A stretch of 50,085 nt of DNA from Candidatus Poribacteria bacterium (GTDB lineage: Bacteria > Poribacteria > WGA-4E > WGA-3G), in NCBI GenBank assembly GCA_012270795.1, contig JAAXHO010000191.1:1-50085 (forward strand), in the 5' to 3' direction. Numbering within the stretch: the stretch's first letter is position 1; the number at the start of each line of letters is the position of its first letter. The notes beneath the pieces are model-generated. The model saw only the letters and a program-made list of their open reading frames with translations, had not been told where the DNA came from and did no database searches. Position numbers and translations under genes: made by a program. Below, one piece after another: positions 1 through 50,085 of the stretch.

Positions 1-30
1 AATATATAAGGTTCTTAAGTTTACACTTAT

Positions 31-142
31 AGGTAGAGCGCAGCGAAACCCGACATGTATTGATTGTGGCTATCCTGTCGGGTTTCGTGCCTCTACCCGG
101 GGAATGCCAATAAGGCATTCATACCGTTGATTTGGACCTACG
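31..142. repeat. Interspersed palindromic repeat, copy 1
   Basis: Two modules lie side by side. The first is a long hairpin whose arms contain GAAACCCGACA and TGTCGGGTTTC, bounded by GTAGAG and CTCTAC. The second is GGGGAATGCC, a short spacer, then GGCATTCATACCGTTGATTTG, ending in GGACCTACG. Both modules recur at 47739-47884 in the opposite orientation, and the second recurs alone near 10560, 12266 and 41320. No reading frame is conserved, so this is a REP/MITE-like intergenic repeat. Confidence 0.8.
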
Positions 143-226
143 GAAGAATGTAATAAAAATAATTAGAATTGGTATTACATACCCGTCAGAAAATATAATA
201 TTTCGGACTTCGTTTTGAATTTCTGT

Positions 227-1357
227 TTATATCTGCATCACCGCAGTGTTTGTGAGGTACGGGGATTGAAACTGCGTTATTTCACCTGCCTTGCGTCCGG
301 GGACGGGGAAAAGACGGACAGATAAAGGTTTTTTGAGCTGCATAGAGAGGGTTGCGACATCAGACAAAATGGCTGCGATCTGCTCTGTAGTAGCATCACC
401 GGGAATTGGGATTGTGTCTAACCCCGTTCCACAGACAGAGGAATAAAGGAGGAGACTGTCTAAATTGAAATAGCATTCTTCACTGCGTTTACCGAGGCCG
501 ACATCTTCCAGCACTGGTAGCATCAGTCCAGAGTATCCACACAGCGGCAAGGAGAGGGACTTAAGGGTTCGTGTGATACCTGCGGCAGCTGTCAAGGTGC
601 CGCTATCACCGAAGCAACCTGGGAGGAGTTGTTCCATTGCATAAGCGATGCTGTCATCACCCATTGGTGCAAGCGACACGTCAATTCCGATAAACTTTAT
701 ACCCCAGTCTTTTGCGATGGTTTCTGCAAGTGCGACGACTTTTTGTCCTTCCGCTTCCATTGCTGTCTTCATATTTTGCAAACCGGCTTCTAAATTCGGA
801 GCATTAGCGAAGGCATCTTGGATGAGGTCAATTGCTTGCCATCCGATGCTGAAATTAGTTCTGGTGTCGCGCCAGTATGCTGCTGGGAAGAAGGGGGTGT
901 TCGGAGGGCAGTTCATCAGAGCTGCGAAGCGGAGGTTTCCGTAGCCAGCTTCGGTTTGGTGTGCTATCTGCCGGATGATGTCGGCAGTGGTTTCTGCAAT
1001 GTCTGGTACGACCTGTCCGGTATCTGACGTTAGTGTAACGGTTGCAAAGAGTATTTCGCTTTTGACAATGACATCTGCGACCTGTGCAAGGTGCGTTGTT
1101 GTGCATCGTTTCCCTGGTGGAATTGTGCCTAAGCTCAGAAACTCAATCCCTAATGCTTGTGCATCGTTCTCTAACGCAAGGATTGTTTCAATATCTCTTT
1201 GCTCATCCCAGATTTGGCAGCTAACACGTGTTGTTTGGACTTCGTAACCGTTCGCTTCAATGTGGGTTTTGCAGGCTGTATTAAATTTTGCGGCACGTTG
1301 GAGTTGGTAATTGGAAAATGGGAACGGGATGCCTGTGGTTATTGTACGTATTTTCAT
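227..1357 (-). CDS. DUF711 (UPF0210) family protein
   Basis: A 376-residue protein with no signal peptide or membrane segment, so probably cytoplasmic. The C-terminal third contains GDSGTLTAAAGIT followed by LCGYSGLMLPVLED and the GLGKR element, which I recognise as the signature of the DUF711/UPF0210 family. Members are usually around 450 residues, so this is a shorter version. The biochemical role of the family is not established, although structures resemble glycyl-radical or PFL-like folds; I do not assign a reaction. It is a single gene followed downstream by the copy 1 repeat. The start is the ATG next to an A/T-rich leader with little Shine-Dalgarno sequence. Confidence 0.75.
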   Translation of the reverse strand: MKIRTITTGIPFPFSNYQLQRAAKFNTACKTHIEANGYEVQTTRVSCQIWDEQRDIETILALENDAQALGIEFLSLGTIPPGKRCTTTHLAQVADVIVKSEILFATVTLTSDTGQVVPDIAETTADIIRQIAHQTEAGYGNLRFAALMNCPPNTPFFPAAYWRDTRTNFSIGWQAIDLIQDAFANAPNLEAGLQNMKTAMEAEGQKVVALAETIAKDWGIKFIGIDVSLAPMGDDSIAYAMEQLLPGCFGDSGTLTAAAGITRTLKSLSLPLCGYSGLMLPVLEDVGLGKRSEECYFNLDSLLLYSSVCGTGLDTIPIPGDATTEQIAAILSDVATLSMQLKKPLSVRLFPVPGRKAGEITQFQSPYLTNTAVMQI

Positions 1358-1461
1358 ATTTTTTTATAGAATGTTTATGTGAAAGTAGGATTTTCATGTG
1401 TTTTGTAGGATATTTGTTTATTATGTATTATTTGTAAATAGGTGTTTTGTATTTTAGAGTT

Positions 1462-1571
1462 ATACCATTTCAATAAATTATTGTCTCATTAAATGGTTGT
1501 TATGGTAGTCATTCTTTAGGCACAAACTGGAAGTTGGTGCTACAAAAAAGAGATTAATTAGAAATGGTATT
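1462..1571. mobile_element. Small MITE-like element with ATACCATTTC termini
   Basis: The left end ATACCATTTCAATAAATTA at 1462-1480 is matched by an inverted right end near 1553-1571 (AATTAGAAATGGTAT read on the plus strand). Inside is a GGCACAAACTGGAAGTTG-GTGCTAC module, also found inside another element at 38308-38332. There is no ORF. Similar ATACCATTTC/GAATTGGTAT ends occur at 165-178 and 33868-34026. Called MITE-like from the inverted ends and recurrence; no target duplication was confirmed. Confidence 0.5.
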
Positions 1572-1576
1572 GGGAA

Positions 1577-2548
1577 TTAATTTTCATCTTCTCCGTAAAG
1601 TCCGAGATTTCTATAACGTTCATGCCGTTGTTGGACAAGTTGTTTTTCTGTCATCTGTAGCAATTCATTGAGATGCTTTCGCATAGCACGTTTGACGCTG
1701 CGAACAGCTGCCTCAGGGTCTCTATGTGCACCACCGAGAGGTTCGCGAATAACTTGGTCAATGATGCCGAACTTTAGCAGGTCTGGTGCGGTGGGTTTAT
1801 AGCCTTCAGTGGCTTCAGGTGCGTGTTCGCCTTTGTCTTTCCATACGATTCCACTGCATGCTTCGGGTGGTGCCACGCAGTAGACGGCATATTCCATCAT
1901 CAACACGCGATTACCGACAGCGATTGCTAACGCGCCGCCGCTGCCGCCTTCACCAATGATAACGACAAGAATCGGGACATGCATCTGTATCATTTCAGCG
2001 AGATTGTCAGCGATGGCAGCCGCTTGTCCATACTCTTCGGAACGGAGATCAAAGTGTGCCCCTGGCGTATCAACAAAACAGATTAAAGGACGGTTATATT
2101 TGTTCGCTAACTGCATCAAACGTCTCGCTTTTCGGTACCCTTCTGGGTGTGTGTATCCGAAGTTCATCTCCTGCCGTTCTTCAAGGTTCGTTCCTTTTTG
2201 TTGTGCAAGGTAGACGATAGGGTGTTCATCAAACCACGCTAAGCCACCGATGAGTGCGCGGTCATCGCCGTAAAGTTTATCACTGCGGAGTTCAACAGGA
2301 TCGTCAAGAAGTTCGTTGATATAGAGAGAAGATTGTGGTCGTTGTGGGTGCCGCGCTAACCGCACTTTATCCCACCGACTCAGTTTTTGAAACGTCTGTT
2401 TTGTGAGTGTGTCTGCATTCTGTTTCAATGCAGCAATGCCTTCTGAAAGGTCTAACTCTGGATGTTCTTCTGTGAAAGCGTCCAGTTGTATCAGGTGGCG
2501 TTCTAACTCTATAAGCGGTTTTTCAAAATCTAATTCTGTTGAATTCAC
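1577..2548 (-). CDS. accA: Acetyl-CoA carboxylase carboxyltransferase subunit alpha
   Basis: AccA pairs with AccD to transfer the carboxyl group from carboxybiotin to acetyl-CoA, giving malonyl-CoA for fatty-acid synthesis. The family features are clear: LDFEKPL near the N-terminus, ARHPQRP about residue 65-71, VDTPGAH about 160, and the oxyanion-forming GEGGSGGA about 200. The longest open frame starts at TTG 2563, overlapping the dprA stop. However, GAGAGG lies six bases before the GTG at 2548, and starting there gives a 323-residue protein aligned with the usual AccA N-terminus, so I choose the GTG. It lies 11 bases after dprA and is probably co-transcribed. No accD is present in the window. 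Confidence 0.93.
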   Translation of the reverse strand: MNSTELDFEKPLIELERHLIQLDAFTEEHPELDLSEGIAALKQNADTLTKQTFQKLSRWDKVRLARHPQRPQSSLYINELLDDPVELRSDKLYGDDRALIGGLAWFDEHPIVYLAQQKGTNLEERQEMNFGYTHPEGYRKARRLMQLANKYNRPLICFVDTPGAHFDLRSEEYGQAAAIADNLAEMIQMHVPILVVIIGEGGSGGALAIAVGNRVLMMEYAVYCVAPPEACSGIVWKDKGEHAPEATEGYKPTAPDLLKFGIIDQVIREPLGGAHRDPEAAVRSVKRAMRKHLNELLQMTEKQLVQQRHERYRNLGLYGEDEN

Positions 2549-2559
2549 AATTATACCTC

Positions 2560-3780
2560 TCAAATAGTTTTAGCAAACTGTTTACCGGGTAGCTGCTCAA
2601 TAGCACCTTTGAGTTCTAACATCAGCAGTGCGCTTGACACTTGGCTAATCGGCAACTGGGTTGTTCGGACAATGGTATCAATATGCGTTGAAGGGACTTT
2701 GATTGCATCAAACACCGTTTTTTCATCGGATGTTAAATCTGGCGGTGGCGGTTTAGGTAAAGGTTTTTTCTTATCAGTTTCCGTTGATTTTTGTAAGGCA
2801 CTGCTTGTGCCTTCAAGGTTGTCCTTGTTTATGATGATCGGTATTTGCTTCCCTCTATTCGTTGCTTCTGATGTTGGTGTAATGGCAGATATTTGATTTA
2901 TGATGTGATGTGGCAGTGCTTCTATGAGGTCGTCTACTGTGCTGATGAGTTTTGCCCCGTTATCAATTAGTTTGTGTGTGCCGGTTGATAATTCAGAGAA
3001 GATTTCCCCTGGTACAGCGAATACCTCCCTACCTTGCTCACTTGCGAGACGTGCGGTAATAAGTGCACCGCTCCTATTTGAAGCTTCAACCACAACGGTT
3101 CCGAGTGTTAATCCACTGATGATTCGGTTGCGTCTTGGAAAGTTTTCTGCTCTCGGTTTCATCCCCATCGGAAATTCAGATATCAATGCCCCGGATTCAA
3201 CAACTTTATCCACCAAATCACTATTACCTGCTGGATAGATGAGGCTGAGTCCGTTACCCATTACGGCAATTGTTCTACCTCCGGCTTCCAGCGCGCCTCT
3301 GTGTGCACAAGTGTCTATACCTTTTGCGAACCCACTGATAACAGTCAGTCCACGGTTGGCAAGTTGGTGTGATAGTTGATAACTGACACGTCGTCCATAA
3401 TCTTTTGCTTCTCTTGAACCGACAATAGCGATGCTAAGTGCATCTTCCGGTTTCAATTCACCTCTGACGTAAAGTAACAAGGGGGGTGGGTCAACTTCCT
3501 TCAACAGGCGCGGATACGCACTGTCGTAGTAAGTTATTATTTGACACCCATATTCCTGTATCAATTCCAATTCGCGTTCTAATGAACATCCGAGTTTTCT
3601 TTGGGTTAGTCGGTTTCGTGCGTTTGCAGAAAGTTCTTCGACTTTTTCCAATTCCTCTGGCGTGGCACTGAGGACTTTTTCTGCACTACCCAATATTTTG
3701 ACTAAGAATAGGACGGTTTTCGGTCCAACTCCTTGAATCAGGCTAAGATGTAGAAGATTTTTTGTTTCTATAGATAACAT
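2560..3780 (-). CDS. dprA: DNA-processing protein DprA/Smf
   Basis: DprA loads RecA onto incoming single-stranded DNA during natural transformation and is widespread even outside known competent species. This 406-residue protein has the full layout: an N-terminal helical SAM-like part, the extended Rossmann fold with VGSREAKDYGRR (about 118), GFAKGIDTCAHRGAL (about 150), VMGNGLSLIYPAG, and PRRNRIISGL (about 217). A C-terminal winged-helix DprA domain follows a Lys/Pro-rich linker. The ATG start is unambiguous. It is followed by accA with near-overlap. The gene is intact, unlike the neighbouring modification genes upstream. Confidence 0.95.
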   Translation of the reverse strand: MLSIETKNLLHLSLIQGVGPKTVLFLVKILGSAEKVLSATPEELEKVEELSANARNRLTQRKLGCSLERELELIQEYGCQIITYYDSAYPRLLKEVDPPPLLLYVRGELKPEDALSIAIVGSREAKDYGRRVSYQLSHQLANRGLTVISGFAKGIDTCAHRGALEAGGRTIAVMGNGLSLIYPAGNSDLVDKVVESGALISEFPMGMKPRAENFPRRNRIISGLTLGTVVVEASNRSGALITARLASEQGREVFAVPGEIFSELSTGTHKLIDNGAKLISTVDDLIEALPHHIINQISAITPTSEATNRGKQIPIIINKDNLEGTSSALQKSTETDKKKPLPKPPPPDLTSDEKTVFDAIKVPSTHIDTIVRTTQLPISQVSSALLMLELKGAIEQLPGKQFAKTI

Positions 3781-3815
3781 CGTCTAAACAATTATGCTAT
3801 GAGTAGATGTGATTT

Positions 3816-4216
3816 TCAAAATTGAGCAAAAAAAGACATAAGGGTTCTTTTTATCCACATAATTGCACGTTTGAGTATCGTAACGCTTTCTCTCAGATTC
3901 CCAATACCTGTATTACATCTATTACAGACCCAACCTCTTATTTCACCTGTTTCATGGCTATGATCCAAATTGACATCTCTGTTTTGCTGGACGATTGTTG
4001 TTCTGTCGCAAACAGGACAGTGAAACTCTTCACCTATTTTGGGTCTGGGGTGTTTTGCTTCATATTCACGACGAGCTTTAGTTGGTATTCTTTTCTTGCT
4101 CGCCCTACATTCTTTGCATTCGCTGCGCCAGACTGCTGGACGATTGGGTTCAAATGCGTCAATGGGTAGAAGCCGTCCACACCCTTACAAATACGATCTT
4201 TTGCTTCTTGAGCCAA
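3816..4216 (-). pseudogene. HNH / recombination endonuclease VII-like gene with a -1 frameshift
   Basis: Reading the minus strand in two frames gives one coherent zinc-dependent nuclease of about 133 residues. From a TTG at 4216, frame one encodes AQEAKDRICKG. After one base is lost near 4175 the other frame continues CGRLLPIDAFEPNRP, then ECKECRASKKR, EFHCPVCDRTT, LDHSHETGEIRG and CNRCNTGIGNL, ending in TGA at 3816. The paired CxxC motifs plus the DHSHETG core match the HNH endonuclease VII family. Adding one T between GGT and GTGG restores CKGCG. It starts 14 bases after the methyltransferase stop, preceded by GGTGG, so it was part of that operon. It could be the restriction partner of the modification genes, or a homing-type nuclease. 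Confidence 0.72.
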
Positions 4217-4230
4217 ATTTTACCACCATC

Positions 4231-5019
4231 TTATTTCAAGTTGTACTTATTCAGTCTCACTTTGGCGATTTCACAATATTCTTTGTTTATTTCACTTCCG
4301 ATATAATCTCTATTGTTCAATTTTGCCATAAGAGCAACAGTCCCGCTTCCCATAAACGGGTCGTATATTAATTCTCCTTTATTGCTCCAGGATAGTATAT
4401 GGTCACGTGCTAATTTTTCGGGAAAGATAGCAGGGTGTTGGTAGGCTATTTTATCGCTTGCCGAATGTCCATTGCCAATCATATATTCCCAAACATTTGT
4501 TCTTCTGCCATAATCCTCGTATCCGCCACGGTTATGTTGATATAGTGATCCATCAGGCAAACGTTTTGTTCCACTATCTCCTTTACGAGATTCTTTATTC
4601 TTTCTATCTTTAATGAGATTAATTGTTTTTGGTTGTCCTTTACTAAACACAAACATATACTCAAAAGATTGCCAATAGGTTCATTTATCACCACACGCGC
4701 CTCTGGGTGGCTTTAAATAAATCATAGTATCAAATAAATTGAAACCGATCTCTTTAAAATAGAGTGCTTGACGGAATGAAGTGCCTGATTCATTCCCTTT
4801 TACTGTTTGGTCTCCGATAACCCAAATAACAACTCCACCAACCTTAACAACTCGATATAAATTAGTAGCGATTTTTTCAAAGTGTTCTAATTTGTATCCT
4901 CCATATTCACGCATTGCGTCGTATGGAGGTGAGGTGACAACGAGATCAACAAATGCATCACTCATTACTTTCATCGTATCAAGGCAGTTTTCGTGTCTTA
5001 TCTCATTTAACCGTATCAT
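4231..5019 (-). pseudogene. Beta-class DNA methyltransferase interrupted by an in-frame TGA
   Basis: The two halves lie in one frame, separated by a single TGA at 4681-4683. The N-terminal half holds the catalytic TSPPYDAMREYGG motif IV. The C-terminal half holds motif I DPFMGSGT followed by NRDYIGSEINKEYCEIA for S-adenosylmethionine binding. That order (IV before I) marks a beta-class N6-adenine or N4-cytosine methyltransferase of about 262 residues. After the stop the reading continues TYWQSFEYMFVFSKG, typical for this family, so the stop interrupts otherwise conserved protein. I place the start at ATG 5019, eight bases after GGAG; an earlier TTG at 5043 is less likely. TGA ends dprA and other genes here, so general recoding is unlikely. 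Confidence 0.8.
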
Positions 5020-5141
5020 ATACATATCTCCAAGAACTTTCAAAATATATTGGTGAGGTAGTGGCAGAACGCAGCACAGGCATGTTGAACTGACAATCCT
5101 GCCAATGAGACGAGTTTAAAAGATAGTATACTGTAAAACTG

Positions 5142-5465
5142 TTAAATTTTATATCCAGCATCGTCACGTCTCTCAGCAAATTCTTTGTTAGTGAGTTCCC
5201 AACCACCTTTTCTGTTTGGTTGCTCACAGCGTTGAACTCTATCTTCATCTGCTAATTTTACAAGAATACCACAAACGATAGCATCATTCATTATGTTTAC
5301 TGAACCACGGTCACGAAAAATACCAGCTCTTTTGCTGATTTCTGCTGGCCCCAAGCACTCCTGCTCATACTTAGACTCAAGCAAAACATCAAGAACAGCC
5401 TCTTCAAGATAAAACATACCCATGCGAGCATGTTGTTTGGGTCTAATACCTCCACATTCATACAC
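5142..5465 (-). CDS. Small methyltransferase-associated protein, possible winged helix
   Basis: A protein of up to 107 residues that I do not recognise by name. Its body (MGMFYLEEAVLDVLLESK, GPAEISKRAGIFRD, GILVKLADEDRVQR, GGWELTNKEFAER) alternates amphipathic helices and ends like a winged-helix DNA-binding domain, which would suit a controller or specificity protein; that is inference. The frame opens at GTG 5465, but GGAGGT is only two bases away, so an ATG at 5423 is also possible. It overlaps the tail of the upstream methyltransferase reading frame by about 169 bases. It is followed by the second methyltransferase, so the four genes look like one operon. Confidence 0.55.
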   Translation of the reverse strand: MYECGGIRPKQHARMGMFYLEEAVLDVLLESKYEQECLGPAEISKRAGIFRDRGSVNIMNDAIVCGILVKLADEDRVQRCEQPNRKGGWELTNKEFAERRDDAGYKI

Positions 5466-6340
5466 TTACCTCCATCTGGTGCCATATCTAAACGGCGTTT
5501 AGCAATACTTACATATTCGGGATTAATTTCAATACCAATATATCGTCTACCGAGTTTCTTTGCGCCTACAGCAGTTGTTCCGCTTCCAAGGAATGGATCA
5601 AGCACTGTCTGCCCTGGTATAGAGAACAATTTTATCAAATGTTCAATTAGTCTTACAGGTTTTACTGTAGAGTGCCCGTTGAATTGACTACGAGATGGTT
5701 TTTCAACGGTCATTATTGTGCTTGGTGCCTTACCATCTAACGATGCCGCCATATCAATTAAACCTGTTTCATGTTCCAACCAGTTTTCAATAAATGTCCC
5801 TATTTTGGGTTTCTGTGCAAGGATCATTGCCTCAAATTGTGGTCGTAATTGCGGTGTTTTCCGACCTTGAAGTTTTTCTATAAGTTCCTCCTTTTCATCA
5901 TCAGACATAACCTTTTGACGAACGAAATGATCCATTGAAAATGCCTTTGGCTGCGAACGGCGATTAAAATGCCACGCATACAGATCGCGTATTTCAAAAT
6001 TGGCTTCTTCAAGTGCTATCGCCATACGATGTGCTAATCTTGGTTGACTAAAAACAACGGCAAAAGCACCTGGTTTCATAACAACATACATCAGATTGCT
6101 TACATCTGTCATAAACTCTTGCAGGGCAATACCTTGTCTTCGATCAAACTTCATGCCTACAGGCAGTCCACCGATTACTCCTGTTCTTTCTTTTACCAAC
6201 ACTTGACCTTTCTTCCAATTATTATCAAATCCATCAAGGAAATACGGTGGATCTGTAATGACCAAATCAATGGAATCTTTGTCAAGTGTTGGTAATACAT
6301 CTAAACAATTTCCAGTGTATATATCTTCTTTCATGATCAT
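5297..6340 (-). CDS. Beta-class site-specific DNA methyltransferase
   Basis: The protein has LVITDPPYFLDGF (motif IV, about residue 27) near the N-terminus. DPFLGSGTTAVGAKKLGRRY (motif I) follows at about residue 245, then GIEINPEYVSIAKRRL. This is a beta-class DNA methyltransferase transferring a methyl group from S-adenosylmethionine to adenine N6 or cytosine N4; DPPY favours adenine. Between the motifs lies the variable region that would recognise the target. The last 50 or so residues are a hydrophobic, Cys/Leu-rich tail in the frame opposite the next gene and look non-native. The authentic end was probably near 5460. Either the original stop has been lost or an indel fused it to the overlap. 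ATG 6340 and ATG 6334 both sit after AAGGA. Confidence 0.82.
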   Translation of the reverse strand: MIMKEDIYTGNCLDVLPTLDKDSIDLVITDPPYFLDGFDNNWKKGQVLVKERTGVIGGLPVGMKFDRRQGIALQEFMTDVSNLMYVVMKPGAFAVVFSQPRLAHRMAIALEEANFEIRDLYAWHFNRRSQPKAFSMDHFVRQKVMSDDEKEELIEKLQGRKTPQLRPQFEAMILAQKPKIGTFIENWLEHETGLIDMAASLDGKAPSTIMTVEKPSRSQFNGHSTVKPVRLIEHLIKLFSIPGQTVLDPFLGSGTTAVGAKKLGRRYIGIEINPEYVSIAKRRLDMAPDGGKCMNVEVLDPNNMLAWVCFILKRLFLMFCLSLSMSRSAWGQQKSAKELVFFVTVVQ

Positions 6341-6853
6341 CCATCCTTTAATATCAGCATAAAACTCTGCAATTATATATTCCCTTGTCGAATAATATAC
6401 GATAAAATTTGATATTTAACAACAGAAATTTACTTTGGTTAAATTATTGTTTAACATCAGTATTGTCTGATATAATACCAAAAAAACAATAATTGCACAA
6501 GTTATATCTTCATGCTTTCAGAAAAAATATAAAAAACTATGTTCATATCGTGATAGATAAACTTGTAACATGTTTCTTCTACAATAACGGTGTGTATCCT
6601 GTTTAGGTAGTAGTGATGTTGTCCAAACCATGCCTGAGTAATGTTCAGAATCCTTCAATCATATTTGCATGTATCTCTGTCAATGGATTGGACTTAGTGA
6701 TTGTAAACAACATGCTTCATTTCTCTGTTGACACGTTGTGTATTCATTTGCTACTACTTTGAAATTTATCATATTAACGTGTTTTCTGAAAACTTTAAAG
6801 ATGAGAGATGGTGAGTATTATGAAGATTTCTGACGTTCCTCTCCTGTTGCTTA
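6341..6853. other. Gene-free AT-rich interval upstream of the methyltransferase island
   Basis: About 510 bases separate the methyltransferase start from the end of the lipoprotein gene; both are on the minus strand, so the promoter of the modification island should lie here. The part nearest the methyltransferase is very AT-rich. I see no credible ORF, tRNA, long repeat or strong terminator. Confidence 0.5.
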
Positions 6854-7435
6854 TTACATTGAATTAGTTTCGGGTGTTGGGAGTGCGTAATAGAGTTCAA
6901 TTTCCTGAATATTCCTGTATTGAGCAGCAGATGGTGCACCTGTTTCTGAGCGTTTTGACCGGCTCTGTCCACCAATTCGTCGGGATTCCCATCTACGTGG
7001 AACTTTGAGTCGGAACTTCTTTGTTACAATAGGCTCTCTCAGTGTGTATTTATAGACAGGACGCATGTTGTCGCGCACATCTTTTATTGTTACCCACTTT
7101 CCCTCTTCGTCCATATATTGTATATGAAAGAATTCCAGTTGTCCCTCTTTCGCTTTGACGACAATTTGTTGGATTGTCTGGGAGACGTTCCAGTTTAACA
7201 CAGCCTCGGTGAATTTATCTGATTCTTCTTGTGCTGCTTGGCTTCGATCCGCTTCAACTATCGTTGAAGTCCTTCCTTCCGTATACAAGTTGTCATCATG
7301 AAACTTTGAATCTTTGCTGGCAGCTCTAATGGCAACGTTCTCGCTCCAGTTTAGCGATGGACTTGAAGAGAGAACACATCCAGACATCCCAACAAGCATA
7401 CATAAGAAAATTACTATCAATATACTGAAACGCAT
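6854..7435 (-). CDS. Lipoprotein with discoidin-like domain (copy A)
   Basis: A 193-residue lipoprotein. MRFSILIVIFLCMLVGMSGC is a signal peptide with the lipidated cysteine at residue 20. The mature part starts with LNWSENVAIRAASKDS, has an IQQIVVKAKEGQLEFFHIQY strand pair, and ends RNIQEIELYYA. That is the arrangement of an F5/8 type C (discoidin) jelly-roll, which usually binds carbohydrate or surface ligands. It is paralogous to the next gene upstream at 7517-8161, sharing the WSEN start, an Arg/Ser/Gly-rich loop before the last strand, and the (I/K)EIELY end. The ATG follows AAGGTGG. A membrane-anchored binding role is inference. Confidence 0.65.
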   Translation of the reverse strand: MRFSILIVIFLCMLVGMSGCVLSSSPSLNWSENVAIRAASKDSKFHDDNLYTEGRTSTIVEADRSQAAQEESDKFTEAVLNWNVSQTIQQIVVKAKEGQLEFFHIQYMDEEGKWVTIKDVRDNMRPVYKYTLREPIVTKKFRLKVPRRWESRRIGGQSRSKRSETGAPSAAQYRNIQEIELYYALPTPETNSM

Positions 7436-7516
7436 TTATTCCACCTTATTGCGTAGTTATATTTGTACAACATTCTACCGATGTCTTGTTGGTAAAACGT
7501 TCATACCGATATTGTA

Positions 7517-8161
7517 TTATTCTGTATTTAATAAATCATCAAGTTCTTTTTCACGGTTTTCAGCTGCGGTGTTTTGCTTTGTTTGTTCAACAGTTTTGTA
7601 TCCGTAAAGTTCAATTTCCTTGATTTTTCCTTGTGCGCGACGATTTTGACCGAATGCGCGAACACCACCACCACCACTCCGTGCGCGCTGACTTCGTTTC
7701 AGGTTTGCATCGTCTGTAGTTGATAAAACTCTAAGCCGAATGCGGTTTGTAGGGTGAGAGATTAATACGGGAATCTCAATCGGATTAGATTCTACAGTTT
7801 TTATCTCTTTGATTAATTTCCAGTCTGTATCTTTGACAATTCCACCTTGATCAGCGAAGATATCAAATGTCTTTAGGTTTTCGGAATGTATAACGATTCT
7901 TCGGATAACTTTTTCTTCTGGTAACGTAATAACGACTTCAGGTGCAGGATTTGACCCCATCGCGGAGCTTGCGGTTGCGGGGAGTGATGTTTCACCGATG
8001 GTGTTAATATCACCATCAATCATTGATGGACTGGTTGATGTGGCTCCTTCAAGAAGCGAGTAGTTCTCACTCCATTCTTGTTGGGAAAGCAGCGCACTAC
8101 AACCTACCAAAACAACAGCAAAACAGATAAGTGAAAAATGAATAACATTTTTAATGAACAT
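7517..8161 (-). CDS. Lipoprotein with discoidin-like domain (copy B)
   Basis: A 214-residue lipoprotein whose signal peptide ends VVLVGC, with the lipidated cysteine at residue 21. The mature part has WSENYSLLEGAT, MIDGDINTIGET (the usual discoidin D-G-N-x-x-T region), EVVITLPEEKVIRRIVIHS and KIKEIELYGYK. This pattern fits an F5/8 type C-like sandwich. A basic loop rich in Arg, Gly and Ser precedes the last strand, as in copy A. The C-terminus ends in a short charged helix. A clear AAGGAG precedes the ATG. The two copies lie 81 bases apart on the same strand and probably arose by tandem duplication. Confidence 0.65.
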   Translation of the reverse strand: MFIKNVIHFSLICFAVVLVGCSALLSQQEWSENYSLLEGATSTSPSMIDGDINTIGETSLPATASSAMGSNPAPEVVITLPEEKVIRRIVIHSENLKTFDIFADQGGIVKDTDWKLIKEIKTVESNPIEIPVLISHPTNRIRLRVLSTTDDANLKRSQRARSGGGGVRAFGQNRRAQGKIKEIELYGYKTVEQTKQNTAAENREKELDDLLNTE

Positions 8162-8339
8162 GATTTTTACTCCTTATTGCATGCAGTTATTGCATGCGTA
8201 AATATTGCAGTTAACACTGCTGAACCCACCACTAAGACTTTATTATACTGCGTGGGGGTTTTATCTCAAAACAAAATATCTAAGTGAATACCTACTTTTT
8301 TTAGACACGGATTGAACTTAAGTTGTTCAATGTTTGTGT

Positions 8340-9797
8340 TTAAGGTATAAATTTCCAAGTTGATCCTTCATGAGTGTCCTGGATTTCGATATTTAGTTGT
8401 TTCAGTCTATCACGGATTTTATCTGAAGTATCCCAATCTTTTTGGTTTCGTGCGTTTTGTCTAATTTCTAATAGGAGTTCAAGCAGTGGATTGAGGTATT
8501 CCGCGGTGTTGCCAGTATCATCCTCGTTTATCGTATAGATGCCAAGAACTTGACAGGTTTCGTATAGGGTTTTACGGGCTTTTGCTAAAGTGTTTGAGGA
8601 AACACCGTTGGAATTTGCTATTGACCTATTGACGTGGCTGACAAGAGAGAAAATTGACCCCATTGCTTGTGCTGTATTGAAATCGGTATTCATAGCATCA
8701 GTAAATTGCGCCTGCATGTTTTCTATTGCCGAAAGAAGTGAGATGTCAGCTTTAGAAACCTTTGACGTTTGCGAGGTTTTATCATCTGAGGTTTCGTTTG
8801 TATCTTCATCATATTTTTTCAGTGTTTCTAAGCAGTTGTTCAAACGTTTTAGTGCGGATTCAGATTTTTGCAGGCTTTCCAAACTGTAATCAAGTGGATG
8901 ACGGTATTGTGCAGAAATGAGAAAATGACGGATGACTTCTGCGGGGTATCTGTCCAATGCGTCTCGTAAGAAGATAAAGTTTCTCTCAGATTTACCCATC
9001 CGTCTACCGTCTATTTTCAGGAACGCGACGTGAACCCAGTAACGCGCAAAGGTTTTGCCTGTTGCCAATTCGCTCTGTGCGATTTCGTTTTCGTGATGTG
9101 GGAACAGTAGGTCTTCACCCCCCGCATGGATATCAATTGTTTCACCTAGGTGTTTCATCGCCATAGACGAACATTCGATATGCCATCCGGGTCTTCCAGG
9201 TCCCCATGGGCTCTCCCAATATGGTTCTCCCGGTTTTGCTGCCTTCCACATGTCAAAATCGCGCGGGTCTTCCTTACGTTTATCCACTTCAACGCGGGCA
9301 CCTGCTAACAAATCCTCCGGTTTACGTTTGGACAGTTTGCCGTATTCATTGAATGTATTGACGCGATAATAGACACTACCATCAACGACATAAGCTGCAC
9401 CTTTATCAATAAGTGTTTGGATCAGGTCAATCATCTCTGGAATGTGTTCAGTTGCTTTCGGGTGCACATCTGCGGCTTGAATTCCGAGTCTTTGTGTATC
9501 CTCAAAGTATGCTTCACTGTTTGTATGTGCGAGTTGACTGGAGCTGATTCCGAGTGTTTGCGCTCGCGCAATTATTTTATCATCAATATCAGTTACATTT
9601 TGAACTAATTTGACAGTATATCCGCTGTATTCAAGATACCTTCTTATAATATCCGTAACGAGTGCTGTTCGAGCATTGCCGATGTGTATATAATCATAGA
9701 CGGTGGGACCGCAACTGTACATTGACACTTGTCCCTCCGTTAGGGGTGTAAAATCCTCAAGTTGTCTGCTAAGGGAATTATATATTTTCAATCCCAT
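8340..9797 (-). CDS. cysS: Cysteine--tRNA ligase
   Basis: CysRS charges tRNA-Cys with cysteine in the cytoplasm. The 485-residue length is normal. The class I signatures are present: CGPTVYDYIHIGNARTAL (HIGH motif, about 29-46, including the zinc-ligand Cys), GWHIECSSMAMKHLG and LFPHHENEIAQSE (further zinc ligands). The KMSKS-equivalent is MGKSERN, with Gly-Lys-Ser retained. A C-terminal DALR helical domain follows. The ATG at 9797 follows GAAGGAAAA. It lies 59 bases after ispF and belongs to the radA-yacL-ispD-ispF-cysS neighbourhood familiar from Bacillus. Confidence 0.96.
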   Translation of the reverse strand: MGLKIYNSLSRQLEDFTPLTEGQVSMYSCGPTVYDYIHIGNARTALVTDIIRRYLEYSGYTVKLVQNVTDIDDKIIARAQTLGISSSQLAHTNSEAYFEDTQRLGIQAADVHPKATEHIPEMIDLIQTLIDKGAAYVVDGSVYYRVNTFNEYGKLSKRKPEDLLAGARVEVDKRKEDPRDFDMWKAAKPGEPYWESPWGPGRPGWHIECSSMAMKHLGETIDIHAGGEDLLFPHHENEIAQSELATGKTFARYWVHVAFLKIDGRRMGKSERNFIFLRDALDRYPAEVIRHFLISAQYRHPLDYSLESLQKSESALKRLNNCLETLKKYDEDTNETSDDKTSQTSKVSKADISLLSAIENMQAQFTDAMNTDFNTAQAMGSIFSLVSHVNRSIANSNGVSSNTLAKARKTLYETCQVLGIYTINEDDTGNTAEYLNPLLELLLEIRQNARNQKDWDTSDKIRDRLKQLNIEIQDTHEGSTWKFIP

Positions 9798-9856
9798 TCA
9801 ATTTTCCTTCATATATTGATGAACCACAAAATTGCACAACAACAAAGCACAAAGAT

Positions 9857-10336
9857 TTATGATTGAGTTTTGGAAAGGCATACAACCGCTTGTGCTACGA
9901 TTGCTTTTCCTTCACCTACAATTCCTAATCCTTCTGCGGTAGTTGCTTTCACACTTACCTGTGTTTCTGTTATATTTAATGTTCTTGCAAGAACACGCCG
10001 CATTTGCGAGATATAGGGTGCTAATTTCGGTTTTTGTGCAATTACTGTGCTGTCAACGTTTTCAATTACATATTTTTGTTCTCTAATCTTCGCTGTGATA
10101 GTGCGAAGAAAAACTTGACTGTCCATTCCAGCGTAACTTTCGTCTGTATCTGGAAAATGTGTTCCGATGTCTCCTAACGCTGCTGCGCCTAAAATAGCAT
10201 CACAGATGGCATGTGTCAACACATCCGCATCTGAATGTCCGAACAATCCTAAATGATAAGGAATTTCTACACCGCCCAAAATTAGTTTTCTATTCTCAAC
10301 AAGTTGATGAACGTCGTACCCGATTCCTATCCGCAT
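9857..10336 (-). CDS. ispF: 2-C-methyl-D-erythritol 2,4-cyclodiphosphate synthase
   Basis: IspF converts CDP-methylerythritol 2-phosphate to the cyclodiphosphate with release of CMP, in the MEP isoprenoid pathway. The 159-residue protein is full length: MRIGIGYDVHQL with the metal-binding Asp-Val-His at 8-10, GHSDADVLTHAICDAILGAAALGD at about 33-56, FPDTD, and the C-terminal KATTAEGLGIVGEGKAI. The partner enzyme ispD is at 12447-13181. The two are normally adjacent or fused, but here they are separated by a WD40 gene and a repeat. Confidence 0.95.
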   Translation of the reverse strand: MRIGIGYDVHQLVENRKLILGGVEIPYHLGLFGHSDADVLTHAICDAILGAAALGDIGTHFPDTDESYAGMDSQVFLRTITAKIREQKYVIENVDSTVIAQKPKLAPYISQMRRVLARTLNITETQVSVKATTAEGLGIVGEGKAIVAQAVVCLSKTQS

Positions 10337-10353
10337 CTTATGTCCGATTTATA

Positions 10354-10739
10354 GTAGATTCTATAATTAACTTTACATTTTCCAATTGTAGGAAGGAACT
10401 CCGATTCCCGACTATCATCGCTTTTTGTTGCGATTCGGAGATCACTCCTACAGAAAGTATAAACTTAATTTTGTAATTCACTATATTATACCTTATATTC
10501 CATAATTTATGGTGAATTATTGAAATAATTATACACATCTTTTGTAGGATCGACGCGGGGAATGCCATTGGGCGAATGCGCTTGGTAGAATACGCCAAAT
10601 CAAGCAATCAACAGTATGAATGCCATTTAGGCATTCCCCGTGTGGTGTTCTACATGATTCGCCATGATTCATACCGTTGATTTCTTGATTTCCCGGTCGT
10701 TCCTACAACTCAGAATGTAGAATTAATTGTATAATCTAC
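10354..10739. mobile_element. Composite MITE-like element between ispF and the WD40 gene
   Basis: The ends are imperfect 26-base inverted repeats: GTAGATT then CTATAATTAAC at 10354 onward, and its partner read inward from 10739 as GTAGATT then ATACAATTAAT. Inside are nested palindromes of the same family. One is GTAGGAAGGAACTCCGATTC pairing with GATTCGGAGATCACTCCTAC (10389-10453). The other is a GTAGGATCGAC...GTCGTTCCTAC unit (10543-10706) that carries two copies of the GGGGAATGCC/GGCATTC module. There is no ORF and no transposase. It accounts for most of the 440 bases between the two genes. Confidence 0.6.
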
Positions 10740-10776
10740 CATAAATGCAGGCTGTTATGGTTTACAGAGTAGAGCC

Positions 10777-12025
10777 CTATTCCCCAAATGCTTGTGCCAC
10801 AATCACCAAGTCCTGAATGTTCACAACACCATCACCGTTAATATCCGGTTCCGCTTCCCCAAAAGCGTTTGCAACAACAACTAAATCTTGAATATTCACA
10901 ACACCATCACCGTTGACATCTTCAGGGCGTTGTGTAGACGAAATTTTCCACAATAGCACCGTGCCATCTCCACTGCCACTTGCGATTTTTTCTCCATCCG
11001 GACTGAATGCGATACTCTTGATAATAGTTGAATGCCCATAGATTGTCCGGAGCTGTTGTCCCGTGTCCACATCCCAAAATCTGATGGTGCCGTCGTAACT
11101 GTGGGTCACGATTTTTTTCCATCCGGACTAAACGCAACGCTATAGACAGAACGTCTATGCCCTATGAAGGTGCGGATGTGTTCTCCTGTGTCTGTGTCCC
11201 ACAAGCGGATAGTTCTATCTTCACCGCCGCTTGCGATTTTTTTTCCATCTGGGCTGAACGCAACGCTATAGACACCTCTTGTATGCCCTGTGATCGTGTG
11301 GAGCATTTTTATTTTTCTCGTGTCCACATCCCAAATTTTGATGGTGCCGAAGTAACCACCCCTTGCGATTTTTTTCCCATCTGGGCTGAATGTTACACAA
11401 CTGACCAAATCGTGATCCCTGTACAATGTTGAATAGGATTGTGCACCCGTGTCCACATCCCACAGAATGAACCAGCTGCTGTCACTACCAAATCTCATGC
11501 GACTTACGATTGTTTTTCCATCCGGGCTGAATTCGAGGTCTTGAATAGAACCCAGAGGTTGAGGCTCGTCAAAAGTGCGGATGAGGTGTCCTGTGTCCAC
11601 ATCCCACAGACGAATAGTGTATGGGACTTTATCACTAGGATGCGATTGAACGGTACTTGCGATTTTTTTTCGTCTGGACTTAACGCGACAATAGTGTCCC
11701 CCACAAGGTCTATAATCTCCAGAATGTGTGTGGCAGTGCGGAGGTGTTGCCTTGTGTCTGCATCCCACAGGATGAGGCCCCTTTGTCCTGTGAGTAGATC
11801 AAGGGCTTCATCTGTTTCCGCGTCGTAGAGCCAAATACCGACAGCACTTGACACTGCCAACCGCGTGCCATCTGGTGAATATTCAAGGTGCCCTACTTTA
11901 CCTTTACCGAGCCGCAGGGTCGCACCTTTCGGTAGATGCCATAACGAATCTTGAGCAAAGAGGGTTGGCGTAAATGCAAGCGTCGTTAACAGAATGGATA
12001 AAATCACAAAAAATTTGGGCTTCAT
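10777..12025 (-). pseudogene. Secreted WD40-repeat protein with C-terminal dockerin, two -1 frameshifts
   Basis: Three overlapping frames join into one protein of about 416 residues. It has a signal peptide (ending TPTLFAQ), a series of WD40 blades (LWDVDTG and SVAFSPDGKKIASG repeats), and a type I dockerin at the C-terminus with two DVNGDGVVNIQDLV-type calcium loops. The frame breaks fall at about 11670 and 11110. Both lie in the poly-A run encoding the SPDGKK/SPDEKK-I turn: eight A where nine are needed, and seven where eight are needed. An intact copy of the same turn near 11240 has the full count. The ATG follows AAGGAG. Dockerins dock to cohesins; with WD40 this suggests an extracellular scaffold role if the frame is restored. 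Confidence 0.8.
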
Positions 12026-12446
12026 TGTCTAATTTCTCCTTACAGTATAGATGGCATCGTTATTCCTCCACGCTATTTGTCTCTTGATCATACTCCACAT
12101 TGGCTTCACTTTTCTGAAGTCTAATGGCGTAAACGCTTGGGGATGTCCCACCACCTGCGATTTCATAAGGATTTTCAGGATTATCAGATTAGCGGGATTA
12201 TTCTCATCAAATCCTATTCCAAAAGAGAACATAAATGCTTATCAAAAACCCTTGATGAGGTAAATCCCGGGGAATGCCTAAATGGCATTCATACCGTTGG
12301 TTTGAAAATCTGGTAACCCTGAAAATCCTGGTTCAGACAAGAAACAAGGTTACCACACAAACACCTTTATATATTTCCTAATCTTAACTGAAAGTTAATT
12401 TGTATAATGATAGATTCTTAAAACTATGGTGAATTGTTGGAATAAT
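12026..12446. other. Intergenic interval with degenerate repeats
   Basis: The interval between the WD40 gene start and ispD carries one GGGGAATGCC/GGCATTCATACCGTTGG module at 12266-12305. It also has imperfect repetitions of GGATTTTCAGGATTATCAGA-like sequence around 12168-12190 and again near 12310-12330 (CCCTGAAAATCCTGG). The ispD terminator lies at its right edge. I see no coding potential. Confidence 0.5.
12266..12305. repeat. Short palindromic module (GGAATGCC/GGCATTC)
   Basis: CCCGGGGAATGCC, a four-base spacer, GGCATTCATACCGTTGG. The same module is found at 100-138, within 10543-10690, at 41318-41350 and at 47743-47800. Confidence 0.75.
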
Positions 12447-12457
12447 TCACCATAGTA
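12424..12457 (-). terminator. Probable ispD terminator hairpin that includes the stop codon
   Basis: On the minus strand ACTATGGTGAATT pairs perfectly with AATTCACCATAGT, a 13-bp stem with an eight-base loop, followed by TTTTAAG. The ascending arm contains the last ispD codons and its TGA stop (12447-12449). The T tract is short. The same GGTGAATTATT sequence recurs in repeats near 10510 and 41390, so it may be a captured repeat end. Confidence 0.6.
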
Positions 12458-13181
12458 AAGTCTTAGCAAGCAGCAAATCTTCTTTTGTGGTTATTTTTAT
12501 ATTTTTATAGCTGCCCATTACCAATTTTACAGGCATCCCGAGTCTTTCAACTAATGCAGCGTCATCAGTTGCACTTATGCCATCCTGAATTGCCTTTCTG
12601 TGTGCTTCTACTAATAAAGATTTTCGAAAGACCTGTGGTGTCTGTACACGCCACAATTGATCTCTATCTGGTGTCTGATCAATGAAATTGTCAACGTTTG
12701 CGATTTTAATAGTTTCTTTTACAGGCACAGCAGAGACACTGGCACCGTATTTTGCTGCTGCATTGAGACATGCAAATATTATGTCGTCCTTGATAAAGGG
12801 GCGTACGCCGTCATGGACAGCAACATAATCTACATCATCTGATATCGAACGAAGTCCGTTGAATACAGATTCTTGACGCGTGTTCCCACCCGATACCGGT
12901 TCACGAACTTTCTTATATTGATAAGGCATAAGTACGTTTTTTCTGCAAGTATCCAGATCGGCTGCATTTACAATTACAAGGATTTCATCAATGACACTGT
13001 TCTGTTCAAACCGATCTATAGTATGTGACAAAATTGGTTTATCGTTTAACATTAAGTAAGGCTTTTTAATTGACGATTCCATGCGACTGCCTTGTCCTGC
13101 AGCAGCGATGAGTACAGATATTTTTGAGTTCGTCAGCGTCCAACCGAGTGATTTATCCGTATCTGACTTTGTTTCAATCAT
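12447..13181 (-). CDS. ispD: 2-C-methyl-D-erythritol 4-phosphate cytidylyltransferase
   Basis: IspD transfers CMP from CTP to methylerythritol 4-phosphate, the step that precedes IspE and IspF. The 244 residues begin with an extension of about 20 residues before the nucleotide-binding ISVLIAAAGQGSRMESSIKKPY. Further motifs are VAVHDGVRPFI (about 120) and VQTPQVFRKSLL (about 183), with SATDDAALVERLG near the end. The ATG start overlaps the stop of the PIN/TRAM gene as ATGA, so translation is likely coupled. A stem-loop covers its stop codon, separating it from the WD40 gene downstream. Confidence 0.95.
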   Translation of the reverse strand: MIETKSDTDKSLGWTLTNSKISVLIAAAGQGSRMESSIKKPYLMLNDKPILSHTIDRFEQNSVIDEILVIVNAADLDTCRKNVLMPYQYKKVREPVSGGNTRQESVFNGLRSISDDVDYVAVHDGVRPFIKDDIIFACLNAAAKYGASVSAVPVKETIKIANVDNFIDQTPDRDQLWRVQTPQVFRKSLLVEAHRKAIQDGISATDDAALVERLGMPVKLVMGSYKNIKITTKEDLLLAKTLLW

Positions 13182-14194
13182 CGAATTCCCTTCTGTGGAA
13201 AAGGTTCCTCTGCATTCCTTGCGAAAATCATCTGCCCAGTGCTGGTTCGCAACATCTGTGTAACTACAACATCAAGTGTTTGTCCGATAAACGACTTACC
13301 GTCTTCAACGATTACCATGGTTCCATCATCAAGATAACCTACACCCTGATTTGGTTCTTTACCGATTTTCTGTAAATGGACTTGTATGATTTCTCCTGCA
13401 ATAACAATCGGGCGGATCGCATTTGCTAATTCGTTGATATTTAGCACTGTGACACCCTGCAATTCAGCGACTTTGTTTAGGTTTAGATCGTTTGTAATGA
13501 TTTTAGCGTAATATTTTTTTGCAAGGTGAACAAGTTTCGCGTCTACTTCATCAAGGTGTGGCACATCATCTTCAATAATATCGACAGCGATAGATGGACT
13601 ATTTTGGAGTGAACGTAGAATGTCAAATCCCCTGCGTCCCTTATTTCTTCGCAGTAAATCGGTTGAATCTGCAATATTTTGCAGTTCATTTAGAACAAAA
13701 CGCGGAATTAATAGTGTCCCATCAATAAATTGTGTTTCACAGATTTCAAGAATTCGTCCATCAATAATAACACTTGTATCTAATATTTTAAAACTATTGG
13801 AATCGTTTGTAGCATAAGACGATCCCATCTGTGTGTAACGATATGAATTGAATAACCTGACGATGGGTAGACTTTCGGAAAAATAGTAACCACAGATCAA
13901 TCCAATATATCCGCACCCGATCATAAGGATGTTTCTCAATGCGGAATGATTAAAGATAGAGTCGGGTTGATTGAGAAATTGGATCAATCCTTGAGAGATC
14001 AATAAACCGAATGCGGCTCCTAAGATGCCTGCAATATATCTACGTGTAGTAGGTATTCGAAGATAGTATTCAAACACAACAAGGATTATCGCAACACCAA
14101 ATCCGATACCAGCATGAAAGAAGTTAGTATCTGGTAAATAGCACAAGACTCCACTTGTGATTACAAAAGAGATACGAATAATCTTAATTTGCAC
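13178..14194 (-). CDS. PIN/TRAM domain membrane protein (YacL type)
   Basis: 338 residues: about four hydrophobic segments in the first 110, then a PIN nuclease domain starting KILDTSVIIDGRILEICET with conserved acidic residues (LDTSVIIDGR, FVLNELQ, DAKLVHLA, ITNDLNLN). A C-terminal TRAM-like beta-barrel begins about residue 270 (IVIAGEIIQVHLQKIGKE). This is the layout of Bacillus YacL, found next to radA and ispD there as here. PIN domains are metal-dependent ribonucleases and TRAM domains bind RNA, so a membrane-tethered RNase is likely; the substrate is unknown. The start is GTG at 14194. Confidence 0.88.
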   Translation of the reverse strand: MQIKIIRISFVITSGVLCYLPDTNFFHAGIGFGVAIILVVFEYYLRIPTTRRYIAGILGAAFGLLISQGLIQFLNQPDSIFNHSALRNILMIGCGYIGLICGYYFSESLPIVRLFNSYRYTQMGSSYATNDSNSFKILDTSVIIDGRILEICETQFIDGTLLIPRFVLNELQNIADSTDLLRRNKGRRGFDILRSLQNSPSIAVDIIEDDVPHLDEVDAKLVHLAKKYYAKIITNDLNLNKVAELQGVTVLNINELANAIRPIVIAGEIIQVHLQKIGKEPNQGVGYLDDGTMVIVEDGKSFIGQTLDVVVTQMLRTSTGQMIFARNAEEPFPQKGIR

Positions 14195-14458
14195 AGTTCT
14201 TTTCTGCGACCGGTTGTAGCGAAGAAATTCTTATCACCACTAATTTGAGATTTGTTCCGTAGTTCGTTATCAGCATTATACCATGATGGTGTTGTTTCTT
14301 TCTAACGAATTACCTATTTCTACGGGAACTTTATGAATTTTCGATCGTTACGTTACAGAACCTTGCAGTCCTTGTTTGGACGAACATTTGATATGTTAAA
14401 AGAACTTTTTGAATGTTAACTTTGTATGCAGTAAGAATTTGTCGTTTATTTAAAGATT

Positions 14459-15820
14459 TTATACCAATATTTTTAGACTGTCATAAATATTCTTTACGCT
14501 TATGAGTTCAATTGTACCCTTTACATCTATACTTTTCTGATTGTAGTCTGGAAAAACAGCTCTTGAGAATCCGAGTTTTGCTGCTTCATTTATCCGTCTT
14601 TCAATGTGGGGTACGGGGCGAATTTCACCCCCTAACCCGACTTCTCCAATTATGACAGTGCGGGGATCAATTGGTTTGTTTTGATGGTTTGATATAATAG
14701 CCATTAACACACCGAGATCAATACCCGGTTCATCAATCCGTATTCCACCGGTAATGTTGACAAAGGCATCGGAGTCACCGATATCCAGTCCGACACGTTT
14801 ATTTAAGACTGCGATCAGCAGTGCGACGCGGTTGCGGTCAATCCCTGTTGCAGTGTTGCGCGGTGTGCCGAAATGTGTTGGAACGACTAATGCTTGTACC
14901 TCTAACAGCAACGGACGAGTGCCTTCCATGCTTGAGACGACGACGGAACCAGAAATATTCTCTTCTCTATCGCTCAAAAAGAGTTGTGATGGATTTTTGA
15001 CATCTACTAGCCCTTTGTTTTGCATCTCAAAAATACCGAGTTCATTTGTTGACCCGAAGCGATTTTTTGTCGCACGTAGCACGCGATATATGTGATGTCG
15101 TTCTCCTTCAAAATAGAGTACTGTATCTACGATATGTTCTAAAACACGTGGGCCCGCTAAATTTCCCTCTTTTGTCACATGTCCAACGAGAAAAATTGGT
15201 ATATTCTGTTTTTTGGCACAAATTAGGAGTTGTGCAGCACATTCCCGAATCTGTGTGATGCTTCCTGGTGCTGATTGGAAATCTGTTAGGTAAACTGATT
15301 GTATTGAGTCAATCACAACTGCTTGTGGTTGAAGTTTTTCAATCTGTTTTTCAATCAGCTCTAAATTATTTTCGCACAGAACGTAGAGCGTATCGGAATT
15401 CACACCGAGTCGGTTTGAGCGTATCTTCGTCTGGTTTACGGATTCTTCACCGGAAACATAGAGCACATTGCCATATTTGCAGCTGAGTGCATCGCTTGCT
15501 TGTAGCAATAGTGTGGATTTACCTATACCTGGATCCCCGCCGATTAGGATTACGGACCCGGGTACAATCCCACCGCCTAAAACCCTATCAAATTCGGGCA
15601 TCCCAGTAAATTGTCGCTCTACATCTGTTGCTGTTACGTGAGCAATAATTTCGGGTGTGTTAGATTGATGACTAATAACACGATGCAAAGGAGATGTAGA
15701 AACGATTTCAGTTTCTTCGGTAAAACTGTTCCATGCCTGACAACTCGGGCATTTTCCGAGGCCTCTCGGTGTCGTGTAGCCACATTTTTGACAGACAAAT
15801 TTGTGTTTTGCTTGAGCCAT
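14459..15820 (-). CDS. radA: DNA repair protein RadA/Sms
   Basis: RadA is a hexameric DnaB-like helicase that drives branch migration of recombination intermediates. The 453-residue protein has an N-terminal C4 zinc finger (FVCQKCGY and GKCPSCQAW), Walker A GGDPGIGKSTLLLQ at about 94, Walker B region QAVVIDSIQSVY, and the diagnostic KNRFGSTNELG at about 254. The C-terminal Lon-protease-like domain (DAFVNITGGIRIDEPGIDLG) completes the layout. It heads the radA-yacL-ispD run; a 264-base gap separates it from the YacL-type gene. Confidence 0.96.
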   Translation of the reverse strand: MAQAKHKFVCQKCGYTTPRGLGKCPSCQAWNSFTEETEIVSTSPLHRVISHQSNTPEIIAHVTATDVERQFTGMPEFDRVLGGGIVPGSVILIGGDPGIGKSTLLLQASDALSCKYGNVLYVSGEESVNQTKIRSNRLGVNSDTLYVLCENNLELIEKQIEKLQPQAVVIDSIQSVYLTDFQSAPGSITQIRECAAQLLICAKKQNIPIFLVGHVTKEGNLAGPRVLEHIVDTVLYFEGERHHIYRVLRATKNRFGSTNELGIFEMQNKGLVDVKNPSQLFLSDREENISGSVVVSSMEGTRPLLLEVQALVVPTHFGTPRNTATGIDRNRVALLIAVLNKRVGLDIGDSDAFVNITGGIRIDEPGIDLGVLMAIISNHQNKPIDPRTVIIGEVGLGGEIRPVPHIERRINEAAKLGFSRAVFPDYNQKSIDVKGTIELISVKNIYDSLKILV

Positions 15821-15850
15821 ATCTATCCACTTTTTTACTGTAGACCTTTC

Positions 15851-17422
15851 CTACCAATCGCTTGTAATCAATTTGAATCCTGTTGTCCAACGTCTATCAT
15901 CACTCCACCAGTTTTCAACACCTACGAGAAAATGTCCACCTTTGAAGAAACGCAAACTCAATTCACCGTTCAGTTCTGGTTTGTCACTTGTGAGTCCAAT
16001 GCTTTCAATGCTGATACCTAACCGGCGTGCTAACAACCAAAGGTCAACACCAACCCCAAAATTGGAGCGCATGAAACCGAACCTACCTTGAAGATAGTCT
16101 GTGAAATTATGTGCATATTGGATTTCAACTCCGATGTTCTCTTCTCTAATACCGAGCCCAAGGCGGTAGAGATTTTTTGAAGGGGGTAATGGTCTTAGCG
16201 AGAAACCGAATTCTGTATGTAAATTCTCCTCAAGACTTAGATAGCGCAATTCGGCATCCAATGAAAAATCTGGTAGTTTTAGGCCCTTTAATTGTTCGTC
16301 AGTTTGTCTATAGTACCGCTTTAATCCTGTTATCACCTCATTCAGGCTATCAAAAGTTTCTTGGACATGTGTAAATGGTTCTGGATTATTGAGAAGCTGT
16401 GCAACGGTACCCTCCCCATGTTTTATAGTGTTTAGCAGTTCACTGATGTTAGCTTCTAAAGTTGTGATAGCCTCTGTTGCGGTTTGAAGATTGTCTAAGA
16501 TTGGTTGAACATTTGTACTTCCCTTTTCAATAAACGCACTGCCTTTTGCAACCAGTTCAGAAACATCGGTAGTTAACGTGCTGAAATCTTTTCGGACTTG
16601 TGTTGCTAAACGTTGAAACTCGGTGGTACCTTGCTGCATATCTGAGAGTATTTTATCTACTTTAGGAAAATTCTGGTCAACAAGAACTAACATTGAACGG
16701 CTTAAATCACTGATCTGACTACTGAGAATTAAGGAGTCATCACCAAGTTGTCTTAACAGTTTGTTCACATTATCCAATGTTTCTGCAAAACGTTTGTCAT
16801 TTTTCGCTGCCAGTTCCATCACAGTCCCGACTGTCGTATCCATGTTTTGGTTGAATTTTTTTAGCGTTTCTCCTGTTAATGCAACTAATGCTCTCGTTTC
16901 TTTGATTCCTTGTTGAATTTCTTCTTGATTAGCTTGAAGTAGTTCGTTTGCTGCGGAAGTCAAGTCAATAGCTTTACTCAGTCCGGAGCTTGTTTGCTCA
17001 AGCAGTTCCAATGGATTTACGGGGTCTATTCCGACAATCGGCAGATCTGATGGTTGCAGCGTTGGGTTCTCGATAGCCCCGTTGTGTAATGCGATATATG
17101 TTTCACCTACAAAACCACTCATTGATATCCGTGCGTCGCAACCTTGTCTAAGCCACTTAAAAGCGTTTTTTACGCGCGCACGAATTTCGACTGTATTTGT
17201 TTCTGGTTGCAGTTCAATACTTGTTACCTTACCGATTGAGACACCAGAAAGATAAACCCCAGAACCGACATACAGTCCATTTACAGCCCGAAATTCGAAC
17301 TTTATGTTGTCACCGGGAGTTCCCCAAGGTAAGTTGCCAGAATTGATAAGGAGAATAGCAAGTAGGGTTATGGCAATAAAAACCATCAGTCCTACTTTTA
17401 CTGATGGGGTCCAGAATTTCAT
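15851..17422 (-). CDS. MlaD/MCE family lipid-transport protein
   Basis: This 523-residue protein has an N-terminal transmembrane anchor (VGLMVFIAITLLAILLI, about 10-27). One MCE domain follows at about residues 35-115 (GLYVGSGVYLSGVSIGKVTS, with IELQPETNTVEI). Then comes a long coiled-coil region at about 150-360 containing DTTVGTVMELAA-type heptads. The last 130 residues are rich in beta strands, predicted to form an outer-membrane-like tail. MCE proteins form rings that carry phospholipid between membranes, driven by MlaF and MlaE, which precede it. The extra C-terminal beta domain is longer than in E. coli MlaD (about 183 residues). A 15-16 bp hairpin lies just upstream. Confidence 0.88.
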   Translation of the reverse strand: MKFWTPSVKVGLMVFIAITLLAILLINSGNLPWGTPGDNIKFEFRAVNGLYVGSGVYLSGVSIGKVTSIELQPETNTVEIRARVKNAFKWLRQGCDARISMSGFVGETYIALHNGAIENPTLQPSDLPIVGIDPVNPLELLEQTSSGLSKAIDLTSAANELLQANQEEIQQGIKETRALVALTGETLKKFNQNMDTTVGTVMELAAKNDKRFAETLDNVNKLLRQLGDDSLILSSQISDLSRSMLVLVDQNFPKVDKILSDMQQGTTEFQRLATQVRKDFSTLTTDVSELVAKGSAFIEKGSTNVQPILDNLQTATEAITTLEANISELLNTIKHGEGTVAQLLNNPEPFTHVQETFDSLNEVITGLKRYYRQTDEQLKGLKLPDFSLDAELRYLSLEENLHTEFGFSLRPLPPSKNLYRLGLGIREENIGVEIQYAHNFTDYLQGRFGFMRSNFGVGVDLWLLARRLGISIESIGLTSDKPELNGELSLRFFKGGHFLVGVENWWSDDRRWTTGFKLITSDW

Positions 17423-17450
17423 TGTTTTTCCCTTTAGTAAATATGTCTAA

Positions 17451-17520
17451 TCCTCTATTGTGTCCATTTATGTAGAAACGAACTCCGCCTCATAACGTGG
17501 ACACTATGAGAAATAGAGGA
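17451..17520 (-). other. Intercistronic hairpin between the MlaF and MlaD genes
   Basis: TCCTCTATT at 17451-17459 pairs with AATAGAGGA at 17512-17520. Directly inside, GTGTCCA (17460-17466) pairs with TGGACAC (17498-17504). Together they form a 16-bp imperfect stem with a seven-base bulge. There is no T tract, so it is not a standard terminator. It may set the relative expression or stability of the downstream MCE cistron. Confidence 0.6.
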
Positions 17521-17554
17521 TAATCTGCTGTTTTCAAATTCAGGAGTCAAAATA

Positions 17555-18343
17555 TCATTCAGTCTGTCTACCAGTAAATTCTTTCAATGTCGGGTTGTCA
17601 ATGTTTAGTATCTGGTCTGGTGCCCCAAAAAGGATAAACTGTTGCAGTATGGGGTTTTCTTCATTAATCAAATCCTCTGGCTTTCCATAGGCAATTTGCT
17701 TCCCTTCGTGCAGCATCACCATCAACGTTCCTACGCTAAACGCACTGTGCATATCATGTGTAACGACCACAGAGGTTACTTGTAATTGCTGATTTAGGTC
17801 GCGAATCAGTTCGTTAATTTCAGTACAGGTAACCGGATCCAACCCTGTTGTGGGTTCGTCGTATAAGATGATTTCAGGGTTGAAAGCGAGTGCACGTGCA
17901 AGCCCGACCCGTTTCCGCATCCCGCCACTGAGTTGAGCTGGGCGTAATTCCTGAACGCCATCTAAATCCACTAATTTCAACTTTTCATCTACAACCTTAC
18001 GCATCTCCTGTTCAGTTAAATCGGTATGTTGGTCAAGCATAAATGCGATATTTTCAGCGACGCTCATTGAATCGAATAGGGCGGCAGACTGAAATAGCAT
18101 TCCGATTTTTCGCCGTATCTGATTCAAAGGTTTTCTCTTAAGTTGGGTGATTTCTGTGCCATCAATCCAAACTTCACCTGCATCTACAGAAAGTAGACCA
18201 GCAATTATCTTGAGTAGAACACTTTTCCCACAACCGCTTCGTCCCATAATTACAAGGGATTCACCACGCGGTATTTCAAGGTCAAAACCGTTTAAGACTA
18301 TTTTTTCATCAAATGCTTTTCGGACGTTTTTTACTGAAATCAT
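17555..18343 (-). CDS. ABC transporter ATP-binding protein, MlaF type
   Basis: A 262-residue ATPase with Walker A GRSGCGKSVLLK (about 34), the Q-loop MLFQSAALFDSMSVAENI, signature LSGGMRKRVGLARAL (about 139) and Walker B IILYDEPTTGLDPVT. The D-loop and the H-switch VVVTHDMHS follow. The ALFDSMSVAEN and GMRKRVGLARA forms are characteristic of the MlaF family, which powers MCE-mediated phospholipid traffic. It is 42 bases from the permease gene and 132 bases from the MCE gene, the latter gap occupied by a hairpin. Confidence 0.92.
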   Translation of the reverse strand: MISVKNVRKAFDEKIVLNGFDLEIPRGESLVIMGRSGCGKSVLLKIIAGLLSVDAGEVWIDGTEITQLKRKPLNQIRRKIGMLFQSAALFDSMSVAENIAFMLDQHTDLTEQEMRKVVDEKLKLVDLDGVQELRPAQLSGGMRKRVGLARALAFNPEIILYDEPTTGLDPVTCTEINELIRDLNQQLQVTSVVVTHDMHSAFSVGTLMVMLHEGKQIAYGKPEDLINEENPILQQFILFGAPDQILNIDNPTLKEFTGRQTE

Positions 18344-18385
18344 AAGACATAATTCTAATATCGAAATCTGAAATATCGCTCTCTC

Positions 18386-19210
18386 CTATACTAAACCCAG
18401 AATATTGAAAAGTATATGGTTTAGTACAAAATCTAAGACTAAGATAGTAACCAGAGAGATAACAGCAGAACCAGTAGTGGCAGTACCGACACCTTCTGCA
18501 CCGCCAGCGGTTGAAATACTGAAGCCCTTATAGCAACCGATTGCAGCTATCGCCATACCGAATGAAGTGGCTTTGATTAAACTAATCAACACACTTCCAA
18601 CATATAGGTATTTCTGCACCTGCAATATGTAAAAATCACCATTGAAACCAAATAGTGAAACCACTGCCACATAACCACCGAAAATTCCAGCAAATGTTGA
18701 AAAGATTGTCAGGGTTGGGAGCATAATTGAACAAGCAAGAAACCTTGGAACAACAAGGTATTTTACAGGATTTGTTCCCATCACTTCCAGTGCATCTATC
18801 TGTTCGGTGACCTTCATCGTTGAGAGTTCCGCTGTAATTGATGCTCCGATTCGCCCCGAAAGCACAAACGCCGTTATCATAGGCCCCAGCTCTTTGACGA
18901 CAGAAACACTGACAAACTGCGCAACTGATCCTTCAACTGCATACGGTTTCAACTGAACATATCCTTGAATACCCAATACCATTCCAGTGAAGAAACCGGA
19001 GACTAAAACCACCGCCAACGAATTATAACCGATGAGCAACAGTTGCTTCATTAATAGGTTAAATTGTAACGGTGGTCTGAAAATTTGGAAAATAGTTTCG
19101 GCAAGTAGACGAAATGCATCACCCGTTTCTGAAAGGGAATGGTAAAGGCGTTTTTTGATGATGATTGCGAATTCGTTCGAAGGAGCAGGATCAGAAGGCG
19201 GATTGCTCAT
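18386..19210 (-). CDS. MlaE family ABC transporter permease
   Basis: An integral inner-membrane protein of about 274 residues with five to six hydrophobic segments. The MlaE signatures are present: GMVLGIQGYVQLKPY, VVKELGPMITAFVLSGRIGASITAELSTMKVTEQIDALEVMGTNP split across about residues 100-150, and FGMAIAAIGCYKGF near the C-terminus. It forms the channel for MlaF and the MCE protein. The open frame extends to TTG 19225, but ATG 19210, preceded by GGAA, is preferred. Confidence 0.92.
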   Translation of the reverse strand: MSNPPSDPAPSNEFAIIIKKRLYHSLSETGDAFRLLAETIFQIFRPPLQFNLLMKQLLLIGYNSLAVVLVSGFFTGMVLGIQGYVQLKPYAVEGSVAQFVSVSVVKELGPMITAFVLSGRIGASITAELSTMKVTEQIDALEVMGTNPVKYLVVPRFLACSIMLPTLTIFSTFAGIFGGYVAVVSLFGFNGDFYILQVQKYLYVGSVLISLIKATSFGMAIAAIGCYKGFSISTAGGAEGVGTATTGSAVISLVTILVLDFVLNHILFNILGLV

Positions 19211-19225
19211 AGCAAAATGTTCCAA

Positions 19226-19272
19226 TCAAATTCATAAAATCAATTTCATAAAATCAATTTCATGAAATTACG
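19226..19272. repeat. Three tandem AATCAATTTCATAA-like units
   Basis: AATCAAATTCATAAAATCAA, ATTTCATAAAATCAATTTCAT, then GAAATTACG: two to three imperfect 14-base units in the short gap upstream of the permease gene. They may vary in number between strains; function unknown. Confidence 0.55.
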
Positions 19273-19317
19273 AGATACACGTATTTTGAATCTGTCGCGT
19301 CCGAGTTGAAATAATTC

Positions 19318-20658
19318 TTATTGACTGACATTATCAAAACGCATCTGTTTTTTGTAAAAATGTAGAACAATTGTTCCTGTAGGACCGTTCCGCTGTTTTT
19401 TTATTAATATATTTGCTTCAACATTTTCGTCCGTGTAATCACTCTCTTCGTCGTAATAGTCTTCTCTGTATAGGAAAGCGACTAGGTCGGCATCTTGTTC
19501 TATTGCACCGGATTCCCGCAGATCAGAGAGTTGTGGCTGTTTGTTCGGACGGCGTTCGACTTCTCTACTAAGCTGGGAACATGCAATGACAGGAACGTTC
19601 AATTCCCAAGCAAGTATTTTTAGTGCACGTGAAATTTCAGAAATCTCCTGTTCACGTGCATGGTAACGGCTTGTGCCTCGCAGCAACTGTAGGTAGTCAA
19701 CGATAATCAGAGACAAGTTTTCATGTTCGCTCTTTAATCGTCTCCCTTCAGCGAGTAAACCTTGTACGGTCAAGGCGCGGTTGTCATTGATTAAGATAGG
19801 GGCAGCCCCGAGACGACTAACACCTTGTCCCAATGGCCTCCATCTTTCTTCACCAAAATTGCCTGCCCGTAGTTTTCCAAAATCAATTCTTGTTTCAGCG
19901 GATAGCATGCGTAGCGCGATATCTTGGGCAGGCATTTCAAGACTAAAAATTGCCACGGGGCGGTCCTGTTCAAGTGCAATATTTTGCGCCATATTTAACA
20001 CAAGCGTTGTTTTGCCCATGCTTGGACGCGCAGCAATAATAATTAGATTACCCGCTTGCAATCCAGAAGTCATGTAGTCAAAATCTATAAAACCTGTTGG
20101 AACTCCTAAAAACCTTTCTTTTTTGTGATAGAGTTTTTCTACTGCCTCAAGCCCATCTTTGAGCAGTGTTTTGATGTGTGCAAACCCGCGTTTTGCGTCG
20201 CTTTTACCTAATTCAAAAACTTCCTCTTGTGACAGATTGAGGACATCACCAATCTCAATACTTTCATCCTGAGCATAATCCCGAATTTGGTCAGTAGCTC
20301 GGATTAACCTGCGACGAGTTGCTTTTTCTCGGACAATTTCTGCATAGAACTCAGCACTTTCCGTTTCAACGATTGGGGCTTGCAGTTCATATAGATAGTC
20401 TGCACCACCGACTCTGTTCAATTGTTGAGTCCGATTTAATTCGTTAGCGACAAGTATCGGATCAACTTTATTAACACGCCCAAATACAGAAAGAATCGCA
20501 TTATAGATTAACTGGTGGTCAGTTGTGAAAAACGCATCGGACGTGGGACCTAACAGTGCCTCAATCTGTGGGATAATGGACTTTTCTGTCATCATTGACC
20601 CAAGCACTGCCTGTTCAGCTTCTTTGTCCATAAGGGAATCAAATGCTGATGTTTGCAT
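19318..20658 (-). CDS. dnaB: Replicative DNA helicase DnaB
   Basis: DnaB is the hexameric 5'-3' helicase at the replication fork. The 446-residue protein has the N-terminal domain (EAEQAVLGSMMTEKSII; VGGADYLYEL) and a RecA-like C-terminal domain. The latter contains Walker A IIAARPSMGKTTLVLNMA at about 207, IFSLEMPAQD, Walker B LIIVDYLQLL, QLSREVERR, and LSDLRESGAIEQDADLV. The ATG follows GGAGGTGGAAG. It ends the rpsF-ssb-rpsR-rplI-dnaB run found in many bacteria. Confidence 0.96.
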   Translation of the reverse strand: MQTSAFDSLMDKEAEQAVLGSMMTEKSIIPQIEALLGPTSDAFFTTDHQLIYNAILSVFGRVNKVDPILVANELNRTQQLNRVGGADYLYELQAPIVETESAEFYAEIVREKATRRRLIRATDQIRDYAQDESIEIGDVLNLSQEEVFELGKSDAKRGFAHIKTLLKDGLEAVEKLYHKKERFLGVPTGFIDFDYMTSGLQAGNLIIIAARPSMGKTTLVLNMAQNIALEQDRPVAIFSLEMPAQDIALRMLSAETRIDFGKLRAGNFGEERWRPLGQGVSRLGAAPILINDNRALTVQGLLAEGRRLKSEHENLSLIIVDYLQLLRGTSRYHAREQEISEISRALKILAWELNVPVIACSQLSREVERRPNKQPQLSDLRESGAIEQDADLVAFLYREDYYDEESDYTDENVEANILIKKQRNGPTGTIVLHFYKKQMRFDNVSQ

Positions 20659-20727
20659 GACTCTTCCACCTCCGACGACTGAACAACCGAATTGTCCAAT
20701 GATAGAATATCCTTTATAGGAAAGGTC

Positions 20728-21180
20728 TTATGATTCTTCCCTTTCAACTACCACGCGTAGTTCCGTTGTCACATCTGTGTGTAGTTTGACGGTGACTGTA
20801 AATGCACCGAGTTCGCGAATCGGTTCAGAAAGTTCAATGTAACGTCTATCTATTTCAATATTAGCCGCTGTCTGTAACGACTCAACGATATCCGCTGGCG
20901 TAACGGAACCGAACAGTCTGTCATTTTCCCCCGCACGTCTTGTGAGATGACAAGTGACATCAACAATTTGCGCAGCAATTTCGCGAGCGTGTTCTCTATC
21001 TTTTGATTCTTGCTGGTCAATCACGCGTTTTTGATGTTCAAGGAATTTGCGATTTCGCTCCGTTGCATGTACCGCTAACTGTTTCGGTAGCAGATAGTTA
21101 CGTGCATAACCGTCTGCGACATTTAGCACATCTCCCGGGGATCCCAGGCCTTCAATACTCTTTTTTAGTATGATTTCCAT
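20728..21180 (-). CDS. rplI: 50S ribosomal protein L9
   Basis: 150 residues. The N-terminal rRNA-binding domain MEIILKKSIEGLGSPGDVLNVADGYARNYL is followed by the long connecting helix and the C-terminal domain (LFGSVTPADIVESLQT). Length and layout are standard. It is the fourth cistron of the rpsF operon, with 83 bases from rpsR. Confidence 0.96.
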   Translation of the reverse strand: MEIILKKSIEGLGSPGDVLNVADGYARNYLLPKQLAVHATERNRKFLEHQKRVIDQQESKDREHAREIAAQIVDVTCHLTRRAGENDRLFGSVTPADIVESLQTAANIEIDRRYIELSEPIRELGAFTVTVKLHTDVTTELRVVVEREES

Positions 21181-21263
21181 ATATTTCCATCCAAGTAATG
21201 CAGAACTCGTTGAGATTGGTCATCTCAGATAGAGTACTACATGCTAATTTGTATGTGCAAAAT

Positions 21264-21464
21264 TTAAGTCGTAAATGGTAATAAGGCCATATTTCGTGCA
21301 CGTTTGATCGCACGTGTGATCATCCTTTGTTGTTTCGCTGAGAGCCCAAAAACACGCCGACTTACAATCTTGCCACGCTCGTTGATAAACTTCCTGAGTG
21401 TATCAACATCTTTATAATCTACGGATTCTAACTTACTGAAACGATTTCTCCGACGATATTGCAT
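21264..21464 (-). CDS. rpsR: 30S ribosomal protein S18
   Basis: A basic 66-residue protein with [17 protein letters not shown] and [22 protein letters not shown], the S18 signature. S18 binds the 30S platform together with S6, encoded two genes upstream. The ATG follows AGGAG. It lacks the extra N-terminal cysteine pair seen in zinc-binding (C+) S18 paralogues. Confidence 0.95.
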
Positions 21465-21484
21465 AATTCAGTATCTCCTGTTGA

Positions 21485-21958
21485 TTAGAATGGGATATTA
21501 TCCTCTGTTGATGTGTCGCTTGCAGACTCAGAGGAACCGGACGTTTGATCAGATTGTCCTTGCATGGATGTGGTATCTGGCGGTGTAGCTTGTGTGTAAC
21601 CTCCACCAACTTCATCTCCATCTCGTCTACCTCCAATTAACTGAAGCCTGAACACTCTAACTTTGAGGCGGCTGCGTTTTTCACCTTCAGGTGTTTCCCA
21701 TGAATCAAATTTGAGAGAGCCTTCAATAAATACTGGGCTACCTTTGCTCAGATATTCATTTACAATTTCCGCTTGCCTGTCCCACGCCTCTAAATCTACA
21801 AAACAGACATTCTCACGCTGTTCACCTGTCGTCCTGTCAGTGTAACGTTCACTCATTGCCATCCCAAAATTTGCTACGGCTGTTCCACTCGGCAGATACT
21901 TCATTTCAGGATCTCGGGTGAGATTTCCCAATAATATGACTCTGTTATAACTTGCCAT
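21485..21958 (-). CDS. ssb: Single-stranded DNA-binding protein
   Basis: 157 residues: an N-terminal OB fold (MASYNRVILLGNLTRDPEMK, VANFGMAMSERY, CFVDLEAWDRQAEIV, VFIEGSLKFDSWE) followed by a Gly/Ser/Thr/Gln-rich tail ending DNIPF. That last acidic hexapeptide is the conserved partner-binding tip that recruits repair and replication proteins. The ATG follows GAGGAG. The position between rpsF and rpsR is conserved in many bacteria. Confidence 0.96.
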   Translation of the reverse strand: MASYNRVILLGNLTRDPEMKYLPSGTAVANFGMAMSERYTDRTTGEQRENVCFVDLEAWDRQAEIVNEYLSKGSPVFIEGSLKFDSWETPEGEKRSRLKVRVFRLQLIGGRRDGDEVGGGYTQATPPDTTSMQGQSDQTSGSSESASDTSTEDNIPF

Positions 21959-22026
21959 GATATGCTCCTCTATCTATAGATGTCCCGATTTAAGACGAAT
22001 GGGACACCTGTTTGTGATGGTGTATT

Positions 22027-22443
22027 TTATTCAGATTCTGCAGCGGTTACATCAGTCTCCGTTGAATCTTCTACAGTTTCTGTTGTGTCTTCGGTAGTAT
22101 CATCGTCTTTTACTTCAGGTGTTTCCTCTTCTGTTTGTGCTGTTTTCAACTTTTCAACGTCGTCTTCATATAGCACAATCATGTGTCGTAAAATTGCTTC
22201 AATAACTCGGAGTGCTTGGTTCAACTGCGCAACGAAACTTGGATCGCATTCAAATACATAGACTACGTAGTAACCTTCGCTGCGTTTCCGTATCGGGTAG
22301 GCGAGCCGCCTCTTTCCCCAAACATCAATATTGATGATATTTCCGTTACTTTCAATTATACCCTTGACATTTTCAATGAGGGCATCCGCTTCATTTTCCT
22401 CATGGTCAGGGGTAATGATTAGCATAAGTTCGTAAGGTTTCAA
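22027..22443 (-). CDS. rpsF: 30S ribosomal protein S6
   Basis: S6 begins with a typical KPYELMLIITPD beta-strand, then ESNGNIINIDVWGKRRLAYPI and GYYVVYVFECDP. A 35-residue acidic Thr/Glu/Asp-rich tail (containing EETPEVKDDD) extends beyond the core, as in some Proteobacteria where RimK adds Glu residues. The open frame reaches GTG 22467. However, AGAGAGG lies seven bases before the TTG at 22443, and that start gives the usual M-x-x-YE N-terminus of S6, so I place it there. It is the first gene of the operon. Confidence 0.93.
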   Translation of the reverse strand: MKPYELMLIITPDHEENEADALIENVKGIIESNGNIINIDVWGKRRLAYPIRKRSEGYYVVYVFECDPSFVAQLNQALRVIEAILRHMIVLYEDDVEKLKTAQTEEETPEVKDDDTTEDTTETVEDSTETDVTAAESE

Positions 22444-22552
22444 TGTATATCCTCTCTTTGGACTCACGGCTCCACTGTGTAAATCAGGGAGCAGAGAATT
22501 GATTTTATATAACGTTCTCTCTCAGATAAAATTGTTTCTAAATTATTTAACG
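22444..22552 (-). promoter_or_regulatory. rpsF leader, possible S6:S18 autoregulatory site
   Basis: The leader of about 110 bases has a small CTCC...GGAG stem immediately followed by CCGTGAG and then the Shine-Dalgarno AGAGAGG. A known rpsF-leader element binds the S6:S18 complex through a CCG trinucleotide. The CCG here is suggestive only; I could not fold it properly. Confidence 0.3.
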
Positions 22553-22559
22553 TCACATA

Positions 22560-22588
22560 ATTATAACACATTTCAATATGTATATCAA
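22560..22588 (-). promoter_or_regulatory. Sigma-70-like promoter for the rpsF operon
   Basis: On the minus strand TTGATA, a 17-base spacer, then TATAAT. It lies about 115 bases upstream of the S6 start, with no other gene in between. Confidence 0.65.
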
Positions 22589-22751
22589 ATTTTAAGACTT
22601 AATTGTTGCATAAGTGTAGCAATTAGGAATGTGTTAGTTTGAGTTTAACATATTTGCTGCATTCTTTTCGTTAAACCATTCTGATTTTCAATTGTGCTAT
22701 TTATTAACTTCCTATCATTTTTCTAACCCCAAACATCACCCATCATTTTGA

Positions 22752-22780
22752 TTGACATTTCGTCTCTGTTGATGTATTAT
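22752..22780 (+). promoter_or_regulatory. Sigma-70-like promoter for the aminotransferase
   Basis: TTGACA, a 17-base spacer, then TATTAT, 66 bases upstream of the ATG at 22847. With the rpsF promoter it forms a divergent region (22444-22846) that otherwise holds only AT-rich sequence. Confidence 0.7.
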
Positions 22781-22846
22781 AGGAATTGAATATTTTCCAA
22801 AACCTAATTTTAATGTCAAAAACAAAAGCATAAACAGAGGATAACA

Positions 22847-24205
22847 ATGCCAACAATTTTGGAACGGTATCAAAAAACCTTTGCAAAAGACAAAGAATTG
22901 GCACAAGCAGCAAACCAACTTTTCCCCGACGGTGTCACGCACGATAGTCGTTATATGTCCCCATTTCCGATTTATGTTACGCGTGCTGATGGGGCGAGAA
23001 AATGGGGATTGGAAGACAAGTCCTTCATTGACTATTGGGCAGGACATGGAGCATTGTTGCTCGGGCATAATCCACCTGAGATTGTGGAAGCGGTGACAAC
23101 ACAAATACATCGAGGCACGCATTACGGTGCCTGCCATCCGCTTGAATTGGAGTGGGGTAATCTCATAACTCAACTCATTCCATCCGCGGAACGCGTCAGA
23201 TTTGTTAGTTCTGGTACTGAAGCAACGTTGATGGCGATTCGCCTGGCACGCACCTACACACGCAAGAATAAGGTATTGAAGTTTGCTGGACATTTTCACG
23301 GTTGGCACGATAGTCTTATCTTTGGTGCATATCCACCTTTTGATATGTCCGTTCCAGGGATACCGCAAGAGGTGCGCGAAACTACCATCCTCTGTCCACC
23401 GAACGATATTGATGCCGTTGAAAAATATATGAAAACGGACAAAGACATTGCTTGTGTAATTCTGGAACCGACAGGAGCTTCTTTTGGTATTGTTCCCACA
23501 AATGGTGTGTTTTTACAGCAACTTCGTGAACTCACACAGAGGCACGGTGTTCTACTCATTTTCGACGAAGTGATTACAGGATTTCGGGTTGCCCCTGGGG
23601 GGGCTCAGGCACATTACAATGTCACGCCTGATTTAACCACGCTCGCAAAAATCGTAGCAGGTGGACTTCCTGGTGGTGCACTTGTTGGGAAAAAAGAAAT
23701 CCTTGAGTTAATTTCTATGGATGCAGAAGAAGAAGGACTGAAAATGCATCACCCAGGCACATTTAATGCAAATCCATTATCTGCGTCAGCAGGTATAGCA
23801 ATGCTCAACATTGTCAAAACCGGCAAACCTCAAGAACAGGCAAATCACAATGCACAACAGCTGCGAACTGAACTCAATAAGATCATTGATTCCTACAGAT
23901 TAGACTGGATAATTTACGGTGAATTTTCAGGTATTAGACTTCTAATCGGACACGGTGAGAAAGATATGCGCGCTGCTGATTTTGACCCGTACACCTGGGA
24001 TTACCGAAAACTCAAAGGAGGCAACGATGAAGATTTGTTGATACATCTCCGATGTGGTTTGTTACTCAACGGTGTTGACCTCGCTACCAATGGCGGTATG
24101 ACAACTGCAGCACACACGGAAACGAACATAACAGAAACTGTGCATGCGTTTGAGCAGACGATTGAGTGGATGAAGGCAGATAGGGTAATCCTGAAGTCAA
24201 AATAG
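22847..24205 (+). CDS. Class III aminotransferase, glutamate-1-semialdehyde aminomutase-like
   Basis: A 452-residue PLP enzyme. Motifs are NQLFPDGVTHDSR, DYWAGHGALLLGHNPPEI, VSSGTEATLMAIRLAR (phosphate-binding), FAGHFHGWHD, FDEVITGFRVAPGGAQ (Asp to the pyridine nitrogen), and TLAKIVAGGLPGGALVG with the Schiff-base Lys. The overall form is that of HemL, but it is about 20 residues longer and N-terminal residues differ. Such HemL-like aminotransferases are common outside haem synthesis, so a different amine or amino-acid substrate is possible. No other haem gene is nearby. A good promoter and AGAGGA precede the ATG. Confidence 0.8.
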   Translation: MPTILERYQKTFAKDKELAQAANQLFPDGVTHDSRYMSPFPIYVTRADGARKWGLEDKSFIDYWAGHGALLLGHNPPEIVEAVTTQIHRGTHYGACHPLELEWGNLITQLIPSAERVRFVSSGTEATLMAIRLARTYTRKNKVLKFAGHFHGWHDSLIFGAYPPFDMSVPGIPQEVRETTILCPPNDIDAVEKYMKTDKDIACVILEPTGASFGIVPTNGVFLQQLRELTQRHGVLLIFDEVITGFRVAPGGAQAHYNVTPDLTTLAKIVAGGLPGGALVGKKEILELISMDAEEEGLKMHHPGTFNANPLSASAGIAMLNIVKTGKPQEQANHNAQQLRTELNKIIDSYRLDWIIYGEFSGIRLLIGHGEKDMRAADFDPYTWDYRKLKGGNDEDLLIHLRCGLLLNGVDLATNGGMTTAAHTETNITETVHAFEQTIEWMKADRVILKSK

Positions 24206-24246
24206 GTGACACGAGTGAATAACGATTTTTACATGAAGGAGTAAAG

Positions 24247-25869
24247 ATGAGACGTTTTGGAACTCAAGGACGAGTTTATCCTGACAAGCATTATGTTGTA
24301 CCGCGCACCGAAGAAATTGCTGACTTTATCGCGCGTGTAAAAGATGGGCGGTACATCGTTCTCTTTGCACCACGACAGACCGGGAAGACAACCTTTTTCC
24401 GAATGGCAATTGATGCCCTTATCACAGAAGAACCGACCTATTTCCCTATTCAGTTGGATTTCCAAGTGATGCGCAATGGCTCACCTCCTGTTTTTTATGA
24501 CAGACTATACCAAATGATGTGTATGCAAATTGAGAGTGTATTTCAAAAACGTGGCGGCACACCTTCTCAGCGGTTAAAGCAATTTTTGGAAAACACAACG
24601 TTAACCGACGGTTTTTCTATGATGATGTTTTTTAAGCAGTTTGCAGGTTTGTTAGACAGTGATTCCCACAAACATGTGGACGCATTTAAGAGGGTCGTGC
24701 TACTTATTGATGAATTTGATGGCATACCGCAAGATGTTATCAGTGATTTTTTGTATACACTCAGACTCATTTACCTTACTGATGAACTCCATTGTCCACA
24801 TAGTGTAGGGATAGTAGGTGTTAAAAGTATCAGTCAACTCAACTATGACCGATCTGTTTCACCGTTTAATATTCAGGATGAGTTCAGGTTGCCAAATTTT
24901 ACATTACAACAAGTACAAGAACTGCTATCCCAATATACAGAGGAGATCGGTCAAGAATTTGCACCAGAAGTTATCCAGACTCTCCACACACAAACAGGTG
25001 GTCAACCCTTCTTGGTTAACCGCTTCGCGCAGATTCTCACTGAGGAACTTAACATCCCTAAGACAGAAACTGTCGTGATGGCACATTTTGCAGTAGCACA
25101 CGCATTACTCCTTGATGAACACAATATTAATATTGAACATCTACTTACTAATATCCGTAGAAATCGACGATTTGAAACAATCCTAATGCAAATTGCATCC
25201 TATGAAAAAGGTTTACCTTACAATCTTAATGATGATATTATCAACGAGTTAGCGATGTTTGGTGTGATTGCAAGAAGTTCTGATGGCATGTGCGAAATAG
25301 TAAATCCTATATATCAGCATCACATCCTTCGTGCATTCAAACCTTTGTTAAATGGATTGGAATCGCAATATCTTCCTGAAGATACCGGTGAAGACTTTAT
25401 TGATTACCTTACACCTATTGGACAAATTGACATGGTGGCTTTACTTGATAATTTCCGTGATTTTATTAGTCGTGTAGGGTTCCGCATCTTACAAGTCCCT
25501 GATACACCACAGGAATTTGTTGGACAACATCTACTCTATTCTTACCTTGATCAGTTCATTCGTAGCGTTGGAGGGAGTATGTACCTTGAAGTACAAACCG
25601 GACGTGGTAGAATGGATCTTCTCCTAATTCATAATCAACAGAAATACATCGTTGAAACGAAGATTTGGGAAGGAGTCAGACGTTATGCTTTAGGAAAGAA
25701 ACAACTTGCAAAGTATATGGAATTAGAAGGAACTACAGAAGGGTATTATGTTGTGTTTGATCACCGAGAGAATCCTGAGCTGCGTGTAGAAACAGAAACA
25801 GTTAACGGGGTGAAAATACGGTGTTATGTCATTCCTATTGTGCAAGAACGCCCTTCGTCAGTCAGATGA
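24247..25869 (+). CDS. AAA-like ATPase fused to a PD-(D/E)XK nuclease domain
   Basis: 540 residues. The N-terminal half is a P-loop ATPase: Walker A LFAPRQTGKTTFF (about 37) and Walker B RVVLLIDEFDG (about 153), with sensor-like residues VGVKSIS. Residues about 220-330 are helical (a winged-helix-like segment). The C-terminal part has the nuclease pattern: MYLEVQTGRGRMDLLLIH then KYIVETKIWEG, with Asp and Glu-x-Lys as metal ligands. This ATPase-plus-nuclease family is widespread in cyanobacteria, Poribacteria-like genomes and others, and its target is unknown. It follows the aminotransferase by 42 bases, with GAAGGAG before the ATG. Defence involvement is possible but unproved. Confidence 0.75.
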   Translation: MRRFGTQGRVYPDKHYVVPRTEEIADFIARVKDGRYIVLFAPRQTGKTTFFRMAIDALITEEPTYFPIQLDFQVMRNGSPPVFYDRLYQMMCMQIESVFQKRGGTPSQRLKQFLENTTLTDGFSMMMFFKQFAGLLDSDSHKHVDAFKRVVLLIDEFDGIPQDVISDFLYTLRLIYLTDELHCPHSVGIVGVKSISQLNYDRSVSPFNIQDEFRLPNFTLQQVQELLSQYTEEIGQEFAPEVIQTLHTQTGGQPFLVNRFAQILTEELNIPKTETVVMAHFAVAHALLLDEHNINIEHLLTNIRRNRRFETILMQIASYEKGLPYNLNDDIINELAMFGVIARSSDGMCEIVNPIYQHHILRAFKPLLNGLESQYLPEDTGEDFIDYLTPIGQIDMVALLDNFRDFISRVGFRILQVPDTPQEFVGQHLLYSYLDQFIRSVGGSMYLEVQTGRGRMDLLLIHNQQKYIVETKIWEGVRRYALGKKQLAKYMELEGTTEGYYVVFDHRENPELRVETETVNGVKIRCYVIPIVQERPSSVR

Positions 25870-25941
25870 AATGCCAAGACAGCAAGGAATACATACACAA
25901 TTGGAAAAACAGATAAATTGCTTGAAAGGAAATAACAGATA

Positions 25942-26925
25942 ATGAGAACAATTACCTATCGTGATGCGCTAAAAGAGGCACTGATAGAGGAGATGGAACG
26001 CGACGAAACTGTCTTTCTCATGGGTGAAGACATCGCTGAATACGGCGGGGCATACAAGGTCACAGATGGACTCTATAAGCAGTTTGGGAAAGAACGTATC
26101 CGAAACACCCCGATTTCCGAAGCCGCCATCATCGGCACAGCACTCGGTGCCGCGGTCACAGGTATGCGGCCCATTGCGGAACTGATGTATATCGACTTTA
26201 CGGCTGTCGGTATGGACCAGATTGTCAACCAAGTCGCAAAAATAAGATATATGGTAGGTGGACAGTTAGATGTACCGCTTGTGATACGCACACAAGGCGG
26301 GGCAGGCCGTTCCTCCGCTGCACAGCACGCACAAAGCCTTGAGGCGTGGTTTGTGCATATTCCTGGACTCCTTGTTGTGATGCCTTCTACTCCTTATGAT
26401 GCAAAAGGATTGCTCAAAACCGCTATCCGAAACGACAATCCAATCATGTTTATTGAACATAAGTTGCTTTATACTGAAGAGGGTGAGATTCCTGATGAGG
26501 AGTATACGATTCCTTTAGGGGAAGCAGATGTTAAACGGGAAGGTGAAGATTTAACAATATTAGCAACATCCCGCATAACTTTGAAGGCACTTGATGCTGC
26601 AGATGTACTCGCGGAAGAAGGTATTTCAGCAGAGATCGTTGATCCAAGAACTTTGATGCCACTTGACAAAGAGACAATTTTTGACTCTGTCAAGAAAACA
26701 AACCGGTTGTTAATTGCACATGAGGCTGTGGGAAGAGCAGGATTCGGTGCTGAGATCGCTGCCCTTGTTGTACGCGAAGCATTTGATTATCTTGATGCAC
26801 CGATTGAACGGGTTACCGCTGTACCTGTACCTGTTCCTTTTGCACCTGTGATGGAGAACTTTGTAATTCCAGATACACCACAAATTGTTGAAGCCGCTCA
26901 AAAGTTAGTTAGATACGAAATATAA
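25942..26925 (+). CDS. Pyruvate (or 2-oxo acid) dehydrogenase E1 component, beta subunit
   Basis: 327 residues: MRTITYRDALKEALIEEMERDETVFLMGEDIAEYGGAYKVT shows the transketolase-like pyrimidine-binding start in two pieces. It is followed by TPISEAAIIGTALGAAVTGMRPI, GGAGRSSAAQHAQSLEAWF, and a C-terminal transketolase domain (SAEIVDPRTLMPLDKETIF). It pairs with an alpha subunit that binds thiamine diphosphate, but no alpha subunit lies next to it here. The substrate (pyruvate, acetoin or branched-chain acid) is not decided by sequence alone. Confidence 0.9.
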   Translation: MRTITYRDALKEALIEEMERDETVFLMGEDIAEYGGAYKVTDGLYKQFGKERIRNTPISEAAIIGTALGAAVTGMRPIAELMYIDFTAVGMDQIVNQVAKIRYMVGGQLDVPLVIRTQGGAGRSSAAQHAQSLEAWFVHIPGLLVVMPSTPYDAKGLLKTAIRNDNPIMFIEHKLLYTEEGEIPDEEYTIPLGEADVKREGEDLTILATSRITLKALDAADVLAEEGISAEIVDPRTLMPLDKETIFDSVKKTNRLLIAHEAVGRAGFGAEIAALVVREAFDYLDAPIERVTAVPVPVPFAPVMENFVIPDTPQIVEAAQKLVRYEI

Positions 26926-26956
26926 TATACATACAAAACAAAAAGGAGAAAATGTT

Positions 26957-27904
26957 ATGGAACTTAACCCATACATCCGCCTAATTACACCAAAAAGAAT
27001 TTTGTTGATATTGCTTGGTATCGCAGTTTTAGCAAGCTTAGCAACAAGTTTTTACACTGTTGAAGCTGACGAAATCGCTGTTGTCCTCATGTTCGGAAAA
27101 GTTGTACGAACTACCGATCCCGGACTGCATTTCAAGTTACCCTATGGAATAGAAAAAGCTGTTAATGTTCCTGTCCTTAAAGTATTCAAAGAAGAATTTG
27201 GATTTCGAACACTCAAAGCTGGGGTGCGCACCCAATATGATACACGAGATTATTCCGAAGAATCCTTGTTGTTGACAGGCGACCTCAGCATCGCTGACGT
27301 TGAATGGGTCATACAATACAAAATAAGGAACCCTGAAAAGTTTCTGTTTTCTGTCCGAAACCCTCAACGTGCTTTGCGGGACCTTTCAGAATCTGTCACG
27401 AGCCAGGTAATCGGGGACCACACTGTTACCGAAGTTTTGACAATCGGACGTATAGAAATTGCTGGAAAGGTTGAACGCCAGTTGCAGGCACTTCTTGACT
27501 CGTATGAAATAGGATTGGATGTGACAACCGTGACCTTGCAGGATGTGAACCCACCGGAAAAAGTAAAATCTGCATTTAACGCGGTGAATGAAGCTAAACA
27601 GGAAAAAGAACGGCTTATTAACGAAGCCTGGCGGGATTACAACCAATCTGTACCAAAAGCAAAAGGAATAGCACAACAACAGATTTCCGAAGCGGAAGGT
27701 TACGCCCTGAAACGTGTTAACCAAGCACAAGGTGACGCGGATAAGTTCAATGCAATACGCACAGAATATCAAAAGGCGAAAGAGGTAACACGCCAACGAC
27801 TCTATCTGGAAGCGATGCAGGAAGTTTTGCCAAAAGTCAAAGAGATTTATATCATTGACGATAAGGCAAATACACCGATACCGATCCTGCAACTGAAAGA
27901 ATAA
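26957..27904 (+). CDS. hflK: FtsH protease modulator HflK
   Basis: HflK and HflC assemble as a membrane cage around FtsH and modulate its proteolysis. This 315-residue protein has one N-terminal transmembrane segment (ILLILLGIAVLASLATSF), an SPFH/band 7 domain (VEADEIAVVLMFGKVVRTTDPGLHFKLPYGIE in parts), and VTLQDVNPPEKVKSAFNAVNEAKQEKERL, the HflK-specific stretch. A helical C-terminal half follows. It lies 29 bases before hflC. The extended Gly/Asn N-terminal region of E. coli HflK is absent, as often seen in other phyla. Confidence 0.93.
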   Translation: MELNPYIRLITPKRILLILLGIAVLASLATSFYTVEADEIAVVLMFGKVVRTTDPGLHFKLPYGIEKAVNVPVLKVFKEEFGFRTLKAGVRTQYDTRDYSEESLLLTGDLSIADVEWVIQYKIRNPEKFLFSVRNPQRALRDLSESVTSQVIGDHTVTEVLTIGRIEIAGKVERQLQALLDSYEIGLDVTTVTLQDVNPPEKVKSAFNAVNEAKQEKERLINEAWRDYNQSVPKAKGIAQQQISEAEGYALKRVNQAQGDADKFNAIRTEYQKAKEVTRQRLYLEAMQEVLPKVKEIYIIDDKANTPIPILQLKE

Positions 27905-27933
27905 TTTACAACAACTATAGAAGGAGTTTCCTT

Positions 27934-28893
27934 ATGAAATTCAAAATACTGATACCATTGATTATCGTAGCCATTATATTGATTATATTTGCTTCCGGAG
28001 CATTTTACATCGTCCAAGAAGGTGAACAAGTTGTCATAACGGAATTTGGTCGCCCCGTGGGGGAACCCATTGACAAAGCGGGCTTAAAAATAAAAACACC
28101 ATTCATTCAACAGGTACATCGCTTTGAGAAACGCATCATGGAGTGGGATGGTTCACCAAATCAAATACCGACCAAAGACAAGAGATTCATCTGGCTTGAT
28201 ACCACAGCACGTTGGCGCATTAAAGATGCCCTCAAATTCTATCAAGCACTCGGAACAGAAATACTTGCGCAATCGCGATTGGATGATATTATCGATTCCG
28301 CTGCACGAGATTTAGTAACAGCACAACTGTTGATTGAAGTTGTCCGAAATTCAAACAGAGTGTTGAACCTTGATGCAGAAACACTTGGCGAAGAGGAAGG
28401 GCAAACCAAAGAACAGTTAGAAGAGATACAGATTGGTAGAGAGGAAATTACACAGAAGATCCTTGAAAAAGCACGCGAAGCAGTGACAGAATTCGGTATA
28501 GAACTCGTGGATGTACGCATAAAACGGATCAACTATGTAGACGAAGTCCGACAGAAAGTTTTTGACCAAATGATTTCTGAACGTCAACGGATCTCTGAGA
28601 AATACAAATCCGAAGGTGAAGGTGAAGCGGCGAATATCATGGGGCAAAAACAGAAGGAACTGGAACGTATCCAATCTGAAGCATATAAGAAAGCTGAACA
28701 GATTAAAGGGGAAGCTGATGCAAAAGCCATCCAGATTTACGCAGACGCACACGGCAAAGACCCTGAGTTCTTCGCTTTCCTCCAAACTTTAGAGACATAT
28801 CGTCAATCCACTAACGAAAGTACGAAACTAATTTTGACAACTGATAGTGAACTCTATAAGTATCTTAAAGATAGCCAAGCACTTAACCGTTAA
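27934..28893 (+). CDS. hflC: FtsH protease modulator HflC
   Basis: 319 residues with an N-terminal hydrophobic anchor (LIPLIIVAIILIIFASGAFY), then an SPFH domain (VQEGEQVVITEFGRPVGEP, RRWRIKDALKFYQALG-like region). IELVDVRIKRINYVDEVRQKVFDQMISERQRI is seen in two adjacent stretches, and the long helical tail has GEGEAANIMGQKQKELERIQSEA and the HGKDPEFFAFLQTLETY end typical of HflC. The Shine-Dalgarno GAAGGAG precedes the ATG. It is the last gene of the preceding plus-strand series. Confidence 0.94.
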   Translation: MKFKILIPLIIVAIILIIFASGAFYIVQEGEQVVITEFGRPVGEPIDKAGLKIKTPFIQQVHRFEKRIMEWDGSPNQIPTKDKRFIWLDTTARWRIKDALKFYQALGTEILAQSRLDDIIDSAARDLVTAQLLIEVVRNSNRVLNLDAETLGEEEGQTKEQLEEIQIGREEITQKILEKAREAVTEFGIELVDVRIKRINYVDEVRQKVFDQMISERQRISEKYKSEGEGEAANIMGQKQKELERIQSEAYKKAEQIKGEADAKAIQIYADAHGKDPEFFAFLQTLETYRQSTNESTKLILTTDSELYKYLKDSQALNR

Positions 28894-28946
28894 CTGATGC
28901 TGGATAGGATTTTAAATTGAGGGTGTTTGCTAATAACATAGGTTAA

Positions 28947-28979
28947 AAGCCAAAACTTAACTTGTGAATATTTTGGCTT
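28947..28979 (+). terminator. Possible hflC terminator hairpin
   Basis: AAGCCAAAA pairs with TTTTGGCTT across a 15-base loop. The T tract is not immediate (a TTTTT run starts 13 bases later), so termination is uncertain. Confidence 0.35.
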
Positions 28980-29006
28980 GAGATTTAATCCTTTTTGTGG
29001 TATAGT
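28978..29006 (+). promoter_or_regulatory. Sigma-70-like promoter upstream of the Rpn-like gene
   Basis: TTGAGA, a 17-base spacer, then TATAGT, about 215 bases upstream of the ATG at 29221. Confidence 0.55.
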
Positions 29007-29094
29007 AACATGTTAAGTGAAAATTCTAAGATTCACTGTTTGGTTGCCACCTTTAAAAGTGAGCACCTAAATAAATGGCAAAAGAAGAAAAAAG

Positions 29095-29120
29095 AAAACC
29101 AAGATATGCATATTGAGTGA
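29095..29120 (+). promoter_or_regulatory. Conserved box, copy 1
   Basis: AAAACCAAGATATGCATAT then TGAGTGA, with the palindromic core ATATGCATAT. Further copies lie at 30151 and 31035, each ahead of a gene. This could be an operator or a small dispersed repeat. Confidence 0.55.
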
Positions 29121-29220
29121 AAATGCTATTATCAATTAGTTCAATTTGTAGCGCGAGGTTCCTGTGTCTCACAGTGTTAGCTTTATCAGAAGACAACTAA
29201 TCACGTAAATTTGGTAATAT

Positions 29221-30084
29221 ATGGCGCAAGACTACGATAATATGGCAAAAAGTCTGTTGACAGATTATGCCACCGACATCTCACAGTTTGTACTCAATGT
29301 AAACGATGTTGAAGTGCTTGAAAATATTGACACTGAACAACAGATCGTTATAGCACAACGCACCGATAGCACAAAACGTATCCGTGTCAACAATCATGAA
29401 GCTATCTTGAACGTTGAATTGCAACTTCGCAATAGCACACGTAAACCGATGTGGGCACGAAACGCAATGTATCACGGATACCTTGTCGGTGAACATCAAA
29501 TAACTGTCTACTCCAATGTCATCTATCTCCATCCGAATGCTGGCAGGAATGATACAGGAGTCTACGAATATAGTTGGCACGGTTATAAATACACGCTACA
29601 TTATAAAGTGATACGACTCATTCAGATAGAGGGAAAAGCGGTTTTGGAGATGCAGGCACCCGGTCTATTGCCCTTCACGCCGCTCATGAAACCACCAGCA
29701 GGGATGGACCTGGAACAGTGGATACAAGAATGCGTTGACGTAACGCTTGCTGCCTCCGTCGATCAGCGGACACAGGCGGATTTACTTTACGGAATCTACC
29801 TCTTTGGTGGAATAGTGTATGATACTGAGTTGTTTGGACGACTCATACCGGAGGAATTTATGCGAGAATCTAAGACTTATCAATACCAAGTGGAAAAAAT
29901 TACCAGAGAAACTACTATTAAACACATTTTGACATTATTAAAATCAAGATTTCAAGCAGAGGCAGTGAGTGCTCTAATACCATCACTTCAAAACATTACC
30001 GATTTGCAACGACTTGAAAAGCTGCTTCTCGCTGCTGCAAAGGTACAAAATCTTGATGTCTTTGCCCAAATGCTAAGTGAATAG
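29221..30084 (+). CDS. Rpn/YhgA-like nuclease family protein
   Basis: A 287-residue protein that starts MAQDYDNMAKSLLTDYATDI. This is the helix seen in Rpn (recombination-promoting nuclease, PD-(D/E)XK) proteins of cyanobacteria and Poribacteria-like genomes. The nuclease-like core contains NNHEAILNVELQLRN and a MYHGYLVGEHQITVYSNV strand-helix. A helical C-terminal half then begins DVTLAASVDQRT. The usual E-x-Q catalytic triad is retained as VELQ, so the domain may be active; family members cut DNA and stimulate recombination. Its box (29095) and promoter are upstream. There is only a weak Shine-Dalgarno. Confidence 0.65.
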   Translation: MAQDYDNMAKSLLTDYATDISQFVLNVNDVEVLENIDTEQQIVIAQRTDSTKRIRVNNHEAILNVELQLRNSTRKPMWARNAMYHGYLVGEHQITVYSNVIYLHPNAGRNDTGVYEYSWHGYKYTLHYKVIRLIQIEGKAVLEMQAPGLLPFTPLMKPPAGMDLEQWIQECVDVTLAASVDQRTQADLLYGIYLFGGIVYDTELFGRLIPEEFMRESKTYQYQVEKITRETTIKHILTLLKSRFQAEAVSALIPSLQNITDLQRLEKLLLAAAKVQNLDVFAQMLSE

Positions 30085-30150
30085 CCGTAAAAATTTCTGA
30101 CTTGCTGGTAAATGATGATTTTGCAAATCAAGTTGTATCTTTGGTAAAAG

Positions 30151-30176
30151 AAAACCAAGATATGCATATCGCGTGA
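30151..30176 (+). promoter_or_regulatory. Conserved box, copy 2
   Basis: AAAACCAAGATATGCATAT then CGCGTGA, ending only four bases before the ATG at 30181. The similarity to copy 3 extends upstream to about 30110 (ATGATGATTTTG, GTTG/ATAT, TTTGGTAAAA). Confidence 0.55.
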
Positions 30177-30180
30177 ACAC

Positions 30181-30540
30181 ATGGCTGCCATAAATATTAA
30201 ACCTTACCCAAAGAAACTTAAAGAGATCATGAACCAAAAGTCAGAGATTCTTTCCAAAGCGCAGGCATTATGGGAAGTTGGCATGACAAAAACAGCACAA
30301 CCGCTTTGGCTATCCGCAGCAAACTATGAAGAGCATATCGCACCGATACTTGATGCATTAGGTCGCGAATTAGAGGGGGCAGTCCATAGAATTAGTGCGG
30401 CTTCGTGTTATGAAAAGGCAGGCGATCCGAGTAAAGCTGTGAACCTTTACCGTGCAGCACTCGCGGGCCCATTACGTGAAGATACGCGTCAAGAGGTGGA
30501 AAATATGTTGAGTGCTTGCCTCGTTGCACTGAATCCTTAG
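30181..30540 (+). CDS. Small helical protein, TPR-like
   Basis: A 119-residue protein with no signal or membrane segment and the helical pattern KAQALWEVGMTKTAQPLWLSAA, IAPILDALG, SAASCYEKAGDPSKAVNLYRAAL. The last two helices resemble a tetratricopeptide repeat, so it may bind a protein partner. It follows the Rpn-like gene by 96 bases and is separated from it only by copy 2 of the box. I do not recognise a named family. Confidence 0.5.
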   Translation: MAAINIKPYPKKLKEIMNQKSEILSKAQALWEVGMTKTAQPLWLSAANYEEHIAPILDALGRELEGAVHRISAASCYEKAGDPSKAVNLYRAALAGPLREDTRQEVENMLSACLVALNP

Positions 30541-30566
30541 GTGATATAAGTGTTAATCATAGAGGA

Positions 30567-30983
30567 TGTGTAAAGTTTTTGTATAGAAATTCTGCAAAAA
30601 ATCCAAATACACATTAATATTATTGGAAATCCCAATAAACAAACACAATAAAACAAAGCATCCTAACACCACATAATGTATAATATTACTATGAAAAAAA
30701 CGCAACATCTCAACTCAAAAAACACCTTCAAATGAAGTAAATATTTCGAGAAAAAACCTGAAAAATGAAAAACATGAAAAAATTTTATACGTTTTCGAAA
30801 AAATCTCCTGTCAGACCTTGCTAAGACTGGACTGAAAGCCAATTTTCAAAACATACCACGGTATGTTATTTCATACCACGTGGTATGTTTTGCACAATCC
30901 GTGCTATCTAAAATTGAAAGCTTAATTTCATTAATTCAACACAAAAAACGAACAAAATATGTAATGTACAAAAACTTTACACA
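30567..30983. mobile_element. 417-bp MITE-like element with 17-bp perfect terminal inverted repeats
   Basis: TGTGTAAAGTTTTTGTA at 30567-30583 is exactly inverted at 30967-30983. The interior is very AT-rich with no ORF and holds a nested palindrome at 30848-30891. A lone copy of the same end (CAAAAACTTTACACAC) lies at 47665-47680. It occupies most of the 588-base gap between the small helical gene and the lyase. No target duplication is obvious. Confidence 0.65.
30848..30891. repeat. Nested palindromes with two alternative folds
   Basis: AAAACATACCAC (30848-30859) can pair over 12 bp with GTGGTATGTTTT (30880-30891). Alternatively AACATACC-AC-GGTATGTT (30850-30867) and the perfect palindrome CATACCACGTGGTATG (30872-30887) form two separate hairpins. 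The CACGTG core is a possible protein-binding site. Confidence 0.6.
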
Positions 30984-31034
30984 CCCACCTGATGATTAAT
31001 GATGATTTTGTAAATTATGTTATATTTTGGTAAA

Positions 31035-31059
31035 AAAACAAGATATGCATATTGAGTGA
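31035..31059 (+). promoter_or_regulatory. Conserved box, copy 3
   Basis: AAAACAAGATATGCATAT then TGAGTGA, 69 bases before the lyase ATG. The extended similarity to copy 2 starts at 30997. Confidence 0.55.
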
Positions 31060-31128
31060 ACACGCTGATATCCATTTCCTAAACAGCTTCCAGAAATCCA
31101 CTTGATACACTGAAAGGAGCAAATTACA

Positions 31129-32607
31129 ATGAAATATTACATCGTAAAACACCTATTTCTTATATGTCTTGGCATACTCGTCCTAATTCCAAACGGATTT
31201 GCAGCAGATACACCGCAAGTTCCCGCATTTCCCGGTGCGGAAGGCTACGGCGCAATCACTCGCGGCGGTAGAGGCGGAAAAGTGATCTTGGTGACAAATC
31301 TGAACGACTCCGGCCCAGGCAGCTTGCGAGAAGCAGTGGAAACTGAAGGACCACGGATAGTCGTGTTCACAGTGTCGGGCACGATCACGCTTGAAAGTCG
31401 ATTAAGAATTAGAGATCCCTATATAACCATCGCTGGACAGACAGCACCCGGTGATGGTATCTGCATTAAGAAATATCAACTCTCAATTGATGCAAGCGAA
31501 GTGATTATCAGATATATTAGGGTCAGATTAGGAGATGAAACGGGTGATGATGCAGATGCTATAGGGGGAAGGTATCACAAGAACATTATCCTTGACCATG
31601 TCTCTGCAAGCTGGAGTATAGATGAGACAGTATCTATCTATTATTGCGAAAATGTAACGATTCAATGGTGTCTGATATCTGAAAGTCTGTACAATGCTGG
31701 ACACGCTAAAGGTGCACATGGGTTTGGCGGAATATGGGGATCAAACCGCAGCACGTACCATCATAACCTACTGGCACATCATAGCAGCCGCAATCCACGT
31801 TTTGCTTCAGGTTGCGGGTATAACGACTTCAGAAATAATGTGATATACAACTGGGGGCATAACAGTGTCTACGGTGGCGAGAAACAACACGCAGACGATG
31901 AGAAGTTTAACTTTACCGTTGTCAACATGGTGGCAAACTACTTTAAACCGGGGCCCGCAACTCGTCCGGGCGAGGTGACATACCGAATTGTAAACCCATT
32001 ATCAAGCGGTTCGAACGACGGGTTTGGTAAGTGGCATGTGGAAAATAATTTTGTTTATGGTAACCATGATGTTTCTGTCAAAAACTGGCTCGCTGGTATA
32101 CACCCAGAGGGTCGTAGTCAATATGGCCCACATCCACTAAGACTTCATAAACCTTTTGATGCAGTCCCTATCAACCAGCAAACCGCTGAAGAGGCATACA
32201 ATGCTGTTCTCAAGCGTGTAGGTGCTTCATTACCCAAACGCGATGCCGTTGACGCACGCATTGTTGACGAAACCCGCAACGGTTATGCAACTTATGAAGG
32301 AGCAACTTACAAAAAGAAAGCACGCGTACCTGATAAATCGAAAAAATGCGGTATCATTGACTCACAGGATGATGTTGGTGGGTGGCCGGAACTCAAAAGT
32401 CTGCCTGCACCGTTTGACAGCGATAGTGATGGTATGTCAGACGCATGGGAAAACCGATATGGGTTAGATTCTCGTGATGCTTCCAATGCATCTAAAGACA
32501 AGGACAACGATGGATATACCAACATTGAAGAATACCTAAACGGCACTGATCCGACGGTATTTGTAGACTATACCAAACCAGAGAATAACATAAACACGTT
32601 GAAGTAA
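31129..32607 (+). CDS. Secreted pectate-lyase-like protein with calcium-binding tail
   Basis: 492 residues. A signal peptide of about 25 residues ends GFAAD. The body is a right-handed beta-helix of the pectate lyase superfamily: FPGAEGYGAITRGGRGG, VILVTNLNDSGPGSLREAV, GTITLESRLRIRDPYITIAGQ in parts, then NIILDHVSASWSIDE and VTIQWCLISESL. The C-terminal tail carries DSDSDGMSDAWENRYGLD and DKDNDGYTNIEEYLNGTDP, thrombospondin-3-like Asp-rich calcium loops. Probably a secreted polyuronate or related polysaccharide lyase; the exact substrate is not shown. A strong AAAGGAG precedes the ATG. The ancestor was probably an algal-polysaccharide degrader. Confidence 0.82.
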   Translation: MKYYIVKHLFLICLGILVLIPNGFAADTPQVPAFPGAEGYGAITRGGRGGKVILVTNLNDSGPGSLREAVETEGPRIVVFTVSGTITLESRLRIRDPYITIAGQTAPGDGICIKKYQLSIDASEVIIRYIRVRLGDETGDDADAIGGRYHKNIILDHVSASWSIDETVSIYYCENVTIQWCLISESLYNAGHAKGAHGFGGIWGSNRSTYHHNLLAHHSSRNPRFASGCGYNDFRNNVIYNWGHNSVYGGEKQHADDEKFNFTVVNMVANYFKPGPATRPGEVTYRIVNPLSSGSNDGFGKWHVENNFVYGNHDVSVKNWLAGIHPEGRSQYGPHPLRLHKPFDAVPINQQTAEEAYNAVLKRVGASLPKRDAVDARIVDETRNGYATYEGATYKKKARVPDKSKKCGIIDSQDDVGGWPELKSLPAPFDSDSDGMSDAWENRYGLDSRDASNASKDKDNDGYTNIEEYLNGTDPTVFVDYTKPENNINTLK

Positions 32608-32654
32608 GATAGGTTGCAAAACTTCAATCCTTTAGACATAGGATTTACTTCTAA

Positions 32655-32927
32655 CTAACGATAGACATCTCGTCTATGTTTGATTCTAAAAATGTTAACA
32701 CGACATTGCTGATCGTCAATTTGATATAGAATGCGGTATGTTCCAACTCTTATTCACCAATGCGAATCTTTTTGTCCTGTAAGTTTAACAACACCATGTG
32801 GACGAGGATTTTCTCTCAATTGCTCAAAAATTGCGTCAATACGTCTCACAATATCTCGTGGCAAACGTCGTAATTCCTGTTCTACACGACGTGTTACATG
32901 GACAGTATAAGTCGTTGAGTCATTCAA
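32655..32927 (-). pseudogene. RelE/ParE-type toxin gene with an in-frame TGA
   Basis: Starting at TTG 32927, after AAGAAGGA, the frame reads NDSTTYTVHVTRRVEQELRR, LPRDIVRRIDAIFEQL and GVVKLTGQKDSHW. It then meets TGA at 32754-32756 and carries on in the same frame as IRVGTYRILYQIDDQQC and ending RIKHRRDVYR, stop at 32655. Uninterrupted it would be a typical 90-residue RelE-fold mRNA interferase. The family usually has W-R-I-R-V-G at the break, so TGA replaces an Arg codon (CGA or AGA), which fits a simple mutation. It overlaps the antitoxin stop by four bases (TTGA). Confidence 0.78.
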
Positions 32928-33130
32928 AGTATTCCTTCTTTTATTAACTCAGTCCGAACGTTTTGATAGTCACGAAACTCTGTTTCTGCTTTGACCGCAG
33001 CATCCATCTCTAAAATATCCTCTAAATCTTCAAGGTGTTGCATGAGGAGTTGGAATTCTTTGATTGACAGGAGAGCAGCAGTTTTCTCACCCTTGTCATT
33101 AAAAAGATATTGGGGATTGATTTTTAGCAT
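32924..33130 (-). CDS. Phd/YefM-like antitoxin
   Basis: A 68-residue protein of antitoxin type: MLKINPQYLFNDKGEKTAALLSIKEFQLLMQHLEDLEDIL. The initial strand-helix is the DNA-binding Phd/RelB-like fold, and the acidic C-terminal segment (EMDAAVKAETEFRDYQNV) would cover the toxin. It is intact and precedes the toxin gene, as expected for a type II pair, with GGGAGG before the ATG. Confidence 0.75.
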   Translation of the reverse strand: MLKINPQYLFNDKGEKTAALLSIKEFQLLMQHLEDLEDILEMDAAVKAETEFRDYQNVRTELIKEGIL

Positions 33131-33227
33131 AAATGCCTCCCTATTTTAATTATACGTTCCTTATGTTGAAATTGTCAAAGAAATCTTCTAATCAAGTTAA
33201 TTTGTTTTTAGGTGATACTTGTATAGA

Positions 33228-33863
33228 TCAAAACTTCCACTGCAACAACGTCACACGGTTATGCCAGACAAGCACACCCATCGTTGTGCCTATTGCCGCG
33301 CCTGCCAATACATCCGACGTATAGTGTCGCCCAAGATAGACACGTGAAAAGCCTACCAATCCCGCGCCGATGTATAGCGGAATTCGCCACTTCGGATACC
33401 GATACCCCAGAATCGTAGCCGCACTGAACGCAATAGTCGCATGTCCTGATGGAAAAGACGGATTCCCAAGCGTTTCATCAAGCGGTCGTTTCCTACGTGT
33501 CAACCGTTTTATTCCGTATGTCATAGCACCTGCCCCTATGTATGCCGAAGACAACAACCGTCCTGTCTCCTGATGATCCTCATTTCCGTACGCCATGAGC
33601 AAAATAGACAAACCCATAATTGAACGATAATGTCCGATTTCTGATATACCATCCATTATCGTCCACATCGGTTCGTTAGACGGTGGCGCATCGTAGAAAC
33701 GATCAAAGAGTTGCTGATCCCATTGTGCTAAGATATTGTCAGCATTCGCATCTAATGCAAGTGTAAATAAGCGGAGAAACAGAACATAAAACATCAAGAC
33801 ATGTTTTATGCTTAAAGGTATAAACTTTGCTGATGCTGACTTTGGTTTCGTAGATAAAAACAT
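33228..33863 (-). CDS. PAP2 family membrane phosphatase
   Basis: A membrane phosphatase of about 211 residues of the type-2 phosphatidic acid phosphatase family. The three motifs are KRLTRRKRP (KX6RP), PSFPSGHA (PSGH) and SRVYLGRHYTSD (SRX5HX3D), with hydrophobic helices between. It would remove phosphate from a lipid such as undecaprenyl diphosphate or phosphatidic acid. The open frame extends upstream to 33971, but that part translates the 33911-33954 palindromic repeat (SRSRPGGRS) and has no Shine-Dalgarno. I place the start at ATG 33863, where the protein becomes family-like. A MITE-like element ends five bases before it. Confidence 0.88.
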   Translation of the reverse strand: MFLSTKPKSASAKFIPLSIKHVLMFYVLFLRLFTLALDANADNILAQWDQQLFDRFYDAPPSNEPMWTIMDGISEIGHYRSIMGLSILLMAYGNEDHQETGRLLSSAYIGAGAMTYGIKRLTRRKRPLDETLGNPSFPSGHATIAFSAATILGYRYPKWRIPLYIGAGLVGFSRVYLGRHYTSDVLAGAAIGTTMGVLVWHNRVTLLQWKF

Positions 33864-33867
33864 TTTT

Positions 33868-34026
33868 ATACCATTTCTAAAAAATAAGATGCCATTTGTC
33901 GAAATGTTCTGGTAGGAGCGACCTCCCGGTCGCGACCTGGAGGTCGCTCCTACCGAAGAGATGTACCCCAACCAGCAATAAAAGTGGAATTCCTTAATAG
34001 GACAATATTAATTTGAATTGGTATTA
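33868..34026. mobile_element. MITE-like element carrying a 44-bp palindrome
   Basis: The ends are ATACCATTTCTA at 33868 and, inverted, GAATTGGTAT near 34015-34024. Inside lies a palindrome at 33911-33954 with perfect 16-bp arms GGTAGGAGCGACCTCC and GGAGGTCGCTCCTACC. The same GTAGGAGCGACC module occurs at 41301-41375. The element lies immediately upstream of the PAP2 start. Confidence 0.55.
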
Positions 34027-34114
34027 TATGCCGCAGTTAGTGTGTTTATAAAGTACCAATTCAAAACCTAATACATTAATGATTTTTTTTGGTTACACAT
34101 TACCCGAAAGGAGA

Positions 34115-36726
34115 TTAGTTCTGTGCTTTCAAACCTGCCCAACTGGTAGCAAACTTACCTCTTGCTAAAACAAGTCCGCGCATGCGAACGGTTGCTAACT
34201 GCTGCCGAACTCCCGCATGCGAAATATCCTCTATACGATAATAGTAAATGGTATTGGGTTTAGCAGTGGTATCTGTCCAAGTATACTTCTGACGTTCACC
34301 TGTCGTACCAGCACCTTCAATCAGTTTAGGGTTGATGATTTTGAATTTACCATTCCTTGTATTACTACGTAGGATGTTGAACCCCGCATTGTCAACCTCA
34401 GATTCAGTTGTCCACTTTAGGATAACACCCGTATTAGTGAGTTCTGCACGGAAATAAGATAACGTAACAGGTAATGGTTCACGGTCATTCTTGAGGTAAA
34501 TCTTGATATCAGGATTATTTCGCAAAAGGGTGAGGAGCGGTTCTTTGTTCGTAATCGGATTGCCAACCAGAACTAACCTTTCAAGGTTTATCAATTCCGC
34601 AAGTGGCGTGACATCGCTAATTTGATTACCTTGGAGCAATAATTCTACCAATTGGGTTAATCCGCTAAGAGGATAGATGTCACTTATTTGATTATCCGTT
34701 AGAACCAAATTTTGTAGATTGATTGCAAATTCAAGACCGGTAAGGTCGGTTATCTCTTGATTGGTAGCAGAAAGACTCTTTAGTTGTTGCATATCAGGTT
34801 GAGTGGTGGCAGCTTCTATCTCTAAACTGAGCGTTTCACGGATTGCTGATGCTAAATTCTCATCCGGTATGGAAATAGCTTCTGCTACAATAGGTTCGTC
34901 TATATCTTCAATATTAATCTCAACTGAGATTGTGGCGGTGAGACCTTCAGTATCTGTGGCAGTCACCGTAACGGTATAGGTGGGTTTCGTATCAAAATCA
35001 AGTTCAACGCCTGCTTTGGTTTCAATTGTCCATTTGTGCTATCAATATCAAAAGCATCTTTGTCCGTGCCACCGAGTGTATAAGTTAGGGTATCATTATC
35101 AGCATCCGTGGCAGATATGGGCCCTCCAATGTTTGTGCCTACCGCAGCGTTTTCCATCACTAATCGTGTCGCATTGGGACTTTCGGTAAAAACTGGAGCT
35201 CTGTTTTCTACAACAGGATCAATATAGATATTTGCATTTGGATTTTTACTTTGTATGGTAAGAAGTGATTCCCGATTCCTCATAGGGTTCTCTCTAAGGT
35301 TTAATTCTACAAGGTTTGTCAGTCCGGTGAGTGAACTAACTTCATTGATCTGATTGTTCCAAAGTAGTAAATGTGTTAATTCTGTTAATCCTGCAAGTGG
35401 TGTGACATCGCTAATTTGATTGTCACCTAAATTTAACCATGTTAACTTCGTCAATCCTGCAAGTGGCGTGACATTCTTAATCTTGTTCTCTCTAAGAATT
35501 AATATTCGCAATTGTGTTAATTCAGCGAGTGTTGTTATGTCCTCAATCTGGTTATTACTAAGAAACAACCTTCTTAGATTGGTTGCGTGTTCGAGTCCAG
35601 TAAGATTTTGTAGTTGTGTCCGTTCGACAATAAGTTTTTCTAAGCCTAATATGTTGACTGTCGTGATTGGACTATCAGATGCCAAGTCAAGTTCATCCCT
35701 TATCCCCGCTGCTAAATTCGTATCCGGTATTGAAATAGCTCCAGGTGACGGTAGCAAATCGGTAATATCAATATTGAACCGACGTATACTATCATTTCCA
35801 TGTGTATCCAAAATATGAATATCTATAACATTAATACCAAACAATTCACCCGTTACAAATTCAGCAATGTCACTTTGTCCATTTAACTTATCACATGCAA
35901 TTAGAGAAAAACTACTGCCAGTAAGTGCTCGTAACTGTGCTTGATGAAGTCCATCGGGGTCAGACACCTCAAAGCGGAGGCGAACAATGTCTGGTGCTGA
36001 AACGAAGGTTGATGAAAGCATCTGAATACTTGATGCACGACTCGTATCTCGGTCCTCTTGGGTAGCGTTAAAGTAGCGATTAACATCCAGCCATTCGGCT
36101 GCACATTGGGACAGTTGATTTCTATTATTGCCGTAAGACATCATATATGAATTGTTCCGGAAATCGTGCGGTAATCCAAAGGTGTGACCGAGTTCATGTG
36201 CAGCGACTTCAAACGTAAAGCAGGAACCAGAAGCAGGGATACTTGCCTCTCCTCCAATTGAAAAACTTGATGCTGACCCGCATGCCGCCGCGCTAGAGTC
36301 GCCTACAACCCTTTCGTTGCTATAATCAAAAACATTTAAATAAATGTTTTTGAATTGACCATACACAAGGTTAAAATGCTCATCAATTTCATCTGAACCC
36401 GATTTATTATTGCTTATATAATCGACATCGTTATATTTTCCTATTAATTGATGTACTTTGACATTGCCGTTTCCATCAGTTTCATATTCAAATGTTTTTC
36501 CACTGAAACCGTGACGATCCATTTCATTGGCATAAAAGATCTGTATGTCTTTTATCATCGAATCTAAATTAGTATTCATGTCAGGATTAGGTTCACGGTC
36601 TTTCGGGACAAAATAGACTACTCGCACCACATAATCTAATGACGTGTCTTGGGCAGAAATAGTCGGGACATATGCCAGCATTAAAAAAGTAATAAATATA
36701 AGTGTGTAAAAAAGTGTTATTTTCAT
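34115..36726 (-). pseudogene. Secreted metalloprotease with leucine-rich repeats and a cadherin-like domain, one -1 frameshift
   Basis: Two overlapping frames make one protein of about 870 residues. The first has a signal peptide (ending TISAQD), then a zinc metalloprotease domain with HELGHTFGLPHD (about residue 177) and the Met-turn SYMMSYGNNRN. Internalin-type 22-residue leucine-rich repeats follow (LTELTHLLLWNNQINEVS type), then a cadherin-like VMENAAVGTNIG block. The second frame finishes the cadherin domain, adds a second set of leucine-rich repeats, and ends with a fibronectin-like module (SEVDNAGFNILRS, YYYRIEDISHAG). The break lies at about 35005-35035, where TTGAAACC should be TTGAAAACC. 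The two halves remain otherwise coherent. The gene could be an extracellular adhesin-protease. Confidence 0.78.
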
Positions 36727-36775
36727 TAGTTGCTTTCCTTTTTTGGTATTAGATTATTCTTAATCTGTGTTGTGA

Positions 36776-38224
36776 CTACCAAGGTGCTTGACGCTCAGGT
36801 AGTGGATCCACTGTCCATGCCATCCGATGGATAAGACGTTCCTGCATTTCCAACTTAACATCTTTGTAATCCGTATGATCCCAAAGGTTGTGTGTTTCCT
36901 GTGGGTCTTCTACCAGATCGTACAGTTCACCATCACCTGTACCATGTGCTACAACTAATTTATACCTATCATCTCTAACCATTGTCGCGTTCGCTGCGGG
37001 TTCACGGTGCCACGGCATCGCATTATAATACTCACAGTAGACATCTTCACGATGCGAATCCAGACTTTTTTCACCTGTTAGCATCGGCAGAAGACTCTGC
37101 CCCTGCATGCCAGGATAACGATCCACACCGCTTGCTTCCAATAGTGTGGGTGCCAAATCCACCAGTTCTACAAGAGCATCTGAACGCGCACCACTGTTTA
37201 ACATTGCCGGTATTGAAATAATCAGTGGTACACGGATAGCGGGTTCATAAAAATAGGGTCCCTTCAGATAAATACCATGGTCACCAAGCATTTCCCCGTG
37301 GTCTGAAGTGAAGATCACAATCGTATTTTCACGTTGTCCTGTTTCCTCCAAAAAGTCAAGTAATCTTCCAATCTGTGTGTCAATAACATCAATCATTGCC
37401 CAATATGCTGCAGTCACCCAACGGTGATCTGTTTCACTCATTTCTCGGTAACGGAATCCAGACCCACCACCATAGGCACCACTGTGATCAGTCTGTTGCC
37501 AAATCGGTTTGTTTTCAAGTTCTCCTTCAACATAATTCGGCAACGGAATGTCGTCTAATACTTTTCGGTATCGTTCTAACGCATCCACTGGTGGATCAAA
37601 CGCATGGTGTGGGTCAAACATATTCACCGAAAAAAGCCACGGACGTTTTAGGCATGACGTACTACCGATGAACGACATTGCCCGTTCAACACTCCAAGTC
37701 GTTTGACTGTGTTTCTCCGATGGAATCACTCGGACGTATTTTGAATCAGCGAACGGTCGACTATCTCGACGCAGCCCTTTATCTGAAAGCCATTGGATAT
37801 AATCGTGTGTAGGCCAAGCATCAGCCGGATCGTGTGACCAAAAGAATTGATCATAACCATCGTCAATCCGTTGCTCCGTCCCTTTACATACGCGTGGATT
37901 GCACGGCGCAAGGTGTAGTTTCCCTGCTAACCCGCATACATAACCAGCGTCTTGCAGGAGTTTCGTAACAAGTACTTCGTCCGCTGGAATCATCTGTCCA
38001 TTTTGACGACATCGTGTCGTGCGCGGGTAGCGTCCAGTGAGAAAACTTGCCCTACTCGGAGTACAGACAGGACTTTGGGAGTAAGCATATTCAAAAAGCA
38101 CACCTTCCGCAGCAAGATTGTCTAAATTCGGTGTTTGAACAAAAGGGTTGCCGTAGCAACCAAGACTGTCAAACCTCTGTTGGTCGCTACATATCCAGAG
38201 TATATTGGGAGGATTTTCAGACAT
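36776..38224 (-). CDS. Sulfatase (formylglycine-dependent)
   Basis: A 482-residue sulfatase without a signal peptide. PNILWICSDQQRFDSLGC near the N-terminus provides the first metal ligands. The activation site is CTPSRASFLTG (Cys54), where Cys is converted to formylglycine in the C-x-P-S-R context. Further pieces are FTSDHGEMLGDHG (about 306), and a short C-terminal domain with YDLVEDPQETHNLWD. It would remove sulfate from a carbohydrate or other ester, in keeping with polysaccharide-degrading neighbours. The ATG follows GAGGGA. A formylglycine-generating enzyme is not in the window. Confidence 0.9.
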   Translation of the reverse strand: MSENPPNILWICSDQQRFDSLGCYGNPFVQTPNLDNLAAEGVLFEYAYSQSPVCTPSRASFLTGRYPRTTRCRQNGQMIPADEVLVTKLLQDAGYVCGLAGKLHLAPCNPRVCKGTEQRIDDGYDQFFWSHDPADAWPTHDYIQWLSDKGLRRDSRPFADSKYVRVIPSEKHSQTTWSVERAMSFIGSTSCLKRPWLFSVNMFDPHHAFDPPVDALERYRKVLDDIPLPNYVEGELENKPIWQQTDHSGAYGGGSGFRYREMSETDHRWVTAAYWAMIDVIDTQIGRLLDFLEETGQRENTIVIFTSDHGEMLGDHGIYLKGPYFYEPAIRVPLIISIPAMLNSGARSDALVELVDLAPTLLEASGVDRYPGMQGQSLLPMLTGEKSLDSHREDVYCEYYNAMPWHREPAANATMVRDDRYKLVVAHGTGDGELYDLVEDPQETHNLWDHTDYKDVKLEMQERLIHRMAWTVDPLPERQAPW

Positions 38225-38258
38225 TATTATCTATTCCCTCGTTTTGATTTTCTGTATG

Positions 38259-38415
38259 ATAACCCAAGTTGCTACATAGTAGCACAATCTTCCAGATTGT
38301 GTCGTAAGGGCGCAAACTGGAAGTTTACGCTACAAATATAGGCTAATTATCGGTATTTTTTCATTAAAGACAGCGTTTCCATGTCTAAAAACTTATAGGT
38401 GGCAACTTGGGTTAT
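38259..38415. mobile_element. 157-bp MITE-like element with 17-bp inverted ends
   Basis: ATAACCCAAGTTGC-TAC at 38259-38275 is inverted at 38399-38415 with one mismatch. Inside are a short palindrome (CAATCTTCCAGATTGTG) and a GGGCGCAAACTGGAAGTTTACGCTAC module that also occurs at 1517-1541. No ORF. It lies in the 287-base gap between sulfatase and miaA. Confidence 0.6.
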
Positions 38416-38511
38416 TATAGACATATTTGTAAAAGAAGTCAACCGATGCGGATCGTGTGTTCAGTAAATCGAGGTTAGAAGCCTCTCCTATGATTTATGA
38501 GATAGGTTGTA

Positions 38512-39432
38512 CTAAACTTCAGCAATCATCTCCATAATATACCCAACAACATCTGATGTCAACTCCCGGTCCATCCACTCAATACGTTTATCCTTGCGAA
38601 ACCAAGTCAACTGCCGTTTTGCAAATCTGCGCGTGTTCTGTTTCAATCGATCAACTGCTTCATCATAAGTACATTTTCCATCCAAATATGCAATCAACTC
38701 CTTGTATCCGAAACTCTGCAGAGCATTACTATCCCGTGAATATCCTGCAGCCAACAACGATTCAACTTCAGTTATCAATCCATTCGTCAGCATGATGTCC
38801 ACCCGCTGTTCGATGCGACGGTATAGCAATTTTCGTGGCATCGTCAATCCAAAGGCAATAAACGGATACCTTTGATTCTCAGGCTGCCACTGCTGTTGAA
38901 GTTCAGACATAGGCGTACCTGTCAGTTCATAGACCTCAAGTGCACGGATGACACGGACAAGGTTGTTAGGATGGATACGGTCAGCAGCCTCTGGATCGCA
39001 AGTGCGAAGACGGTCGTGAAGTGCTTCAACACCGTGCTGTGCTGCTTCCGCTTCAAGTCGTTTTCGGAGTGAAGCATCTGCCCCTGGCCCCTCAAACAGA
39101 CCATCAACAATTGCACGAAAATAGAGACCAGCACCTCCTACAAGTATCACCAGCTTGCCTCTATTTTGTATATCAGCGATTGCAATGTCAGCAAGGGATT
39201 GAAAATCAGCAACGGAGAAAGCTTGCGCAATGTCTACACAGTCTATAAGGTGATGCCGTGCTGCTTCCTGTTCTTCGGGGGTAGGTTTAGCAGTGCCGAT
39301 GTCCATCTGTTTATAGATTTGACAGGAGTCAACAGAGACAATTTCACCGTTGAGATGTTGAGCAAGTTGAATCGCAATCTCTGTTTTACCAACCGCTGTG
39401 GGACCAAGTAGGCAGAGGAGGCTTGATTTCAT
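38512..39432 (-). CDS. miaA: tRNA dimethylallyltransferase
   Basis: MiaA adds a dimethylallyl group to A37 of tRNAs that read codons starting with U, using dimethylallyl diphosphate from the isoprenoid pathway. The 306-residue protein has LLGPTAVGKTEIAIQLA at 8-24, VSVDSCQIYKQMDIGTAKP at about 33-51, VGGAGLYFRAIVDG and the C-terminal QNTRRFAKRQLTWFR. There is only a weak Shine-Dalgarno. It lies next to the pentapeptide-repeat membrane gene, ten bases away, and may be translated with it. Confidence 0.95.
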   Translation of the reverse strand: MKSSLLCLLGPTAVGKTEIAIQLAQHLNGEIVSVDSCQIYKQMDIGTAKPTPEEQEAARHHLIDCVDIAQAFSVADFQSLADIAIADIQNRGKLVILVGGAGLYFRAIVDGLFEGPGADASLRKRLEAEAAQHGVEALHDRLRTCDPEAADRIHPNNLVRVIRALEVYELTGTPMSELQQQWQPENQRYPFIAFGLTMPRKLLYRRIEQRVDIMLTNGLITEVESLLAAGYSRDSNALQSFGYKELIAYLDGKCTYDEAVDRLKQNTRRFAKRQLTWFRKDKRIEWMDRELTSDVVGYIMEMIAEV

Positions 39433-39442
39433 CTAACATTTA

Positions 39443-40003
39443 CTATTGCGAAGAAATGGAATCAGTCAACTTTGGAAACCACCGTGAAAAGAAATCGATC
39501 GCCTCAGCATCCTGGCGATGGGGGGCAAGCAGATATCTGCCTTTGCCGTATTCTGAATAAGATATGGCATAAATACCAATAACATTTACCCCAATCGCGA
39601 CAACACCAATGGCATTACAACCGATTGCAATCACCCCAACTGCGTTTGTCCCGATTGCAACAACCCCTACAGCGTTGAGACCGAATGCAAACACACCTAT
39701 CACGTTAATCCCCATAGTGATGATACCTATGGAAAAAATGCCTAATGTGATAATACCCAACGTAAAGGCACCTAATGTGATAATACTATGATGAATATTC
39801 TTTCCATCGAATATAGCACCATTATCTATCAACCAGGAAATAAGTAGTTGCGAAAAATCCCAACTGCGGACCGTAATGCTAACAGCAATGAAAATTATGC
39901 AGGTGATTAATACTGCGTAAACGATGCTCCATCTTATCAGATAAGGTTTGAATGCTTTCTTAAAGTCTACAGCGTTAGGCATTTTTTGCATATTTTCTTG
40001 CAT
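39443..40003 (-). CDS. Membrane protein with glycine-centred pentapeptide repeats
   Basis: A 186-residue protein I cannot name. After one hydrophobic segment (about residues 24-46), glycines occur at exactly every fifth position from residue 78 to 143 (14 in a row), with Ser at 148 and Gly again at 153. The repeat is roughly A-(I/V/L)-G-x-x, seen as AIGTN, AVGVI, AIGCN, AIGVV. The DNA repeats with a 30-base period. It resembles the pentapeptide-repeat beta-helix but has Gly instead of Leu in the centre and almost no charged residues, so it may form a solenoid buried in or next to the membrane. It lies between mnmA and miaA, with AGAGGA before the ATG. Confidence 0.7.
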   Translation of the reverse strand: MQENMQKMPNAVDFKKAFKPYLIRWSIVYAVLITCIIFIAVSITVRSWDFSQLLISWLIDNGAIFDGKNIHHSIITLGAFTLGIITLGIFSIGIITMGINVIGVFAFGLNAVGVVAIGTNAVGVIAIGCNAIGVVAIGVNVIGIYAISYSEYGKGRYLLAPHRQDAEAIDFFSRWFPKLTDSISSQ

Positions 40004-40020
40004 CGGAGTTGTCCTCTTGA

Positions 40021-41115
40021 TTAAGTTGTTGCGTTTTCAGCCTTTAGAATCCAACCACCGCCAAGGACGTAATCACCATCATAAAAGACGGTGGCTTGGC
40101 CGGGTGTAATAGCGCGTCGCGGTTCGTCAAACTTCACAACTGCTTCTGTTTCACTAATAGGTGAGATAGTAGCGGGGCCACCATCATCACGGGAACGGAT
40201 TTTAACGTGTGCGCGTATCGGTTCTGTTAACTTCTCAATTGCGATGAGGTTGATGCGTTCAACTTGCATGATATCTTCAAGGAGATCGTCCTGTTCTCCT
40301 ACGGTAATGGTGTTATCCGATGCGTTGAGTTGCGTTACATAAATCGGTTTACCAACAGCAATACCGAGACCACGCCGTTGCCCGACGGTATAAAACGGTA
40401 CACCTTGATGCTTGCCGAGAACTTTGCCTTCCTTGTCAATAATATCGCCACCTTCAATCTTTTCGGGTATCCTATCTTGAAGAAAACGCCTATAATTTGT
40501 GTCTGCAACAAAGCACAGTTCCTGACTTTCAATCTTTTCGGCAGTTTTCAATTGATATTTTCGCGCAAGGTCGCGTACCTGACCTTTCGTGTATTCACCG
40601 AGGGGCATCATCGCACATCGCAATTGTTCCTGCGTGAGTCCAGCGAGGAAATAGGACTGATCTTTACTGACATCAAGTGCTTTGCGTAAGAGATAACGTC
40701 CTGTCTTTGGGTGCTGTTCAATTCGGGCATAGTGTCCAGTGGCTATTGCTTCACATTCTAACGACTTCGCAAGGTCAAGCAGTTTCCCAAATTTGAGTTC
40801 TCGGTTACATACCATACAAGGACTCGGTGTTCTACCGACGAGATATTCCGTAACGAAATAGTCAATAATCTGTTCTTGGAAAATATCCTCGTAGTTCACG
40901 CCGTAGAAAGGAATCCCAAGTTGGGTAGCAACCCGTCTTGCGTCCTCAATGCCTTCCAAAGAGCAGCAATTAGGACGGTCAAGTTCCACCTCAATTGTAT
41001 CAGGAGAACCGAGGCGCATGGTTATACCGGTGACATCATAACCTGCGTCAACCATCATAGCAGCGGTGACAGAACTATCTACGCCACCACTCATTGCGAC
41101 GAGTATTTTTTTCAT
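40021..41115 (-). CDS. mnmA: tRNA-specific 2-thiouridylase MnmA
   Basis: MnmA inserts sulfur at position 2 of U34 in tRNA-Lys, -Glu and -Gln, with sulfur from IscS via Tus-like proteins. The 364-residue protein has the P-loop AMSGGVDSSV at 8-17 and the catalytic cysteines Cys100 (PSPCMVCN) and Cys201 (SQELCFVAD). GQRRGLGIAVGKPIYV is also present, together with the C-terminal tRNA-binding domain. No obvious strong Shine-Dalgarno. Together with miaA downstream this is a tRNA anticodon-loop modification pair. Confidence 0.96.
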   Translation of the reverse strand: MKKILVAMSGGVDSSVTAAMMVDAGYDVTGITMRLGSPDTIEVELDRPNCCSLEGIEDARRVATQLGIPFYGVNYEDIFQEQIIDYFVTEYLVGRTPSPCMVCNRELKFGKLLDLAKSLECEAIATGHYARIEQHPKTGRYLLRKALDVSKDQSYFLAGLTQEQLRCAMMPLGEYTKGQVRDLARKYQLKTAEKIESQELCFVADTNYRRFLQDRIPEKIEGGDIIDKEGKVLGKHQGVPFYTVGQRRGLGIAVGKPIYVTQLNASDNTITVGEQDDLLEDIMQVERINLIAIEKLTEPIRAHVKIRSRDDGGPATISPISETEAVVKFDEPRRAITPGQATVFYDGDYVLGGGWILKAENATT

Positions 41116-41274
41116 GGGATATTACCTTACAATTGAATAAGTAATGTGTTGCCAGTTTTGTTCTTCTGTGGAATTTCTTGCTACCGTGATTACTAAAATG
41201 ATGTGAGTTCGGTAAAAGTCTTTGTAGAACAAACTTTTTGTTGTGTTCCACAGATGCACCAACAATGGTAGATC

Positions 41275-41412
41275 ATGGAATTAATTACACACTTTCACAG
41301 GTAGGAGCGACCTCCAAATCAACGGTATGAATGCCTTTTGGCATTCCCCAGGTCGCGACCAGAGGTCGCTCCTACAGAAGATGTGTGTAATTTTTCAATA
41401 ATTCACCATAAT
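41275..41412. mobile_element. MITE-like element overlapping the methyltransferase 3' end
   Basis: The centre is a GTAGGAGCGACC...GGTCGCTCCTAC unit (41301-41375) that encloses a GGCATTC/GGAATGCC module. On both sides lie related ATGGN(T/A)GAATTATT...TTACACAC(A) sequences: TGGAATTAATTACACAC on the left and, inverted, TGGTGAATTATTGAAAAATT on the right. Copies of the flanks are found at 10505-10545. The element contains the stop codon of the methyltransferase gene (41372-41374). Confidence 0.6.
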
Positions 41413-43452
41413 TTACTTCTAATAATTTATCTGATACGCGAACTTCGTTATATATATGGTTCTTATCTTGTTCATCTAAAGAGAATAAATTCATTACTTC
41501 CTCATCAAGTTTCTTATATAGACTTTTGCGTTCATCCAAAACAAGATCCTTTTTTAGCAGTTCGTTGACCAATTTCTCAAACCTAATATGTGCATTTTTG
41601 TCAATATTGGGCAATGGTAATTGCTCTATGTGACTCTTCAGTATTTTTATAGCACCAAACTTTTTTTCAAAGATAAACTGATACATCGTTGAATTAAACA
41701 GTGCCAAGATTGTTTTTATTGGGTAATTCGATATTGTTGGTATCAAAACGTTTGCACTGTTAAGAGTGAGAGTCTGTCTATCGTCATAGGCAAAGAATAT
41801 CATCTTGAAAACAGAAATCAATTTGACAAAGTGAGAGTCTGTCTATCGTCATAGGCAAAGACTAATTGCTTAGAAATAAATTTATACAACAATTTTTCTT
41901 TTGCACGATATTTTTCTTCTGGTGCAACTTGTTGAAACCCATTTGGTAGAAACCTAATAAATTTACTCGGTTTTTTAGTGCAAAACCTTTTGATGTCCTT
42001 ACCGGTTAGAATTGGTTCAAAGCCTTCACCGTTGTTTTCTTGTAAATGTTTTTTGTTGTCACCAGTAACAATACCCAGTGCCCATATTGCATTGTTCTTT
42101 AACGTATTATGTTTGACAGAAAAAACTTTATCTGTTAACTCATAATCTCTTGCGTTTGTAAAAACATCAAAGATAAAATCTTGGTTTGATACTAATCGTG
42201 TTTGTTTAGTATGAAATAATGAATCGTCTTTTTCTGCAATGAAAGCATTTTCATCTGCTATTTTATTCACCAAATCCAATTGAATGGCATTCGTAAAAAC
42301 GCCGTCAAATGGACGTTTGAAGTGTTTAATTCTTTTGATTGTAGTTTGTTTTAGAATTTTTTCTCTAATATCTTTATGTATTTTTGTGTTTAGGATTGCC
42401 TCGGGTAAGATAAAGGAAAGAATGCCGCCCTCCTTCAAGTATCCAATACCTGCCTCAAGAAAATATGCAAATGCTTCGTTTGATTTGACATTCGGGTATT
42501 TCTTTTTTAGTAATAACTCTTCATCTTTAGAGAAATGGGAACCCCAGGGAGGATTTGTTATCACTAAATCAAATTGAGGAATGTCTTTACCGTCATCTGA
42601 TAATGTATTTTTATGATATATATTTGGATTAAATCTATGTTGTGGAAACTTTAGCAAGAGATTTATCTTTGCCAGTCTAACAGCATTTTCGTTAATATCA
42701 AAACCCCAAAGATTAGATGGATTATCTATTTTTTCAGAAGCTATAAGCAAAAATTGACCAGTCCCACAACAAGGGTCAAGAACAAGATCACTGCTTTTTA
42801 TGTTTTGCGTAACTACCTCATCAACGATATGTTTTGGAGTATAATATGTGCCAGTCTTTGCTCTCTCACCCTCATAAAGTAGGGACTGATGCAGCAACCC
42901 TAAAAAATCGCAATTTAACGGGATACTAATATCAAAAACTTCATTGTAATAATGTGGAAGTTCCCTATCTTTTGTATTATCTAACCAAGTTTCTATTTCA
43001 GATTTTACTATTTTATTCGTAAAGTTGATGTCGTTAAGGGATAGAAATTGTGTTTCTCTAATTAAGCCAACCTGCCTTAGTAGATTTAAAGCAGTTACAA
43101 GCAGGACTGAATCTCTGTTGAGGTTATGTCTTTTAAAAAGATCGGTAATTGTTAAAATAGACTCACATACTTTAGGATTATCTGCATATTCCGTAGGAAT
43201 AATCTTGGAGATAGAGTTACTTTTATTTGCACGTTGATTGAGTTTTGTCAGAGATCCATTAGTAATTTTATTTCTTATCTCCTCTATATGGGATCTGAGA
43301 AATCTGTTATTTTGTTGAATGGCTGCAGGCTGAATGTGTCCAAGTTTTACCCAATTTCTAACGGTCGCAGTAGAAACTCCCAAGACTTCTGAGACTTCAT
43401 TATAAGTAAGGTAATCTTCATTGGGATAGTCAAGATATTCAGATAAATTCAA
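41372..43452 (-). pseudogene. N6-adenine DNA methyltransferase (gamma class) split by a 65-bp duplication
   Basis: The N-terminal part (starting at TTG 43452 after AAGGTGATAC) has a MerR/excisionase-like helix-turn-helix (LTYNEVSEVLGVSTATVRNW). A helical stretch follows, then the methyltransferase core: VLDPCCGTGQFLLIA (motif I), ITNPPWGSHFS (motif IV, NPPW), EAFAYFLEAGIGYL. It stops at 41818. The rest (41372-41821 frame) resembles a TaqI-like target-recognition tail: VLIPTISNYPIKTILALFNS, YQFIFEKKFGAIKILKSHIE. The break results from a 32-bp direct repeat with a 65-base period (41765-41861). Removing one period restores a 671-residue protein. The last 14 residues (VNYGELLKNYTHLL) come from a MITE-like element. 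No separate restriction enzyme is present. Confidence 0.8.
41765..41861. repeat. 32-bp direct repeat with a 65-base period in the methyltransferase gene
   Basis: The 32 bases at 41765-41796 are repeated exactly at 41830-41861 (both start AGTGAGAGTCTGTCTATCG and end TAGGCAAAGA), with 33 unrelated bases between. On the minus strand both copies translate in the same phase as FAYDDRQTLTL. The 65-base period is not a multiple of three, which is why the gene is frameshifted. Confidence 0.9.
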
Positions 43453-43525
43453 AGTGGTATCACCTTAGATTTATAGAAAATTACAAAACGTCTTGTTACC
43501 AAATTATATAGATTTTATCTAAAGA

Positions 43526-44689
43526 CTACGCGATCTGCCATGCCTCATTTCCAGCATAACGTGCATCATAAACGTCCTGATTGAGTTCCAAACCGAGACC
43601 GGGAGTGTCAGGCACTGTGAACGTTCCGCCAGAGAATTCGTAACCAGAGACATCAATCACATCACTGGTAAGTGTGGCAACTTCACCGTACAGAAAATGT
43701 GGGATCGTCTTTGCAAATTGGAGGCTGAGGAAAAATCCGAGGAGAGAACCCCAATTATGCGGGGCACATTTGACGTTGTTCACTCCAGCCATTTCCGCAA
43801 GCTGCCGCCAACCCGTCACACCAAGTCCTTTCATATCATGTTGGATAACATCAATGACACCTGTTTCAAAAAACGGGTCGTAGAAATCAAGTGGCACACG
43901 GGTCCGGGTTTCACCATCAGCAATCAAAGTATTCAAGCCTTTCTCTTTAATAAATGCCTTTAAGTTTCGATACAACGTAACATCCTCTTCAAACATCTCT
44001 TCAATCCAAAAGACATCACAACTGCTTGTTTCGTTTAGGAAGGTAATAACTTCGTCATAAGCATAAGCATTGTTAGCATCAACGAGTATATTGAAACCTT
44101 CTCCAGCAGTGCTCCGTGCGAGTTGGACAACCTCTATGTCCCGTTGTAATCCTGCTTTCCGTTCCATGAGATGATTTCCACGACCCATCTTCATTTTGCA
44201 CGCTGTGAAACCATCTGCCAAACTCTTTTTGACATCATCCTCAATCCGTTTGAGTCCTTTGGCTTTTGTATCGTAGAGAAGATCATTGAAATAAATCGTG
44301 CTATCATACGCAGGCAACCCGTTCCCATAGGTCTCAGTTCCCATAAGTTGATATGCTGGTTTCTCAAGGATTTTCCCGATTGTATCCCACAACGCGTTTT
44401 CAAATCCGCGGTATTCTTCTACCACTCCATTTTCAGGTGTCAACAATTCAAAAGGACTTTTACTTATAGCAGATTTTGCTTCTTCTGCAGATGTGCCCCA
44501 ACTGGTAGGTCCCCACCCCAGTGTTCCATCGTTGGTATAAATACGGGTTATACTCTCATGCCACTTGCCATTTGGATCAGGTTGGCGTATCTCCTTTGCA
44601 CGAGAGTTACAACCGATCGCAGGCATGTCTATCTCAACGACAACCTGCTCAATTTTCGTAATCTTAATGTCTGTAGGATATTTAGACAT
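43526..44689 (-). CDS. Enolase superfamily sugar-acid dehydratase/racemase-like protein
   Basis: 387 residues of the mandelate racemase/muconate lactonizing enzyme type. The N-terminal cap (ITKIEQVVVEIDMP) is followed by a barrel carrying metal ligands in NILVDANNAY (Asp), WIEEMFEED (Glu) and LIADGET (Asp/Glu), and a KxK-like base region TACKMKMG. C-terminal CAPHNWGS carries the His often used as second base in this group. Its substrate cannot be read from the sequence; family members act on sugar acids, amino-acid derivatives or muconate. It sits next to sulfatase- and lyase-containing stretches, suggesting carbohydrate-acid catabolism. The ATG has no strong Shine-Dalgarno. Confidence 0.82.
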   Translation of the reverse strand: MSKYPTDIKITKIEQVVVEIDMPAIGCNSRAKEIRQPDPNGKWHESITRIYTNDGTLGWGPTSWGTSAEEAKSAISKSPFELLTPENGVVEEYRGFENALWDTIGKILEKPAYQLMGTETYGNGLPAYDSTIYFNDLLYDTKAKGLKRIEDDVKKSLADGFTACKMKMGRGNHLMERKAGLQRDIEVVQLARSTAGEGFNILVDANNAYAYDEVITFLNETSSCDVFWIEEMFEEDVTLYRNLKAFIKEKGLNTLIADGETRTRVPLDFYDPFFETGVIDVIQHDMKGLGVTGWRQLAEMAGVNNVKCAPHNWGSLLGFFLSLQFAKTIPHFLYGEVATLTSDVIDVSGYEFSGGTFTVPDTPGLGLELNQDVYDARYAGNEAWQIA

Positions 44690-44771
44690 GACATATTACC
44701 TACAACCTAACGATGACTGACAACTGTGGTTGAAGTGAAAGAATTGTGGTTAACTATGCAAAGTGCTGCGT

Positions 44772-45995
44772 TTATTCTTCACTTGTTTCTTCAAGTTTAA
44801 TAAGAAGTGAAGTTAGTTCTGATTTTACCAAGCGATTGTCTTCTTTATTTCTATAATACTCATAAAGCTTGTGAGGTAAATTCGCATAACGATCTGCTCG
44901 ATCCGCTGCTTCAATCTGCTGAATCAATGCAGGTTTATTAAGGAGTTGTGCAATGCGCAGTCTATCCGTATGGTCAGTAATTTCAGTTTCTATCAACAAC
45001 GAGATTAAACGGGGTGCTAAACCATCTGCCAATTTATTTTCTGCATAATGATTTAATGTATTTAAGGCAGATTGCTTGGTACTGCCTCCAGAATCGTTGG
45101 TAAGGATCTCAACCAAATTATCAACTGCGTTAGCGTCAATGTGTTTCTGTAGTGCTATTGCAACACTTCTTCGAACTTGATCATCCTCATCTTTGAGGGC
45201 ATTTATCAATTTAGATGTAGAGGGTTGGTCAAGCATTACCACAGACCTTGCTGCAGCTTGACGTGCAACCAAGTTACTATTTTGTAAACCTTCCTCAATG
45301 ACTTTTCCATACTCTTTGTCACCGATTTGATAAAGCGCAACGTTTATCTCCATCTCTAAACCAGCGTCCTGAATTGTCTTTTTAACAGCTTCTAACCTCT
45401 CCTTTGCAGCTGCTTCACCCATTGCACCGAGAACTCGGACTAATCGCACCTTCACTGAGGTTGGGGTTTCCGCAGCCTCTATTGCCGACATGAGCTCTTC
45501 AAGTCCTTTAACCCCAATCTGAGTCAATATATTCCCAAAATGATCATAGGCTTTATCATATCTATCCTGTAAAAAACTATTCAAGATTATGGGAATTACA
45601 GGGGTGCCTTTGTCAATAAGGATTTGGATAACATCATCTTGAACCTGTTTTCTTGCGTTGAGGATTTGAATTATTTCTTCTATCTCATCGGATTTTATAT
45701 CGTTAAGGCGACGGGTTCGCTCCTTACGATATTCGGTTTCCAAATTGCTGCTCTTTAAGTATGCTAATTCTTTAGACAGCGCGCGACTATAAGCAATGAG
45801 CAAGAGTGCGCGGGGTTCGGCTTTTACTTCTTCTGCTTCTTCTGCACGTTTAAGGACGCTAATAGATTCAACTGCAAGCCCAGCCTCTAACAACATCTTC
45901 CGTCCCTCTGGAAGATCTCGGATAATCTTTTCTTGCTTACAACCAAACGACACAACCCATGTGAATACCACGCATATCGTTACAAATTTTTTCAT
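44772..45995 (-). CDS. HEAT-repeat lipoprotein, copy 1
   Basis: About 407 residues. Starting at ATG 45995 gives a signal peptide MKKFVTICVVFTWVVSFGC with the predicted lipid-attached Cys at 19; the frame extends upstream to 46028 but those 11 residues are not signal-like. The mature protein is all helical with HEAT-type units of about 38 residues (GLEELMSAIEAAETPTSVKV, KDEDDQVRRSVAIALQKHI). The middle part is shared with the gene upstream (EPRALLLIAYSRALS against EPRALLVIAYSHAIS; YRKERTRRLNDIKSDEI against YKKERNERIAALNTAEI). Likely an anchored scaffold for protein binding; target unknown. Confidence 0.75.
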   Translation of the reverse strand: MKKFVTICVVFTWVVSFGCKQEKIIRDLPEGRKMLLEAGLAVESISVLKRAEEAEEVKAEPRALLLIAYSRALSKELAYLKSSNLETEYRKERTRRLNDIKSDEIEEIIQILNARKQVQDDVIQILIDKGTPVIPIILNSFLQDRYDKAYDHFGNILTQIGVKGLEELMSAIEAAETPTSVKVRLVRVLGAMGEAAAKERLEAVKKTIQDAGLEMEINVALYQIGDKEYGKVIEEGLQNSNLVARQAAARSVVMLDQPSTSKLINALKDEDDQVRRSVAIALQKHIDANAVDNLVEILTNDSGGSTKQSALNTLNHYAENKLADGLAPRLISLLIETEITDHTDRLRIAQLLNKPALIQQIEAADRADRYANLPHKLYEYYRNKEDNRLVKSELTSLLIKLEETSEE

Positions 45996-46307
45996 GTTAC
46001 GTTCGTTTTTCCTTCCTAAAATCAACATAAATGCGAAATCTGGTGCAAAATGTAATAGTTCCCTAACTTAAGAAATACAAAGACAGCACCATACACACTT
46101 ATGATAAAACAGATGTTTTTTTGTGTCAAGAAATTTTTAATCCAAAGGCATTCAATTGTCAAAATGTGCTCTTTTAGGACAGGTTTTCAACCCTTTACTT
46201 CAGCATTGGTTACAGCGGCACCCAAAAATTGAACCCCTCTCATACTATTATATATGAAAGAGGTCCGCAAAATATAACTTGATACAGAAAAGCATCCATC
46301 CTAAACA
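45996..46307. other. Gap between the two HEAT-repeat genes
   Basis: About 310 AT-rich bases. I see no ORF, strong hairpin or recurrent repeat in it. Any promoter for copy 1 must be here. Confidence 0.4.
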
Positions 46308-47513
46308 CTATTTTTTTATTTTTTCTAGAAGTTCATTTAGTTGGTTTTTGACGAGTCTACTTTCTTCATCATTTTCAAGATATTCGTGCAGTTTTAAATC
46401 AAGGTTGTCAAGTATCTTTGCCGCTTTGAGTTGCTTTACCATGGTACTGTGCTTCAAAAACTGCACCAGACGAGCACGATCCGTAGAACTTTTAATTTTC
46501 TTTTCAATCAGTAGGAGAGATACCTTTCTTGCTAAACCTTTTGTCAGACTACTTCCCACTTCTGCGTAAGCAGTGAATGTATCCAAAACCGCACTTTTTG
46601 CTTCGTCACCATACTCTCCCTTGAAGACATTTATTAGAGGTTCAACAGCATCTTTCGTTTTGTGCACTGAGAGTGCTTTCACAATATCAGTGACAACTTG
46701 AGAATCGGTATCTTTAAGCGCATCAATAAGGGTTCTGGTATTCACATCTTTAAGGTTTGCCATCGCTTTTGCTGCGGCTCTACGCACTTCCACTTCATCC
46801 GCCTTTAAACCAGCAAGGATCTCAGATTTATAGCCCATTTCGCCAAGTCTATATAGAGTCGTGTAAAACTCCATTTTGAGTGCAAGACTCATTATTGACA
46901 CGTCCATAGATTTTAAGGTTTCTACCGCCTTCTTATCACCAATTTCCCCAAGCATATGGATGAGTTTCATCTTCGCTTCATCGGACACTGCTGCATCGGT
47001 GACTTTATTCAAAATCGGATCAACCGCATCAGTCCCTATCTTTACAATAGTTGATATAAAATGATGTTCAGCCTCTGGATATGTTGCATTGACAATCTGG
47101 TCAATTAATACAACTGCAGCGTCTGTTCCTTTTTCAACTAATGCTTCAAATCCATCTGCCTGAAAAACCGACTGTTTTTTACTGAGATGTTCAATCATTT
47201 TGTTGATCTCCGCAGTGTTTAAGGCAGCGATTCTTTCATTACGTTCCTTTTTGTATTCCGGTTCAACCCTTTGTGTCCTTGCCGCTTTTGAACTAATTGC
47301 ATGTGAATACGCTATGACAAGTAATGCACGTGGTTCAGCTTTATCTTCCTCTTTCTTTTCTGCCTCTTTCAGATTTTGAATGGCATCAATAACACGACCA
47401 CTATTCAGTTCAGACGTGCCTACATCCAAATGGCTGGGACCTTTCTGTTCAGTGTCACATGCAAAACAAGTTAATAAGATTAAAATTATTGGGATAATTG
47501 TGAGATTTTTCAT
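46308..47513 (-). CDS. HEAT-repeat lipoprotein, copy 2
   Basis: About 401 residues: signal peptide MKNLTIIPIILILLTCFAC (Cys 19), preceded by AGAGGG at ATG 47513, which I prefer over ATG 47537. The body is helical with HEAT-type repeats (VEVRRAAAKAMANLKDVN, DSQVVTDIVKALSVHK). It is a paralogue of copy 1, matching over the N-terminal half and the last helix pair (KLHEYLENDEESRLVKNQLNEL against KLYEYYRNKEDNRLVKSELTSL). The two are tandem with a 312-base gap, and each ends in the same helix arrangement. Confidence 0.75.
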   Translation of the reverse strand: MKNLTIIPIILILLTCFACDTEQKGPSHLDVGTSELNSGRVIDAIQNLKEAEKKEEDKAEPRALLVIAYSHAISSKAARTQRVEPEYKKERNERIAALNTAEINKMIEHLSKKQSVFQADGFEALVEKGTDAAVVLIDQIVNATYPEAEHHFISTIVKIGTDAVDPILNKVTDAAVSDEAKMKLIHMLGEIGDKKAVETLKSMDVSIMSLALKMEFYTTLYRLGEMGYKSEILAGLKADEVEVRRAAAKAMANLKDVNTRTLIDALKDTDSQVVTDIVKALSVHKTKDAVEPLINVFKGEYGDEAKSAVLDTFTAYAEVGSSLTKGLARKVSLLLIEKKIKSSTDRARLVQFLKHSTMVKQLKAAKILDNLDLKLHEYLENDEESRLVKNQLNELLEKIKK

Positions 47514-47664
47514 AAAACCCTCTGTGTGCCTCCTCATGATTGATAGTATGGACAGGATATATATATAATCTTTTTTTCTTATACTACATATAAGACGATT
47601 TCGTTGATAATAGCAATTTCCATTGTATTTTCAATTATACAATACCATAAAAAATACAAAATGT

Positions 47665-47680
47665 CAAAAACTTTACACAC
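47665..47680. repeat. Lone end of the 30567-30983 element family
   Basis: CAAAAACTTTACACAC matches the right terminal inverted repeat of the 417-bp element. No partner end was found nearby. Confidence 0.4.
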
Positions 47681-47738
47681 AGGGTTACTCAGTTTTAGGT
47701 ATTTTGGCAGATATTTATAACATTCGTGAATTAGATGC

Positions 47739-47884
47739 GTAGGTCCAAATCAACGGTATGAATCATGGCGAATGCCATGCGCGCATTCGCCCAATGGCAT
47801 TCCCCGGGTAGAGCGTATGCGAAACCCGACATGATAACCGCAAACAATACATGTCGGGTTTCGCATACGCTCTACCCGACCTAC
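47739..47884. repeat. Interspersed palindromic repeat, copy 2
   Basis: Same two modules as 31-142, in reverse order and orientation: GTAGGTCCAAATCAACGGTA, a GGCATTC-type module with an extra internal palindrome (CATGCGCGCATTCGCCCA region), then a long hairpin with arms GTAGAGCGTATGCGAAACCC and, inverted, GGGTTTCGCATACGCTCTAC. It begins GTAGGTC and ends GACCTAC, i.e. inverted ends. Confidence 0.8.
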
Positions 47885-47954
47885 GATATAATCTTTAAGT
47901 TAACATTTTTTGAAACCGATTTATAATTTGGTGGCGTTAGTTAAAGAATAAAAC

Positions 47955-48068
47955 ATTCGGTTTGATATAAATATCAGGGATTTTCATGTGCGGTAAGGTT
48001 TTCAATCCCAAAAACACAAACCGAATCTCAAATACGAAGGATCTGGGTAACGGCAAATGCACAGATCC
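47955..48068 (+). ncRNA. Candidate structured RNA
   Basis: Three stems can be seen. P1 is ATTCGGTTTG (47955-47964) with CAAACCGAAT (48017-48026), 10 bp perfect. Inside it, P2 is GGGATT (47977-47982) with AATCCC (48004-48009), with a 21-base loop. P3 is GGATCTG (48039-48045) with CAGATCC (48062-48068). I do not recognise a known riboswitch or RNA family. It lies about 310 bases upstream of the plus-strand lipoprotein; orientation is assumed from that gene. Confidence 0.35.
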
Positions 48069-48216
48069 GGCATTTTTAGGTTAGTTGAATAGATTCCTAC
48101 AAAACACTGAATTTGTTTTACATTTTCACTGCGTTATTATGGGATGTGAACGTGCAATAAAACGCGCATCAATCCCCTTATCAGGGACTTAAGGAAAATG
48201 TGTAAGTCCTGTTGCT

Positions 48217-48246
48217 TTGACAAATTTGAAAGAAAAAATGTATAAT
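48217..48246 (+). promoter_or_regulatory. Near-consensus sigma-70 promoter
   Basis: TTGACA, an 18-base spacer, TATAAT. It is the best promoter match in the window and lies 131 bases upstream of the ATG at 48378. Confidence 0.75.
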
Positions 48247-48263
48247 TTACAGAACTGAACTTT

Positions 48264-48333
48264 AGATAAGACGCATTAAGTTGGAAAGGTGTTCTCTTAG
48301 ACAAGACGTATTAACTTGGAAAGGTGCTCTCAA
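48264..48333 (+). repeat. Two tandem 35-bp repeats in the leader
   Basis: Copy one (48264-48298) and copy two (48299-48333) both read AGA-(T/C)AAGACG-(C/T)ATTAA then TTGGAAAGGTG and CTCT. They lie between the promoter and the start codon of the lipoprotein gene, in the transcribed leader. Confidence 0.7.
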
Positions 48334-48377
48334 AGACATTGAAAATACATATACGCTCAAATAGAGAGGAGAAAACA

Positions 48378-49463
48378 ATGAAACTTCGTATTGAAAACTT
48401 TACAACATTACTAATGGTAGCAGTAATCTTACTCAGCGGTTGTTCTGGGTGTGAACAAAAGACAGCACTGAAAGGTATTGAACCGCAGGACGATTACAAC
48501 GAACAATCTAAATATGGACCGGTCGCAGCAAACACACGCAAACAGGTAGAACTGCCCCCTTTTCCCGAACCCAGTTTTGAGCGGTTGATAGAACAATTCA
48601 AAGCCGATGTCGCAGAAAATAAGGGGAACCCAGAGATGCTTAAACGCAAAAAAGAAGCCATTGCTGATCCTGATCTATTATGGAAACCTTATTTTCAAGT
48701 GCCTGTGTTTGCATCTTCGGATCCGGAACTGAAAGCAGCTAACTTTTATGACGACAAGATAAAAATCCTCCGCCACGATCAAAAAGGGAAACCTTATCTT
48801 ATACGTCCTCACAATGGTCCTGAGATTGAATTCACTGGCAAAATCTACTACACCACAAAAGAACAGGAAGAGAGACGAATAGCAATTCCGCGCACCTTAC
48901 CGTCAGATGAATGGAACCGGCAAAGGTATGAGATTACGCTTGAGGGTATAAACACGTTCACTGCTGCAAAATATCTTTCACAACAAGGTGCCCGGATTGC
49001 CCAATCCGTCGGTCTTGAGTATGCTGAACGTGCCATGCGCGAACATCCGGACTCCGTAGAGGCAATGTTCGTCTGGACACAATGTCATCCATCAGAACAA
49101 CGACTTGCCGCATATCGGCAGTTACTATCTAAGTTTCCTAACGCTGCCTTTGCCCACGAAAATATAGCTTACTATTACTATCACGACGAGGATGATCCGG
49201 CTATAGCCCTTGCACATATACAGAGAGCTTGCCAACTTGATAGTCGTATTGCCAAAAAGAACCCTTTATTGGCACTGTGTTATAAAAAACTGGGTGAATG
49301 GGAGAAGTCAGTTGCAGCCTATCAGGGATTGGATTGGATACATTATTTTGAAAACCAAACGCTCATTAGTGCACAAAATCAAATATATAAGTTGCACAAA
49401 GGATACTATTTTGGTAAAGCGAAAAAACTTAAAGTTTATGATGTTAAGGAGGAACGAAAGTGA
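48378..49463 (+). CDS. Lipoprotein with TPR-like C-terminal half
   Basis: About 361 residues. The signal peptide MKLRIENFTTLLMVAVILL ends SGCSGC, with the lipid-attached Cys at about residue 22. The middle part (FERLIEQFKADVAENKGNPE, DPDLLWKPYFQVPVF, FTGKIYYTTKEQEERRIAI) is not recognised. The C-terminal part contains helix pairs GLEYAERAMREHPDSVEAMF and AYRQLLSKFPNAAFAHENIA, which resemble TPR units. A frame opening at 48324 is possible, but AGAGAGGAG sits right before ATG 48378. The gene is followed immediately by a second gene. Role unknown; an envelope-bound assembly or anchoring factor is plausible. Confidence 0.7.
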   Translation: MKLRIENFTTLLMVAVILLSGCSGCEQKTALKGIEPQDDYNEQSKYGPVAANTRKQVELPPFPEPSFERLIEQFKADVAENKGNPEMLKRKKEAIADPDLLWKPYFQVPVFASSDPELKAANFYDDKIKILRHDQKGKPYLIRPHNGPEIEFTGKIYYTTKEQEERRIAIPRTLPSDEWNRQRYEITLEGINTFTAAKYLSQQGARIAQSVGLEYAERAMREHPDSVEAMFVWTQCHPSEQRLAAYRQLLSKFPNAAFAHENIAYYYYHDEDDPAIALAHIQRACQLDSRIAKKNPLLALCYKKLGEWEKSVAAYQGLDWIHYFENQTLISAQNQIYKLHKGYYFGKAKKLKVYDVKEERK

Positions 49464-50085
49464 AGAGATACTATTTTGCAATGTTATTTTTCATGTTTGC
49501 AGCACTTCCATTTGTGCAAGCAACGAATGTTGAGATTGAACCACTAAATAAGTCAACGTATAATGATTGGGAACCAACTTATGATAACGAACTTACTTTT
49601 CTTGTTACTGTCACCGGTTTAGACTCATCAGGAGAAATATTGTTTCGTTTTACACAAGTATCATCTTGGCCAGGGATCTACATGAACAAAAATTCAGATA
49701 TAGAAAGCGAGAATAGCGGACCAGACTTGCGTTTTTATGCGATAGATCAATCAAAGGATGCTTATGCTGATGTGAACAAAGCACGAAAAGACATAAAACT
49801 TTCAACAAGCGGTAACTATAACCCAAAACATGCAAAGTGGGTAGTAGCAGATGATGGATCAACAGCAACCTTCTCTTGGACATCTGATGCAAATCTTCCC
49901 TCGGAAAAATTTACGATAAAGATCACTGTCAAATCCAAAGATGGTGGTTCTTTCGGGACTCTTCAAGCATCTTTCAATGGAAATGCCACGATTAACATTC
50001 CGAAAGATGACAACGGCAACTACATCGCAGATAAAAGTGACACAAAATACGGTTATACGAACCCAGCACTTGACAATGAAAAGGG
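49460..50085 (+). CDS. Secreted protein, cut by the window end
   Basis: GTG at 49460 overlaps the previous TGA stop (GTGA), with AAGGAGG about eight bases ahead. The first residues KRYYFAMLFFMFAALPFVQA form a signal peptide. The mature start (TNVEIEPLNKSTYNDWEPTY, ELTFLVTVTGLDSSGEILF, TATFSWTSDANLPSEKFTI) reads as Ig-like beta sandwiches. Then comes IPKDDNGNYIADKSDTKYG, which may be a calcium-type or processing segment. At least 208 residues are seen; the end lies beyond the window. It should be co-transcribed with the lipoprotein, which might anchor it. Confidence 0.7.
   Translation, partial: MKRYYFAMLFFMFAALPFVQATNVEIEPLNKSTYNDWEPTYDNELTFLVTVTGLDSSGEILFRFTQVSSWPGIYMNKNSDIESENSGPDLRFYAIDQSKDAYADVNKARKDIKLSTSGNYNPKHAKWVVADDGSTATFSWTSDANLPSEKFTIKITVKSKDGGSFGTLQASFNGNATINIPKDDNGNYIADKSDTKYGYTNPALDNEK

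Follow-up and report, generated by a model that had tools for sequence, protein, structure and literature searches.

An N6-adenine DNA methyltransferase gene of a Candidatus Poribacteria bacterium is interrupted by 65 bp that are probably the scar of a spacer integrated off target by the CRISPR adaptation complex (Cas1-Cas2). The gene lies on the minus strand of the 50,085-nucleotide stretch (contig JAAXHO010000191.1, hereafter the window; its genome is labelled G000) and encodes HTH_17, N6_Mtase/Eco57I and TaqI_C domains. A repeat-length duplication of the target around a spacer-length foreign fragment is the product of a known process, namely spacer integration by Cas1-Cas2, and the insertion in the window (event 1) shows this arrangement, as do two further insertions in the same genome (Table 1).

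Table 1. Coordinates of the features discussed; positions without a prefix are those of the window
Feature	Location	Strand	Remarks
5' part, orphan N6-adenine DNA methyltransferase	41821..43452	-	544 aa to premature stop
3' part, methyltransferase gene	41372..41821	-	149-aa ORF, other half of TaqI_C domain
Repeat (R) copy 1, 32 bp, exact	41765..41796	+	target duplication 30-32 bp; 41766-41795 given a 35-nt insert
Repeat (R) copy 2, 32 bp, exact	41830..41861	+	41831-41860 given a 35-nt insert
Spacer-like insert S1	41796..41830	+	35 nt; 33 nt strictly between copies
Premature TGA stop, from insert	41818..41820	-	
Event 2	L090:10058-10153 (G000:C208:10058)		in hsdR ORF 8736-11783 (minus strand); R exactly 30, S 36
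Event 3	L214:9882-9979 (G000:C197:69882)		3' end of 1279-aa UvrD/TPR-like ORF; R exactly 30, S 38
CRISPR array	L090:1-3768 (G000:C208)		cas6 adjoins
CRISPR array	L102:59-418 (G000:C279)		
Candidate restriction endonuclease, G009	L060:6456-7184		242 aa; IEVKAS stretch

The two copies of the 32-bp direct repeat are identical, with 0 mismatches where shuffled sequences give an expectation of 0, and no further copy is present in the window even when three mismatches are allowed. An earlier note, made from the letters of the window, had reported this exact recurrence within a broken N6-adenine methyltransferase gene, and both observations hold. It had also placed the copies in the same phase, and each indeed reads FAYDDRQTLTL in its own ORF; the repair that it envisaged is arithmetically exact in principle, with removal of 65 bp leaving 2016 nt, i.e. 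671 residues and a stop codon. Its description of the segment as a 65-bp duplication has to be amended: 32 bp are duplicated, and the 33 bp between the copies occur once here and are copied from another locus. The 544-aa ORF (43452-41818), which terminates at a TGA within this unique middle, encodes the HTH_17 and N6_Mtase/Eco57I domains together with the N-terminal half of the TaqI_C specificity domain. The 149-aa ORF starts at a TTG that overlaps the same TGA. Judging from the reading frames, the methyltransferase activity has presumably been lost, the target-recognition domain being split by the frameshift and the stop. Downstream of the gene (41290-41385) there is a palindromic GTAGGAGCGACC...GGTCGCTCCTAC element, and similar, REP-like intergenic sequence is found in relatives.

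The site is directly seen without the insertion in two relatives, in both of which the methyltransferase gene is syntenic, between an enolase-superfamily gene and mnmA. The orthologue in the sister species G013 (88% amino acid identity) contains the repeat once and in exact form, and that in the same-genus relative G009 (record OY282386.1) is 72% identical and intact (658 aa, in a 662-codon frame) and contains it once with 8 mismatches; the 65 bp are absent from both. As both syntenic orthologues carry a single repeat, the 65 bp must have been inserted. The note had proposed looking for intact orthologues lacking the 65 bp; G009 provides one, and in G013, which also lacks the 65 bp, the gene has an independent 2-bp frameshift. 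In G009 the intact methyltransferase is directly followed by a gene for a 242-aa protein with an IEVKAS stretch, for which there was no Pfam or PDB sequence match; besides G009 a homologue was found only in G041 (56% identical), and none was found in G000 or G013. This protein is a candidate for a restriction endonuclease from a family not yet described. Since the endonuclease is absent and the G013 gene is frameshifted, the methyltransferase gene of this branch is best seen as a decaying orphan that already lacked its restriction partner when the 65 bp arrived. The insertion was thus probably a tolerated loss rather than a change selected as a switch.

The origin of the inserted sequence could be mapped. 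With identities of 39% and 30% to the two flanks, the 33 bp between the copies are unlike either side, and the insert S1 (41796-41830) is identical at 35 of 35 positions to G000:C168:117766-117800. The latter is an intergenic promoter region that contains the -35 box of the adjoining gene and is bounded on its other side by the end of a cation-ATPase-like gene. The same intergenic region is native, at the same place and with 3-4 differences, in G004 and G013, which identifies C168 as the donor and gives the polarity of the event as copying from C168 into the methyltransferase gene. As the insert is identical to the C168 allele of its own genome, the copying was recent. The duplication may be 30, 31 or 32 bp long; as one base of each copy belongs to the donor match, the structure is most simply read as a 35-nt insert flanked by a target duplication of 30 bp. 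A 65-bp tandem duplication is rejected: the middle has its match at another locus of the genome and is unlike both flanks, and 33 of the 65 bp are single at the site; the note's suggestion of a transient tandem-duplication mutation falls with it, the middle being foreign to the site.

These dimensions are those of the native CRISPR unit. In the arrays of this genome (C208 and C279) the repeats are 30 bp and the spacers 35-38 nt long. Among 205 spacers from arrays of the genus with the same repeat 26 (13%) are 35 nt long, 72 are 36 nt, which is the peak, and 32 are 38 nt. Comparison of the genus spacers with the sampled DNA gave no useful protospacer among the matches listed, which were overlapping array copies only, and no PAM was derived. 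Apart from the arrays and cas6, neither Cas1 nor Csm1/Cas10 was found in the G000 assembly, a draft of 298 contigs that is 95% complete. Cas1 is present in 11 of the 17 sampled members of the genus and adjoins the array in relatives with the same repeat; in G016 it is accompanied as Cas1b by Cas4, Cas2 and a type III-A effector. The visible G000 arrays lie at contig ends and are without the leader seen in relatives. The cas1 module may accordingly be missing through an assembly gap, or it may have been newly lost in a decaying system. By analogy with the relatives, the enzyme responsible was probably a Cas1-Cas2 complex of the Cas1b/Cas4 type.

In such an event a 35-nt prespacer would have been taken from the cell's own chromosome, at C168, and joined to both ends of a 30-bp stretch within the methyltransferase gene. 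Gap filling would then have duplicated the 30-bp stretch, as it does the CRISPR repeat in normal adaptation, and the insert would have shifted the frame and supplied the stop codon, splitting the target-recognition domain. The site of event 1, read in the CRISPR sense, is TTAGT/CTTTG (slash at the junction) as against ATAGC/CTTTT at the leader-repeat junction of relatives, a resemblance in the top 0.43% of the background, whereas the sites of events 2 and 3 are unlike that junction.

Events 2 and 3 come from a scan that covered 1.62 Mb, or 31% of the genome, and looked for identical direct repeats separated by sequence unrelated to them; it yielded two clean cases with CRISPR dimensions besides the window. 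Event 2 adds 22 residues in frame to hsdR, and its site is empty in all 11 of the 11 aligned relatives, so that two of the three scars are in restriction-modification genes; the empty-site comparison with relatives covers events 1 and 2. By the time event 3 came to light, the expectation of 30 bp was already in place. Taken together, the duplications measure 30 (30-32), 30 and 30 bp against a native repeat of 30 bp, and the inserts 35, 36 and 38 nt against native spacers of 35-38 nt, with middles unrelated to their targets. A crude uniform null on repeat length and spacing gives P ~1e-5 for three such hits, a figure that is indicative only, as event 1 set the expectation. Exact searches gave no donor for the insert of event 2 (S2; viral and genome contigs) or for that of event 3 (S3; viral contigs). 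Several other pairs recovered by the scan were set aside: a pair on C168 with spacing 69 corresponds to the DES..TGES motif that belongs naturally to a P-type ATPase; leucine-rich-type repeats account for those on C173 and C207 (spacing 66) and for part of those on C172; relatives share both C172:46665 (spacing 66) and C168:99429 (spacing 75), which are thus ancestral tandem repeats; and many intergenic pairs belong to REP/MITE-like families. In the relative G017 (C95; L072:10512-10610) a 30-bp repeat encloses 39 nt of REP-like sequence, at a distance of some 700 bp from the CRISPR array of that genome. This pair is possibly a similar scar, an uncertain assignment given that the region is intergenic and repeat-rich.

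A different origin for the same structure would be break repair or template switching, in which a staggered break or stalled fork leaves a tandem duplication of about 30 bp that is filled with about 35 bp from elsewhere, with no CRISPR enzyme involved. Small tandem duplications at break termini have been reported in eukaryotes (PMC8355091), and differently sized repeat-insert-repeat pairs do occur in the samples (e.g. G007, spacings 109 and 159); the failure to find Cas1 in the assembly also speaks for it. Against this, all three events combine a 30-bp duplication with a 35-38-nt insert, i.e. the native CRISPR unit, and at the junctions of event 1 microhomology with the donor flanks amounts to no more than 1 nt. 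No Ku gene was found, which counts against Ku-dependent end joining, and non-homologous end joining with Ku was rejected on this ground; template switching is possible. On balance we regard repair of this kind as unlikely. That the genome is a draft in 298 contigs could also point to an assembly or chimeric-read artefact. Such an artefact would require a 35-nt fragment to be chimeric at either end, with the geometry of a CRISPR unit and at three loci, and the perfect native donor and the two further insertions of the same dimensions make an assembly error very unlikely.

The note's remaining proposal, that the 32-bp repeats turn an epigenetic regulator ON and OFF reversibly, draws on the fact that the gene would return to frame if the exact repeats, spaced by 65 bp, recombined to delete the intervening unit, with both copies in coding phase. 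Neither orthologue, however, has the repeat pair. The restriction partner is missing, the gene of the sister species carries a separate frameshift, and the sequence between the copies is a piece of chromosome captured by chance. These observations indicate decay instead of switching, and phase variation is in our view very improbable. The gene could still be repaired by a spontaneous deletion from one repeat to the other, but nothing suggests a maintained switch. Reading the 65 bp as a CRISPR scar corrects what would otherwise be a tempting interpretation as phase variation.

Scaled up from the roughly 31% of the genome that was scanned, the three scars would correspond to about ten per genome, and it is conceivable, though we advance this only tentatively, that CRISPR adaptation acts as a recurrent insertional mutagen of ordinary chromosomal genes in this lineage, in which case the memory writer of one defence system may damage another. 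If the reading as off-target integration holds, CRISPR adaptation bears a measurable mutational cost, its scars can be found by a simple rule, namely a foreign insert of spacer length flanked by a duplication of repeat length, and the rate and site preference of misdirected adaptation become directly testable across genomes. Off-target spacer integration is well established under overexpression and in vitro. As a natural event it is known but, to our knowledge, has seldom been documented, and few cases combine an empty site with a mapped donor. Nivala, Shipman and Church reportedly describe putative natural examples from Yersinia pestis and Sulfolobus islandicus.

Among known systems, phase-variable DNA methyltransferases share with the present gene a repeat-associated change that puts a methyltransferase out of frame. 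They rely on simple repeats or invertible specificity genes; here there is no repeat tract and no inversion, the pair is not conserved and the gene is a decaying orphan. The order of the N6_Mtase/Eco57I and TaqI_C domains is that of type II restriction-modification methyltransferases, as is the adjacent candidate endonuclease in G009, whereas in G000 the partner is absent and the gene is split. Type II-A Cas1-Cas2 integrates off target in vitro at sites resembling the leader-repeat junction (PMC6895254), and the site of event 1 resembles such a junction. The products in that study are probably half-site and on a plasmid, while those described here are full-site and fixed in the chromosome, and events 2 and 3 are without such a junction. 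A close parallel in form is the off-target integration observed in E. coli under Cas1-Cas2 overexpression and termed 'neo-CRISPR' genesis (Nivala, Shipman & Church 2018, Nat Microbiol 3:310, as cited in PMC11788318 and PMC9456107), in which, too, a spacer-sized fragment is placed outside an array and a repeat-sized target is duplicated. Compared with that work as it is cited there, the present insertions are natural, come from an assembly in which cas1 was not found, and affect protein genes of a Poribacteria genome; one insert has a mapped self donor, and the three scars lie within a third of that single genome.
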